Assembly (NCBI RefSeq): GCF_008151785.1
Contig: NZ_CP036523.1
Location: 62,001-126,000, forward strand
DNA: 64,000 bases
Origin: Peptacetobacter hiranonis
GTDB lineage: Bacteria; Bacillota; Clostridia; Peptostreptococcales; Peptostreptococcaceae
Reading direction: 5' to 3'
A program made the translations under genes and the position numbers. Under the pieces are notes generated by a model. That model was not told the origin of the DNA, did no database searches, and saw only the letters and a program-made list of their open reading frames with translations. Shown here piece after piece: positions 1-64,000 of the stretch (the stretch's first letter is position 1; the number at the start of each line of letters is the position of its first letter).

Positions 1-722
1 AAAGTTTCAAGCTTTAGTAGATTTTTAGATTTATCCGATGATTTGGTTTTCATCATCTTATCATAATGTCTACTAGCTTTTTTCTGAAGTCTTTTAAGTT
101 TCTTCTTTTCCTTTTTAGTACTAACTCTATTAAAATTCATACCATTTGAACAAGTCATCAATGTCTTTATCCCCATATCAATTCCAATCGGCTCAGTTTT
201 TTGTAGATTATTTTCTTCATCTTCTAAGATACAACTAATACTCAACCAAAACTTAACCCCATCAAATGATACTTTTGGATTTAAATATTTACAATTTCTA
301 GGAATTCTATTCTCTGCCATATCTACCCAACCTATTGATTCAATTCTAACTTTATAATCATCAAATTTGATTTTATAAACATCGTTATAAAAACTTTTTT
401 TTGATTTCTTTTTACTCTTAAATCGTGGATGTTTAGCTTTTTTATTAAAGAAATTTTTATATGCTTTGCATAAATCTTTTATAGCTTGTTTTGTAACGTT
501 GTTGTTTATTTCGTTAAGCCACTTAAATTCTTCTTTTTTCTTCAACTGTGTAAATTCTTTCCTTAAATCCATATCAGAAATAAATTTTCCACCTTTTTCA
601 TAATTTTCCTTTTCTCTAGCTAATGCCCAGTTATATGCAAATCTAACACATCCAAAGCTTTTAAACATCAATTCCTTTTGTTCTTTGTTAGGAAATATTT
701 GAACTTTAAATCCTTTTTCCAT
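1..722 (-). CDS. tnpB: TnpB-family RNA-guided nuclease / IS605-type accessory protein, C-terminus cut by window edge
   Basis: About 240 codons are readable without a stop, from the ATG at 722 to the window edge. The start follows a good ribosome binding site (AAAGGCGGTGATGAC before ATG). The N-terminal part has the TnpB/OrfB look: a RFAYNWAL-like stretch near residues 27-34, a lysine-rich HPRFKSKK segment near 140, and the RuvC-I motif GIDMGIKTL with the catalytic Asp at residue 182. A basic helical linker follows. The RuvC-II, zinc finger and RuvC-III parts would lie outside the window, so activity cannot be judged. TnpB proteins are guide-RNA-directed nucleases that help IS605-type elements persist. 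In an IStron this gene rides inside the intron. Confidence 0.9.
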   Translation of the reverse strand, partial: MEKGFKVQIFPNKEQKELMFKSFGCVRFAYNWALAREKENYEKGGKFISDMDLRKEFTQLKKKEEFKWLNEINNNVTKQAIKDLCKAYKNFFNKKAKHPRFKSKKKSKKSFYNDVYKIKFDDYKVRIESIGWVDMAENRIPRNCKYLNPKVSFDGVKFWLSISCILEDEENNLQKTEPIGIDMGIKTLMTCSNGMNFNRVSTKKEKKKLKRLQKKASRHYDKMMKTKSSDKSKNLLKLET

Positions 723-849
723 GTCATCACCGCCTTTCTAGTAATATTTCTTTCTACTATTATCATAGACGGCAAATATTCATTTTATACAAGTTTTTAA
801 AAAAATTTTATAATTTTTTATAAGTAATTTATTCAGTTTTTATAGATTT

Positions 850-1290
850 TATTATTTACCATACAACGCTACTTGTATGATGCCATTTCGCTCACGCTAA
901 TGACCTCGACCTTTCGGATACGAGCGTAGACTATTTCTTCACCTACAGCATCACCTGTTTAGGGCAACCCATTTCCACTACCAATTGCTTGTAGTGTACT
1001 CCCTTGCGGGATAGTCGTTTGACCTTCCTATTTCTAGGCTTGGCGACCAAAGATCCATTGCCACGATACTTAGGCTCTCACCATATATCATCTCAACTGT
1101 TGTTTCTGAATTTCTTCACATTCATAGAAGTTTCTTGCTATCTTCTATTGTAGTCGTTGAGCTTTAGGAATTACTGGTTTTAAAGTTGTGTCCTATGTAG
1201 ATTTCTCTACATACGAGGCTTAGTTAAAATAATCTATAAAGTATTTTAGACTTTTTATACATATTTATAAATTTATCTTAACTCTTAGTT
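850..1290 (-). ncRNA. Group I intron-like ribozyme (5' part of the IStron)
   Basis: Read on the minus strand, the stretch contains the group IA2-like block AACGACTATCCC (near 1019-1008) followed by a GGGAGTA return strand, and AAATAGTC (near 936-929), which can pair with GACTA as P7. The first bases after the exon can form a P1-like structure: exon AGGU (1294-1291) with intron GCCU (1219-1216), giving a U-G pair at the splice site. An 11-bp helix between 1283-1273 and 1232-1222 extends it. An 8-bp hairpin with a GAAA loop follows (1213-1194). These helices were found by eye. The downstream limit is approximate. Confidence 0.78.
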
Positions 1291-1350
1291 ACCTTCTTCT
1301 AATGGTACAAATTCTTCTTTTTTGTTTGTTAATGTATTGTATACTTTCAT
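1291..1350 (-). CDS. cysS: Cysteinyl-tRNA synthetase, 5' exon (first 20 codons)
   Basis: The ATG at 1350 follows AAAGAGGTGATAAGG. The 20 codons read MKVYNTLTNKKEEFVPLEEG, the usual N-terminus of bacterial CysRS just before the conserved GKVxMYVCGPTVY segment. The next two codons would be Asn and stop, so without splicing only a 21-residue peptide is made. The gene lies 30 bp after gltX on the same strand and probably shares its transcript. CysRS is essential, so either the intron is spliced out or another cysS exists. The rest of the gene should lie past position 1, after the 3' end of the IStron. Confidence 0.85.
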
Positions 1351-1380
1351 CCTTATCACCTCTTTGGACTTTATTTTATA

Positions 1381-2877
1381 CTAGTTTAATTTGTCTAGTA
1401 CGTTAGCTTTTACGTAGTCAAGTCTTCTTAGGCAGTTTTCTTTACCTAATACTTCCATAACTTTTGGGATGTCTGGACCATGCATCTGTCCTGTTAACAT
1501 TATTCTTGATCCCATGTATAAGTTTTTACCTTTTATTTTGTATTCTTTCTGTATTGATTTTAGTATAGCGAAGTTGCTATCTGCATCAAAGTTTTCTGCT
1601 GCTTCTATTTTTTCTCTTAAAGCATCGAATAGTGTTGGTATATGTTCTAATTTTAAGAATTCCATACCTTCTTCAGTTTCTATTTCAAATTTATCTCCAA
1701 AGAATATAGAAACGTGGTCAGTTATTTCTTTTGCGTAGTGTAATTTTTCTTTAACTGCACTTACTATTTCTTTAACTAAATCCATTTTAGCTTCTTTTTC
1801 ATCTTCTGCTATGTATCCAGCTTCTACTAAGTATGGCATACATAACTCAGCTAAAACAGCATCATCTGCTTCTTTCATGTAGTGGTGGTTAACCCAGTTT
1901 AATTTTTCAGTATCGAATACTCCTCCACTCTTAGATACTCTTTCTATAGAGAAGGCTTTTTCTAATTCTTCCATAGAGAATATTTCCTGATTGTCTTCTG
2001 GTGACCAACCAACTAGAGCTACGTAGTTTACAAGACCTTCTGGAAGGTATCCTTTTTTCTTGAAGTCTTCAACAGCTACGTCACCCTGTCTTTTACTTAA
2101 TTTTTTCTTTTCTGTATTTAATATATTTGGAAGGTGTACAAATACTGGCTTTTCCCATCCAAAAGCTTCGTATAGGTATACGTGTTTTGGAGTTGAAGAA
2201 ACCCATTCTTCCCCTCTTATTATATGAGTTATTTTCATTAAATGGTCGTCTACAACAACTGCAAAATGATATGTTGGGAATCCATCAGTTTTTATAAGTA
2301 CCTGATCATCTAAGTCATTTGTGTTGAATTCCATATCACCTCTTACTAAGTCAGTAAATGTTATTTTGTGGTCTTCTGGTAATCTAAGTCTTATAACGTA
2401 TGGTTCACCAGCATCTATTTTAGCCTGTACTTCTTCTGGAGTTAAATCTCTACAATGTCCATCGTATCTTGGAGTTTCTCCAGCTTCTTTCTGCTGTTCT
2501 CTAACTGCATCTAATCTTTCTTTTGTACAGAAGCAGTAGTATGCTTTTCCAGAATCTAAAAGTTCTTTTATGTATTTCTGGTATATATCTAATCTTTCAG
2601 ACTGTATATATGGACCGTATTCACCTTTCTGTGTTACATTTCCATTTTCATCTAACATAACACCTTCTGTGTGGTTTACTCCTGCCCATTTCATTGCATT
2701 AAGCATGTTTTCTATAGCACCATCAACAAGTCTAGTTCTATCAGTATCTTCTACTCTTAGTATATATTCTCCACCTGCGTGTTTTGCGAATAAATAGTTG
2801 TAAAGAGCTGTTCTTAAACTACCTATATGTACAAATCCTGTTGGACTTGGTGCAAATCTTACTCTTACGTTGCTCAT
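1381..2877 (-). CDS. gltX: Glutamyl-tRNA synthetase
   Basis: Class I aminoacyl-tRNA synthetase that charges tRNA-Glu, and in organisms without GlnRS also tRNA-Gln for later amidation. The 498 residues match the family length. The HIGH motif appears as HIGS at residues 17-20 within [11 protein letters not shown]. The KMSKS motif appears as KKLSK at 258-262 before RQGD. A Cys-rich insert (CFC near 115-117, HC near 141-142) resembles the GluRS zinc-binding region. The C-terminal helical anticodon-binding domain is present. The ATG start is preceded by AGGAGG. It is followed after 30 bp by cysS and preceded by the accessory stretch that separates it from the proS genes. Confidence 0.97.
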
Positions 2878-2943
2878 ATTATTCCTCCTAAAATTAAACT
2901 AATTCGGCAAAATTGCCTAAAATCTCATTATTATACAGTTTAT

Positions 2944-2960
2944 TATAACATAAATCGGAG
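2944..2960 (-). promoter_or_regulatory. Candidate extended -10 promoter for gltX-cysS
   Basis: On the minus strand the sequence TGTTATAAT (-10 at 2949-2944 with a TG extension) lies about 70 bp before the gltX start. No good -35 box is seen at the usual distance, so this is a tentative extended -10 promoter. Confidence 0.4.
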
Positions 2961-3088
2961 CTAGAGAGGGTTGTAAACTTTTAGAGGCATCGCATTTTGC
3001 GTAATTTTTTTAAATAGGAGAAGTTTCTTTTCTAGACGCAAAAGCAATGACATCTCTAAAAGTTCACAATCCCTCTTCTTAGCTCCCA
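2959..3088. repeat. Long imperfect inverted repeat between gltX and a small membrane-protein gene
   Basis: The left arm (2959-3003) and right arm (3039-3088) pair over about 45 positions with a few bulges and mismatches. They start with GGAGCTA on one side and TAGCTCC on the other, and end with TTTTGCG and CGCAAAA. The 35-base centre is AT-rich. The structure is too long for an ordinary terminator and does not encode a protein. The gene-free gap 2878-3348 otherwise holds the gltX leader, a short hairpin at 3104-3127 and a plus-strand promoter. Confidence 0.7.
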
Positions 3089-3103
3089 CCCAAATAAAAA
3101 AGC

Positions 3104-3127
3104 TGCTACATTTAATTGTAACAGCCA
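3104..3127 (-). terminator. Hairpin terminator, nearly identical to the one at 3768-3793
   Basis: On the minus strand the stem GCTGTTACA/TGTAGCAGC with one mismatch is followed by TTTTTT. The same hairpin sequence recurs downstream of the gene at 3349-3717. Confidence 0.6.
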
Positions 3128-3266
3128 ATTTATTCTATCAATTTTTATTTTCTTTTTATATAAAATTCTTTATTATTAAGAGATATAAATATTCTAAAGT
3201 TATAAAAATAGGAAAAAAATAGTTAGTTAAATTAATGACAATACAATTACAAATGTTAATTTTATA

Positions 3267-3295
3267 TTGTAGCAAAAATAGAAAAATAGTATTAT
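3267..3295 (+). promoter_or_regulatory. Promoter of the small membrane-protein gene
   Basis: TTGTAG at 3267-3272, a 17-bp spacer and TATTAT at 3290-3295 match a housekeeping sigma promoter, 53 bp before the start codon. Confidence 0.55.
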
Positions 3296-3348
3296 TAAAA
3301 CAACTTAAAAACGTTTTTAAAATAAATATGATTAAGGAGTTGTAGACA

Positions 3349-3717
3349 ATGCTAGATTTCAATAAAAAAGATTACAAAAAATTTCTTTACTATATACTAA
3401 TTCTTGCTATATTAATACCTGTATTTATATTTATTTTAGATAAATTTAATGTAAAAAATATAGATAAAATAGCATTTAAAATAGTAGATATATACGTATT
3501 ATTAATAATCACATATTCTATAATATCTGGAATAATTCGTAGAAATGTATTTTCAGAAAAAAATAATAATTCTCTTTGTATGTTTTGGCTCATTCTTGGA
3601 ATAGTTGCTTCAATAGCTTATATATTCATAGGAAAAATTATAATAAATATATATCTTGTTTTAGTAGTATTAATGGCAATATATTTGTATATTAAATCTA
3701 AAAAAGTAGATGAATAA
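3349..3717 (+). CDS. Small integral membrane protein, function unknown
   Basis: A 122-residue hydrophobic protein that I do not recognise. It has a short polar N-terminus (LDFNKKDYKK) and then about four predicted membrane segments, near residues 12-31, 42-61, 77-96 and 97-114. It ends in a charged tail (KSKKVDE). The start has a clear binding site, AAGGAG 9 bases before ATG, and a good promoter lies upstream. It is the only plus-strand gene before 39489 and lies in an accessory stretch next to an IS256 element, between genes that are neighbours in C. difficile. Near-identical hairpins flank it. No catalytic motif is visible. Confidence 0.75.
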   Translation: MLDFNKKDYKKFLYYILILAILIPVFIFILDKFNVKNIDKIAFKIVDIYVLLIITYSIISGIIRRNVFSEKNNNSLCMFWLILGIVASIAYIFIGKIIINIYLVLVVLMAIYLYIKSKKVDE

Positions 3718-3767
3718 AATATTAGCCAAAAGTAAAGTTAAACCTATAGATGAAAACTTATAAAAAA

Positions 3768-3793
3768 TGCTGTTACAATTGAATGTAACAGCA
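3768..3793 (+). terminator. Hairpin terminator after the small membrane-protein gene
   Basis: A perfect 10-bp stem TGCTGTTACA/TGTAACAGCA with a 6-base loop is followed by TTTTT and preceded by AAAAAA, so it could end transcription from both sides. It lies 50 bp after the stop codon at 3717. Confidence 0.75.
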
Positions 3794-3930
3794 TTTTTGG
3801 GTATATAAAATTTTTTCTGTAAATAAGCCCTCTATGGCTTAAACTACCGTTAGGTAGTATAATAGACTTAAAATAATTTATGAATAAATGGCTAACGCCC
3901 TTTAAAACATAATATTATTTATTTTGTTGC

Positions 3931-3971
3931 AAGTCAAGAAAACCAGCTAAAAAAGCCGGCTTTCTTGACTT
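3931..3971. repeat. Nested hairpin after the IS256 transposase gene
   Basis: An 11-bp perfect outer stem (3931-3941 with 3961-3971) encloses an inner hairpin of the type CCAGCT/AGCCGG. A T run follows on the plus strand. It lies just past the transposase stop and may act as a terminator against readthrough. Confidence 0.6.
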
Positions 3972-3980
3972 TTTTAATTA

Positions 3981-5204
3981 TTACAATCTATCTTCATACA
4001 TTATTGAAAGTTCTCCATAAATATATCCCCAGTTTCTAATAGGCATACTCCATTTTTTGCTTATTTTTTCAACTGATAGATATAGTGATTTTTCTAAGGA
4101 AATCTTGTTTGGAAAAACAGTTCTTTTTTTATTTATTTTTCTAAGCTGCGAATTTACACTTTCAATGGCATTTGTAGTATAAATTACCTTTCTAGTTTCT
4201 GGTGAAAATTTAAATATCGGTATAATTGAATCCCAGTTACTAAACCAAGATTTCATAGAATTTGGATATTTTTCATTCCATTTTTCTGAAGTACGTTCTA
4301 AATTAGCTAGAGCCTGTTCTTCATTAATGGCATGATATATTGTTTTTAAATCATTAGCAAATTCCTTTCTATCTTTGTATGATACATATTTTAATGTATT
4401 TCTAACTTGATGAACAATACATCTTTGATATTCAGTATTTGGAAAAGCGGAGCTTATCGCTTCTTTTATTCCTGATAGTCCATCAGCACAAACGATTAAA
4501 ATATCTCTTACACCTCTATTTTTTAATTCATTTAGCACAGAAAACCAATACTTAGAGCTTTCAGTATCTCCAATATACAATCCTAGAATTTCTTTGTATC
4601 CTTCGGAACTTATACCAAGAATTACATAGACAGCTTTTTTCTTAACAGAACCATTTTCTTTAACAGAGAAATGGATAGCATCTATATATACAACAGGATA
4701 TACACTTTCAAGAGGTCTATATTTCCATTCTTCGATTTTAGGTATTATTTTATCAGTTACATCTGAAATCATTCCTTCAGATAGTTCAAATCCATAAATA
4801 TCCTCTATTTGAGAAGTTATATCTCTATTACTCATGCCTAAAGCATACATATTTATTATTTTTTGCTCTATTTCAGAAACATCCTTTTGTCTTTTTTTGA
4901 CAATTTGAGGTTCAAAAGAGGAATCTCTATCTTGAGGAACATCAATTTCGTATTCTCCCATTCCAGATCTAACTCTTTTTGTTTTATATCCATTTCTTGA
5001 ATTGGTATTTTCACCACGTTCATATTTTTCATATCCAAGATGCTCATTCATTTCAGATTCAAGCATCTCTTGAATAGTATCACCTAAAAGATCTTTAAGT
5101 GCATCCTGAATGTCTTGAGCGGTTTTAATTTCATATGTTTTAATTAGCTCCGCTATTATATTTTTCTTTTCTGGATTTAATGGTTCTCTTTTCTTTCTGC
5201 CCAT
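3981..5204 (-). CDS. IS256-family transposase
   Basis: A 407-residue mutator-type DDE transposase of normal length that appears intact. Catalytic residues fit the family: Asp175 in YIDAIHF, Asp241 in CADGLSG and Glu348 in NAIESVN. The C/H signature RCIVHQVRNT is at 261-270. The N-terminal part carries the typical SEMNEHLGYEKYERG block. The start ATG follows GGAGGCGATTTTTT. It is the only protein of the element. Its upstream flank carries the right inverted end at 5238-5263. Confidence 0.96.
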   Translation of the reverse strand: MGRKKREPLNPEKKNIIAELIKTYEIKTAQDIQDALKDLLGDTIQEMLESEMNEHLGYEKYERGENTNSRNGYKTKRVRSGMGEYEIDVPQDRDSSFEPQIVKKRQKDVSEIEQKIINMYALGMSNRDITSQIEDIYGFELSEGMISDVTDKIIPKIEEWKYRPLESVYPVVYIDAIHFSVKENGSVKKKAVYVILGISSEGYKEILGLYIGDTESSKYWFSVLNELKNRGVRDILIVCADGLSGIKEAISSAFPNTEYQRCIVHQVRNTLKYVSYKDRKEFANDLKTIYHAINEEQALANLERTSEKWNEKYPNSMKSWFSNWDSIIPIFKFSPETRKVIYTTNAIESVNSQLRKINKKRTVFPNKISLEKSLYLSVEKISKKWSMPIRNWGYIYGELSIMYEDRL

Positions 5205-5297
5205 AAAAAATCGCCTCCTATGATTAATTTGATATTACCATAGAAGGCGATTAAATTTACAGACTTTTTTTCATATACTCGCATTTTTTATAAGTTT

Positions 5298-5681
5298 TTA
5301 TTTTCTAGTTCTTATTTTTTCAAATACTTTTTTTCTATATTTTTCACCAAACATTGCATATATTATCAGAAGTATTCCAAAGTTTTTTACAAGTTCAGCT
5401 TTTTTTAGGACGATTATTGTTACAAATAGAAGTAGTATTATTATCACATCTAATATGCATACAAATACTCCTGATTTGAATGATATTTCCTCATCCTCTT
5501 CTTTTGGTTCATGCATTTTAAATTTAAAAACAAATAAATAGAAGTTACCCATAAACGCCAATGGGGTAAATGTCCGAGGTGATCCTCCTATTTTATACAG
5601 ATATACAAAAGCTATTACAGAAAATATATTCCAAGCTGAAAAATATAATATCTTTTCTTGCTTTTCAGTTAACTTTGTCAT
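5298..5681 (-). CDS. Membrane protein of unknown function (second gene of a pair)
   Basis: A 127-residue protein with about four predicted membrane segments (near residues 12-28, 37-51, 74-92 and 95-111), a charged cytoplasmic-looking loop HEPKEEDEEISFK and a basic tail. I use the ATG at 5681 because AAGGTG lies just before it. A GTG three codons upstream overlaps that binding site and is unlikely. The partner gene ends 22 bp upstream, so the two form an operon. I cannot assign a family. Its tail runs almost into the right end of the IS256 element. Confidence 0.72.
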   Translation of the reverse strand: MTKLTEKQEKILYFSAWNIFSVIAFVYLYKIGGSPRTFTPLAFMGNFYLFVFKFKMHEPKEEDEEISFKSGVFVCILDVIIILLLFVTIIVLKKAELVKNFGILLIIYAMFGEKYRKKVFEKIRTRK

Positions 5682-5703
5682 ACAAATCACCTTACTCTCT
5701 ATT

Positions 5704-5979
5704 TTATTTATTCAATTCTTTTCTAGATTTTTTAGTTTTAAAATATATTACTAAAAAGATCAATGTAAATAAATTTATAATAATAAATACTTTTATACCT
5801 AAAAATAAATTACTTTCTCCATTTGTTTCTATACTCATAATATTTCTGAAAGAATTTATAGATGATATAAAAATTATTACAGGTAAAATTAAACCTGCAA
5901 ATTTATTATTTAATTTTGATAAAAGATTTTGTATATATACCAATAATATAACGAAAAAAACAAATAAAAGTGTATTCAT
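5704..5979 (-). CDS. Small membrane protein of unknown function (first gene of a pair)
   Basis: A 91-residue protein with an N-terminal membrane segment (residues 2-18), a second near 25-42 and a third near 60-80, then a basic tail KTKKSRKELNK. AAGGAAGTG lies just before the ATG. A promoter with TTGGAA and TAATAT spaced by 17 bp lies 70-100 bp upstream. It is probably co-transcribed with the 127-residue membrane protein downstream. The antisense frame is also open here but has no binding site. Function unknown. Confidence 0.68.
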   Translation of the reverse strand: MNTLLFVFFVILLVYIQNLLSKLNNKFAGLILPVIIFISSINSFRNIMSIETNGESNLFLGIKVFIIINLFTLIFLVIYFKTKKSRKELNK

Positions 5980-6046
5980 AAAATCACTTCCTTTTCAGTA
6001 AAAATATAATAGCTTTTCTTCTTTATTTTTTAATATATATATTTTT

Positions 6047-6075
6047 ATATTATCATTTATTTTTTTAACTTCCAA
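6047..6075 (-). promoter_or_regulatory. Promoter of the membrane-protein pair
   Basis: TTGGAA (6075-6070), a 17-bp spacer and TAATAT (6052-6047) lie about 70 bp before the start codon at 5979. Confidence 0.5.
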
Positions 6076-6162
6076 TACAATTGCTTTTTTATGACAAAAC
6101 TGTAATTTGTATTAAATCTATATACATTTAAGAAAACTCCCCAAAGTATAGATTTATACATA

Positions 6163-6236
6163 AAAAGAGGGAGATAACTCGACTAACACGCCCGTCGCCT
6201 GTATAGGCGCAAGTGTTAGTTGAGTTTCTCCCTCTT
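6163..6236 (-). terminator. Long nested hairpin after proS, probable terminator
   Basis: Two arms of about 26 bases (6163-6189 and 6211-6236) pair with one bulge and one wobble and enclose a small hairpin CGCC/GGCG. It starts four bases after the proS stop codon. On the minus strand the stem ends in CCCTCTTTTTAT, which fits a terminator, but the stem is much longer than usual. Confidence 0.75.
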
Positions 6237-6239
6237 TTC

Positions 6240-7934
6240 TTATAATAATCTATCTCTTACTATTTCTGCTGCATCTACCGCAGATATTAGTTCTCTTTCT
6301 TCGCTATTTCTAAACTTCATTTCAACAAGACCTTCTTTTAAGTCTCTTCCTACAGTTATTCTCACAGGAATTCCTATTAAATCAGAGTCTTTAAACTTAG
6401 TTCCCGGTCTAGCATCTCTATCGTCTATTAGTACATCTACTCCCATAAGCTTAAGTTCTTTATAAATTCTTTCAGCAGTATTTACAACATCCTCATTTTT
6501 TAAGTTTACAGGAATTATCTCTACTTCAAATGGAGCTACACTAAGTGGCCAAACTATTCCGTCTGCATCAAAGTTCTGCTCTATTATTGTAGCAGTTAGT
6601 CTTTCTGTACCTATTTCATAGCATCCAAGATGAATATATTCATCAGTTTCCTCTTCACTTCTGTACATCGCGTTCATATTTTCAGAGAATTTCTGACCTG
6701 CTTTGAATATATGTCCTATTTCGATTCCCCTTCTTATTTTTAGAGGCGCACCACATTTAGGGCATTTATCCCCTTCTCTTACATTTCTAAAATCTCCAAC
6801 AGTTCCTTCAAAATCTCTTCCAAAGTTTGCATTTTTGAAGTGGTATCCAGTTTTATTTGCACCTGTTATCAGGTTTTTACCGTTTGCTATTTCTTCATCT
6901 ATAAGTAGTATGTCAGAGTTTATTCCTATTGGTCCAGCAAATCCAACCTCAGATCCTGTTACATCTTTTACCATTTCGTCTGTAGCAAGTCCAAATTCTT
7001 CTACTTCACCAATAGCTCTTTTTACTTTGTTTTCGTTTACTTCTCTATCGCCTCTTACAACAACTGTTACAGTTTTTCCATCGGCGTAGTATATTATTGT
7101 TTTTGCAAATCTATTCCCTTCAGCACCAAAGAATTCTTCTAAATCTTTTATTGTTCTAGCATCTGGAGTGTGTACTTCTTCAAGTGTCCCTAATTCCTCA
7201 GCTTCAAATTCTCTTGGCATACATTCTGCACTTTCTCTGTTTGCTGCATAAGTACAATCAGAACATATCGCTAACTCATCTTCACCTATTTCAGATTTGA
7301 CCATGAATTCTATTGAAGATGGTGCTCCTTCTATTCCTGATTCTGCTTCAACTAAACTATATTTGACACCACATCTGTCAAATATTCTTTTGAATGCTGC
7401 TATCATTTCTTCATAAGATTTGTTTAGGCTTTCTTCGTCTTTGTCAAAGCTGTATGCATCAAACATTGTAAATGATTTTGTTCTTATCGCACCAAATCTA
7501 GGTTTTTTTTCATCTCTATATTTACTCTGTATCTGGTATAGTTTCACTGGTAACTGTTTGTATGAGCTTACTTCCTGTCTAACTATATCTGTAAATACTT
7601 CTTCATGTGTAGGCCCTAAGCAGAATTCTTTGCCAGTTCTGTCTTCAAGTCTGAACATTTCTGCTCCTCTTCTAGCCCATCTTCCTGATTCCTGCCATAA
7701 TTCTGATGGAATAAGTGCAGAACAAAGCATTTCCCGGAAATCTGCATCCTCTACTTCTTCTTTTATTATATTTTCTATTTTTCTCTCTACCTTTAGTCCT
7801 AGAGGTAGCTGATTGTATATTCCAGAAGCAGATTTTTTTATCATTCCAGATCTTATCATAAGTTTATGACTTTCTATTTCCACATCTGTAGGTATTTCTC
7901 TTTTTGTAGGTATGAACATTTTTGAAAATCTCAT
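6240..7934 (-). CDS. proS: Prolyl-tRNA synthetase, bacterial type with editing insertion
   Basis: Class II synthetase that attaches proline to tRNA-Pro. The 564 residues starting MRFSKMFIPT are typical of the bacterial long form. The order is catalytic core, a large insertion between motifs 2 and 3 (roughly residues 225-410, with the DUTP/YbaK-like editing region), then the C-terminal anticodon-binding domain. I place the start at 7934 because GAGGTG lies six bases before that ATG. The longer open frame would begin inside the terminator of the preceding gene. It lies just after a second proS gene of another architecture, but a terminator separates them. Confidence 0.95.
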   Translation of the reverse strand: MRFSKMFIPTKREIPTDVEIESHKLMIRSGMIKKSASGIYNQLPLGLKVERKIENIIKEEVEDADFREMLCSALIPSELWQESGRWARRGAEMFRLEDRTGKEFCLGPTHEEVFTDIVRQEVSSYKQLPVKLYQIQSKYRDEKKPRFGAIRTKSFTMFDAYSFDKDEESLNKSYEEMIAAFKRIFDRCGVKYSLVEAESGIEGAPSSIEFMVKSEIGEDELAICSDCTYAANRESAECMPREFEAEELGTLEEVHTPDARTIKDLEEFFGAEGNRFAKTIIYYADGKTVTVVVRGDREVNENKVKRAIGEVEEFGLATDEMVKDVTGSEVGFAGPIGINSDILLIDEEIANGKNLITGANKTGYHFKNANFGRDFEGTVGDFRNVREGDKCPKCGAPLKIRRGIEIGHIFKAGQKFSENMNAMYRSEEETDEYIHLGCYEIGTERLTATIIEQNFDADGIVWPLSVAPFEVEIIPVNLKNEDVVNTAERIYKELKLMGVDVLIDDRDARPGTKFKDSDLIGIPVRITVGRDLKEGLVEMKFRNSEERELISAVDAAEIVRDRLL

Positions 7935-7965
7935 TTGCATCACCTCAGCAATTTTATTATACAAA

Positions 7966-7999
7966 CATAAAAAGCCTGCCATCAAAGAATCCGGCAGAC
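7966..7999 (-). terminator. Terminator between the two proS genes
   Basis: The stem GTCTGCC/GGCAGGC with a 12-base loop is followed by TTTTTATG on the minus strand, 28 bp after the stop of the short proS. Confidence 0.75.
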
Positions 8000-8026
8000 T
8001 TTTCAGGCTTTATTTAATTTCTATTC

Positions 8027-9475
8027 TTAGTATGCTTTAGCTATTATAACCATGTCTTTAGCTTCTTTTCCACAGTATACACATTTGTTAGTTCCAAGAT
8101 CTTCCTGTTCGAATGGTATACATCTTATTGTAGCTGTAGTTTCTTCTTTTATTTTAGCTTCACATTCTGGGCATCCACACCACATAGCTTTTATGAATCC
8201 TGGTTTTTCTTCTAAAGCAGCTTTGAATTCAGTCATATCTTTAGCTACAGAAGTTCTGTTTTCTCTATGTTTTCTAGCTTTTTCTAACATATCATTGTGT
8301 ATAGTATCGAATAATCCAGTTACATATTCAACTAAGTTGTCTAAAGATACTGCTTCTTTTTCTAATGTATCTCTTCTGAATACCATAGCCTGGTTGTTTT
8401 CTATATCTTTTGGTCCTATTTCTATTCTTACTGGTATACCTTTCATTTCACTGTCGTTTAGTTTGTATCCAGTTGAGTAGTTTGGTCTATCGTCAACTTC
8501 TACTCTAGCACCTTTTTCTTTTAATGCAGCGTATAATTCATCAACTTTTTCCATTACTCCACCTTTGTTTGCAGCTATAGGTATTATCATTACCTGAGTT
8601 GGAGCTATTCTTGGAGGTAGTACAAGACCTCTGTTGTCAGAGTGAGTCATTATAAGTCCACCTATTAATCTAGTTGATATACCCCAAGAAGTGTGGTATG
8701 GATGAGACATTCCACCTTCTCTATCTGCAAATGTTATGTCGAATGCTTTAGTGAAGTGCTGTCCTAAGAAGTGACTTGTTCCTGACTGTAATGCTTTACC
8801 ATCGTGCATCATAGCTTCTATTGTGTATGTTCTTTCTCCACCAGCGAATTTTTCACTTTCAGATTTCTGTCCATCTATAACTGGCATAGCTAATAAGTCT
8901 TCACATACTTCTTTGTACATCTGAAGTATATCTAATGTTTCTTTTTCTGCTTCTTCGTATGTTTCATGTAGAGTATGACCTTCCTGCCATAAGAATTCAG
9001 AAGTTCTTAAGAATGGTCTAGTAGTTTTTTCCCATCTTACAACTGAACACCACTGGTTGTATAGGTATGGTAATTCTCTGTATGATTTTAACCATTTAGC
9101 GTACATTGTACATATTATTGTTTCAGAAGTTGGTCTAACACATAGTCTTTCTTCTAATGTTTTGTTTCCACCCTGAGTTACCCAAGCAACTTCTGGAGCG
9201 AAACCTTCAACGTGTTCTGCTTCTTTAGTTAATAAGCTTTCTGGTATTAATAGTGGGAAGTAGCAGTTTTTGTGTCCTGTTGCTTTTATTTTAGCATCGA
9301 AGAATTCCTGTATTTTTTCCCATAATGCGTATCCATAAGGTTTTATAACCATGAATCCTTTTACTGGAGCGTAGTCAACTAAGTCAGTTTTAGTAACAAC
9401 ATCTGTATACCACTGAGCAAAGTCTACCTCCATAGGTGTAATTTCTTCAACGAACTGTTTATCATTTTTTGCCAT
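8027..9475 (-). CDS. proS: Prolyl-tRNA synthetase, short archaeal/eukaryote-like type
   Basis: A 482-residue class II synthetase of the form without the bacterial editing insertion. It has the core block [14 protein letters not shown] (near residues 155-168), motif 3-like [13 protein letters not shown], an anticodon-binding domain, and a C-terminal zinc-binding-like domain (CGCPEC and CVYCG). It ends in the KAY-type tail typical of this class. AGGAG precedes the ATG at 9475. A T-box leader precedes the gene, so it should be induced when tRNA-Pro is uncharged. Two prolyl-tRNA synthetases of different type occur together in several Clostridia; their division of labour is not evident here. Confidence 0.95.
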
Positions 9476-9535
9476 CTTTTTTATTCTCCTTTTTGATTTT
9501 ATAGATTAATTTTTAATAATTATTTTTTATAATAA

Positions 9536-9800
9536 AAAAAGCCTTTCATCTCTTAATAGAGACGAAAGGCATAGTTTCCGCGGTACCACTCTAGTTAATC
9601 ACAAAACATGTGATTCTCTTGCTGGAGTATAACGGCTCCATCCGTAGAGGTTGCTACCCCTCTAAGCTAAAAGATTGGTTCAGTTGCTTCCATCTAGAAA
9701 TTTCTCATCAACATTTCCTCTCTGTAAGACTTTCACTACCTACTACTTCTTTATCATTGCAATCATATAAATTTTCTATAGATAATATAGTTTTATCCTA
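9536..9800 (-). promoter_or_regulatory. T-box riboswitch upstream of the short proS
   Basis: On the minus strand the T-box sequence AGAGTGGTACCGCGG lies at 9592-9578. A terminator follows: a hairpin of about 12 bp (GCCTTTCGTCTC with GAGATGAAAGGC) and then TTTTTTT, at 9570-9533. The variable base after TGG is T, which would pair with discriminator A, and the tRNA-Pro at 32652 has discriminator A. A GAACCA stretch at 9681-9676 offers a proline specifier CCA, matching anticodon TGG. The upstream limit is approximate. This RNA fills the gene-free gap 9476-9847. Confidence 0.9.
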
Positions 9801-9847
9801 TAGTCTATAATTGTGTTATTTGTTTCACTTATACTCTCAATGATATA

Positions 9848-10330
9848 TTATTTATTAAATTCTGTCAATAATAAACATATACTTTGTGCAGAAATTCCCT
9901 CTCCACTTCCAGTAAATCCTAGTTTTTCTTCTGTTGTAGCTTTTACATTTATGTTTTTTATGTCTGTGTGCATTATTCTAGCAAAGTTTTCTCTCATCTG
10001 TGGTATGTGTGGAGCCATCTTTGGGGCCTGTGCAATTATAGTACAGTCTATGTTTCCAATCACATATCCTTCTTCTTTCATAATTTCATATACGTGTTCC
10101 ATAAGTTTTAAGCTATCTGCTCCTTTAAACTTTGGATCTGTGTCTGGGAAGTGTTTCCCAATATCTCCCATAGCCATAGCCCCAAGTATTGAGTCCATAA
10201 CAGCATGGGTAAGTACATCTGCATCAGAATGTCCTAATAATCCTTTTTCGTGAGGAATTTCTACACCACCGATTATAAGTTTTCTATCTTCTACAAGTCT
10301 ATGTACATCATATCCCATTCCAACTCTCAT
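9848..10330 (-). CDS. ispF: 2-C-methyl-D-erythritol 2,4-cyclodiphosphate synthase
   Basis: Fifth enzyme of the MEP isoprenoid pathway; it closes CDP-ME 2-phosphate to the cyclic diphosphate. The 160 residues match the family. Metal-binding residues are in GYDVHRL (Asp8 and His10) and in [10 protein letters not shown] near 34-43. The C-terminal [16 protein letters not shown] block is conserved. ispD lies one gene upstream on the same strand, so the two consecutive-pathway genes flank a radical SAM gene. Confidence 0.97.
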
Positions 10331-10375
10331 ATTGTCTCTCCTATCTGTTTATAAAATTCCATTCATTTCTGTTTA

Positions 10376-11269
10376 TTAAAATTCTACAGTTCCTTCAAAA
10401 CCTCTTTTACTCACTTTATCCAAGATTTCATCTGGTATTTCTTTTAATGCATTGTCTAATTTTTCAATCATAGTTTCTTTATCTTTAGATAAGTTTCCGT
10501 GTAACCTTACAGCATTTGATGGATGTAATCCAAAGAATTCTATATCTCTTTCATCTAGTTTCTCGATAAACAATTTTTCTTCTTCTATGTTTTCTCTAAG
10601 AGTATTCTCATTGAATTTTCCTGTTGCCTTTAATTTTTCCAACTTACTTCCCTCATCAGTGTGAATACTTCCCACAAATACTATCTTTGGATTTAATTCA
10701 TTGACAAGTTCCGCTGTTTTTTTCGCATTTTCTCTACTCTTATCACTTCCACCACAGCCAGTTATTATGTTTATACTATAGTCCATTCCTGCATTTTCAA
10801 GTCTTTTAAGCTCTCTTTTGGCAACTTCTACAGTATATCCCTTATTCATAAACTCGACTGCTTCTTCTAATCCAGACTCTATCCCTACATTCAAATTGTT
10901 TATTTTAAGTTTTCTAAGCTCTTTTAATTCATCATCCGTTTTATCAATGATATTCTTTATTGTAGCAAACATAGAGATATTTTCCACTTCAGGAATAATC
11001 TCCTCTATCTTTTCAGCAATCTGTTTTAACTTATCTGCACTTAAAACAAAAGGATCTCCATTTTCTAAGAATACTTTCTTTATTCTTTTTCTTCTGCCCC
11101 TCGCTTCTCTTAAATCAGCTTCAATCTGCTCCATACTTTCAACTTCAAAAGGAACATCTTTGTACATAGTGCAGAACGTACACTTATTGTGGCTACACCC
11201 TGCTGTTACTTGGAGCAAAAGAGAATTAACTTCAAATGGAGGTCTGTAAGTCGTTCCTGTGTATTTCAT
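10376..11269 (-). CDS. Radical SAM protein (Elp3/B12-binding-less family, function unknown)
   Basis: A 297-residue radical SAM protein. The 4Fe-4S cysteines are in CSHNKCTFC near residues 24-32 and are followed by TMYKDVPF. The rest fits a TIM-barrel fold with a glycine-rich GIESGLEEAVEFMNKGYT segment and an ITGCGGSDKS block. I choose the ATG at 11269 (MKYTGTTYRPPFE) because AGGTG lies just before it; the frame extends 13 codons upstream without a binding site. It lies between ispD and ispF, but nothing ties it to isoprenoid synthesis. Substrate unknown. Confidence 0.85.
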   Translation of the reverse strand: MKYTGTTYRPPFEVNSLLLQVTAGCSHNKCTFCTMYKDVPFEVESMEQIEADLREARGRRKRIKKVFLENGDPFVLSADKLKQIAEKIEEIIPEVENISMFATIKNIIDKTDDELKELRKLKINNLNVGIESGLEEAVEFMNKGYTVEVAKRELKRLENAGMDYSINIITGCGGSDKSRENAKKTAELVNELNPKIVFVGSIHTDEGSKLEKLKATGKFNENTLRENIEEEKLFIEKLDERDIEFFGLHPSNAVRLHGNLSKDKETMIEKLDNALKEIPDEILDKVSKRGFEGTVEF

Positions 11270-11354
11270 AGAATCACCTACTTTTAGTATCTTAGCTTTT
11301 TTATTCATTACTTTTTTATTATTTTTGTACTATCTTAATATTTATATGTTATTT

Positions 11355-12038
11355 TTAAGAATTTATTCCCCGGGAAATAACCTCAGATATAGGTAAGTCT
11401 TCAGGACTAGTTATTTTTATATTGTCGTAACTTCCCTGAATCATATACACCTTATGACCTGCATGTTCTGCAATCATAGCATCATCAGTTCCATAGAAAC
11501 CATCTCTATATGCAAGCTCATAGGCTTCTTTTATCAAGTTAAAATCAAAAGATTGTGGTGTCTGAGCAGCCCAAAGATTTGCCCTATTTGGCGTATCTAC
11601 TATCTCATTTCCATCGACAACCTTTATAGTATCCTTGACCATAACACCGACAACAGTTGCCTTTAACTTCTTAGTTTCATTAACAGCATTCTCTATAATC
11701 TCATCTGTAACAAAAGGTCTTGCACCATCGTGGATAAGTAAAATATCACAATCAGGACTAACTTTCTCAAGACCATTGTTTATAGTATCCTGTCTTTCCT
11801 TACCACCATAAGATATAACTATATCCTTAAACCCATACTTCTCTATTATATTCTCCCTAACAAACTCCTCTTCCTCTTCCTTGATACAAAGAACAATCTC
11901 ATCTATCAAAGGAGAATTATAAAACCTCTCTATCGTGTGTGCAACAATCTCTTTATCATTTATCTTAATAAACTGCTTATTCATCCCTGCATTCATCCTC
12001 TTACCACTACCCGCGGCAACAATCATAACAGTATTCAT
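11355..12038 (-). CDS. ispD: 2-C-methyl-D-erythritol 4-phosphate cytidylyltransferase
   Basis: Third enzyme of the MEP pathway, transferring CMP from CTP to MEP. The 227 residues include the nucleotide-binding AAGSGKRM loop near 8-15 with MNKQF following, the LIHDGARPFV block and the C-terminal GTDDAMIAE motif. I use the ATG at 12038, preceded by GGAAAGG. A TTG six codons upstream overlaps that binding site. It heads the ispD-radical SAM-ispF cluster. Confidence 0.95.
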   Translation of the reverse strand: MNTVMIVAAGSGKRMNAGMNKQFIKINDKEIVAHTIERFYNSPLIDEIVLCIKEEEEEFVRENIIEKYGFKDIVISYGGKERQDTINNGLEKVSPDCDILLIHDGARPFVTDEIIENAVNETKKLKATVVGVMVKDTIKVVDGNEIVDTPNRANLWAAQTPQSFDFNLIKEAYELAYRDGFYGTDDAMIAEHAGHKVYMIQGSYDNIKITSPEDLPISEVISRGINS

Positions 12039-12145
12039 ATCGTATATCCTTTCCAAAACATAATCATCTAACCTTATTTTATCATTATTTATTAAGCATT
12101 GTATATATTTCTATAACTCCTCTACGGTTAATAAAATTACACACT

Positions 12146-12266
12146 AATAAGAAAAAGTAGAAAAATATTAATAGTGATTATCTGCAGACATGTGCAACCT
12201 CTAAAAAGCTCCGCTTTTGCACATGTCTAAGCCATGAACATTAATATTTTTCTACTTTTTCTTATT
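12146..12266. repeat. Long nested palindrome, perfect 27-bp outer arms
   Basis: The outer arms 12146-12172 and 12240-12266 are perfect inverted copies of 27 bp. After a 13/11-base internal loop, 12-bp arms (12186-12197 and 12217-12228) pair perfectly. They enclose a small AAAGC/GCTTT hairpin. It lies in the gene-free gap 12039-12401 between ispD and the transketolase genes, next to another such structure. No protein or transposon end is recognised. Confidence 0.85.
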
Positions 12267-12307
12267 TCCAACCCGATTTTCTCAACATATAAATAATTTA
12301 TAATATG

Positions 12308-12386
12308 AACGTAAAAAAGGAAACGAAATTAACAGCGACAATGCAACTCGATTGCCTGGAGCGTTAATTCGTTTCCTTTTTACGTT
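12308..12386. repeat. Second nested palindrome, directly after the transketolase gene
   Basis: Arms 12308-12333 and 12363-12386 pair over 24 bp with two single-base bulges and enclose a GCAA/TTGC hairpin. It starts 16 bp after the stop of the transketolase C-terminal gene, so it may serve as a terminator. Its sequence is unrelated to the palindrome at 12146-12266. Confidence 0.8.
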
Positions 12387-12401
12387 TCTATTTTAAACTA
12401 T

Positions 12402-13316
12402 TTATTTACAAGCTTTAACTATGTCTGCTGCAGTTAGTCCGTAGTGTTCTAGTAATGCAGCTGGTGATCCTGACTGTCCAAATACGTCTTTAACACCTAT
12501 TCTAGTTACTTTAACTGGATGTTCTTCTGCTAATAATTCACATACTGCAGAACCTAATCCACCTATTATACTGTGTTCTTCAGCTGTAACAACTTTTCCT
12601 GTTTTCTTAGCTGATGCTAAAACAAGTTCGTTGTCTAAAGGTTTTATTGTAGATATGTTTATTACTTCTGCATCTATTCCTTCTGCTTTTAAAGTTTCAG
12701 CAGCTTCTAATGCTTTAGCAACCATTATACCTGTAGCTATTATAGATACATCTTTACCTTCTTTAACTACTTCACCTTTTCCTAATTCAAATTTGTATGA
12801 TTCATCATGTATAACTGGAGTAGCAGCTCTACCGAATCTTAAGTACATTGGTCCAACGTATTCAGCTGCAGCTAATACCATCTGTCTAGCTTCAACAGCA
12901 TCTGCTGGGTTTAATACTACCATGTTTGGTAAACTTCTCATTAGTGAAATATCTTCTATTGCCTGATGACTTCCTCCGTCTTCCCCAACTGTAACACCTG
13001 CATGAGTAGCAGCTATTTTAACATTTATATTTGGGTAGCATATAGAGTTTCTTATCTGTTCAAATCCTCTACCTGCTGCGAATATTGCGAAAGTACTTGC
13101 GAAAGGTATTTTTCCAGATACTGCAAGACCTGCTGCTGTACCCATCATATCACCTTCTGCTATACCCATATCGAAGAATCTTTCTGGGCATGCTTTTTTA
13201 AACATTGCAGTTTTTGTAGCTCCTGCTAAGTCTGCATCAAGAACTACTATATCTTTATTTTCAACTAATTCTACTAGTGTTTTTCCATAAGCCTCTCTAG
13301 TTGCTATACTTTCCAT
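12402..13316 (-). CDS. tktB: Transketolase, C-terminal subunit
   Basis: A 304-residue protein carrying the pyrimidine-binding and C-terminal domains of transketolase. Visible landmarks are DADLAGATKTAMF near the N-terminus, FDMGIAEGDMMGTAAGLA (with the Glu that activates thiamine diphosphate), TFAIFAAGRGFEQIRNS and THAGVTVGEDGGSHQ. It needs the N-terminal subunit encoded just upstream; the stop of that gene and this ATG overlap by one base (TAATG), so translation is coupled. The pair carries out two-carbon transfers of the non-oxidative pentose phosphate pathway. Confidence 0.95.
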   Translation of the reverse strand: MESIATREAYGKTLVELVENKDIVVLDADLAGATKTAMFKKACPERFFDMGIAEGDMMGTAAGLAVSGKIPFASTFAIFAAGRGFEQIRNSICYPNINVKIAATHAGVTVGEDGGSHQAIEDISLMRSLPNMVVLNPADAVEARQMVLAAAEYVGPMYLRFGRAATPVIHDESYKFELGKGEVVKEGKDVSIIATGIMVAKALEAAETLKAEGIDAEVINISTIKPLDNELVLASAKKTGKVVTAEEHSIIGGLGSAVCELLAEEHPVKVTRIGVKDVFGQSGSPAALLEHYGLTAADIVKACK

Positions 13317-14137
13317 TATTTAAGTCCTCCTTCTAAGTCTTCTAATGCTTTAGCTGTTTCTTCAGCGTTTGGAGCTTTACCATGCCATCCAGCCTGGTCT
13401 TCCATGAATGAAACTCCTTTACCTTTTACTGTTTCACATATAACTATAGAAGGTCTTCCTTCTTCTTCTTTAGCCATTTCTATAGCTTTTTTTATCTGAT
13501 CGAAATCATGTCCGTCTATAGATATTACATTCCATCCGAATGCATCGAATTTTTTAGCTATTTTTCCAAGGCTCATAACTTCATCATTAGAACCATCTAT
13601 CTGTAAACCATTGTGGTCTAAGAAAGCTATTATGTTATCTAATTTGTAGTGAGCAGCACTCATTGCAGCTTCCCATATCATACCTTCCTGAACTTCTCCA
13701 TCTCCAAGAAGAGCGTAAACGTTGTAGTCTTTACCATCTAATTTAGCTGCTAAAGCCATTCCGTTTGCTGCTGATAATCCCTGTCCTAAAGAACCTGTTG
13801 ACATATCAACACCTGGAGTTTTTTTCATATCAGGATGTCCCTGAAGCATAGCACCAAATTTTCTAAGTTTTAGTAATTCTTCTTTAGGGAAGTATCCTCT
13901 TTCAGCTAATACTGCATATAAAGCAGGTGCACCATGACCTTTAGAAAGAACGAATCTATCTCTATCTTCCCATTTTGGGTTAGAAGGGTCTATATTCATA
14001 GCATCAAAGTATAATACTGTTAGTATATCTGCTGCTGATAATGATCCTCCTGGATGACCTGATTTTGCTTCTGAAACTGACTTAATAATGTCAATTCTTA
14101 CTTCTTTTGCAATAGCTTTTAATTCATTATTGTTCAT
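13316..14137 (-). CDS. tktA: Transketolase, N-terminal subunit
   Basis: A 273-residue thiamine diphosphate-binding half of a split transketolase. It has [14 protein letters not shown] near residues 27-40, [22 protein letters not shown], the [16 protein letters not shown] block, and the TPP motif [15 protein letters not shown] followed by an Asn in LDHNGLQ. Its stop overlaps the start of the C-terminal subunit gene. Split transketolases are common in Clostridia. AGGAAT precedes the ATG. Confidence 0.95.
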
Positions 14138-14220
14138 TTCACTAATTCCTTTCTAATTTTTATTTTCTCTATTTTGAAAGTTGCCTAGGCTACTTTACTT
14201 TATCATTTTTTATTTTACAA

Positions 14221-15342
14221 TTAATTCTTAGGTTTTGCAAATATCATTCTACCCGCTGGTGTCTGAAGCACTGATGTTACTAGTACTTTTATAGTCTGAC
14301 CCATGTATTTTTTACCACCGTCTACAACTATCATAGTACCATCATCAAGGTATGCTATACCCTGCTGAGCTTCTTTACCTTCTTTAACAACCTGTACTAC
14401 CATATCTTCTCCTGGTATAGCAACTGGTTTAACTGCATTAGCAAGTTCGTTTATATTTAGAACCTCAACTCCCTGGAACTGAGCAACTTTATTTAAATTG
14501 AAGTCATTTGTAACAACTTTTCCGCCTAATACCTGAGCTAGTTTTAATAATTTACTATCTACTTCAGCTATTTCAGGGAAATCCTGTTCACTTATTTCAA
14601 CTTCTATATTTAATTCCTTCTGGATTATATTTAATATATCTAACCCTCTTCTACCTCTTACTCTTTTTAGGTCGTCAGCAGAGTCAGCTATATGTCTAAG
14701 CTCCTCTAGAACGAATGCTGGTATTATTAGTTTACCTTCTATAAAGCCTGTCTGACATATATCTGCTATTCTTCCATCTATTATTACACTTGTGTCTAAT
14801 ACTTTTGGAGGAATTGCTGCACCACAATCTTTGACTTCTTCTTTTAATTTTTCGCATTCTTTTTCCTGTTCTTTTTCTTTAGCAAGAGAAACTGCTAATC
14901 TTTTGTTTAATTTGCCAAAATTAGCAAGGTCATTTTTACTTTTAAGAGCTACTCTAACTCCTAAGTATCCAAGAACTAGATATACAAGTACTGATATCAC
15001 TTTACCTACTATAGGTATTGAGTTTATAATTCCGCTTACCAAATAGGCTATTACAAAACCAACTATAAGACCTACAGATCCTAGCAGAATATCAACCTGA
15101 GGATATCTTGATATTTCCTTCTCTGCTGCTCTAGCTATTTTTCTGATTTTATTCATAACCCACGGTTCAATTAAATAAAATATGATTCCTAATACTAAAC
15201 CTGCAACTACAGCTGCTATAGCTTCGTATGTTTTATTGTTATATGTTAATACTTTAAAATTCTGTGTTACTGATACGTAAGTAGAAGAACCTACGATTAA
15301 ACCTAATCCACCAATTAAAAATCTTACTATCTTCTTAATCAA
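14221..15342 (-). CDS. PIN/TRAM-domain membrane protein (YacL-like)
   Basis: A 373-residue protein with several N-terminal membrane segments (roughly residues 5-25, 40-62, 85-108 and 112-135), then a charged coiled linker. A PIN ribonuclease-like domain follows from about 178, with Asp in VLDTSVIIDGRIADI and further acidic residues (EVDSKLLKLA, VVTNDFNLNKVA). A TRAM domain ends the protein. The start is TTG at 15342, chosen because GGGGAGGTG lies five bases before it. The B. subtilis homologue YacL is a neighbour of disA and radA, as here. Its RNA substrate is not known. Confidence 0.92.
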   Translation of the reverse strand: MIKKIVRFLIGGLGLIVGSSTYVSVTQNFKVLTYNNKTYEAIAAVVAGLVLGIIFYLIEPWVMNKIRKIARAAEKEISRYPQVDILLGSVGLIVGFVIAYLVSGIINSIPIVGKVISVLVYLVLGYLGVRVALKSKNDLANFGKLNKRLAVSLAKEKEQEKECEKLKEEVKDCGAAIPPKVLDTSVIIDGRIADICQTGFIEGKLIIPAFVLEELRHIADSADDLKRVRGRRGLDILNIIQKELNIEVEISEQDFPEIAEVDSKLLKLAQVLGGKVVTNDFNLNKVAQFQGVEVLNINELANAVKPVAIPGEDMVVQVVKEGKEAQQGIAYLDDGTMIVVDGGKKYMGQTIKVLVTSVLQTPAGRMIFAKPKN

Positions 15343-15515
15343 TGTATCACCTCCCCTATTATATTTTATTATTATAGACTAAATTTTAACTTATGTACAA
15401 CAAAATTAGCAAACTTCACCAAAATTTCACCAATTTTGCCACATTTTTCCCCAACTTAGTCTATTATATCATTTTTTTATATAAATTGTATAATTGCATT
15501 TTTATTCCTCAGGTT

Positions 15516-16586
15516 TTAAATATGTCTATCCAATAATGCTAGCTGTTTCATTTTTACAAGCCCATTTCTTATGTAAGTAGCTCTTATTTCTCCAATTCCT
15601 TCAACTTCATCTAGTTCTTCTATTGAAGCTGTAAGTATGTCTTGGAAATTATCAAAGTATTTAACTAGATTTTCTATTATTGTTCTAGGTAATCTATGAA
15701 TCTTATTAAGAACTCTGTATCCTTTTGTTTTTATTGGCATATCCATATTTTCTGATACACCTGTATATCCAAGGATTCTAGCTATGTTTGTAAGGTCTAG
15801 TAGCTCGTCTTCTGTAAGATTTGCTAATTTTTCCTTGAATTCACTAGATGATATCTGTGTTCCATAGTCTTTTAATACTAGCTCCCGGTCTTCTCTTGTG
15901 CTACCCATAAGTTCTTCAAGCTGCATTTTTATAAGCGCACCTTCTACACCTAGCTCTAATAGATAACTTTCTATTATGTCTGTAACTCTCATTACCATTT
16001 CTATCTTTTGAAGTACTAAAGCTACATCGTATATAGTTACAAATCCATTGAACTCTAATGTGTTTAAACTGGCAACTGCTTGGTCTAATACTGATTTATA
16101 TTTTTCAAGAGTTTGAAGTGCCTGATTTGCCTTTGTAAATATTTTTGATATATCTTCAACTACATACTTCTGATCTCCTTTGTATACAGATATAACATTT
16201 CTTCTTTGAGATATAGCAATTACAATTGCTTTAGTTTGTTTTGCAACTCTCTCAGCAGTTCTATGTCTAGTACCTGTTTCTGATGTTTTTATAGAATAGT
16301 CCGGTATTAGCTGAGTATTTGCATATAATATTTCATCCACGTCAGAATTTAGAACTATTGCACCATCCATTTTTGCAAGTTCATAAAGGTAAGATGGCGT
16401 GTACTCAACATGTATAGCAAATCCACCATCTACTAAATCCATAACACTTTCATCAGTTGCTATTACTATAAGTCCTCCTGTTTTAGCCTTTAGGACATTG
16501 TCTAGTCCCTGTCTAAGAGGAGTCCCTGGAGATATCATTTTAAGTACTTCTTTTCTCATTGTTTTATCTGTTACATATACATCCAT
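15516..16586 (-). CDS. disA: DNA integrity scanning protein, diadenylate cyclase
   Basis: Makes the second messenger c-di-AMP from two ATP and scans DNA for branched structures. The 356 residues match the family. The DAC domain holds DGA at 74-76 and RHR at 107-109, both needed for cyclase activity. A helical spine follows and the C-terminus has helix-hairpin-helix repeats (ELDEVEGIGEIRATYIRNGL). The gene is 7 bp from radA, its usual partner, so recombination-intermediate processing and c-di-AMP signalling are probably co-expressed. Confidence 0.97.
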   Translation of the reverse strand: MDVYVTDKTMRKEVLKMISPGTPLRQGLDNVLKAKTGGLIVIATDESVMDLVDGGFAIHVEYTPSYLYELAKMDGAIVLNSDVDEILYANTQLIPDYSIKTSETGTRHRTAERVAKQTKAIVIAISQRRNVISVYKGDQKYVVEDISKIFTKANQALQTLEKYKSVLDQAVASLNTLEFNGFVTIYDVALVLQKIEMVMRVTDIIESYLLELGVEGALIKMQLEELMGSTREDRELVLKDYGTQISSSEFKEKLANLTEDELLDLTNIARILGYTGVSENMDMPIKTKGYRVLNKIHRLPRTIIENLVKYFDNFQDILTASIEELDEVEGIGEIRATYIRNGLVKMKQLALLDRHI

Positions 16587-16593
16587 GTACTAA

Positions 16594-17973
16594 CTACTCT
16601 CCCCTCAATACCATATTTATAGCCTGTCTTACATTTTCAACTGGCCATATTTCTATACCTTTTACGTCTTTTACAGCCTCATAATTAGATTTTGGAATTA
16701 TTATTTTTTTGAAGCCTAATTTTCTGCATTCAGATATTCTTTTTTCAATGTAGCTTACTCCCCTTATTTCTCCAGTAAGTCCAACTTCTCCTGTAACCGC
16801 AACTTCTCCACTTATCGGTATGTTTCTAAAGCCAGATGCAACTGCTAATATAACCCCTAAGTCCATAGATGGTTCATTTATTTTTATTCCACCTACTATG
16901 TTTAAGTATACGTCTTGATTTTGTATCTGCATTCCAGCTCTTTTTTCTAGTACAGCAAGTAGTAGATTTACCCTATTAAAATCTATTCCTGTAGCTGTTC
17001 TTCTTGGTATCCCAAAGCTAGTAGGAGATACAAGTGCCTGAAGTTCAAGAAGCATTGGTCTTGTTCCCTCTACAGTAGATACTATTACTGATCCAGATGC
17101 GTTTTCTGGTTTTTCTGAGATAAGCGCTTTTGAAGGATTTTCAAGCTCTTGAAGTCCTTTTTCACTCATTTCAAATACACCTAGTTCATTTGTCGAACCA
17201 AATCTATTTTTTACAGCTCTTATAAGTCTGTATGTATTATATCTTTCACCTTCAAAGTAAAGTACTGTATCGACCATATGCTCCATTATCTTTGGTCCCG
17301 CTAAAGCACCTTCTTTTGTTACATGTCCAACGACAAATGTAGATATTCCCATTTTTTTAGAAATTCTCATAAATCTAGAAGTTCCCTCTTTTATCTGGCT
17401 AACTGTTCCCGGTGCAGAAGCTATGTCCGGTGTGAATACTGTTTGGATTGAGTCCAGTATTATAAGGTCTGGGTCAAATCCTTCTAGGTTATGTTCTATT
17501 ATGTTTAAGTTGTTTTCTGCCATTATAAACAGATTTTCCGATTTAGCATTTAATCTTTCTGCCCTCATTTTTATCTGAGATTCTGATTCTTCTCCAGATA
17601 TATATAGCACTTTTTTTCCTGATTGTGCAACACTTTCAGATACTTGTAAAAGTAGTGTTGATTTACCAATCCCAGGGTCTCCACCTACAAGTACAAGTGA
17701 TCCTCTAACTATTCCACCACCTAATACTCTGTTTAACTCGTTTATTCCACTAGAAAATCTCTCTTCGTGTTTTATTGTTATTGAGTTTATGTTTACAGGT
17801 TTCTGTGATGATTTATCTATTACAAAAGTTTCTCTATGATTACTTTTTGAACTTTTATCTTCTATTTCCTCCACAAATGTATTCCATTTCATACATTCTG
17901 GACATTTTCCAAGCCATTTTGGATTTTCGTATCCACATGACTGACATACGTATTTTGTTTTTATTTTTGCCAT
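16594..17973 (-). CDS. radA: DNA repair protein RadA
   Basis: RecA-like ATPase that promotes branch migration during recombinational repair. The 459 residues show the N-terminal zinc finger (Cys10, Cys13, Cys24 and Cys27), Walker A GGDPGIGKS at 97-105, the RadA signature KNRFG at 255-259 and a Lon-protease-like C-terminal domain. The ATG at 17973 is followed by the usual MAKxKTxYVCQxCG start. It lies directly upstream of disA and behind a terminator of the EF-G-like gene. Confidence 0.97.
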   Translation of the reverse strand: MAKIKTKYVCQSCGYENPKWLGKCPECMKWNTFVEEIEDKSSKSNHRETFVIDKSSQKPVNINSITIKHEERFSSGINELNRVLGGGIVRGSLVLVGGDPGIGKSTLLLQVSESVAQSGKKVLYISGEESESQIKMRAERLNAKSENLFIMAENNLNIIEHNLEGFDPDLIILDSIQTVFTPDIASAPGTVSQIKEGTSRFMRISKKMGISTFVVGHVTKEGALAGPKIMEHMVDTVLYFEGERYNTYRLIRAVKNRFGSTNELGVFEMSEKGLQELENPSKALISEKPENASGSVIVSTVEGTRPMLLELQALVSPTSFGIPRRTATGIDFNRVNLLLAVLEKRAGMQIQNQDVYLNIVGGIKINEPSMDLGVILAVASGFRNIPISGEVAVTGEVGLTGEIRGVSYIEKRISECRKLGFKKIIIPKSNYEAVKDVKGIEIWPVENVRQAINMVLRGE

Positions 17974-18001
17974 TATAAATTTCCTTCTTCTATATTTTTA
18001 C

Positions 18002-18048
18002 AAAAAAATATTGTCCTATATAATTTTATCACATATATAGGACAATAT
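18002..18048 (-). terminator. Terminator of the EF-G-like gene
   Basis: A 15-bp stem (18008-18022 with 18034-18048) with an 11-base loop is followed by TTTTTT on the minus strand. Confidence 0.8.
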
Positions 18049-18092
18049 CTTAAAATATTATGTTAAACTCTAAGTTTTTTGTTCAAATAAAT

Positions 18093-20018
18093 TTATTTTT
18101 TAGCTGCTGCAACTATTTTTTCAGCTATCTGGTTAGGAACTTCTGCATATCTAGCAAATTCCATTTCAAAGTATCCTCTACCCTGAGTCATAGCTCTTAA
18201 ATCTATTGCATATTTGAATGTTTCTGCCTGTGGAGCTTCAGCTATTAATAACTGTTTTCCATTGTCAGTAGGTTCCATACCTAGTATTTTACCTCTTCTC
18301 TTGTTTATATCTCCCATAACATCTCCCATGTATTCATCTGGTATTGTTATAGAAAGTTTCATGATTGGTTCAAGAAGTACTGGCTGTGCTTCTTCCATAC
18401 CTTTTTTGAATGCTATAGAAGCTGCCATTTTGAATGCCATTTCAGAAGAGTCAACATCGTGATAAGAACCATCATAAAGAACAGCTTTTATATTGCATAC
18501 TGGATATCCTGCTAGTATACCTTTTGCCATACTTTCTTTTAATCCTTTTTCAACTGCTGGTATATACTGTTTTGGAACTGAACCACCGAATATTTCTTCA
18601 TCAAATTCAAATTCATTTTCACATCTTTCAAATCTGATTTTTACATCTCCATACTGTCCATGTCCACCAGACTGTTTTTTATGTTTTCCTTGAACATCTG
18701 ATTTACCTTTTATTGTTTCTCTATATGCAACTTTAAGGTCGCTAAGTTCTACTTCTGTACCAAATTTGTCTTTCATTTTGTTTATTACAGTTTTTAGATG
18801 AAGTTCACCCTGTCCACCTAGAAGAGCCTGTTTTGTTTCAGAATTTCTGTAGAAATCAAGAGTTGGATCTTCTTCTGTTAGTTTTGATAATATTGTTCCA
18901 ACTTTTTCATCGTCGTTTTTGTTTTTAGGACTAACAGCATAGTATATCTGTGGTTTAGGGAAGTTTATTTCATCTTCTGGTATTTCATCTTTGCAAGTAG
19001 ATATAGTATCTCCTGTTTTTAATGTTGGAGATTTAGCAACTATTATTATATCTCCTGCTTTTGCTGATTCAAGTTCTATAAGTTCACTTCCGTTTATAGA
19101 GTATATATTTGCTAATTTATCTTTTACTTCTCTGTTTAGGTTGTATACTTCTGTTTCTTTCTTAACTGTACCCTGAACTATTTTTATGTAAGACATTTTT
19201 CCTACGAATGGGTCTACTACAGTTTTGAATACCTGTCCTTTGAATGGACTTTCATTGTCAAGATATGTAGGTTCTATATAACTTGATATAGTGTCTATTA
19301 TTTCTTTTGTTCCTACGTTATTTATAGTTGATCCAGATATAACTGGTATTATGTCGCCTTTGTGAACTCCTATGATTATACCTTTCTGTATTTCTTCTTT
19401 AGTTAATTCTTCTCCACTGAAGTATTTTTCTAAAGTTTCGTCGTCAGTTTCAGCTATTAATTCCATAAGAGCTTCTTTCATGCTTATTGCCTGTTCTTTG
19501 AATTCGCCTTCTAAGTCGTCTACATTTTCAAAAACATTGTGTAATCCACAGAATTTTTTATCTTTGTATATTGGGCTTATCATAGCTATTATTTTATGAG
19601 CGAATTTTCCGTTTAGCATTTCTATAACGTCTTTATATCTAGCTTTTTCATTATCTATTTTATTTATAAACATTAATTTTGGTATTCCTTCAGTAAGCTC
19701 TATTGCTTTTTCAGTTCCTACCTGTAATGGATCTGTTGCATCTATTACTATAACTGCTAAATCACATACTTTTAGAGCTGATATAACATCACCGCTGAAA
19801 TCAGAATAACCTGGAGTGTCCAGTAAATTGAATTTATAGTCGTCGTATTCTATTGGAATAAGACCCATACTATAAGTCATATTTGCTTTTGCAGTAAGTT
19901 TAGGTATTTTTTTTGCATTTGCTACGTGAGATATTGTTTCTATAAGATTTGTTTTCCCACATCCACTGTGACCTAATATTGCTACATTTCTTATCATTTT
20001 GCTATCATATACTTTCAT
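18093..20018 (-). CDS. Elongation factor G-like GTPase (FusA paralogue)
   Basis: A 641-residue translational GTPase of the EF-G family. G1 is GHSGCGKT at residues 16-23, G3 is DTPG at 67-70 and G4 is NKID at 119-122. The domain IV block KQSGGHGQYGDVKI and the domain V segments follow in normal order. It is shorter than canonical EF-G (about 690) and resembles the EF-G-like paralogues near radA/disA or elsewhere in Clostridia. It is not the str-operon fusA, since no ribosomal protein genes adjoin it. The ATG at 20018 has AAAGGTGGGTG before it; the frame extends 26 codons upstream without support. Exact role unknown. Confidence 0.88.
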   Translation of the reverse strand: MKVYDSKMIRNVAILGHSGCGKTNLIETISHVANAKKIPKLTAKANMTYSMGLIPIEYDDYKFNLLDTPGYSDFSGDVISALKVCDLAVIVIDATDPLQVGTEKAIELTEGIPKLMFINKIDNEKARYKDVIEMLNGKFAHKIIAMISPIYKDKKFCGLHNVFENVDDLEGEFKEQAISMKEALMELIAETDDETLEKYFSGEELTKEEIQKGIIIGVHKGDIIPVISGSTINNVGTKEIIDTISSYIEPTYLDNESPFKGQVFKTVVDPFVGKMSYIKIVQGTVKKETEVYNLNREVKDKLANIYSINGSELIELESAKAGDIIIVAKSPTLKTGDTISTCKDEIPEDEINFPKPQIYYAVSPKNKNDDEKVGTILSKLTEEDPTLDFYRNSETKQALLGGQGELHLKTVINKMKDKFGTEVELSDLKVAYRETIKGKSDVQGKHKKQSGGHGQYGDVKIRFERCENEFEFDEEIFGGSVPKQYIPAVEKGLKESMAKGILAGYPVCNIKAVLYDGSYHDVDSSEMAFKMAASIAFKKGMEEAQPVLLEPIMKLSITIPDEYMGDVMGDINKRRGKILGMEPTDNGKQLLIAEAPQAETFKYAIDLRAMTQGRGYFEMEFARYAEVPNQIAEKIVAAAKK

Positions 20019-20215
20019 ATGAACACCCACCTTTGAGAATAGTAATTTTTTTAAATTAATAAAATAATTTGCAATTTGTTTAGAGCCGAAGAACAACTCT
20101 ACAATGTATTAAATTCTATATATAAATACGTTTTCCTCTTTTATTTTAAAAATTTTTTAACTTTTTTGAAAAATATTTTTCTCAACTAATTTTTTGTCTT
20201 TTTATGATAATTTTT

Positions 20216-20716
20216 CTATTTCTCAACGACTTCTTTTACTTTATTTTTAAGTCTAGTTAAATCGTCTTCATTTGGGTGATTTAAAGCTTCTTCAAAGTTT
20301 TTAATTAAACTTAGTATTTGTTCGTCACCTGGTTTTTCAGCTAACATTTTTTCATATCTAGCTTTAACACCTTGCTGCATTTTACCCTGGCACATAAATT
20401 CACCGATTACATCACAGCTTTTATCTATTTCTTTTTTTACATTGTTTATTACCATGTTTAGATAGTCTTCATCTCCAGCTCCAGCTGAGCCAAATAAGAA
20501 TACTTTTTTATCTTTTAATTCTGATATAAAGTCTTTTATTTCTTCGTTACACGTTCCCTTGTCTGTCCAGAATCCTATAAATATTACATCTGATTTTTTT
20601 GCTTTTTCATCTGGCTGTCCAAAATAAACACATTCTGAACCTAGTACTTCTGCTACATTATCTGCTAATAATTTTGTATTTCCTGTAGATGTTGCATAAA
20701 CAACTGAATAATTCAT
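20216..20716 (-). CDS. Flavodoxin-family protein
   Basis: A 166-residue FMN-binding fold. The phosphate-binding loop is YATSTGNTKLL near residues 7-17, and FIGFWTDKGTCNEEIKDF and LFGSAGAGDEDYLN form the other flavin-binding loops. The acidic C-terminal tail is longer than in minimal flavodoxins. It probably serves as an electron carrier. It stands alone between pyc and the EF-G-like gene, so the partner is not indicated. The ATG follows an AGAGGAAATAG-type binding site. Confidence 0.88.
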   Translation of the reverse strand: MNYSVVYATSTGNTKLLADNVAEVLGSECVYFGQPDEKAKKSDVIFIGFWTDKGTCNEEIKDFISELKDKKVFLFGSAGAGDEDYLNMVINNVKKEIDKSCDVIGEFMCQGKMQQGVKARYEKMLAEKPGDEQILSLIKNFEEALNHPNEDDLTRLKNKVKEVVEK

Positions 20717-20837
20717 ATCTATTTCCTCTTTTCTATAAATAATTTTATTAACTAAATTATATCACTTTTTAATAATTATGTTTTAAAATCTTTTTATCTG
20801 AATTTTTCTATGATAATGTTATATATATTATATTCTA

Positions 20838-20880
20838 AAAAAATAAAAATAGGGAATAAGTTTAATAACTTATCCCCTAG
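20838..20880 (-). terminator. Terminator of pyc
   Basis: An 11-bp stem (TAGGGGATAAG with CTTATTCCCTA) is followed by TTTTTATTTTTT on the minus strand, about 20 bp after the pyc stop. Confidence 0.85.
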
Positions 20881-20898
20881 ATTATGATTTTTATTAAA

Positions 20899-23800
20899 TT
20901 ATTCTGCTTCTTTCATTATCATAAGTAGCTGTTTGTCTACTACCATGTCACCATCTGCAACTTTGATAGATTTTATTACACCGTCAGTTTTAGCAACTAT
21001 GTTAGTTTCCATCTTCATAGCTTCTATTACTATTAATGGCTGGTTCTTAGTTACTTCGTCTCCTTCTTTTACAAGAAGTTTAACTACTTTACCTGGTATA
21101 CTTGCACCTATCTGAAGTGGATCTCCCATGTCAGCTTTTTCAACATGGTTTATAGCTCCTGAGAAGTTATTATCTTTGATTTCAACAGATCTCATCATTC
21201 CATTTAATTCGAAATCAACAGTTCTGAATCCGTCATCTTTAACATCTCCTATGTCAGTAAGTCTTATAGTTAAGTTTTTACCTTCTTCTATTTCAACTTC
21301 ACATTCTTCATTTTTGTTTAATCCGTAGAAGAATACATCACTTTCTAGTTTAGATATTTCATTGTATTCATGTATGTGTTCTAAATATTCTTCATATACT
21401 TTTGGATATAATGCATAACTTATAGCCTGAAGGTCTGTTACTTCTTTTAATTCGAATTTTTCTTTTAAGTGCTGTTTTATAGCATCGAAATCTTCTGGTG
21501 GTAGAAGTGAACCTGGTCTTACAGTTATAGCTTCTTCACCTTTTAATACTACTTCTGATAATTCTTTTGGTACTCCACCTTCTGGCTGTCCTATCATACC
21601 TTTGCAGTAATCAACTACTGAGTCTGGGAATGCAAGGTGTTTTCCTTCTTCGTATATGTTTTCTTTTGTTAAGTTGTTTTTAGACATGAATATTGCTAAG
21701 TCCCCAACTACTTTTGATGATGGAGTAACTTTTATTATGTCACCAACTATTTCATTTGCAACTTTGTAGTTTTCTTTTACTTCATCGAATCTACCTACTA
21801 ATCCTAAGCTGTCTGCCTGAGGTTTTAAGTTAGTGTACTGTCCACCTGGTATTTCGAAGTTGTATATTTCTGCACAAGAGTTTGTAAGGTCTGATTCAAA
21901 TCTTTTGTATACTTTTCTTAAGTCTTTGTAGTATCTTCCAAGCTGATCATATCCGTATAAGTCTATTCCTGTGTCTCTTTCTGTGTGTTTTAATGCTTCA
22001 ACTATAGCATTTAGAGAAGGCTGACTTGTTAATCCTGCCATTGATTCTAATGCACAGTCTATTATATCTACTCCTGCTTCTGCTGCCATTAAGCAAAGTG
22101 CAACACCGTTTCCACTTGTATCGTGAGTATGTAGGTGTATAGGAGCTTTTACTTCTTTTTTAAGTTCTTTTACTAAAGTATATGCAGCATAAGGTTTTAA
22201 TAGACCAGACATGTCTTTTATTGCTATTATGTCAGAACCTAATGCTTCTAATTCTTTAGCCATTTTTATGTAGTATTCTAAGTTATATTTAGATTTGCTC
22301 TTATCTAATATGTCTCCTGTGTAGCACATTGTACCTTCTACTATTTTTCCAGTTTCTAGAGCTGTTGTTATAGATGGTTTCATGTTTTCTACCCAGTTTA
22401 GTGAGTCAAATATTCTAAATACGTCTATTCCTTCTCTTGCAGATGCTTTTATGAATTCTTCTATTACGTTGTCTGGATAGTTTTTGTACCCAACAGCATT
22501 AGAAGCTCTTAGTAACATCTGGAAGTTTATATCTGGTATAGCTTCTCTTAATTTCTGAAGTCTTTTCCATGGAGATTCTTTTAGGAATCTGTATGCAACG
22601 TCGTATGTAGCTCCACCCCACATTTCAAGTGAGAATAAGTCTTTCTGATATTTATCAGTTGCTTCTGCTACGTTTAAGAAGTCATTAGTTCTAAATCTAG
22701 TAGCTAGTAATGACTGATGAGCATCACGCATAGTTGTATCAGTTAATAATACTTTTTTATCGTTTGCTATTCCTTCTATGTATGCTTTTTTGCCAAGTCT
22801 TTCAAATTTAGCTTTACTTCCTTCTATTATAGGAACTTCTCTTGATAAGTCTGGTTCGTGTAATGCATCAAATCTTGGTTTTTCTGCACATTTATTTTCA
22901 TTTACTATTACGTTTCCTATGTACTGTAATAGTTTAGTTCCTCTGTCTTTACTTTCCTGTATATCGAATAGTTCTGGGTTTTCATCTATAAATTTAGTTG
23001 AGCATAGACCTTTTTCAAACTGAGGGTTGTTAAGTACATTTACAAGGAATCCTACATTTGTTTTAACCCCTCTAACTCTCATTTCTTTTATAGATCTTAG
23101 AGTTTTGTTTATAGCTCCTTTGAATGTTCTATCATAAGAAATTGTTTTAACAAGTAAGCTGTCGTAGTATGGGCTTATGTTTGCACCTGTAAATCCATTT
23201 CCACCATCAAGTCTTATACCAAATCCTGAACCAGTTCTATATACCTGTATTTTTCCTGTATCAGGCATGAAGTTGTTTTTAGGGTCTTCAGTAGTAACAC
23301 GGCACTGTATAGAGTATCCTCTAAGCTGTACGTCATCCTGAGATTTTATGTCTATTTCAGGGCTATCTAAAGAGTATCCTTCTGCAACTAGTATCTGGCT
23401 CTGAACTATGTCTATTCCTGTTACCATTTCAGATACAGTGTGTTCAACCTGTATTCTTGTGTTCATTTCTATGAAGTAGTGGTTTCCATGTTTATCAACA
23501 AGGAATTCTAATGTACCAGCACTTGAATATCCAACGTGTTTAGCAAGTTTTACTGCATCAGCACATATTTCCTGTCTAGTTTTTTCACTTAAAGAGAATG
23601 CTGGTGCGTATTCTATTATTTTCTGATGTCTTCTCTGAACAGAGCAGTCTCTTTCATAAAGATGTACTAAGTTTCCATACTGGTCACCTAATATCTGTAC
23701 TTCTATATGTTTTGGATCTTCTATATATTTTTCTATGAATATTATATCTTCACCAAATGCTTTTCTTGATTCACTACAAGCTGTTTCATATTCTAATTCT

Positions 23801-24342
23801 AAGTCTTCTTCACGGTGAACAATTCTCATACCTCTACCGCCACCACCGTTAGAAGCTTTTATCATTACTGGATAACCTATCTGAGCAGCGACTTCTTTAG
23901 CTTCAGCTGTAGATTTTATAGCTTTTTCTACACCAGGTATAGTTTGAACATTTACCTCGTGAGCTATTTTTTTAGAATTTATTTTATCTCCCATAAGATC
24001 CATTATTTCTGAAGATGGACCTATGAATGTTATTCCATTTTCTTCACATTTTCTAGCAAATTCTGCATTTTCAGCTAAGAATCCATATCCAGGATGTATA
24101 GCATCTACTTTTTTTCTTTTAGCAAGAGCTATTATTCCATCCATATCAAGATATGCATCTATAGGACCTTTTCCTTCTCCTATTAAGTAAGATTCGTCAG
24201 CTTTAGTTCTGAATAATCCATATTTATCTTCTTTACTGTATATACCTACACTTTTTATTCCAAGTTCTGAACATGCTCTAAATATTCTTATAGCTATTTC
24301 ACCTCTGTTAGCCACAAGTATTTTATTAAACTTTTTAGTCAT
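20899..24342 (-). CDS. pyc: Pyruvate carboxylase
   Basis: Biotin enzyme that carboxylates pyruvate to oxaloacetate. The 1147 residues hold all three domains. The biotin carboxylase part starts NKILVANRGEIAIR, with the ATP-grasp glycine loop ASNGGGGRGMR near 164-174. The carboxyltransferase part starts near 530, with DAHQSLLATR. The C-terminal biotinyl domain has EAMKMET with the biotinylated Lys at 1110. Single-chain form, intact. AAGGAGGAT lies before the ATG. It stands alone, between its own terminator and rRNA operon 1. Confidence 0.98.
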   Translation of the reverse strand: MTKKFNKILVANRGEIAIRIFRACSELGIKSVGIYSKEDKYGLFRTKADESYLIGEGKGPIDAYLDMDGIIALAKRKKVDAIHPGYGFLAENAEFARKCEENGITFIGPSSEIMDLMGDKINSKKIAHEVNVQTIPGVEKAIKSTAEAKEVAAQIGYPVMIKASNGGGGRGMRIVHREEDLELEYETACSESRKAFGEDIIFIEKYIEDPKHIEVQILGDQYGNLVHLYERDCSVQRRHQKIIEYAPAFSLSEKTRQEICADAVKLAKHVGYSSAGTLEFLVDKHGNHYFIEMNTRIQVEHTVSEMVTGIDIVQSQILVAEGYSLDSPEIDIKSQDDVQLRGYSIQCRVTTEDPKNNFMPDTGKIQVYRTGSGFGIRLDGGNGFTGANISPYYDSLLVKTISYDRTFKGAINKTLRSIKEMRVRGVKTNVGFLVNVLNNPQFEKGLCSTKFIDENPELFDIQESKDRGTKLLQYIGNVIVNENKCAEKPRFDALHEPDLSREVPIIEGSKAKFERLGKKAYIEGIANDKKVLLTDTTMRDAHQSLLATRFRTNDFLNVAEATDKYQKDLFSLEMWGGATYDVAYRFLKESPWKRLQKLREAIPDINFQMLLRASNAVGYKNYPDNVIEEFIKASAREGIDVFRIFDSLNWVENMKPSITTALETGKIVEGTMCYTGDILDKSKSKYNLEYYIKMAKELEALGSDIIAIKDMSGLLKPYAAYTLVKELKKEVKAPIHLHTHDTSGNGVALCLMAAEAGVDIIDCALESMAGLTSQPSLNAIVEALKHTERDTGIDLYGYDQLGRYYKDLRKVYKRFESDLTNSCAEIYNFEIPGGQYTNLKPQADSLGLVGRFDEVKENYKVANEIVGDIIKVTPSSKVVGDLAIFMSKNNLTKENIYEEGKHLAFPDSVVDYCKGMIGQPEGGVPKELSEVVLKGEEAITVRPGSLLPPEDFDAIKQHLKEKFELKEVTDLQAISYALYPKVYEEYLEHIHEYNEISKLESDVFFYGLNKNEECEVEIEEGKNLTIRLTDIGDVKDDGFRTVDFELNGMMRSVEIKDNNFSGAINHVEKADMGDPLQIGASIPGKVVKLLVKEGDEVTKNQPLIVIEAMKMETNIVAKTDGVIKSIKVADGDMVVDKQLLMIMKEAE

Positions 24343-24610
24343 CAGATTATCCTCCTTATTTATTCTTATATTGATAATTTCACTTTTAACCTTATCTAAA
24401 AATATTAGACTCCACTATATAAATCTAAGATAAATATCTTCTTTTATAAAGAATTATTTTCCCACTTCCCTATAATAATATCATTTTTATTTTCAAAAAT
24501 AAAGTAAATAGTATTTTTTTTAGTGTCTTGTTTATTATAACACTAATTAAACGGCTTTTTACTTTTATTTTTAAATTTATTAATAAATAAGTGATTTTTT
24601 TGAAATTTTC
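24343..24610. other. Gene-free AT-rich gap upstream of pyc
   Basis: The gap holds the pyc leader and promoter region and the end of rRNA operon 1. I see no convincing -35/-10 pair, no riboswitch core and no open frame with a binding site. A TTGTTTATTATAACA stretch near 24530-24544 resembles a redox-repressor (Rex) half-site pair only loosely. Confidence 0.4.
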
Positions 24611-24644
24611 AAAAAAAAATAACTCTCCTCAATTAGAGAGTTAT
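24611..24644 (-). terminator. Terminator of rRNA operon 1
   Basis: A 9-bp stem ATAACTCTC/GAGAGTTAT with an 8-base loop is followed by eight T residues on the minus strand, about 130 bp after the 5S gene. Confidence 0.8.
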
Positions 24645-24775
24645 GATTATTAATCATTTTAATATATAAGCTTTTTATCGTTTTAATATTATATTTTTAC
24701 ATAGTATCAATAAATATATAATATTTTATTAACAATCTCATTAAAATACTATTTTTTGCAAAATAAAAAAAGATT

Positions 24776-24893
<118 letters not shown>

Positions 24894-24961
24894 AATCTTT
24901 ATTTTCAGAGATTGTACTCTGAAAACTACATACATATTAATCAATCTACCAAATATTTTCT

Positions 24962-27862
<2,901 letters not shown>

Positions 27863-27965
27863 AGTTACAGTTGATATTTTTTTATAAGGTTATCGTCCTT
27901 ATTTATCACATTAAGGAAATAAATGATGTCATATCATAATATATATGTAGTTTTCAAAGTACAAA

Positions 27966-28041
27966 TGGTGGAGATGAGGAGATTCGAACTCCTGACCCCT
28001 TGCTTGCAAGGCAAGTGCTCTCCCAACTGAGCTACACCCCC
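27966..28041 (-). tRNA. tRNA-Ala(TGC), spacer of rRNA operon 1
   Basis: Cloverleaf with anticodon TGC and encoded CCA, between 16S and 23S. The same gene occurs in operon 3 but not in operon 2. Confidence 0.97.
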
Positions 28042-28090
28042 ATATTAAGTTTGTATAAACTTTCAAAACTGAACAGCAGATAATTCTCCC

Positions 28091-29594
<1,504 letters not shown>

Positions 29595-29798
29595 TAAAAT
29601 TTCTTCGAAATTTTATATCGCCAACAAATTTTTCGCTAATGCTCAAAATTCCGTTGCTCAAAATAAAATTAGTTTGTTAAATCCGCTCAGATGTTATCTC
29701 AAAATATCTGGCATGGTTTGTATGGCGTTCGAATTATTTATTCGAACTAAATATATCTGCTGTTCAGTTTTCAAAGTTCATTTCTTATCTACAAGTAA
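29595..29798 (-). other. rRNA leader (operon 1)
   Basis: Transcribed leader with the 16S processing strand (GAAAACTGAACAGCAGAT) and a GTTCGAA-type hairpin shared by all three operons. This copy has an extra AT-rich insertion near 29595-29670 absent from operon 2. Confidence 0.7.
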
Positions 29799-29799
29799 T

Positions 29800-29828
29800 A
29801 TAATAACATTCATATTATATAATGTCAA
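29800..29828 (-). promoter_or_regulatory. Promoter of rRNA operon 1
   Basis: TTGACA (29828-29823), 17-bp spacer and TATTAT (29805-29800), followed by ATTACTTG. The upstream A tract and GTGTTGAC are shared with the other rRNA promoters in the window. Confidence 0.88.
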
Positions 29829-29845
29829 CACTTTTTTTATTATTT

Positions 29846-30247
29846 TTAATCATTTTGTTTTAACAATCTATTAAGGACATCATTTAACTTTAACAATGGA
29901 AGGCTAATATCTGAAAGTGCAACTATTAAATATATACTATTATTTAGCTCTTCCCATTTATATGCACTTGTTACAAATCTTTTTTTATAATCAAAATTAA
30001 TATCCGCAAAATCTGTAATCATTTCCTCTGCATTATCTAAATATTCTTCAAATATATCTTCATTATATTGATCAAATTTAGAATCAGAATATATATCTTC
30101 TACACCTATCCTTAATTTTAAAGCTATTACATCTTCTCTTTTAGTAGATTTCGTCAAATCAGTTTCTACAATAAAATCTGATTCATTATTAAATAAATCT
30201 ATAATCTCATTACTATCTAATACTTCATCACCAAAAACTACATACAT
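29846..30247 (-). CDS. Hypothetical acidic protein between the tRNA array and rRNA operon 1
   Basis: A 133-residue acidic, mostly helical protein that I do not recognise. It starts [15 protein letters not shown] and ends [13 protein letters not shown]. It has no signal peptide, membrane segment or metal motif. GAGGTAAAAGGAT precedes the ATG. The middle is rich in Asp/Glu ([27 protein letters not shown]), and the [20 protein letters not shown] end is hydrophobic. The pattern recalls immunity or immunity-like small proteins, but that is only an impression. It sits alone between the tRNA-array terminator and the rRNA promoter on the same strand. Confidence 0.7.
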
Positions 30248-30273
30248 ATCCTTTTACCTCAAAACAAATTTTT

Positions 30274-30308
30274 ATTAAAAATATAGTCTTTAACTTTCGC
30301 TAAAGACT
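30274..30308 (-). terminator. Terminator of the tRNA array
   Basis: An 8-bp stem AGTCTTTA/TAAAGACT with an 8-base loop and an AT-rich, T-containing tail on the minus strand, directly after the last tRNA. Confidence 0.65.
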
Positions 30309-30313
30309 TTTAC

Positions 30314-30389
30314 TGGTGGGGTTAACAGGGCTCGAACCTGTGACCCCCTGCTTGTAAGGCAGATGCTCTCCCAGCTGAGCTATAACCCC
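30314..30389 (-). tRNA. tRNA-Val(TAC), array position 45
   Basis: Anticodon TAC, CCA encoded. Last gene of the array; identical in body to the copies at 31965 and 33950. Confidence 0.96.
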
Positions 30390-30396
30390 ATAAAAA

Positions 30397-30470
30397 TGCG
30401 CCCAGAGGGACTCGAACCCGCAACCTCCTGATTCGTAGTCAGGCACTCTATCCGGTTGAGCTATGAGCGC
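30397..30470 (-). tRNA. tRNA-Arg(ACG)
   Basis: Anticodon ACG, which would be read after A-to-I editing by TadA; CCA not encoded. Only copy in the window and outside the duplicated module. Confidence 0.95.
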
Positions 30471-30499
30471 ATATTAATATTATATTATCAAATAGTTAT

Positions 30500-30573
30500 T
30501 GGAGGCGACATCCAGATTCGAACTGGAGATCAAGGAGTTGCAGTCCATTGCCTTACCGCTTGGCTATGTCGCC
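30500..30573 (-). tRNA. tRNA-Cys(GCA), module 1
   Basis: Anticodon GCA, discriminator T, CCA encoded. Copy of the gene at 32405. Confidence 0.95.
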
Positions 30574-30579
30574 GAAAAG

Positions 30580-30652
30580 TGATCTATCCGCGATTCGAAC
30601 GCGGGACACCTTGATTAAAAGTCAAGTGCTCTACCGACTGAGCTAATAGACC
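30580..30652 (-). tRNA. tRNA-Lys(TTT), module 1
   Basis: Anticodon TTT, CCA not encoded. Same body as 31216, which does encode CCA. Confidence 0.95.
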
Positions 30653-30663
30653 ATATTATTTTT

Positions 30664-30741
<78 letters not shown>

Positions 30742-30746
30742 ACAAA

Positions 30747-30823
30747 TGGTGGACCATCAGGGACTCGAACCCCAGACCTACCGGTTATGAGCCGGGCGCT
30801 CTAACCAACTGAGCTAATGGTCC
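30747..30823 (-). tRNA. tRNA with CAT anticodon, probably Ile2, module 1
   Basis: Anticodon CAT, CCA encoded. The GGACCAT acceptor and D arm resemble the tRNA-Ile2 whose C34 is changed to lysidine; elongator Met cannot be excluded by eye. Copies at 32742 and 60954. Confidence 0.85.
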
Positions 30824-30832
30824 TCATTATCT

Positions 30833-30909
30833 TGGTAGCGGTAACAGGAGTCGAACCTGTGACCTTTCGGGTATGAACCGAACGCTCTAGCCAACTAAGC
30901 TATACCGCC
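30833..30909 (-). tRNA. tRNA-Met(CAT), elongator, module 1
   Basis: Anticodon CAT, acceptor GGCGGTA as in elongator tRNA-Met of Firmicutes, CCA encoded. Confidence 0.92.
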
Positions 30910-30917
30910 ACACTATA

Positions 30918-30993
30918 TGGTGCCCAGAGGCGGAATCGAACCACCGACACGGGGATTTTCAGTCCCCTGCTCTACCGACTGAGCTATCTGGGC
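30918..30993 (-). tRNA. tRNA-Phe(GAA), module 1
   Basis: Anticodon GAA, CCA encoded. Copy at 32913. Confidence 0.96.
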
Positions 30994-31022
30994 ATATTTT
31001 ATCAAAAAATAAAAATAAAGTA

Positions 31023-31106
31023 TGGTGCGGATGAAGGGAGTCGAACCCCCACGCCGTAGGCGCTAGATCCTAAGTCTAGTGCGTCTGCCAATTCCGCCAC
31101 ATCCGC
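31023..31106 (-). tRNA. tRNA-Leu(TAG), module 1, extra copy
   Basis: Class II tRNA with a variable arm, anticodon TAG, CCA encoded. This copy between Phe and Ser has no counterpart in module 2. Confidence 0.96.
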
Positions 31107-31113
31107 ATATACT

Positions 31114-31202
<89 letters not shown>

Positions 31203-31215
31203 ATGTATAAAAAAA

Positions 31216-31291
31216 TGGTGATCTATCCGCGATTCGAACGCGGGACACCTTGATTAAAAGTCAAGTGCTCTACCGACTGAGCTAATAGACC
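31216..31291 (-). tRNA. tRNA-Lys(TTT), module 1, second copy
   Basis: Anticodon TTT, CCA encoded. At the matching place module 2 has Lys(CTT). Confidence 0.96.
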
Positions 31292-31305
31292 ACAAAAAAT
31301 AAAAA

Positions 31306-31380
31306 TGGCTGGGGATATAGGATTCGAACCTATGCATACATGAGTCAGAGTCATGTGCCTTACCGCTTGGCGAATCCCCA
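31306..31380 (-). tRNA. tRNA-Gln(CTG)
   Basis: Anticodon CTG, acceptor TGGGGAT, CCA encoded. Module 2 has Gln(TTG) here. Confidence 0.94.
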
Positions 31381-31408
31381 ACATTGGTAAATATTAAGTT
31401 ATGTGTTT

Positions 31409-31485
<77 letters not shown>

Positions 31486-31507
31486 ACAAAACTGAATTAA
31501 TAAAATA

Positions 31508-31591
31508 TGGTGCGGATGAAGGGAGTCGAACCCCCACGCCGTAGGCGCTAGATCCTAAGTCTAGTGCGTCTGCCAATTCCGCCACATCCGC
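31508..31591 (-). tRNA. tRNA-Leu(TAG), module 1
   Basis: Class II tRNA, anticodon TAG, CCA encoded. Copy at 33488. Confidence 0.96.
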
Positions 31592-31604
31592 GTATATTTT
31601 ATTT

Positions 31605-31689
31605 TGGTGGAGGATGGTGGATTCGAACCACCGAAAGCGATGCTAACAGATTTACAGTCTGCCCCCTTTGGCCACTCGGGAAATCCTCC
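31605..31689 (-). tRNA. tRNA-Tyr(GTA), module 1
   Basis: Class II tRNA, anticodon GTA, CCA encoded. Confidence 0.96.
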
Positions 31690-31694
31690 ATATT

Positions 31695-31770
31695 TGGAGC
31701 TGGTGATAGGACTCGAACCTACAACCTGCTGATTACAAGTCAGCTGCTCTACCAATTGAGCCACACCAGC
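31695..31770 (-). tRNA. tRNA-Thr(TGT), module 1
   Basis: Anticodon TGT, discriminator T, CCA encoded. Confidence 0.96.
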
Positions 31771-31774
31771 ATAT

Positions 31775-31850
31775 TGGCGGGAATAACAGGACTCGAACCT
31801 GTGACCCAATGATTAACAGTCATTTGCTCTACCAACTGAGCCATATTCCC
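31775..31850 (-). tRNA. tRNA-Asn(GTT), module 1
   Basis: Anticodon GTT, discriminator G, CCA encoded. Confidence 0.95.
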
Positions 31851-31879
31851 ACATTTTTAGTATTTATTTTTTTATAAAG

Positions 31880-31956
31880 TGGCGACTCGGATGGGGCTCG
31901 AACCCACGACCTCCAGCGTGACAGGCTGGCATTCTAACCAACTGAACTACCGAGCC
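31880..31956 (-). tRNA. tRNA-Asp(GTC), module 1
   Basis: Anticodon GTC, discriminator G, CCA encoded. The T-loop region has GGGTTCGAGCCCC here and GGGTTCGAACCCC in the copy at 33865. Confidence 0.96.
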
Positions 31957-31964
31957 ACTTTATT

Positions 31965-32040
31965 TGGTGGGGTTAACAGGGCTCGAACCTGTGACCCCCT
32001 GCTTGTAAGGCAGATGCTCTCCCAGCTGAGCTATAACCCC
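31965..32040 (-). tRNA. tRNA-Val(TAC), module 1
   Basis: Anticodon TAC, CCA encoded. Confidence 0.96.
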
Positions 32041-32044
32041 ATTT

Positions 32045-32118
32045 TGGAGCGGGTGAAGGGGATCGAACCCTCACAGCTGGCTTGGAAGGCCAGAACTCTA
32101 CCATTGAGCTACACCCGC
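32045..32118 (-). tRNA. tRNA-Gly(TCC), module 1
   Basis: Anticodon TCC, discriminator T, CCA encoded. Confidence 0.96.
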
Positions 32119-32127
32119 ATATTTAGT

Positions 32128-32202
32128 TGGTGACCCGTAGGAGAATCGAACTCCTGTTACCACCGTGAAAGGGTGGTGTCTTAACCGCTTGACCAACGGG
32201 CC
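32128..32202 (-). tRNA. tRNA-Glu(TTC), module 1
   Basis: Anticodon TTC, CCA encoded. Confidence 0.96.
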
Positions 32203-32213
32203 ATATTTTATTT

Positions 32214-32289
<76 letters not shown>

Positions 32290-32301
32290 ATATTATATGA
32301 G

Positions 32302-32388
32302 TGCCGAAGACCGGAATCGAACCGGTACGGGAGGATAAGTCCCGCAGGATTTTAAGTCCTGTGCGTCTGCCAGTTCCGCCACTTCGGC
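32302..32388 (-). tRNA. tRNA-Leu(TAA), module 1
   Basis: Class II tRNA, anticodon TAA, CCA not encoded. First gene of module 1 in the direction of transcription. Confidence 0.95.
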
Positions 32389-32404
32389 TTAAATCATATT
32401 TAGT

Positions 32405-32478
32405 TGGAGGCGACATCCAGATTCGAACTGGAGATCAAGGAGTTGCAGTCCATTGCCTTACCGCTTGGCTATGTCGCC
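32405..32478 (-). tRNA. tRNA-Cys(GCA), module 2
   Basis: Anticodon GCA, CCA encoded. Last gene of module 2 in the direction of transcription. Confidence 0.95.
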
Positions 32479-32484
32479 GAAAAG

Positions 32485-32557
32485 TGATCTATCCGCGATT
32501 CGAACGCGGGACACCTTGATTAAAAGTCAAGTGCTCTACCGACTGAGCTAATAGACC
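32485..32557 (-). tRNA. tRNA-Lys(TTT), module 2
   Basis: Anticodon TTT, CCA not encoded, as in its copy at 30580. Confidence 0.95.
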
Positions 32558-32568
32558 ATATTATTTTT

Positions 32569-32646
<78 letters not shown>

Positions 32647-32651
32647 ACAAA

Positions 32652-32728
32652 TGGTCGAGGTGAAGGGACTCGAACCCCCGGCCCCATGGTCCCAAACCAC
32701 GTGCGCTACCAAACTGCGCTACACCTCG
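32652..32728 (-). tRNA. tRNA-Pro(TGG)
   Basis: Anticodon TGG, discriminator A, CCA encoded. Only in module 2. It would read the CCA specifier proposed for the proS T-box. Confidence 0.95.
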
Positions 32729-32741
32729 AAAAATATTTACT

Positions 32742-32818
32742 TGGTGGACCATCAGGGACTCGAACCCCAGACCTACCGGTTATGAGCCGGGCGCTCTAAC
32801 CAACTGAGCTAATGGTCC
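32742..32818 (-). tRNA. tRNA with CAT anticodon, probably Ile2, module 2
   Basis: Same sequence as the gene at 30747; CCA encoded. Confidence 0.85.
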
Positions 32819-32827
32819 TCATTATCT

Positions 32828-32904
32828 TGGTAGCGGTAACAGGAGTCGAACCTGTGACCTTTCGGGTATGAACCGAACGCTCTAGCCAACTAAGCTATAC
32901 CGCC
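32828..32904 (-). tRNA. tRNA-Met(CAT), elongator, module 2
   Basis: Same sequence as the gene at 30833; CCA encoded. Confidence 0.92.
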
Positions 32905-32912
32905 ACACTATA

Positions 32913-32988
32913 TGGTGCCCAGAGGCGGAATCGAACCACCGACACGGGGATTTTCAGTCCCCTGCTCTACCGACTGAGCTATCTGGGC
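32913..32988 (-). tRNA. tRNA-Phe(GAA), module 2
   Basis: Anticodon GAA, CCA encoded. Confidence 0.96.
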
Positions 32989-32991
32989 ATT

Positions 32992-33080
<89 letters not shown>

Positions 33081-33093
33081 ATATTTATAAAAG

Positions 33094-33166
33094 TGATTCA
33101 TCTGGGACTCGAACCCAGGACTCCCTGATTAAGAGTCAGGTGCTCTACCAACTGAGCTAATGAACC
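33094..33166 (-). tRNA. tRNA-Lys(CTT)
   Basis: Anticodon CTT, CCA not encoded. It takes the place of Lys(TTT) in module 1. Confidence 0.95.
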
Positions 33167-33206
33167 AGATTAATCATCATTTTTTAATTTATTTATAACA
33201 TTATAT

Positions 33207-33282
33207 TGGCTGGGGATGCAGGACTCGAACCTACGAATGTAGCAGTCAAAGTGCTATGCCTTACCGACTTGGCGAATCCCCA
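33207..33282 (-). tRNA. tRNA-Gln(TTG)
   Basis: Anticodon TTG, discriminator G, CCA encoded. It takes the place of Gln(CTG) in module 1. Confidence 0.95.
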
Positions 33283-33285
33283 ACA

Positions 33286-33362
<77 letters not shown>

Positions 33363-33378
33363 ACATCAACAATGCTTT

Positions 33379-33453
33379 TGGAGCGGGAAACGAGATTCGA
33401 ACTCGCGACTTCGACCTTGGCAAGGTCGCGCTCTACCGCTGAACTATTCCCGC
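33379..33453 (-). tRNA. tRNA-Gly(GCC)
   Basis: Anticodon GCC, discriminator T, CCA encoded. Only in module 2. Confidence 0.96.
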
Positions 33454-33487
33454 ACATTATATTATATTTTTTGATATACACTTTACA

Positions 33488-33571
33488 TGGTGCGGATGAA
33501 GGGAGTCGAACCCCCACGCCGTAGGCGCTAGATCCTAAGTCTAGTGCGTCTGCCAATTCCGCCACATCCGC
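33488..33571 (-). tRNA. tRNA-Leu(TAG), module 2
   Basis: Anticodon TAG, CCA encoded. Confidence 0.96.
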
Positions 33572-33589
33572 GCATATTTTATTTCATTT

Positions 33590-33674
33590 TGGTGGAGGAT
33601 GGTGGATTCGAACCACCGAAAGCGATGCTAACAGATTTACAGTCTGCCCCCTTTGGCCACTCGGGAAATCCTCC
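33590..33674 (-). tRNA. tRNA-Tyr(GTA), module 2
   Basis: Anticodon GTA, CCA encoded. Confidence 0.96.
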
Positions 33675-33679
33675 ATATT

Positions 33680-33755
33680 TGGAGCTGGTGATAGGACTCG
33701 AACCTACAACCTGCTGATTACAAGTCAGCTGCTCTACCAATTGAGCCACACCAGC
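33680..33755 (-). tRNA. tRNA-Thr(TGT), module 2
   Basis: Anticodon TGT, CCA encoded. Confidence 0.96.
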
Positions 33756-33759
33756 ATAT

Positions 33760-33835
33760 TGGCGGGAATAACAGGACTCGAACCTGTGACCCAATGATTA
33801 ACAGTCATTTGCTCTACCAACTGAGCCATATTCCC
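33760..33835 (-). tRNA. tRNA-Asn(GTT), module 2
   Basis: Anticodon GTT, CCA encoded. Confidence 0.95.
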
Positions 33836-33864
33836 ACATTTTTAGTATTTATTTTTTTATAAAG

Positions 33865-33941
33865 TGGCGACTCGGATGGGGTTCGAACCCACGACCTCCA
33901 GCGTGACAGGCTGGCATTCTAACCAACTGAACTACCGAGCC
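33865..33941 (-). tRNA. tRNA-Asp(GTC), module 2
   Basis: Anticodon GTC, CCA encoded; one base differs from the copy at 31880 in the T arm. Confidence 0.96.
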
Positions 33942-33949
33942 ACTTTATT

Positions 33950-34025
33950 TGGTGGGGTTAACAGGGCTCGAACCTGTGACCCCCTGCTTGTAAGGCAGAT
34001 GCTCTCCCAGCTGAGCTATAACCCC
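33950..34025 (-). tRNA. tRNA-Val(TAC), module 2
   Basis: Anticodon TAC, CCA encoded. Confidence 0.96.
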
Positions 34026-34029
34026 ATTT

Positions 34030-34103
34030 TGGAGCGGGTGAAGGGGATCGAACCCTCACAGCTGGCTTGGAAGGCCAGAACTCTACCATTGAGCTACACC
34101 CGC
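34030..34103 (-). tRNA. tRNA-Gly(TCC), module 2
   Basis: Anticodon TCC, CCA encoded. Confidence 0.96.
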
Positions 34104-34112
34104 ATATTTAGT

Positions 34113-34187
34113 TGGTGACCCGTAGGAGAATCGAACTCCTGTTACCACCGTGAAAGGGTGGTGTCTTAACCGCTTGACCAACGGGCC
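34113..34187 (-). tRNA. tRNA-Glu(TTC), module 2
   Basis: Anticodon TTC, CCA encoded. Confidence 0.96.
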
Positions 34188-34198
34188 ATATTTTATTT

Positions 34199-34274
<76 letters not shown>

Positions 34275-34286
34275 ATATTATTTGAG

Positions 34287-34373
34287 TGCCGAAGACCGGA
34301 ATCGAACCGGTACGGGAGGATAAGTCCCGCAGGATTTTAAGTCCTGTGCGTCTGCCAGTTCCGCCACTTCGGC
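34287..34373 (-). tRNA. tRNA-Leu(TAA), module 2
   Basis: Anticodon TAA, CCA not encoded. First gene after the array promoter. Confidence 0.95.
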
Positions 34374-34409
34374 TTATTTAGTCCTCTTTTCTTGTTAAGG
34401 ACAAGTATT

Positions 34410-34438
34410 ATATTAACATATCCAATTGAATGTGTCAA
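34410..34438 (-). promoter_or_regulatory. Promoter of the tRNA array
   Basis: TTGACA (34438-34433), 17-bp spacer and TAATAT (34415-34410), followed by AATACTTGTCC as at the rRNA promoters. It lies between the end of 23S copy 2 and the first tRNA, so the array need not depend on rRNA readthrough. Confidence 0.87.
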
Positions 34439-34505
34439 TATATTTTTTAAAAGTATTGTACTTTCAAAACTACATACATATTAATCAAATTACCAAATAT
34501 TTTCT

Positions 34506-37406
<2,901 letters not shown>

Positions 37407-37554
37407 AGTTACATTTGACATTTTTTAGTAAGGTTGTCGTCCTTATTTATCACATTAAGGAAATAAATGATGTCATATCATAATATATATGTAGTTTTCA
37501 AAGTACAGTTTTGAAGGAATGAACCTTCAAAACCGAACAGCAGATAATTCTCCC

Positions 37555-39054
<1,500 letters not shown>

Positions 39055-39227
39055 AATAAAATTAGTTTGTTATATCCGCTCAGATGTTATCTCAAAATAT
39101 CTGGCATGGTTTGTATGGCGTTCGAACTATTTGTTCGAACTAAATATATCTGCTGTTCAGTTTTCAAAGTTCATTCAAAACCTTCGTTTTGTTTTTTATT
39201 TTCTTGCCCTCTCTCAAGGACAAGTAT
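39055..39227 (-). other. rRNA leader (operon 2)
   Basis: Contains the conserved processing strand for 16S and the GTTCGAA hairpin shared with operons 1 and 3. Confidence 0.7.
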
Positions 39228-39228
39228 T

Positions 39229-39257
39229 ATAATATCAGCTTTCACATTTTACGTCAA
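39229..39257 (-). promoter_or_regulatory. Promoter of rRNA operon 2
   Basis: TTGACG (39257-39252), 17-bp spacer and TATTAT (39234-39229), followed by AATACTTGTCC and preceded by AAAAAAGTG. Confidence 0.88.
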
Positions 39258-39488
39258 CACTTTTTTAAAACTTTTTTTATCTTTTTTAAAATTATTTATT
39301 TTCTACTTAAAAACTTTCATTTTTCCAATATGATATTTCGTTCATATTACTTGTAATTTTTCAATTATTGTATTAGATTTAATATTGAATTAATGAATAA
39401 AAATATTTTTAGACAAATAAAATGTCTATTTGTTAATCAGCAAATACTTTTATAAAATTAATCTATTTGTTGAAATTAGGAGGATTTT

Positions 39489-40733
39489 ATGAAAAAAGTA
39501 CTTATTATGTCAGCTTCTACAGGTGGTGGACATAACCGCGCTGCTAAAGCAATTCAAGAAGAACTTGAATTAAAAAATATAAATGGTGAACCAATTGAAT
39601 GTAAAATAATAGATAGTTTAAAGTTAATAAACAGCTTTACTGATAAGTTAATTTCTAGAGGCTACGAAAAATCTGCAATGTATACTCCAGAAGCATATGG
39701 AAGCATATACAGACTTTCAGATACAGAGCTAGTTTCAAAAAACGAATACAAGGATAACCCTCTAACATCTTTATTAGCTAGAAAACTAAAAACTTTAATA
39801 AAAACTGAAGAACCTAACCTAATTATAGGGACACATCCATTTCCTATGATTGCATTGTGTAAGCTAAAAAAAATATCGAACGATAAAAAACTAACAGAAA
39901 ACTCCTCTAATGAAATAGAAGAACTTTCTAGCTACTTCCATTGGTCTGAAGATCCTGTAGAAATACCACCATTAATTTCTATACTTACAGATTACACAGT
40001 TCACTCAACACATATACAAAACGAAATAAACTACTATATAGTAGGGCATGAATATGTAAAAGAACTTTTGGTATCTGAAGGGGAAGAACCAGAAAAAATA
40101 AAACCATATGGAATACCAGTAGAAAAATCTTTCTTACTTCATAGAGATAAAGAAACTATCTTAAATGAATTAAACCTAAATCCTGAAAAGAAGACAATAG
40201 TCTTAATGGGTGGTAGCTTTGGAGCAGGAAACATAAAAGAAACACTAGACGAACTTTTAGAAATAAACAGAGATTTCCAAATTTTAGTGATAACTGGAAG
40301 AAACAAAGCCTTAAAAGAAAAAATTGATAGAAGATTAGCCACAACAGAACACAACAAAAACGTACAAGTTCTTGGATTCACAGATAAAATGAACGACATA
40401 TTATATGCTGCAGACTTAATAGTCACAAAACCTGGTGGACTAACAACTACAGAAACATTACTTAAAGGAATTCCTATGATAGTACCTTATTACATACCTG
40501 GACAAGAGGAAGAAAACCTAGACTTCCTTTCAAACTGTGGCGCTGTAATAAGAGTAACAAAAAAATACACACTTCCAGTACTAGTAAAAGTATTACTAGA
40601 CTATCCTGAAAGAGTTGAGCTTCTAAAGAAAAACATCGAATCTATCAAAAAAGTAAACTCAGCTCAAAACATAGCCAACCTATCTCAGGAAATAATGGAG
40701 AACGAAGAAGCAATAAAAGAACAGAATAACTAA
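39489..40733 (+). CDS. Diacylglycerol glucosyltransferase-like glycosyltransferase (UgtP/MGDG synthase family)
   Basis: A 414-residue GT28-type enzyme. The N-terminal MSASTGGGHNRAAKAI (residues 8-23) is the MGDG-synthase signature. The C-terminal half has MGGSFGAGNIKETL and the nucleotide-sugar site KPGGLTTTETLLKGIPMIVP with PGQEEEN after it. Relatives add glucose or galactose to diacylglycerol at the membrane, making glycolipids and lipoteichoic acid anchors. AGGAGG lies seven bases before the ATG. It is transcribed on the plus strand, divergent from rRNA operon 2, and ends at a clear terminator. The exact sugar cannot be read from the sequence. Confidence 0.9.
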   Translation: MKKVLIMSASTGGGHNRAAKAIQEELELKNINGEPIECKIIDSLKLINSFTDKLISRGYEKSAMYTPEAYGSIYRLSDTELVSKNEYKDNPLTSLLARKLKTLIKTEEPNLIIGTHPFPMIALCKLKKISNDKKLTENSSNEIEELSSYFHWSEDPVEIPPLISILTDYTVHSTHIQNEINYYIVGHEYVKELLVSEGEEPEKIKPYGIPVEKSFLLHRDKETILNELNLNPEKKTIVLMGGSFGAGNIKETLDELLEINRDFQILVITGRNKALKEKIDRRLATTEHNKNVQVLGFTDKMNDILYAADLIVTKPGGLTTTETLLKGIPMIVPYYIPGQEEENLDFLSNCGAVIRVTKKYTLPVLVKVLLDYPERVELLKKNIESIKKVNSAQNIANLSQEIMENEEAIKEQNN

Positions 40734-40735
40734 AA

Positions 40736-40775
40736 AAAGGGACTGAAATCTTAATAGATAACAGTCCCTTTCTTA
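40736..40775 (+). terminator. Terminator of the glycosyltransferase gene
   Basis: Stem AAAGGGACTG/CAGTCCCTTT followed by CTTAAT, between convergent genes, with an A tract on the other side; it may work in both directions. Confidence 0.7.
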
Positions 40776-40801
40776 ATATCTAACACTATTCAAGTTTAAA
40801 A

Positions 40802-40996
40802 CTATTTATTTTCAGGTTCATAATAATCCTCTTCATAATCATACTGATAATTCTTAGCATTATTTCTAAAAGAACCCTCAACATTCTTATACTTCTTCTT
40901 AGAAGATGCCTTCTGCTTTGGTTTATTAACTCTCTTCTTAGTAATAATATCCATAGCTAAACCTTCATCAAAATCGTATTCTTTTCCGATATTCAT
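40802..40996 (-). CDS. Small basic/acidic protein coupled to recR, function unknown
   Basis: A 64-residue protein, [23 protein letters not shown] followed by a Lys-rich middle and a Tyr/Glu-rich tail (YDYEEDYYEPENK). Its ATG overlaps the recR stop in TAATG, so translation is coupled. It looks largely disordered after residue 22. I do not recognise the family. The recR position and the coupling argue that it is real. Confidence 0.65.
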   Translation of the reverse strand: MNIGKEYDFDEGLAMDIITKKRVNKPKQKASSKKKYKNVEGSFRNNAKNYQYDYEEDYYEPENK

Positions 40997-41598
40997 TATA
41001 TCTCTCTTCTTCCTTCAAGTGCCTTTGAAATTGTGACCTCATCAGCATACTCTAAATCCCCACCTACTGGTAGCCCATGTGCAATTCTAGTAACCTTAAT
41101 CCCCATCGGCTTAACAAGTCTAGCAATATACATAGCTGTAGCTTCACCCTCAACAGTTGGATTTGTAGCCATAATAATCTCCTTAACATCCTGATTAGAA
41201 AGTCTAACCAAAAGTTCCTTAATCTTAATCATATCTGGCCCTACTCCATCCATAGGCGAAATAACCCCGTGAAGAACATGATAAAGACCATTATAATCCT
41301 TAGTTCTCTCCATAGCTGCTACATCTCTTGGATCCTCAACAACACAAATAACACTTTTATCTCTATTTTTATTTGAACACATACTGCATGGATCTGTATC
41401 TGTTATATTACAACAAATCGAGCAGTATCTAATCTCTCTCTTTGCATCGACAATAGCCTTTGCCAATGCTTCAACATCATTATTATTCATATTAACAACA
41501 TGAAAAGCTAATCTCTGAGCTGTCTTTCTTCCAACTCCAGGTAATTTTGAAAATTCCTCTATTAATCTAGTAATCGGTTCTGTATATACCTGCATCAT
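40996..41598 (-). CDS. recR: Recombination mediator RecR
   Basis: A 200-residue RecFOR-pathway protein. It has an N-terminal helix-hairpin-helix ([14 protein letters not shown] near 19-32), a four-cysteine zinc finger (C57, C60, C69 and C72 region, CSICC and CSMC) and a C-terminal Toprim domain with [21 protein letters not shown] precedes the start; two ATG codons in a row are possible. It lies 5 bp after ybaB, its usual partner. Confidence 0.97.
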
Positions 41599-41603
41599 AT
41601 CAC

Positions 41604-41957
41604 CTAGAATAATCCTGGTATATTCATTCCACCTGTAAGTTTGTTCATCTGATTAGCCTGAAGATTATCTATATTTCTAAGAGCCTCATTAACAGCACTT
41701 AAAACTAAATCCTCTAACATTTCAACATCATCTGGATCTACAACTTCTTCTTTTATACTTATAGAAACTAGTTCTTTCTTACCGTTTACCTTAACAGTAA
41801 CAGCTCCTCCACCAACTGATGCTTCCACTTCTTTTTCTTCTAACTCTTTCTGAGCTTTTGCCATATCTTCCTGCATTTTCTGAGCCTGTTTTAACATTTT
41901 ATTCATGTTCATTCCGCCCATACCAGGCATTCCACCTGGGAATCCTTTTTTAGCCAT
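41604..41957 (-). CDS. Nucleoid-associated protein, YbaB/EbfC family
   Basis: A 117-residue DNA-binding protein with a Gly/Met-rich N-terminus ([14 protein letters not shown]) typical of Firmicute YbaB, a helical [13 protein letters not shown] segment and the beta core [18 protein letters not shown]. It lies between dnaX and recR, as in most bacteria. AGGAGG precedes the ATG. Confidence 0.96.
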
Positions 41958-42091
41958 TCCAAATTCCTCCTCTAATTAAAAATTATTTATTCTATTTATT
42001 ATATTCTTTGTAAGCTGATTATATCAGCAGTACTAATTCAGTCATAATTTATTTTATTACTTATTCATATTTTAAGCAATAATAATAAATT

Positions 42092-43774
42092 TTATTCTTC
42101 GTCCATACTATCTCTTACCTCAATAAGCTCTGGATCTACAACCTGTTTTAGTAGCTCCTCTCCCTTATCCTCTTCTTTTTCAATATCCATATTTATCATA
42201 TCAGCTTCAGATTCCAAAATAACCTTAACTGAAAAATTCTTATGAACAATATCCTTAACAACACTTTCTATGTACTCTGAATTTCCATGGTCACTCAAAC
42301 TCTTCTTAGCAAAAGCAAATTTTTCGCCAAAAATTATATACAGCACACCATTGTGTTCTTTAAGACTTTTCTTTTCAAGAAGCATCGCTCTAACAGGCAT
42401 CTTTCTATCCTGTTTCATCTTATCAAGAATCTTATCCCAAAGCCGCTCTATCTTTTTAAGGTCCTCGCTCTTCATCTCTTCGTATTTCTTTGATTTCTTA
42501 GAGCTAGACTTATCTTTAGTTGCTTTAGTCTTTTTAGATTTAGATATTTCTTCTACATCTTCTTCAGAATCCATATCTGCTTCATCTAAAAATTCAGTCT
42601 TTCTTGCAGAAACTGTTATATTGCCACTCTCTATAACCTTTTCTAAATATTTTACCCTCTCTTCAAGAGCTTCCTTATTTGTATCATAAGTAGGCTTAAT
42701 AGTCTTGATAATACCTACTTCAAAAATTGTTCTCTTATCAGTAGCGTATTTTAAATTATTTTGAATCTCAGATAAAATATTTATAATTCTTATAACATTA
42801 TCAATATCTGTATTTTCTATGCTTTTTTTCATTCTATCAAACTCATCATCTGAAACAGATATAATTTCTTTAGCACTATCTCCAGCTGCTAAACATATCA
42901 TAAGATTTCTCATATGCTCAAGTAGCTCAGACGATAAAATCTCTATATCCTTGCCACTAGAAATAAAAGAATCTATCTTTTTAAGTGCAGCTGCTACATT
43001 GTGAGTTATAATATCATCTGCCAAACCAAATATCTCATCTATATTTACTATACCTAGAATTTCAACAACATCTTCGTATCTTAAATACTTATCACCAAAC
43101 AGAATACATCTATCCAAAATACTAAGCGCATCCCTAAGTGCTCCTTGAGAGTTTCTAGCTATAACAGAAAGTGCGTCTTCCTCGACTTCTACTCCCTCTT
43201 TAGAGCATATGTATCTCATTCTTTCTTTCATCTCTTCTACAGTAATTCTCTTAAAATCAAATCTCTGACATCTAGAAAGAACTGTAGGAATCATCTTATT
43301 TGGTTCTGTAGTTGCAAATATAAACACTACATACTCTGGTGGCTCTTCAATTGTCTTTAAAAGCGCATTACTCGCACCTTTTGAAAGCATATGAGCCTCA
43401 TCTATAATATATACCTTGTATTTAGAATTTGCTGGAGTATATTTTACACTCTCCCTAATCTCTCTAACATCATCGACACTATTATTTGACGCTGCATCTA
43501 TCTCAAAAATATCTACAGTACTATCATTTAATATCGACTTACAAGATTCACACTCGTTACATGGCTCCCCGTCTTTAGGATTTAAACAGTTTACAGCCCT
43601 AGCAAAAATCTTTGCAGCCGTAGTTTTACCTGTACCTCTTGTCCCACTGAACATATACGCATGTGCGATATTTCCTGACATAATTTCATTTTTCAAAGTT
43701 CTTATAATATGTTCCTGTCCTACAACATCAGAAAACTTTTGAGGTCTATATTCTCTGTACAATGCCTTGTGCAT
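42092..43774 (-). CDS. dnaX: DNA polymerase III subunit gamma/tau
   Basis: Clamp-loader ATPase of 560 residues. Walker A is GTRGTGKTT at residues 44-52. The zinc-binding cysteines are C63, C72, C75 and C78. The sensor and arginine-finger segments follow (DEAHMLSKGASNALLKTIEEPP, TVLSRCQRFDFKRI). The C-terminal tau part is charged (Lys/Glu-rich near 395-430) and ends acidic. The ATG at 43774 is preceded by AAAGGGGTG; the frame opens three codons earlier at a GTG inside that site. The SRP RNA gene lies upstream, as in B. subtilis. Confidence 0.96.
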   Translation of the reverse strand: MHKALYREYRPQKFSDVVGQEHIIRTLKNEIMSGNIAHAYMFSGTRGTGKTTAAKIFARAVNCLNPKDGEPCNECESCKSILNDSTVDIFEIDAASNNSVDDVREIRESVKYTPANSKYKVYIIDEAHMLSKGASNALLKTIEEPPEYVVFIFATTEPNKMIPTVLSRCQRFDFKRITVEEMKERMRYICSKEGVEVEEDALSVIARNSQGALRDALSILDRCILFGDKYLRYEDVVEILGIVNIDEIFGLADDIITHNVAAALKKIDSFISSGKDIEILSSELLEHMRNLMICLAAGDSAKEIISVSDDEFDRMKKSIENTDIDNVIRIINILSEIQNNLKYATDKRTIFEVGIIKTIKPTYDTNKEALEERVKYLEKVIESGNITVSARKTEFLDEADMDSEEDVEEISKSKKTKATKDKSSSKKSKKYEEMKSEDLKKIERLWDKILDKMKQDRKMPVRAMLLEKKSLKEHNGVLYIIFGEKFAFAKKSLSDHGNSEYIESVVKDIVHKNFSVKVILESEADMINMDIEKEEDKGEELLKQVVDPELIEVRDSMDEE

Positions 43775-43867
43775 ATACCACACCCCTTTATAATAAATTA
43801 TTGTTTAATCAAAATATCATTAATTCTTCTAAAGTAATCAATTCTTATTATTTATAATATAAGAATA

Positions 43868-43901
43868 AAAAAAATCCCTTCATTAATATAATAAGGGATT
43901 T
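43868..43901 (-). terminator. Terminator of the SRP RNA gene
   Basis: Stem AAATCCCTT/AAGGGATTT with a 12-base loop followed by TTTTTTT on the minus strand. Confidence 0.85.
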
Positions 43902-43919
43902 GTGCTATTAAAAAAATAA

Positions 43920-44187
43920 GCTGTACACCATCTATCGTCTTTTCCTCAAAGCCGTTGCCCTATTACTCAGCTCAGCCAAGGCATCCCTGAGTCACACAGA
44001 AGGGATTGCTTACCGCTGCTTCCTTCCAGATCTGACGGGATTCACAAGCTTCCATTGCTCAGGACCTGAGCGTCAACACCAAGTAAATAAAGACTGCACT
44101 TCAATTACAAATCCTCCAGATGGAGTTCAACCCTGCTATAGCGGATTGCAGGTTACAGGGTGCCGCTACCTCCCCATCTAGTACAGC
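43920..44187 (-). ncRNA. scr: Signal recognition particle RNA, large Bacillus-type
   Basis: About 268 nt whose ends pair (GCTGTAC with GTACAGC). The domain IV tip with GGAAGGAAGCAGC and the CAGGTCCTGAGCAAT stretch bind Ffh. An Alu domain near the 5' end (GGGGAGGTAGCGGCACCCTGTAACCTGCAATCCGC region) is present, as in the 6S-type scRNA of Bacillus and Clostridia. It lies upstream of dnaX on the same strand. Confidence 0.93.
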
Positions 44188-44190
44188 AAA

Positions 44191-44219
44191 ATTATAACCG
44201 TATTTAATTTTTTAACGAC
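44191..44219 (-). promoter_or_regulatory. Promoter of the SRP RNA gene
   Basis: TATAAT at 44196-44191, a few bases before the RNA start. The -35 (GTCGTT at 17 bp) is weak. Confidence 0.6.
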
Positions 44220-44363
44220 ACTTTTTATTAAAAATGTCATTGTGAATTACTATACTATGATATCACAAACAAATACTTTCATCAAGGAAAAATAAAAAAA
44301 GTTGTTCTTGTCACAATCTCAAATTTTTAATTTGCACAATATTAGTTATAATTTATATTCCTT

Positions 44364-44392
44364 TTGACAACGTTACTTTGCTCCTTCATATT
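44364..44392 (+). promoter_or_regulatory. Candidate promoter of the pantothenate operon
   Basis: TTGACA (44364-44369), 17-bp spacer and CATATT (44387-44392). The leader would be about 130 nt. The rest of the gap 44220-44526 is AT-rich, with no other structure that I recognise. Confidence 0.5.
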
Positions 44393-44526
44393 GTTATTGA
44401 ATAATTATGGTGCTAAAATATTATTTGGATAGTATCTATATTATAGAACTGTACCTATTTTTAAGCATTAAAAATATTTCTGAAAATCGGGATTAGGATC
44501 ACACTAGTTTTGGAGGTGATACCATT

Positions 44527-45417
44527 ATGTCCATAGGATTTATCGGACCAGGAAAAGTAGGTGTTTCACTTGCTAGGTATTTTAAAAATAAAAACATTGT
44601 TATCTCTGGTTTTTACGGTCGTAATCCAGAATCACTAAAAGAAGCTGCTAGTCTAACAGACTCAAAAGTTTTTTTAGACTTAGAAGATTTAATCGATAAA
44701 AGTAATATTATAATAATTACCACTCCCGACGACATAATTTCAGAAATAAGTAATCAAATCTCAAAATACAATCTGACTGGAAAATCAGTTTGCCATACAA
44801 GTGGCTCTATTCCATCAGATGTTCTTTCTAGTGCAGAAAATTCAGGTGCATCAATCTATTCTATACATCCAATGTTTGCATTTTCTAATAAATTCACAGA
44901 CTTAGAACAACTAAATAACGTGTATTTCTCTATAGAAGGTAAAAATATATCTAAAGACTCTGAAGTTATAAAACTCATGGATTCTTTAGGCAATAAATAC
45001 TTCACTAGAGGATCAGATTCATCTGCTAAGTACCATTTAGCAAGTGTAGTGGTTTCTAATCTAGCTTTATCGCTATTTAATATAGGAACTGGATATTTAA
45101 CAGAATTAGGACTTTCTGAAGATGAAGCCTTTGAGGCTCTCTATCCTCTTATTACAGGAAATATAAACAATATAAAAGAAAAAGGATATAGACTTTCCTT
45201 GACAGGACCTGTTGCTAGAGGTGATGTATCTCCTGTAGAAAAACATCTATCTGTATTAAAGGATAGTGATATCGAAATATATAAAAATCTTTCTATGAAT
45301 TTATTAAAACTTAAAGCTGAAAGAGAATTTTGTGAGAACAAAGACTCTCTTGAAAAGCTTGTACAATCATCGAAAAAATATAGCGAACTTTTAAAATTAC
45401 TCGGAGGAATAGAATAA
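44527..45417 (+). CDS. panG: DUF2520/Rossmann-like protein, probable ketopantoate reductase PanG
   Basis: A 296-residue protein. An NAD(P)-binding Rossmann domain starts [17 protein letters not shown] (residues 3-19), a [11 protein letters not shown] and IHPMFAF segment follows, and the helical DUF2520 domain is C-terminal. PanG was described as a ketopantoate reductase in Francisella, with homologues reported in organisms lacking PanE such as C. difficile (from memory). The panB ATG overlaps its stop and panC follows, so this gene supplies the missing reduction step between ketopantoate and pantoate. GGAGGTG precedes the ATG. The DUF2520 assignment is firm; the enzyme activity is inferred from family and context. 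Confidence 0.82.
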
Positions 45418-46244
45418 TGAAAAACACTGTATTATCATTCAAAGAAGCAAAAGAAGAAGGTAAAAAATTAAGTATGTTAACTGCATACGATTATTCAATG
45501 GCTAAAATAATAGATAGCTGTGGAATAAACGGAATATTAGTTGGTGACTCTCTTGGTATGGTTATCAAAGGAGATGAAGATACTCTTGGAGTTACTGTTG
45601 AAGACATAATATACCACACTAGAGCAGTTAAAAAAGGTGCTAAAAACGCATTAATAGTTGGAGATATGCCATTCCTTTCTTACCATGTATCTATAGAAGA
45701 TGCTGTAAGAAACGCAGGAAGAATAGTTAAAGAAGGTGGCGCACACGCAGTTAAACTTGAAGGTGGCGCAACAGTAGCTAAACAGGTTAAAGCAATAGTA
45801 GACGCTCAGATACCAGTTATGGGACATTTAGGACTTACTCCTCAGTCTGTAAACGCATTTGGTGGATTTAAAGTTCAGGGAAAAACTGAAGAAGCAGCTA
45901 GAAAATTAATAGAAGATGCTAAACTTCTTGAAGAAGCTGGAGCTTTCTCAATAGTACTTGAAGGTGTTCCTGCTGCAATAGCAAAATTAATAACTGAAGC
46001 TGTTTCAATACCTACTATAGGAATCGGTGCTGGTGTTGATTGTGACGGGCAGATACTTGTTTATCAGGATATGCTTGGAATGTTTGACGACTTTGTTCCA
46101 AAATTCGTTAAACAGTATGCAAATACTGGTAAAGTAATGAGAGATGCTATATGTGAATATATAGAAGAAGTTGAAAACTGCTCATTCCCAGAACAGAAAC
46201 ATACTTTTAAAATAGATGAAGAAGAACTTAAAAAACTTTATTAA
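45417..46244 (+). CDS. panB: 3-methyl-2-oxobutanoate hydroxymethyltransferase
   Basis: Transfers a hydroxymethyl group from methylene-tetrahydrofolate to ketoisovalerate, making ketopantoate. The 275 residues include the family block [13 protein letters not shown], the metal-site [42 protein letters not shown], and [21 protein letters not shown]. Its start overlaps the panG stop (AATGA). Decameric cytosolic enzyme of pantothenate synthesis. Confidence 0.97.
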
Positions 46245-46296
46245 TCAGATAAAAAATAAAATTACAACTTTATAAAAATTAGATTGGAGAATTAAG

Positions 46297-47142
46297 ATGT
46301 TAGTACATACAATAAAAGAAGTTAGAGAACAGGTTAAAGCTTGGAAAAAAGAAGGACTTACTGTAGGATACGTACCTACTATGGGATATCTTCACGAAGG
46401 ACATAGATCATTAATAGAAAAAGCTGTTTCAGAAAATGATAGAGTAGTTGTCAGTGTATTCGTAAACCCAACTCAGTTCGGACCAAATGAAGATTACGAA
46501 GATTATCCAAGAGATATACAGAAAGACTACGCTCTTTGTACAGATGCTGGAGCTAATTTAGTTTTCAATCCAGAACCAGAAGAAATGTACTTCCCTGATA
46601 AATGCACAACTGTAAATGTTGAAGGATTATCAAAAGGTTTATGTGGAGCTAAAAGACCAGTTCATTTCGGTGGTGTTTGCTTAGTTGTTTCTAAGTTCTT
46701 AAATATAGTTACTCCTGATAGAGCATATTTCGGTGAAAAAGATGCTCAGCAGTTAGCTATAATAAAAAGAATGGTTAGAGATTTAAGCATGGATGTTGAA
46801 ATAGTAGGATGCCCAATAGTTAGAGAAGCTGATGGTCTTGCTAAGAGCTCAAGAAATACTTATCTTTCTGCTGAAGAAAGAGTAGCTGCTCTTGTACTTA
46901 ATAGAAGCCTTACAAAAGCTAAAGCTGCTATGGAAGATGGTTTAAGATGCGTAAGTGAAATAAGAGACCTTATAGAAAGCGAAATAAAAGAAGAACCTCT
47001 AGCTAAAGCTGATTATATAGAAATAGTTGATAGCGAAACTCTTCAGCCTGTAGAATCTGTTGAAAGAGATGTTTTAGTTGCTATAGCTGTTTATATAGGT
47101 AAGACTAGACTTATAGATAATTTCACTTTTAGATTAGCTTAA
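46297..47142 (+). CDS. panC: Pantothenate synthetase
   Basis: Joins pantoate and beta-alanine using ATP. The 281 residues include the HIGH-like HEGH at 33-36 after GYVPTMGYL, FVNPTQFGPNEDYEDYPRD, FGEKDAQQLAIIKRM and the KMSKS-like KSSRNTYLS. It closes the panG-panB-panC operon. panD (aspartate decarboxylase) is not in the window. TTGGAGAATTAAG precedes the ATG. Confidence 0.97.
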   Translation: MLVHTIKEVREQVKAWKKEGLTVGYVPTMGYLHEGHRSLIEKAVSENDRVVVSVFVNPTQFGPNEDYEDYPRDIQKDYALCTDAGANLVFNPEPEEMYFPDKCTTVNVEGLSKGLCGAKRPVHFGGVCLVVSKFLNIVTPDRAYFGEKDAQQLAIIKRMVRDLSMDVEIVGCPIVREADGLAKSSRNTYLSAEERVAALVLNRSLTKAKAAMEDGLRCVSEIRDLIESEIKEEPLAKADYIEIVDSETLQPVESVERDVLVAIAVYIGKTRLIDNFTFRLA

Positions 47143-47212
47143 TTATTAGATATTTTTTTACTATCTCAATTTTATTTGTTATATATTTTTTTTATAATTA
47201 TTTTAGTTTTTT

Positions 47213-47262
47213 AGACGAGGATTATTTATTGTTGAAATTTCAATATTTTCCTCGTTTTTTAT
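47213..47262 (+). terminator. Terminator of the pantothenate operon
   Basis: The stem ACGAGGA/TCCTCGT, with AT-rich paired bases above it, is followed by TTTTTTAT. Confidence 0.7.
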
Positions 47263-47289
47263 TTGTCTATAAACTATTCTGATATTTTG

Positions 47290-47319
47290 TTTACATTTCC
47301 CTTTTTTATGTGTTATAAT
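47290..47319 (+). promoter_or_regulatory. Strong promoter with no gene behind it
   Basis: TTTACA (47290-47295), 18-bp spacer and TATAAT (47314-47319) with a TG extension. The lipoprotein start is 280 bp away with two hairpins in between, so this may drive a small RNA. Confidence 0.6.
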
Positions 47320-47325
47320 GTACTA

Positions 47326-47410
47326 GTATTATTTTATACAACTCTTTTTTATTTCTTTTCTCAAAGCTCCGGGAATTCCACACATTTTTTTCCTGGGGCT
47401 TTATTATTTT
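47326..47410 (+). ncRNA. Possible small RNA between panC and the lipoprotein gene
   Basis: The promoter at 47290-47319 is followed by about 40 bases and a 13-bp hairpin (AAAGCTCCGGGAA with TTCCTGGGGCTTT, 47364-47401) ending in ATTATTTTTTG. No start codon with a binding site is seen. Whether it is transcribed is unknown. Confidence 0.35.
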
Positions 47411-47431
47411 TTGAAAATGTAATTATACAGA

Positions 47432-47502
47432 AAAATAAGGTATATATATCATCTATTCTAGATTCATTGTCACATACGATGTTATTTATACCTTATTTTT
47501 TA
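47432..47502 (+). terminator. Hairpin before the lipoprotein gene
   Basis: Arms AAATAAGGTATA and TATACCTTATTT, 45 bases apart, are followed by TTTTATG. It could be a terminator of the preceding transcript. Confidence 0.45.
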
Positions 47503-47597
47503 TGTCATTATCTTTAGTAATTTTTATCGTAATTGTAATTAAATACATTTTATGCTAACCTTAAATTGTAATATTAATACAAATAGAGGTGATTGTC

Positions 47598-48830
47598 ATG
47601 TTTAAAAAGTTTGTTTCAATTTCTCTTGCTACTCTTTTAGCATTTAATCTTTCTGCTTGTGCATCTAAGGATATTTCTAAAAATCAGAAGAAATCTTCTT
47701 CACAAAATCAGAGTTCATCTGATGATAATTATTCAGATTGTGAGTCTATTGATTTTTCAAATGTAAGCTATAGCGACTATGGTGGTTTTAATGGTATTAC
47801 TTTTGATGTGCCTGATTTTTTAGAGCATACTTCTGATAGTTCAGATGGAAACAAGGTTGAGTTTTTTACAGCTAATAAGTCTTGTTATATGAGCGTAGAG
47901 TACGCTGGAAAGGTTTCAGATTTTAAATCTGTTTATGATAAGGATTTAGCTAATTCTGAAAATGTTGGATTTAATGTATTTGAGGACTATGAGTACAGAA
48001 TTTCTGGAGATGACGGAAAGACTGTATACTACAAATGCTCAATTATTTTTGAGGGTGTAGATGGATATTATCTTCAAAATCTATTGATGGTGTATCCTAA
48101 GAAATATGAAAAAGAGTTTGATCCAATAGTTACTAGAGTGTATCATAGCTTTGTTAAGTTTGCAGGACCAGATAAATCCCTTGAGGAAGAACGTAATAGT
48201 TCAAGCCTTCCTAAACCCGATGGAAAGGATAAGATTATATCTATTTCTGATGAGGACGAAGTTACATTTTTAGGTAATTACGATAAAAATAAAAAATATG
48301 ATATAGATTACTGCTCTGTTGTAGGTAAAGATGTATACGCAACAGACAGCACATATGACCATTTTGGATATAATCAGCTTAATCTTTATGGTTGCAGTTT
48401 GAAATATCCCGATTTCTTGCGTTTTATAATGGTTCCAGATGCAAAATACGGAATTGTTTTTAATGATAATGAGTATATGAATAATCTTACAGACTCTCCA
48501 AATGTTGAATTAAATGTCATTTCTACATTTAATCTAGATCCAGATTCATATACTAATGCAAGTGAATATGCAGCAAAACATCTCAATGATACTAATAATT
48601 TATCAAATGTTCAAAGAGAGATTTCTGGAAATTATATATATAGCATAGATTCTGTTTCTGAGCCAAATAGAGTTATTTCTTTTTCTATTGACTATATAGA
48701 CGAAGATGAGGAGAATCATGTAACTTTCCATGTTTCTCCCGAGTATTATAATAGAAACAAGGATACTTTTTTAGATATTTTTGAGGTTATGAAGAAATCT
48801 TTTAACCACGAGGATAATTTTGAAAAATAG
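47598..48830 (+). CDS. Lipoprotein of unknown function
   Basis: A 410-residue secreted lipoprotein. MFKKFVSISLATLLAFNLSAC is a type II signal with lipobox LSAC, so Cys21 would be lipidated. A Ser/Gln/Lys-rich linker follows. The rest seems to hold two related globular parts, each with GGFNGITFDVP- or GYNQLNLYGCSLKYP-like openings and about 130-150 residues (near 65-195 and 250-405), which suggests an internal duplication. I use the ATG at 47598, with GAGGTG seven bases before it, rather than the GTG at 47589. No enzyme motif is visible. Confidence 0.8.
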   Translation: MFKKFVSISLATLLAFNLSACASKDISKNQKKSSSQNQSSSDDNYSDCESIDFSNVSYSDYGGFNGITFDVPDFLEHTSDSSDGNKVEFFTANKSCYMSVEYAGKVSDFKSVYDKDLANSENVGFNVFEDYEYRISGDDGKTVYYKCSIIFEGVDGYYLQNLLMVYPKKYEKEFDPIVTRVYHSFVKFAGPDKSLEEERNSSSLPKPDGKDKIISISDEDEVTFLGNYDKNKKYDIDYCSVVGKDVYATDSTYDHFGYNQLNLYGCSLKYPDFLRFIMVPDAKYGIVFNDNEYMNNLTDSPNVELNVISTFNLDPDSYTNASEYAAKHLNDTNNLSNVQREISGNYIYSIDSVSEPNRVISFSIDYIDEDEENHVTFHVSPEYYNRNKDTFLDIFEVMKKSFNHEDNFEK

Positions 48831-48905
48831 AATCTACCTTATAGATTAAATAAAAAGTGTGCTGACACAAATAAAAGTGTCAGCACATTTTTATTTAAAT
48901 ACTAT

Positions 48906-50057
48906 TTATCTCAATCTTTTAAAGAAACTTCCTAGCATCCCTGCACATTCTTCTTCTAGCACCCCATACTTGTACTCAACCTTAGAATCTTCAAAATACT
49001 CCTTCTTAAAATCAGACTGTTTCTCTATCTTGGCATTCTTCACTCTCTTAGCTCCTATAACAACTTCTCTAATTCTCGAATTTACAATAGCTCCACAGCA
49101 CATTACACAAGGCTCCATAGTTACGTACATCTTGCAGCCAAACAATCTCCATCCCTTTAATTTCTTAGCCGCATTCTTTATCGCAAGTATCTCAGAATGA
49201 GCAGTTGCATCCTTTAGATGCTCTGTTAAATTATGTCCTCTTCCTATTATCTCTCCATCCTTTACAATTACCGCACCAATTGGAGTTTCTTCTTTATCGT
49301 ATGCCTTCTTCGCTTCTCTAAGTGCCTCCATCATAAAGTATTCGTCGTCACTCATTCCTGTAACCATTCTTACATACTGGCGATCATACTCGCAGAAATC
49401 CTCTGTATTTATAAGGAATTTATCACCTACTGCATATTCCTTCATTCCCTGCTGATTAGACACAGCTACAACTTCAGCTTCAACGGTTTCAGTTATTCCA
49501 AATACGCACTTTTTATATTCTTCTTCATTCATTCTTACAACTTTTGCAACTTCTTTGTTGGGATTAAATACTGTATCTTCATCCACTTTGTATCTATATA
49601 CCTCACAAATTTCATTATCTATAAAATCTCCGTCAACTATATTTTCAAAAATCTCATTGATAAATGAAATATTTTTTTCTTTAGCCACTATCCCAGCTTC
49701 TTCTGAGATTTCTCTTTTAAGTGCTTCAAATACATCCTCTCCAGAATCTATATGACCACCTACCATCACACCATAAAGACCTGGGTAACTTTTATACATC
49801 GCTCTTTGCTGGAAATAGCAGTATTTTCCATTTTCAGTATCCTCTTCAAACCAGCAGTGAACTACTTTGTGTATATGTCCTTTTTCATGAATTTCTCCTC
49901 TGGTAGCAGTTCCTATCTTCTCAAAATCTTTGTCGTATATATCTAAAATCTCTTTATTTAGTATTTCATCTTCCTTACTTTTAACTATTTCTAGCTCTTT
50001 ATCTTTTACACGATTTCCCATATCAAAAGATATAACTTTAGATTTTTCTCTATTCAA
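48906..50057 (-). CDS. tadA: Nudix hydrolase-tRNA adenosine deaminase (TadA) fusion
   Basis: A 383-residue two-domain protein. Residues 30-190 form a Nudix domain most like the isopentenyl-diphosphate isomerase/YfcD branch (DKDFEKIGTATRGEIHEKGHIHKVVHCWF). It has a complete Nudix box at 101-123 (G101, E107, R115, E116, E119, E120 and G122). From about 235 to the end lies TadA, with the zinc/catalytic motif HSE at 287-289 and PCVMC at 316-320. TadA deaminates A34 of tRNA-Arg(ACG), which is present at 30397. The frame starts at TTG 50057 with a weak AAAGG; an ATG at 50021 is possible but lacks a binding site. Position between serS and dnaX fits tadA in C. difficile. Confidence 0.9.
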   Translation of the reverse strand: MNREKSKVISFDMGNRVKDKELEIVKSKEDEILNKEILDIYDKDFEKIGTATRGEIHEKGHIHKVVHCWFEEDTENGKYCYFQQRAMYKSYPGLYGVMVGGHIDSGEDVFEALKREISEEAGIVAKEKNISFINEIFENIVDGDFIDNEICEVYRYKVDEDTVFNPNKEVAKVVRMNEEEYKKCVFGITETVEAEVVAVSNQQGMKEYAVGDKFLINTEDFCEYDRQYVRMVTGMSDDEYFMMEALREAKKAYDKEETPIGAVIVKDGEIIGRGHNLTEHLKDATAHSEILAIKNAAKKLKGWRLFGCKMYVTMEPCVMCCGAIVNSRIREVVIGAKRVKNAKIEKQSDFKKEYFEDSKVEYKYGVLEEECAGMLGSFFKRLR

Positions 50058-50059
50058 TT

Positions 50060-50288
50060 CTATCCACAGCCTTTCTTGTTTATATTTTTAAAAACATAAA
50101 AATTTTATCCACTTATCCACTATTTTTACTTGGATATTTAATTTTTTCTGTTGTTATTGTATTTTTTGAGTATGTTTTTATTCACTATTTTAGTAATTAT
50201 ATAATCTAGCTTAGTTTAAATTTAATGTTATTTCAATACCTATTGTGGATTAAATTATATTTAAAAGTGGATTAAATTATATTTAAAA
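50060..50288. repeat. DnaA-box-like motifs and a 22-bp tandem direct repeat
   Basis: Near-matches to TTATCCACA occur at 50060-50068, 50105-50113, 50113-50121, 50244-50252 (reverse) and 50266-50274 (reverse). The last two lie in a perfect tandem repeat of a 22-bp unit starting GTGGATTAAATTATA at 50245-50266 and 50267-50288. The whole gap 50058-50442 has no gene. Function unknown. Confidence 0.55.
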
Positions 50289-50322
50289 AGAGATGCTATA
50301 ATTTATATAACATCTCTTTCAT
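50288..50322 (-). terminator. Hairpin upstream of the Nudix-TadA gene
   Basis: Stem AAAGAGATG/CATCTCTTT with a 13-base AT loop, followed by TTTAAAT on the minus strand. Confidence 0.55.
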
Positions 50323-50442
50323 TTCAATTACTTATTTATTTACAATTCTTTTTCTAATTGCATCCTACTATTTCTTTCATCATTTACTTCTATTTCCATA
50401 TGTCTTTACATAATATTTAATAATTCTTACATCTTAAAAAAT

Positions 50443-50480
50443 AAAATAGACCTATGCAGATAACTACATAGGCCCATTTT
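50443..50480 (-). terminator. Terminator of the duplicated unknown cassette
   Basis: Stem GGCCTATG(T)/(G)CATAGGTC with a 10-base loop followed by TATTTTATTTTTT on the minus strand, directly after the last gene. Confidence 0.75.
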
Positions 50481-50482
50481 CT

Positions 50483-51055
50483 TTACATTAAAAATTTATT
50501 TATCTCTATCTCTATAATCTCAAGCATCTCTCCTAAAACAATATATGGATTCACGGTTTGTAAAGCTGATACCGTATAAGGCTGCAAAATCATATTACAA
50601 ACCACGTTATATAATACCTCATTTAACAATGCTTTTTTTGCATACTCTTTTTCAAGTCTTTTGCTAAAACCTTCATCTATGTCAGACTCTATCTCTCTAC
50701 TAAATTCTTCAATTTCATTTCTTTTAATTGCAGATATTGCATATTCATCTATTCTAGTATTAATAATTTTTCCACAGTACGTATCTTCCAGTATTGATTT
50801 TATTAATTGTATTTTTTTATCTATCCCATATTTAAAATACACTAATCTATCTCTCATCATTTCTATGTATCTTTTTCCTTCTTCATCAAAGTTATATTTC
50901 ATAATGAAGGATCTTTTGTCTATTGGATCGCCTAATGCATATATTTCTCTTATTTCATTTATATACTCATCTTTATTTCCATTCTTTAAAACACTAGAAT
51001 TTACTGAATTTATGGCTAAAGATGTTATTGCCTGTCTTTCAACTAAATTTATCAT
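50483..51055 (-). CDS. Unknown protein, family A, second copy
   Basis: A 190-residue, soluble, mostly helical protein that I do not recognise. It resembles the 196-residue protein encoded at 51870-52460. Both begin INLVERQAI/NLSLIEKQAI and have an RxxYFKYG/RIAYFRLE segment followed by KKxxLIKxI. Both then have GFSKRLExxY/GFIRRLDSKY, LLNEVLYNVV/LVNEVLHMVI, and a Glu-rich helix at the end. GGGGGTG precedes the ATG. It is the last gene of a four-gene unit B1-A1-B2-A2. No signal peptide, membrane segment or nuclease or ATPase motif is seen. Confidence 0.78.
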   Translation of the reverse strand: MINLVERQAITSLAINSVNSSVLKNGNKDEYINEIREIYALGDPIDKRSFIMKYNFDEEGKRYIEMMRDRLVYFKYGIDKKIQLIKSILEDTYCGKIINTRIDEYAISAIKRNEIEEFSREIESDIDEGFSKRLEKEYAKKALLNEVLYNVVCNMILQPYTVSALQTVNPYIVLGEMLEIIEIEINKFLM

Positions 51056-51101
51056 AGCTACACCCCCATTTTTTAATATACATTTGTTTAATATAAAGCT
51101 A

Positions 51102-51836
51102 TTACATTTTATATTCTTTCATAAATTTCTCAAACATAGCTCTAAATATTTTTTCTTCCTCAGAGTCTTCTTTTGTATCCTCTTCTTTAGGTTTTTCTTC
51201 TTCAAAATCATAATCTATTTCTTCAATTACATCCCGAAGATTTTCGATGTTTATATCATCTTCATACATTAAGTTTTCATCTGTTGGAAAATCTAACTCA
51301 AAATCAATTCCATTTTCTTCTAGTTTCTTGAATCTTCTTTCTGTGCCCAGCCAATAATCTATATTATTACCTTTATCATTAATAATTTCATATATTTTAT
51401 TAATAGCATTTATATCTTTAACTTCCTGCAACTCTAAAAATTCTACTTTACCTGTTGCTATAACATATATCATTTTTTCAAATATATCATTCATTGAAGC
51501 TAGATAAACATAATTATATCTAAGATTTAGCATATCGTAATCTTCAGCTTCTTCCAATTTTTCCTTATAAAAATCAATATAGTATTTCTCTGAATATGTA
51601 TCAGAATAATCACCAAATACGGATAATCTAACTATTCTTATTTTCTCTGCCCCACAAACTGCAAACTCTAATAGCCTTTTCTTAAGCCGATTTTTATAAT
51701 CTTCTAGATTATAGTTTAATTTTTCTTCAAGAGATAAAGCTTCCTCTTCGTATTTTTTTACATCTACTTTAGCTAGTTCAAATGATTTTTCAACTAAATC
51801 CTCTAAAATTATTTCTTGTTCTTTAATTGTTCTCAT
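51102..51836 (-). CDS. Unknown protein, family B, second copy
   Basis: A 244-residue charged helical protein. It resembles the one at 52485-53177: an N-terminal LVEKSFELAKVDVKKYEEE/LVDAAFEMGELDTRKYESE block, then LRYNYVYLASMNDIFEKMIYVIATGK/LKFNYVRLSSMNEIYSRILILIATNK, then an acidic low-complexity stretch. Both share the C-terminus MFEKFMKEYK. The shared C-terminus after a variable acidic linker suggests a conserved binding tail. ATG at 51836 chosen because GGAGGTG lies just before it. Function unknown. Confidence 0.78.
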   Translation of the reverse strand: MRTIKEQEIILEDLVEKSFELAKVDVKKYEEEALSLEEKLNYNLEDYKNRLKKRLLEFAVCGAEKIRIVRLSVFGDYSDTYSEKYYIDFYKEKLEEAEDYDMLNLRYNYVYLASMNDIFEKMIYVIATGKVEFLELQEVKDINAINKIYEIINDKGNNIDYWLGTERRFKKLEENGIDFELDFPTDENLMYEDDINIENLRDVIEEIDYDFEEEKPKEEDTKEDSEEEKIFRAMFEKFMKEYKM

Positions 51837-51869
51837 ATATTTCACCTCCAAATATTTTAAATATATCTA

Positions 51870-52460
51870 TTAATATCCAAATCTCATCACTTCTGCTTTT
51901 ACAAGCTCCATAATTTTATCTACTACCATTTCAGAATTTGCCTTGTTTAATGTTTTTACAATTTCTCTATTTAAAACCAAGCTACTTATCACCATATGTA
52001 ATACTTCATTTACAAGAGAGCTGTAGATATACTTAGAATCTAATCTCCGTATAAACCCCACACCTACATCGCAATGTAGTTCTTTAAGAGTATTTTCTAC
52101 TACATCCATATGGAAAAACATCGGCTCTTTTTCAATTATTCTGTGTTTGTATAGCGAATCTTCGCAGTTCATTAATATTTTTTTAATAAGTTCTTTTTTT
52201 CGTATTTCCTCTAATCTAAAATATGCTATTCTTTCCTGCATAAGTTCTATATCTTTTTCTTCTAGGTTAGTGCTTATATCAAAACCTCTATCCTTAAAAA
52301 TTGTTTCGTATTCTCTATAATCTAAAGGATTCTCTATATTAAATTTATTTCTTATATTTCTTTCATACTCTTCTCTACAGCAGTTTCTTAAAGTTGTAGA
52401 TTTTATAGCATCTTCAACTAATGCAACTATAGCCTGCTTTTCTATTAAACTTAAATTCAC
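51870..52460 (-). CDS. Unknown protein, family A, first copy
   Basis: A 196-residue helical protein related to the one at 50483-51055. It starts with GTG at 52460; AGGAGG lies seven bases before that codon, whereas the upstream ATG at 52478 overlaps the site. It carries two adjacent Cys (near residue 27) that the paralogue lacks. It begins 24 bp after the B1 stop, so it is co-transcribed. No known domain recognised. Confidence 0.78.
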   Translation of the reverse strand: MNLSLIEKQAIVALVEDAIKSTTLRNCCREEYERNIRNKFNIENPLDYREYETIFKDRGFDISTNLEEKDIELMQERIAYFRLEEIRKKELIKKILMNCEDSLYKHRIIEKEPMFFHMDVVENTLKELHCDVGVGFIRRLDSKYIYSSLVNEVLHMVISSLVLNREIVKTLNKANSEMVVDKIMELVKAEVMRFGY

Positions 52461-52484
52461 AACAATCCCTCCTATCATTTTAAT

Positions 52485-53177
52485 TTACTGATTTTTATAT
52501 TCTTTCATAAACTTTTCGAACATATTTCTAAATTTATCTTCCATTTCTTTTTTATCAGATATATTTTCATTTACTTCAACTGTATTTTCTGTTATTTCTT
52601 CGTTTATTATCTCCTGAGGAGGTCCTTCATTTAATCTATCTGCTTCATTTAATAACTCACTATCACATTTCCATCTAAAGTTTCCCCAATATTTTTCTTC
52701 TCCAATTTTATCTATATATTCATACATCTCATCTGACATACTATCTGAATCTATTTTATCTATTTTTTTTATATATTCTTTATTTGTTGCTATTAGTATT
52801 AATATTCTAGAATATATCTCATTCATTGAAGATAGTCTTACATAATTAAATTTTAGAGTTGGTATATTGTATGAGTTTGCCATATTTGTTGCTTTAACAA
52901 AAGATTCTATATATCTATCCTCACCATAGCTTTTAAAATAATCATTCTTAGCGCAAAATTTTATACTTTTCGCTTTTTCAGAAGATGAAATATTTGCTAA
53001 AAGTACATTTCTTTTTAACTCTTCTTTATATTTATTTTCATCCATGTATTTTTCTTCAAGTATCTCTATCTCTGATTCATATTTTCTAGTATCAAGTTCT
53101 CCCATTTCAAATGCAGCATCTACTAAATCTCTTATATTAGTTTTTTGTTCAAATGTTAGTTCCTTTTTTTCTTCCAT
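52485..53177 (-). CDS. Unknown protein, family B, first copy
   Basis: A 230-residue charged protein related to the one at 51102-51836 (shared blocks RKYESE/KKYEEE, FNYVRLSSMNEI/YNYVYLASMNDI and the tail MFEKFMKEYK). I use the ATG at 53177, preceded by AGGAGGAG; the frame extends 13 codons upstream without support. It is first in the four-gene unit and has a good promoter at 53233-53261. No signal peptide or membrane segment. Function unknown. Confidence 0.8.
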   Translation of the reverse strand: MEEKKELTFEQKTNIRDLVDAAFEMGELDTRKYESEIEILEEKYMDENKYKEELKRNVLLANISSSEKAKSIKFCAKNDYFKSYGEDRYIESFVKATNMANSYNIPTLKFNYVRLSSMNEIYSRILILIATNKEYIKKIDKIDSDSMSDEMYEYIDKIGEEKYWGNFRWKCDSELLNEADRLNEGPPQEIINEEITENTVEVNENISDKKEMEDKFRNMFEKFMKEYKNQ

Positions 53178-53232
53178 TGTAAACTCCTCCTCTAAAACAT
53201 GTTCTGTTGCAATCACAATCTAGTTACTATCT

Positions 53233-53261
53233 AATATAGCATTCTTCGCTTCAGAACGCAA
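53233..53261 (-). promoter_or_regulatory. Promoter of the duplicated unknown cassette
   Basis: TTGCGT (53261-53256), 17-bp spacer and TATATT (53238-53233), about 55 bp before the start of the first gene. The -35 and spacer hold an imperfect dyad TTGCGTTCTGAAGCGAA, which might be an operator. Confidence 0.65.
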
Positions 53262-53342
53262 GTGATTTTTTGCTTTATTTTTTAAGTTATTTTGTCATAA
53301 TGCCATAATTTATAACATAAAATACATTTATTTTTATATATA

Positions 53343-53376
53343 AAAAAAGAACCACCAATTTCTTGGCAGTTCTTTA
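53343..53376 (-). terminator. Terminator of serS
   Basis: A 12-bp stem (AAGAACTGCCAA with TTGGTGGTTCTT) with a GAAA loop is followed by TTTTTTAT on the minus strand. Confidence 0.85.
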
Positions 53377-53397
53377 TATACTACATTTTAAATTTTA

Positions 53398-54717
<1,320 letters not shown>

Positions 54718-54764
54718 TCAATTATATTGTATTGAATTTACAGATTTGGTTTTTCAGGGGCGTT

Positions 54765-55015
54765 TTTTGTATAAAAAAAGATTTTCACCCCTTACAAAAG
54801 GGACGAAAATCTGTTATCCGCGTTGCCACCCTAATTGAATGCACCTATAAATGCACATTCCTCTCAAAATCCTGTAACGTAGGAATACGTCTAACTTATT
54901 TCAGATTAGAAGCTCCAGAGTAGATTCAAAAACCACTGATATGAGTTCACACCGACCACTCACTCTCTGTAAACAGAACTGTTTTTTACTTAGCTCCTTC
55001 ATTGCCTTTTCACTA
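54765..55015 (-). promoter_or_regulatory. T-box riboswitch upstream of serS
   Basis: The T-box sequence AGGGTGGCAACGCGG lies at 54832-54818 on the minus strand. A terminator follows, with a stem from AGATTTTCGTCCC to GGGGTGAAAATCT and then TTTTTTT (54810-54770). The base after TGG is C, which pairs with discriminator G, and the tRNA-Ser genes here have G. A TCA triplet after GAAC (54944-54942) is a candidate serine specifier and matches anticodon TGA. The 5' limit is approximate. It fills the gap 54670-55125. Confidence 0.9.
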
Positions 55016-55125
55016 TTATGTATCCAATTATATTATAATAATCTCTATTTTTCAAGAGAAAATGAGAATTTTTAGTCTATTTTTATTTTCTTACAAAATT
55101 TTGAATTTATTTTTTTATCTATTTT

Positions 55126-55947
55126 TTATTTTCCTTTTACCACTACATTTACCTGAGGTAAAACAATTCCATTTTCATCAAATTTTTCTTTTATTTTTTC
55201 CATTAACTCATAATAGGCATTCCAATAATCTTCTGTTTTTACCCAAGGTCTACTTATAAATTCCATTGATTTATTCCCCATAGAGTTTATACCTATAAGA
55301 GGTTTTGGATCTGTAAGAACTCTTTTATCTTCATCAAATATTTCTTGTACAATATTTTTTAATACACCTACATTTGTATCGTAATCTACATTGAATGTAA
55401 AATCTATTCTTCTTATATTTTGATGTGTATAGTTTATTATATTATTACTTGTTATCTGGAAGTTTGGTATTATTATTGTCTTATTGTCTGGAGTTTTTAG
55501 TATTGTACTAAATATCTGTATATCTGCAACAGTTCCTTCTACATTTGTATCTGATGCCTGTATATAATCTCCTATTTCAAAAGGTTTAAAGAATAGTATT
55601 ATAAATCCAGATGCTAGATTTGATAGTAATTCTTTAAATGCAAGCCCTATACTGAATCCTGCTGCTCCGACAATTGTTACTACAGATGTAGTTTTTATTC
55701 CTATCATATCTAAACTGTTTAGAACAACAACTACAATTATAGATATATATACACCATATACTATGAAATTTGTTATTCCTTTACCACTAGTATATTTCTC
55801 CAATATGTTAGAAACTATTCTTCTACATATTTTAGCAATAGCTAAACCAACAAAGAAGAATATTAACGAATATATTAATGATGGTATTTTATCTATACCT
55901 GTGTCTAAAAAAGCTTGTATTGTACTATCTGCAGTTATCCCTTTCAT
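55126..55947 (-). CDS. mscS: Small-conductance mechanosensitive channel, MscS family
   Basis: A 273-residue channel. Three membrane helices lie near 21-42, 62-80 and 85-115. The pore helix TM3 has the glycine/alanine pattern VTIVGAAGFSIGLAFKELLSNLASGF. The beta domain follows, with FKPFEIGDYIQ and VEGTVADIQIFSTIL, and then the alpha/beta vestibule. It opens under membrane tension to release solutes. It sits between 5S copy 2 and serS, on the same strand as the rRNA, 40 bp after the 5S, so some readthrough from the rRNA operon is possible. Confidence 0.95.
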   Translation of the reverse strand: MKGITADSTIQAFLDTGIDKIPSLIYSLIFFFVGLAIAKICRRIVSNILEKYTSGKGITNFIVYGVYISIIVVVVLNSLDMIGIKTTSVVTIVGAAGFSIGLAFKELLSNLASGFIILFFKPFEIGDYIQASDTNVEGTVADIQIFSTILKTPDNKTIIIPNFQITSNNIINYTHQNIRRIDFTFNVDYDTNVGVLKNIVQEIFDEDKRVLTDPKPLIGINSMGNKSMEFISRPWVKTEDYWNAYYELMEKIKEKFDENGIVLPQVNVVVKGK

Positions 55948-55989
55948 CTTTTCTCCTCAATATCAATTAATTTTAAATATAAAAAAAGA

Positions 55990-56107
<118 letters not shown>

Positions 56108-56177
56108 ATAATCTTTATTTTCAGAGATTGTACTCTGAAAACTACATACATATTAATCAAATTACCAAATATTTTCT

Positions 56178-59078
<2,901 letters not shown>

Positions 59079-59182
59079 AGTTACAGTTTGACATTTTTTA
59101 ATAAGGTTGTCGTCCTTATTTATCACATTAAGGAAATAAATGATGTCATATCATAATATATATGTAGTTTTCAAAGTACAAA

Positions 59183-59258
59183 TGGTGGAGATGAGGAGAT
59201 TCGAACTCCTGACCCCTTGCTTGCAAGGCAAGTGCTCTCCCAACTGAGCTACACCCCC
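59183..59258 (-). tRNA. tRNA-Ala(TGC), spacer of rRNA operon 3
   Basis: Identical to the gene at 27966; anticodon TGC, CCA encoded. Confidence 0.97.
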
Positions 59259-59307
59259 ATATTAAGTTTGTATAAACTTTCAAAACTGAACAGCAGATAA
59301 TTCTCCC

Positions 59308-60809
<1,502 letters not shown>

Positions 60810-60953
60810 ATAAAAATAGTTTGTTGAAACCTAAGTTTCAATTTAAATCCGCTCAGATGTTATCTCAAAATATCTGGCATGGTTTGTATGGCGTTCGAAC
60901 TATTTGTTCGAACTAAATATATCTGCTGTTCAGTTTTCAAAGTTCATTTAAAG

Positions 60954-61030
60954 TGGTGGACCATCAGGGACTCGAACCCCAGACCTACCGGTTATGAGCC
61001 GGGCGCTCTAACCAACTGAGCTAATGGTCC
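60954..61030 (-). tRNA. tRNA with CAT anticodon, probably Ile2, upstream of 16S (operon 3)
   Basis: Same body as the genes at 30747 and 32742; CCA encoded. It lies between the leading 5S and the 16S. Confidence 0.85.
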
Positions 61031-61045
61031 ACTATATATAAAATA

Positions 61046-61135
61046 TGGTGCCGAAGACCGGAATCGAACCGGTACGGGAGGATAAGTCCCGCAGGATTTT
61101 AAGTCCTGTGCGTCTGCCAGTTCCGCCACTTCGGC
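61046..61135 (-). tRNA. tRNA-Leu(TAA), upstream of 16S (operon 3)
   Basis: Same body as 32302 and 34287, but with CCA encoded. It lies directly after the leading 5S. Confidence 0.95.
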
Positions 61136-61140
61136 ACATA

Positions 61141-61258
<118 letters not shown>

Positions 61259-61301
61259 TATTCTTTAGTTGTTGTGACGACTTATCGCCGTCGCAAGTAT
61301 T

Positions 61302-61330
61302 ATATTACCATCTTCTTTATTAATCGTCAA
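61302..61330 (-). promoter_or_regulatory. Promoter of rRNA operon 3
   Basis: TTGACG (61330-61325), 17-bp spacer and TAATAT (61307-61302), then AATACTTG; preceded by AAAAAAGTG like the other rRNA promoters. Confidence 0.87.
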
Positions 61331-61410
61331 CACTTTTTTAAAACTTTTTTTAATTTTTTTTTAAGTTTATTTTCGATTGTTTCGAAGTGATGAAATATAT
61401 TCTATAACAT

Positions 61411-61447
61411 AAAAAGACCAATGTAAAGTATTAATTTACATTGGTCT
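61411..61447 (-). terminator. Terminator of the carboxymuconolactone decarboxylase-like gene
   Basis: A perfect 13-bp stem (61415-61427 with 61435-61447) with a 7-base loop is followed by TTTTATG on the minus strand. Confidence 0.88.
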
Positions 61448-61484
61448 ATATTTTTTCTAAATAGATATATTAATAAATATTAAA

Positions 61485-61835
61485 TTATTTATAATCTTTT
61501 TCAAACTCATTAACAGCATCCATTAATGTAGTTGCTACATATGCTGAAGCAGGTCCACCACCAAATGCTATAGCTACACCAGCTGCTTCTAATATTTCTT
61601 CTTTTGTACAACCAGCTTTAAACGCATTATTTACATGTCCTACTATACAATATTCACATCTACTAAAAGCTGCTATACCTACTGCTATAAGTTCTTTAGT
61701 TTTTAAATCAACAGCTCCATCTGATAAAACTGCTCCTGCAAACTGTCCAAATCCCTGTGCTATCTCTGGTTTATTAGCTGCAAAATCTGCCATACCTTTT
61801 GATGTTGCTTCTGCCATTGCTCTTACGTCTTTCAT
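61485..61835 (-). CDS. Carboxymuconolactone decarboxylase/AhpD-family protein
   Basis: A 116-residue protein of the CMD/AhpD fold. The signature SRCEYCIVGHVNNAFKAGCTKEEI holds the two active-site cysteines (CxxC near residues 58-61) and the His three residues later, as in AhpD-type peroxidase-linked reductases. It may help in peroxide or thiol redox defence in this anaerobe. ATG at 61835 chosen because GGGGG lies seven bases upstream; the frame extends 23 codons further without a site. Three dyads lie just upstream, suggesting tight regulation. It sits next to sigB on the same strand, but a terminator separates them. Confidence 0.9.
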   Translation of the reverse strand: MKDVRAMAEATSKGMADFAANKPEIAQGFGQFAGAVLSDGAVDLKTKELIAVGIAAFSRCEYCIVGHVNNAFKAGCTKEEILEAAGVAIAFGGGPASAYVATTLMDAVNEFEKDYK

Positions 61836-61916
61836 AGTTAGACCCCCTAAAAAATTATAATCTCTAACTATGAAATTACCACTTGAAAACCTTATTTTCA
61901 ACACTTTATATAAAGT
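61830..61916 (-). promoter_or_regulatory. Dyad-rich regulatory region of the CMD-like gene
   Basis: Three inverted repeats lie within 90 bp: perfect 13-bp arms at 61830-61842 and 61863-61875 that enclose the ribosome binding site and a TATAAT (61859-61854); 7-bp arms TTGAAAA/TTTTCAA at 61883-61901; and the perfect palindrome ACTTTATATAAAGT at 61903-61916. The start codon is inside the first repeat. Confidence 0.65.
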
Positions 61917-61990
61917 ATAGTTTTAAATTATAACCAATATTTTATATATAGATAAAAGCTTTTATTTTTTTACTATTCCTATCTTTAACA

Positions 61991-62027
61991 AAAAATAAAA
62001 AGTGCTACTCAAAGCATTGAATAGCAC
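61991..62027 (-). terminator. Terminator of the sigB operon
   Basis: An 11-bp stem (GTGCTATTCAA with TTGAGTAGCAC) followed by TTTTTATTTTTTG on the minus strand, a few bases after sigB. Confidence 0.85.
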
Positions 62028-62038
62028 ATACATATCAT

Positions 62039-62806
62039 CTATATTTTTTCGTATTCTTTTCTTAATTTTTCTACTACCTTTTTTTCTAATCTCGATACTG
62101 TCATTTGTGAGATATTAAGTTCCGTCGCTATAACAGACTGAGTTTTATTATGGAAGAATCTATCTTCTAAAATCTTAACTTCTAATTCATTTAGAGTCTG
62201 CATAAATCTATTAAGAAAATCTTTTTGTTCTATATTTCCAAAATCTTTTTCCTCAACACCAACTCTATCTGAAAGAGTAAGATCATCCTCAGAATCATCT
62301 CCACTTGACGCATCAAGTGATACAGGCTGATAACTATATGAAGCTTCCATAGCCTCAAGAACATCTTCTTCTCTACATCCTATATACTCAGCAATATCCT
62401 TAACTGACGGATGTCTTTTCTTTTCTTGCTCAATCGCTATCTTAGCATTACTTATCTTTTTACTAAGCTCTTGAATTCTTCTAGGAACTCTCATAGTCCA
62501 TACTTTATCTCTAAAATATTTTTTAATTTCTCCTATAATAGTAGGAGTAGCAAAACTAGAGAATTCAAATCCCTTGCTAATATCATATCTATCTATTGCA
62601 TAAATAAGAGCTAGCGAAGCCACTTGGTATATATCTTCATAATCAACACCCTTATTTATGTATTTTTTAGCGAGTATTCTAGCTAGATAAAGATGTCTTT
62701 CTATAAGAATATTTCTTATATCGATATCCTTGTTATCACTGTACAGTCTAAAAAGCTCTTTTGTATCCATGTCCAGGTAGTTTGCAGCTCCTGCTACACT
62801 TTTCAT
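62039..62806 (-). CDS. sigB: RNA polymerase sigma-B factor
   Basis: A 255-residue group 3 sigma factor of the SigB/SigF type. Region 2 has DYEDIYQVASLALIYAIDRYD and FSSFATPTIIGEIKKYFRD. Region 3 follows, and the region 4 helix-turn-helix is near the end (KTQSVIATELNISQMTVSRLEKKVVEKL). It directs the general stress response and is held inactive by RsbW. Its ATG overlaps the rsbW stop. The order rsbV-rsbW-sigB is the same as in C. difficile. Confidence 0.95.
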   Translation of the reverse strand: MKSVAGAANYLDMDTKELFRLYSDNKDIDIRNILIERHLYLARILAKKYINKGVDYEDIYQVASLALIYAIDRYDISKGFEFSSFATPTIIGEIKKYFRDKVWTMRVPRRIQELSKKISNAKIAIEQEKKRHPSVKDIAEYIGCREEDVLEAMEASYSYQPVSLDASSGDDSEDDLTLSDRVGVEEKDFGNIEQKDFLNRFMQTLNELEVKILEDRFFHNKTQSVIATELNISQMTVSRLEKKVVEKLRKEYEKI

Positions 62807-63213
62807 TAAATATCAGCTCCTAAATATTTAGTCATTCTAATAACTGTACCTTCATTTTCTATTGATTCTATACTTACCTCGTCCATTAACGTTTTTATAA
62901 TAAATAAACCTAAACCACTTTCTTTAGGCATATCTAAATCAGGCTCCTTTATAGCCTCAACGTCACAACCTTTACCGTTGTCTTTTATCTCTATACAAAT
63001 TCCAGATTCAAACATCTTAAAAGTTATAAAAAATTTATCATCATCGCTGTGTTTTATAGCATTAGTACATGCTTCAGAAACAGCAACCTTCATATCTTCT
63101 ATATCATCAATCGAAAAACCAATTTTGTTGGCTATTCCTGAAGTAGTAAGTCTTATAATGCTTACATACTCTGGATTTGAACTTATCTCCATTTTTATAG
63201 TTTCATAAGTCAA
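62806..63213 (-). CDS. rsbW: Anti-sigma-B factor, serine kinase RsbW
   Basis: A 135-residue GHKL-type kinase. The N box is VSEACTNAIKHS, followed by DNGKGCD and the glycine-rich SGLGLFIIKTLMDEV. It binds SigB and is displaced by unphosphorylated RsbV, which it also phosphorylates. It starts 3 bp after rsbV and overlaps sigB by one base. Confidence 0.95.
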   Translation of the reverse strand: MTYETIKMEISSNPEYVSIIRLTTSGIANKIGFSIDDIEDMKVAVSEACTNAIKHSDDDKFFITFKMFESGICIEIKDNGKGCDVEAIKEPDLDMPKESGLGLFIIKTLMDEVSIESIENEGTVIRMTKYLGADI

Positions 63214-63216
63214 TTT

Positions 63217-63534
63217 TTATCCCTCCACATTAAATATTTTATCAAGCCCCGTAATTTCTAATATCTTTCTTACGTTACTTTTAGGATTACTAAGGTATAT
63301 ACCCTTACCATTGACTTTCAATCTTTTTAGCACGCCTACCATTACTCCTAGACCAGTTGAATCAATATACTCTAATCTATCTAAGTCTATTTTTATATTT
63401 TGAGAATTTTCATCAACAAGATCATTAAGAGATTTTTTAAATACCTCTGCACTAGAAACATCAAGTTCTCCAATAAGAGCAACATTCCACACATTCTCTT
63501 CTACATTAAAAGATGAATCTATTTTTATCGACAT
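63217..63534 (-). CDS. rsbV: Anti-sigma factor antagonist RsbV
   Basis: A 105-residue STAS-domain protein. The phosphorylation site is Ser59 in EYIDSTGLGVM. Dephosphorylated RsbV frees SigB from RsbW. First gene of the rsbV-rsbW-sigB operon, with GGAGGTG before the ATG. No upstream phosphatase gene (rsbU/rsbP-like) is in the window, so the input signal is not visible. Confidence 0.95.
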   Translation of the reverse strand: MSIKIDSSFNVEENVWNVALIGELDVSSAEVFKKSLNDLVDENSQNIKIDLDRLEYIDSTGLGVMVGVLKRLKVNGKGIYLSNPKSNVRKILEITGLDKIFNVEG

Positions 63535-63582
63535 ATCACACCTCCAAATTAAAATTATATCCCATAAAATACCCTTAATTTC

Positions 63583-63891
63583 TTATTTATCTTTTTTCTT
63601 CTTATTTTTTCTTTTTTTCTTTATAAAACCAAATATATTTATATAGCTTCCTATACTGCTAACAGTTTCTACTAAACTGTCTACACTATCTGTTATAGAT
63701 GAAACATTATTAATAATATTATTTATATCTTTTTCATTTTCATCCACTATTCTTGTAGCTCTAGTAACAAGACCATTTGCATTATCTATAGTCTTAGATG
63801 CACTGTTTAAAGTCTTTGCTAAATACACAGCAATTATTATAGCAGAAACACCTAATAAAACTCCACATACCTGCCATCCAATTGCATTCAT
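63583..63891 (-). CDS. DUF948-like membrane-anchored coiled-coil protein
   Basis: A 102-residue protein with one N-terminal membrane segment (residues 6-26), a heptad-like helical middle rich in Asn, Ser and Val (residues 30-80), and a very basic tail (KKKRKNKKKKDK). The layout matches the DUF948 family found near general stress genes such as B. subtilis ytxG. AGGAGC lies before the ATG. It begins 1 bp after the stop of the preceding gene, so the two are coupled. Confidence 0.8.
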   Translation of the reverse strand: MNAIGWQVCGVLLGVSAIIIAVYLAKTLNSASKTIDNANGLVTRATRIVDENEKDINNIINNVSSITDSVDSLVETVSSIGSYINIFGFIKKKRKNKKKKDK

Positions 63892-63892
63892 A

Positions 63893-64000
63893 TTAAAGCT
63901 CCTCTTCTTTATCTGTATCTAAAACAATATCGTCATCCATATCGTCTTCAACCTCTTTAAATGTTCTGCTGATTACTATATTTTCGTCTTCTAAATCCAC
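63893..64000 (-). CDS. C-terminal end of an unidentified gene
   Basis: The last 35 codons of a gene that enters from the right. The tail is very acidic (EVEDDMDDDIVLDTDKEEEL) and unstructured. It ends just before the DUF948-like gene. Too short to identify. Confidence 0.65.
   Translation of the reverse strand: MDLEDENIVISRTFKEVEDDMDDDIVLDTDKEEEL

Follow-up and report, generated by a model that had tools for sequence, protein, structure and literature searches.

A group B IStron in the only cysteinyl-tRNA synthetase gene of Peptacetobacter hiranonis, predicted to be removed from the mRNA by splicing

Fusions of a group I intron with a tnpB element are known as IStrons, and they fall into at least two groups. 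CdISt1 of Clostridioides difficile, a group A member, is like the element described here in that a group IA2 intron is fused to a tnpB element. Group A differs, however, in its TTGAT-type targets, TCAG end, exon ends with U and IS200/IS605 ends, whereas the present element follows GG and ends in CGG (comparison with the group descriptions in PMC4227781). The closest described systems are the group B (IS607-type) IStrons, namely BcISt1 of Bacillus cereus, SrISt1 and LsISt1; in the sections of PMC4227781 that define the group, these insert after GG, end in CGG, have a U as the first base outside the exon and carry a long AU-rich repeat. That paper counts 118 intragenic sites, and the hosts it names include transporters, a dehydrogenase and a helicase, among others. 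An IStron in a synthetase gene is not reported in the available text of PMC4853749 and PMC3984707, and Supplementary Table S1 of PMC4227781 may list a host gene that is essential. The group I introns of recA and nrdE are similar as self-splicing introns in bacterial protein genes, but they are not described as tnpB transposon chimeras in the available text on them (PMC3984707). For IS607 TnpBs, a guide RNA derived from RAGATH-18 has been described, in which 65 nt of 3' flank precede the spacer, together with TAMs that are AG-rich (PMC11061315).

The element found in cysS of P. hiranonis bears the marks of a group B IStron. Set against the group B account in PMC4227781, it is alike in its GG-ending target and CGG 3' end, in a first base U that lies outside the exon (the empty sites of congeners lack this U), in an IA2-like intron with P7.1, P7.2 and P9.x, and in an immediate in-frame stop; ORF A is absent from the cysS copy, and its loss is common in the group. 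The AU-rich repeat around the ORF has 47 pairs, compared with the 15-34 pairs (>80% AU) given there for group B, and the group B table in the same source has no entry from the Peptostreptococcales, the order of the present host. The likeness to ISFba1 lies in the RAGATH-18 RNA and the AG-rich left flank, with 58 nt to the element end here compared with 65 nt; the differences are that the cysS element sits inside a group I intron, that its flank is GAAGG rather than AGGAG or GAGGG, and that its nuclease is a predicted one (compared with the ISFba1 data in PMC11061315). The host gene also sets the element apart from group B, as cysS encodes an essential aminoacyl-tRNA synthetase, and its splicing is here predicted from sequence. 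The kind of element is already known; what is new is the host gene, an essential single-copy aminoacyl-tRNA synthetase gene.

The locus lies at the left edge of the window, by which is meant the whole analysed stretch of 64,000 nucleotides (G000:C1:62001-126000) of a genome that consists of one contig (2.52 Mb, completeness 99.87%). This edge cuts the locus, so that the remainder of the element and of cysS is found to the left of it, within the 9-kb region L005 (G000:C1:57001-66000; L005 position = window position + 5000). The order on the minus strand is gltX, cysS exon 1, the element, cysS exon 2 and a mini-III ribonuclease-like ORF (gltX and the last ORF were named by inspection). The features are as follows, in window positions unless stated otherwise.

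G000:C1:61438-63291 (L005 6291-4438), minus strand: IStron, whole, 1,854 bp, bounded by GAAGAAGG on its 5' side and AAAGGTTAAAATG (AAAGGTT...) on its 3' side
1..1291, minus strand: part of the IStron in the window, continuing leftwards to G000:C1:61438 (L005 4438)
1292..1350, minus strand: cysS exon 1, 59 nt, ATG to GG of codon 20; in the congener at L066 the same stretch, with one change, is followed directly by AAAGG
L005 4437-3102 (outside the window), minus strand: cysS exon 2
862..1221, minus strand: group I intron core, internal guide sequence to P9.2, class IA2-like with P7.1 and P7.2 (HMM, pair counts and a sub-threshold RF00028 match)
1216..1219, minus strand: internal guide sequence GCCU, pairing with AGG of the exon and U, the first element base, at window 1291 (inspection)
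1275..1283, minus strand: P1 upper stem, 5' strand, AGUUAAGAU (minimum-energy fold)
1222..1230, minus strand: P1 upper stem, 3' strand, AUUUUAACU (minimum-energy fold)
798..853, minus strand: AU-rich inverted repeat, 5' arm; the 3' arm is at L005 4498-4444
3..722, minus strand: tnpB, N-terminal 240 codons; the complete gene (370 aa) is at L005 5722-4610

The anatomy of the insertion can be read directly. The cysS ATG is at window 1350-1348, and from there leftwards on the minus strand the frame reads MKVYNTLTNKKEEFVPLEEGN and then stops, just as had been predicted for a frame ending two codons past a normal N-terminus; the element supplies the N codon and also, in the last G codon, the third base. 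The original prediction was right that cysS is interrupted, and its placing of the interruption after codon 20 needs correction: the insertion is inside codon 20, in phase 2, after GG. With the element omitted, a CysRS of 464 aa with a single terminal stop is obtained, reading LEEGKVKMYVCGPT. The exact empty site is present in two congeners (L064 and L066), where GAAGAAGGAAAGGTAAAAATG corresponds to GAAGAAGG joined directly to AAAGG, and at the right junction (...GTAACGG/AAAGG, the slash marking the element end) there is no target duplication. The remainder of cysS, which was expected to the left of the window, was found in the genome as 441 aa from MYVCGPT (TIGR00435, 589.7 bits, cut-off 340). 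The other elements of the prediction, an IStron with a group I intron and a tnpB gene that interrupts an essential host gene in frame, all hold up.

The cysS intron is a covarying ribozyme fold, even though the proposed check with a group I covariance model came close to speaking against it. At its gathering score, RF00028 gave no match at the cysS element in either the window or the whole genome, while passing its cut-off at four other places of the same genome. Over the 9 kb of L005 nothing was found at E<=10; on 701 bases only, the model matched over its full length with 18.9 bits (E 0.023), short of the gathering score of 50. RF00028 seems to be a weak model for this intron branch, because nine loci with homologous introns were silent as well (nothing at E<=1) and four more distant introns of the genome pass. 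An HMM made from 25 relatives, with the cysS copy left out, finds the cysS intron with E 3.2e-87 and 284.6 bits. The left-one-out scores of the other 25 introns are 222-310 bits, and since the cysS intron falls inside this range it shows no sign of decay.

Covariation was assessed in an alignment of 26 related introns, for 81 pairs that follow the group I scheme of helices and its names (P2-P9, including the P3/P7 pseudoknot). Left out were L045 (truncated), the near-duplicates L037, L038, L040, L042, L043 and L046, the partial or unchosen L098, L102 and L103, and other copies of included sequences (L006, L012-L015, L096, L106 and L109). Paired cells amounted to 83.9% across the 26 introns, compared with 68.4% after shuffling and 37-43% when the columns were slid by 1-3. 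Both-sided changes were seen in 55 of the 81 pairs (44.0 in shuffles), and the covariation score was 0.461 vs 0.196 in shuffles; further pair types, one measure among five, showed no excess (104 vs 113.3 in shuffles, with 498/500 shuffles as high). All cells were paired (100%) in P3, P6 and P7, with P7 invariant in 26/26, and the values for P7.1 and P7.2 were 99% and 96.7%. P8 and P9 were paired in 74-75% of cells (P9 75%) and the weak helices P5a, P5b, P9.1 and P9.2 in 43-69% (P9.1 56%, P9.2 43%). Because the cysS copy served as the template for the structure, the 81/81 pairs found in that copy are there by construction.

At the 5' splice site, a pairing between an exon end AGGU and GCCU at 1219-1216 had been proposed. 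GCCU is found there, but AGGU is not the exon end, as the U is the first base of the element and the exon ends in ...AAGG. For BcISt1, RT-PCR has shown that splicing occurs after the G and that the U is missing from the ligated exons (PMC4227781). Because the U belongs to the intron in group B, splicing is expected after the G at window 1292 and not after AGGU. Indeed, joining GG to the exon that follows ...ACGG keeps the cysS frame and gives the sequence of the congeners; with AGGU as exon end and an intron ending in G, the joins, worked by hand, are out of frame or one codon short. By inspection, pairing between the guide sequence and the exon end with its following U is possible in 9/9 copies with a known boundary, as AGGU with GCCU in the cysS copy, L033, L109 (=L034), L106 (=L044) and L035, as CAGU with ACUG in L092, L093 and L124, and as CAGU with GCUG in L045; target and guide sequence have therefore changed together. 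In the CAG-target sister lineage (L092, L093, L124 and L045), a U-A rather than a U-G pair is expected at the splice site in three of the four.

As in group B, an internal loop separates the 3' strand of the P1 upper stem from the U-G pair. Four pairs of the upper stem, AGUU with AACU, recur in L033 and read AGCU with AGCU in L034 and L044, one pair having changed on both sides (inspection). When the 5' 101 nt were folded alone, the upper stem formed and P1 was absent, exon UACC pairing with GGUA instead; 13/200 shuffles folded at least as well (z -1.61). A seven-base match between GUUAAAA of exon 2 and UUUUAAC upstream of the guide sequence was considered as a P10 candidate and treated as chance, because this UUUUAAC is also the partner of GUUAAGAU in the upper stem of P1. 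Across the element ends compared, no support was found for a P9.0 pairing that involves the 3' end.

The intron part shares 81-82% identity with eight genomes of one genus, and at E<=1e-15 intron matches were found in 30/393 genomes of the order, 29 of the 30 in the same family. Nine copies have a known left end, of which eight are in ORFs, all in sense and none in antisense, and one (L035) is outside an ORF. This orientation sample is small and non-exhaustive, consisting of loci read among the results of the family and order searches with fragments such as L110 and L111 excluded; both flanks were read for the cysS copy, L033, L109, L106, L092 and L093, and the upstream flank only for L045 and L124. 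The other host ORFs encode a radical SAM protein (its two halves match the profile at positions 2-32 and 35-72, both of them below the Pfam cut-off), an M16 peptidase, a 4Fe-4S protein, an Ig-like surface protein and a Clp_N protein; those of L092 and L124 have no match over the Pfam cut-off. A search of viral contigs with the left junction gave 0 matches; two viral contigs (L143 and L144) carry a relative of the TnpB. Among records having any match, the element was covered to 80% at one place in 0/78 plasmid and 0/140 phage records, and the matches listed for phage records include a few short ones of high identity. At E<=1e-5, the intron-core HMM had no match in 16 loci of TnpB relatives from named genomes (L017-L032). 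Several of these are from Selenomonas ruminantium, the species of the published group B IStron SrISt1 (PMC4227781), and the HMM may therefore miss some group B introns.

Several observations were made alongside this survey. In the eight genomes of one genus (L036-L043, from G007, G009, G005, G011, G004, G010, G006 and G008), a homologous intron, e.g. L039 1500-2190, precedes a permease-like ORF, which was read in L039 and L041 and identified by inspection, and no tnpB ORF separates the two. Its exon end is AGGGGGU, which is SD-like and pairable with GCCCC, and the 5' flanks are alike in all eight genomes; this intron may have been domesticated, placing a ribosome-binding site by splicing. The P. 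hiranonis genome itself holds five more group I introns (L001, L002, L003, L004 and L016), four of them over the RF00028 cut-off, whose ends are unlike those of the cysS element. L002, L003, L004 and L016 are located between ORFs and are followed by long ORFs that are TnpB-like by inspection; L001 may be intragenic and seems to read out of an ORF end. Transposase-like ORFs, also named by inspection, flank the gltX-cysS region (mutator-type, IS256-like, at window 3981-5204; IS3-like at L005 1254-2576). Elsewhere, the 37 kb of window 24776-61258 contain three operons for rRNA as well as a large cluster of tRNA genes (30317-34373), and tRNA blocks in this region occur twice with equal scores.

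CysRS is essential, and an essential single-copy gene cannot be lost. In the main rival to splicing, the intron is dispensable: translation of exon 2 would begin at an ATG of its own, the Met of MYVCGPT, behind an SD-like GGAAAGG, and the resulting CysRS would be 23 residues shorter. The right junction does read GGAAAGGTTAAAATG, and the 441-aa ORF from that ATG is complete and carries the TIGR00435 match given above. The N-terminus that would be lost is, however, kept in 30/30 relatives with the locus read (25 via a motif filter and five that the filter had dropped, which were read separately). Among 71 family genomes, 70 have a cysS match at E<=1e-60, and in 69 of these 70 it starts at model position 1-2, P. 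hiranonis alone differing with a start at 15. Strings similar to GGAAAGG also occur in many relatives as Gly-Lys-Val codons and so point to no special adaptation, and the ribozyme is without signs of decay. Translation from the internal start is therefore judged unlikely.

A second alternative, which we regard as very improbable, is that the insertion is recent, splicing-dead or mis-assembled, the sequenced clone being unrepresentative. The comparison includes one genome per species and P. hiranonis is represented by a single genome, which limits any judgement of fixation and assembly error, and the insertion is absent from both congeners (L064 and L066). Against this stand the single contig, the exact IS607-type junctions on both sides, an exon 2 without frameshifts, an intron core that scores like its relatives and the fact that the gene could not be lost. 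In exon 2, constraint is evident from 28 nonsynonymous and 80 synonymous differences from genome G033 (dN 0.027, dS 0.395, dN/dS ~0.07); exon 1 has one nonsynonymous and no synonymous difference in 19 codons, too few for a test of constraint. That Cys-tRNA is made otherwise, by a second CysRS or the SepRS route, leaving cysS dispensable, is hardly credible, as nothing was found in its support, the TIGR00435 search of the genome gave one cysS (597.8 bits, with five other matches of 27-38 bits in other long ORFs) and the SepRS model scored 49.8 bits vs a cut-off of 380.65, with matches in 13/14 control genomes as well and only two of these over the cut-off. A second intact cysS combined with a missing continuation to the left had been named as evidence that would count against the IStron reading; the genome has one cysS only, and its continuation is present.

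The tnpB gene of the element is complete. Its product has three domains over the Pfam cut-off (PF07282, PF12323 and PF01385) and matches NF040570, the model for RNA-guided TnpB, over profile positions 2-388 of 389 with 297.3 bits (cut-off 100), and is hence a predicted nuclease. The nearest solved chain is 8iaz_A (E 1.3e-62), which we take to be ISFba1 TnpB. The IS607 TnpB model NF038280 scored 197.1 bits, below its cut-off of 350, and the IS200 TnpB model scored higher, 269.7 bits, below its cut-off of 425; since neither is over its cut-off, kinship with IS607 rests on the ends, the RAGATH-18 RNA and L124. No tnpA or IS607-type ORF A was found among the ORFs of the cysS element, and a complete IS607 transposase (NF033518, 207 bits, cut-off 110) comes after the related intron of L124, which is from another family of the order. 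The RAGATH-18 scaffold (RF03064) is at L005 4564-4496 with 57.2 bits (E 1.7e-9, gathering cut-off 44.9), leaving 58 nt to the element end. The AU-rich repeat around the ORF includes 42 A-U among its 47 pairs (-40.7 kcal/mol), and no intrinsic-terminator-like site was found in L005 4300-6500. By analogy, the first 18 bases of exon 2 would be the spacer, and these occur exactly once in the genome; 19 places lie within three mismatches (one further place with two, the rest with three), compared with 20 for a reversed control pattern. The left flank is GAAGG vs AACGG at the right end in 4/4 GG-type copies with both ends read, a difference that would let TnpB spare its own right junction.

In all, the cysS element is very likely a group B IStron without tnpA, lying in sense after GG in codon 20 of the sole cysS; it would be spliced out and could also be a source of guide RNA. 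From its sequence, we infer that the cysS mRNA is spliced. Since the element sits in the only gene for an enzyme that every cell needs, growth of the host would probably depend on self-splicing of the intron. In the unspliced RNA, a ribosome would read one codon past the interrupted codon and stop at UAA, bases 5-7 of the element. The intron would fold, the AU-rich repeat bringing the distant 3' end near, and splicing at ...GAAGAAGG/UAAC...GUAACGG/AAAGGUU... would yield wild-type cysS mRNA. Unspliced transcripts may instead be cut to give the TnpB guide RNA, with cysS exon 2 as the putative spacer. TnpB would then cut an IStron-free cysS allele, in which the TAM-like ...GAAGG is followed by AAAGGTTAAAATG, and the element would be kept because the empty allele is the target. 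A conflict between transposon-encoded introns and guide RNAs has reportedly been noted in earlier work. Here guide RNA and 3' splice site would both draw on the element's 3' end, with its RAGATH-18 and repeat arm, so that splicing and guide-RNA formation would compete in an essential mRNA. More tentatively, the IStron could be an addiction and control device, in which insert-free cysS is cut, loss is impossible, and the levels of TnpB and CysRS are tied through the shared 3' end; we consider this doubtful.

Because exon 2 alone makes a good cysS ORF from its ATG, an annotation could show merely a slightly short cysS. Should splicing prove real, this bacterium would rely on a transposon-borne ribozyme each time a cell divides, and growth would be a measure of the tension between splicing of the IStron and formation of the TnpB guide RNA. 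It would likewise illustrate why a mobile element might be impossible to remove from an essential gene, the empty allele being what its own nuclease targets, and the cysS IStron, with a nuclease that is probably aimed at the empty allele, would provide a clean natural test bed.
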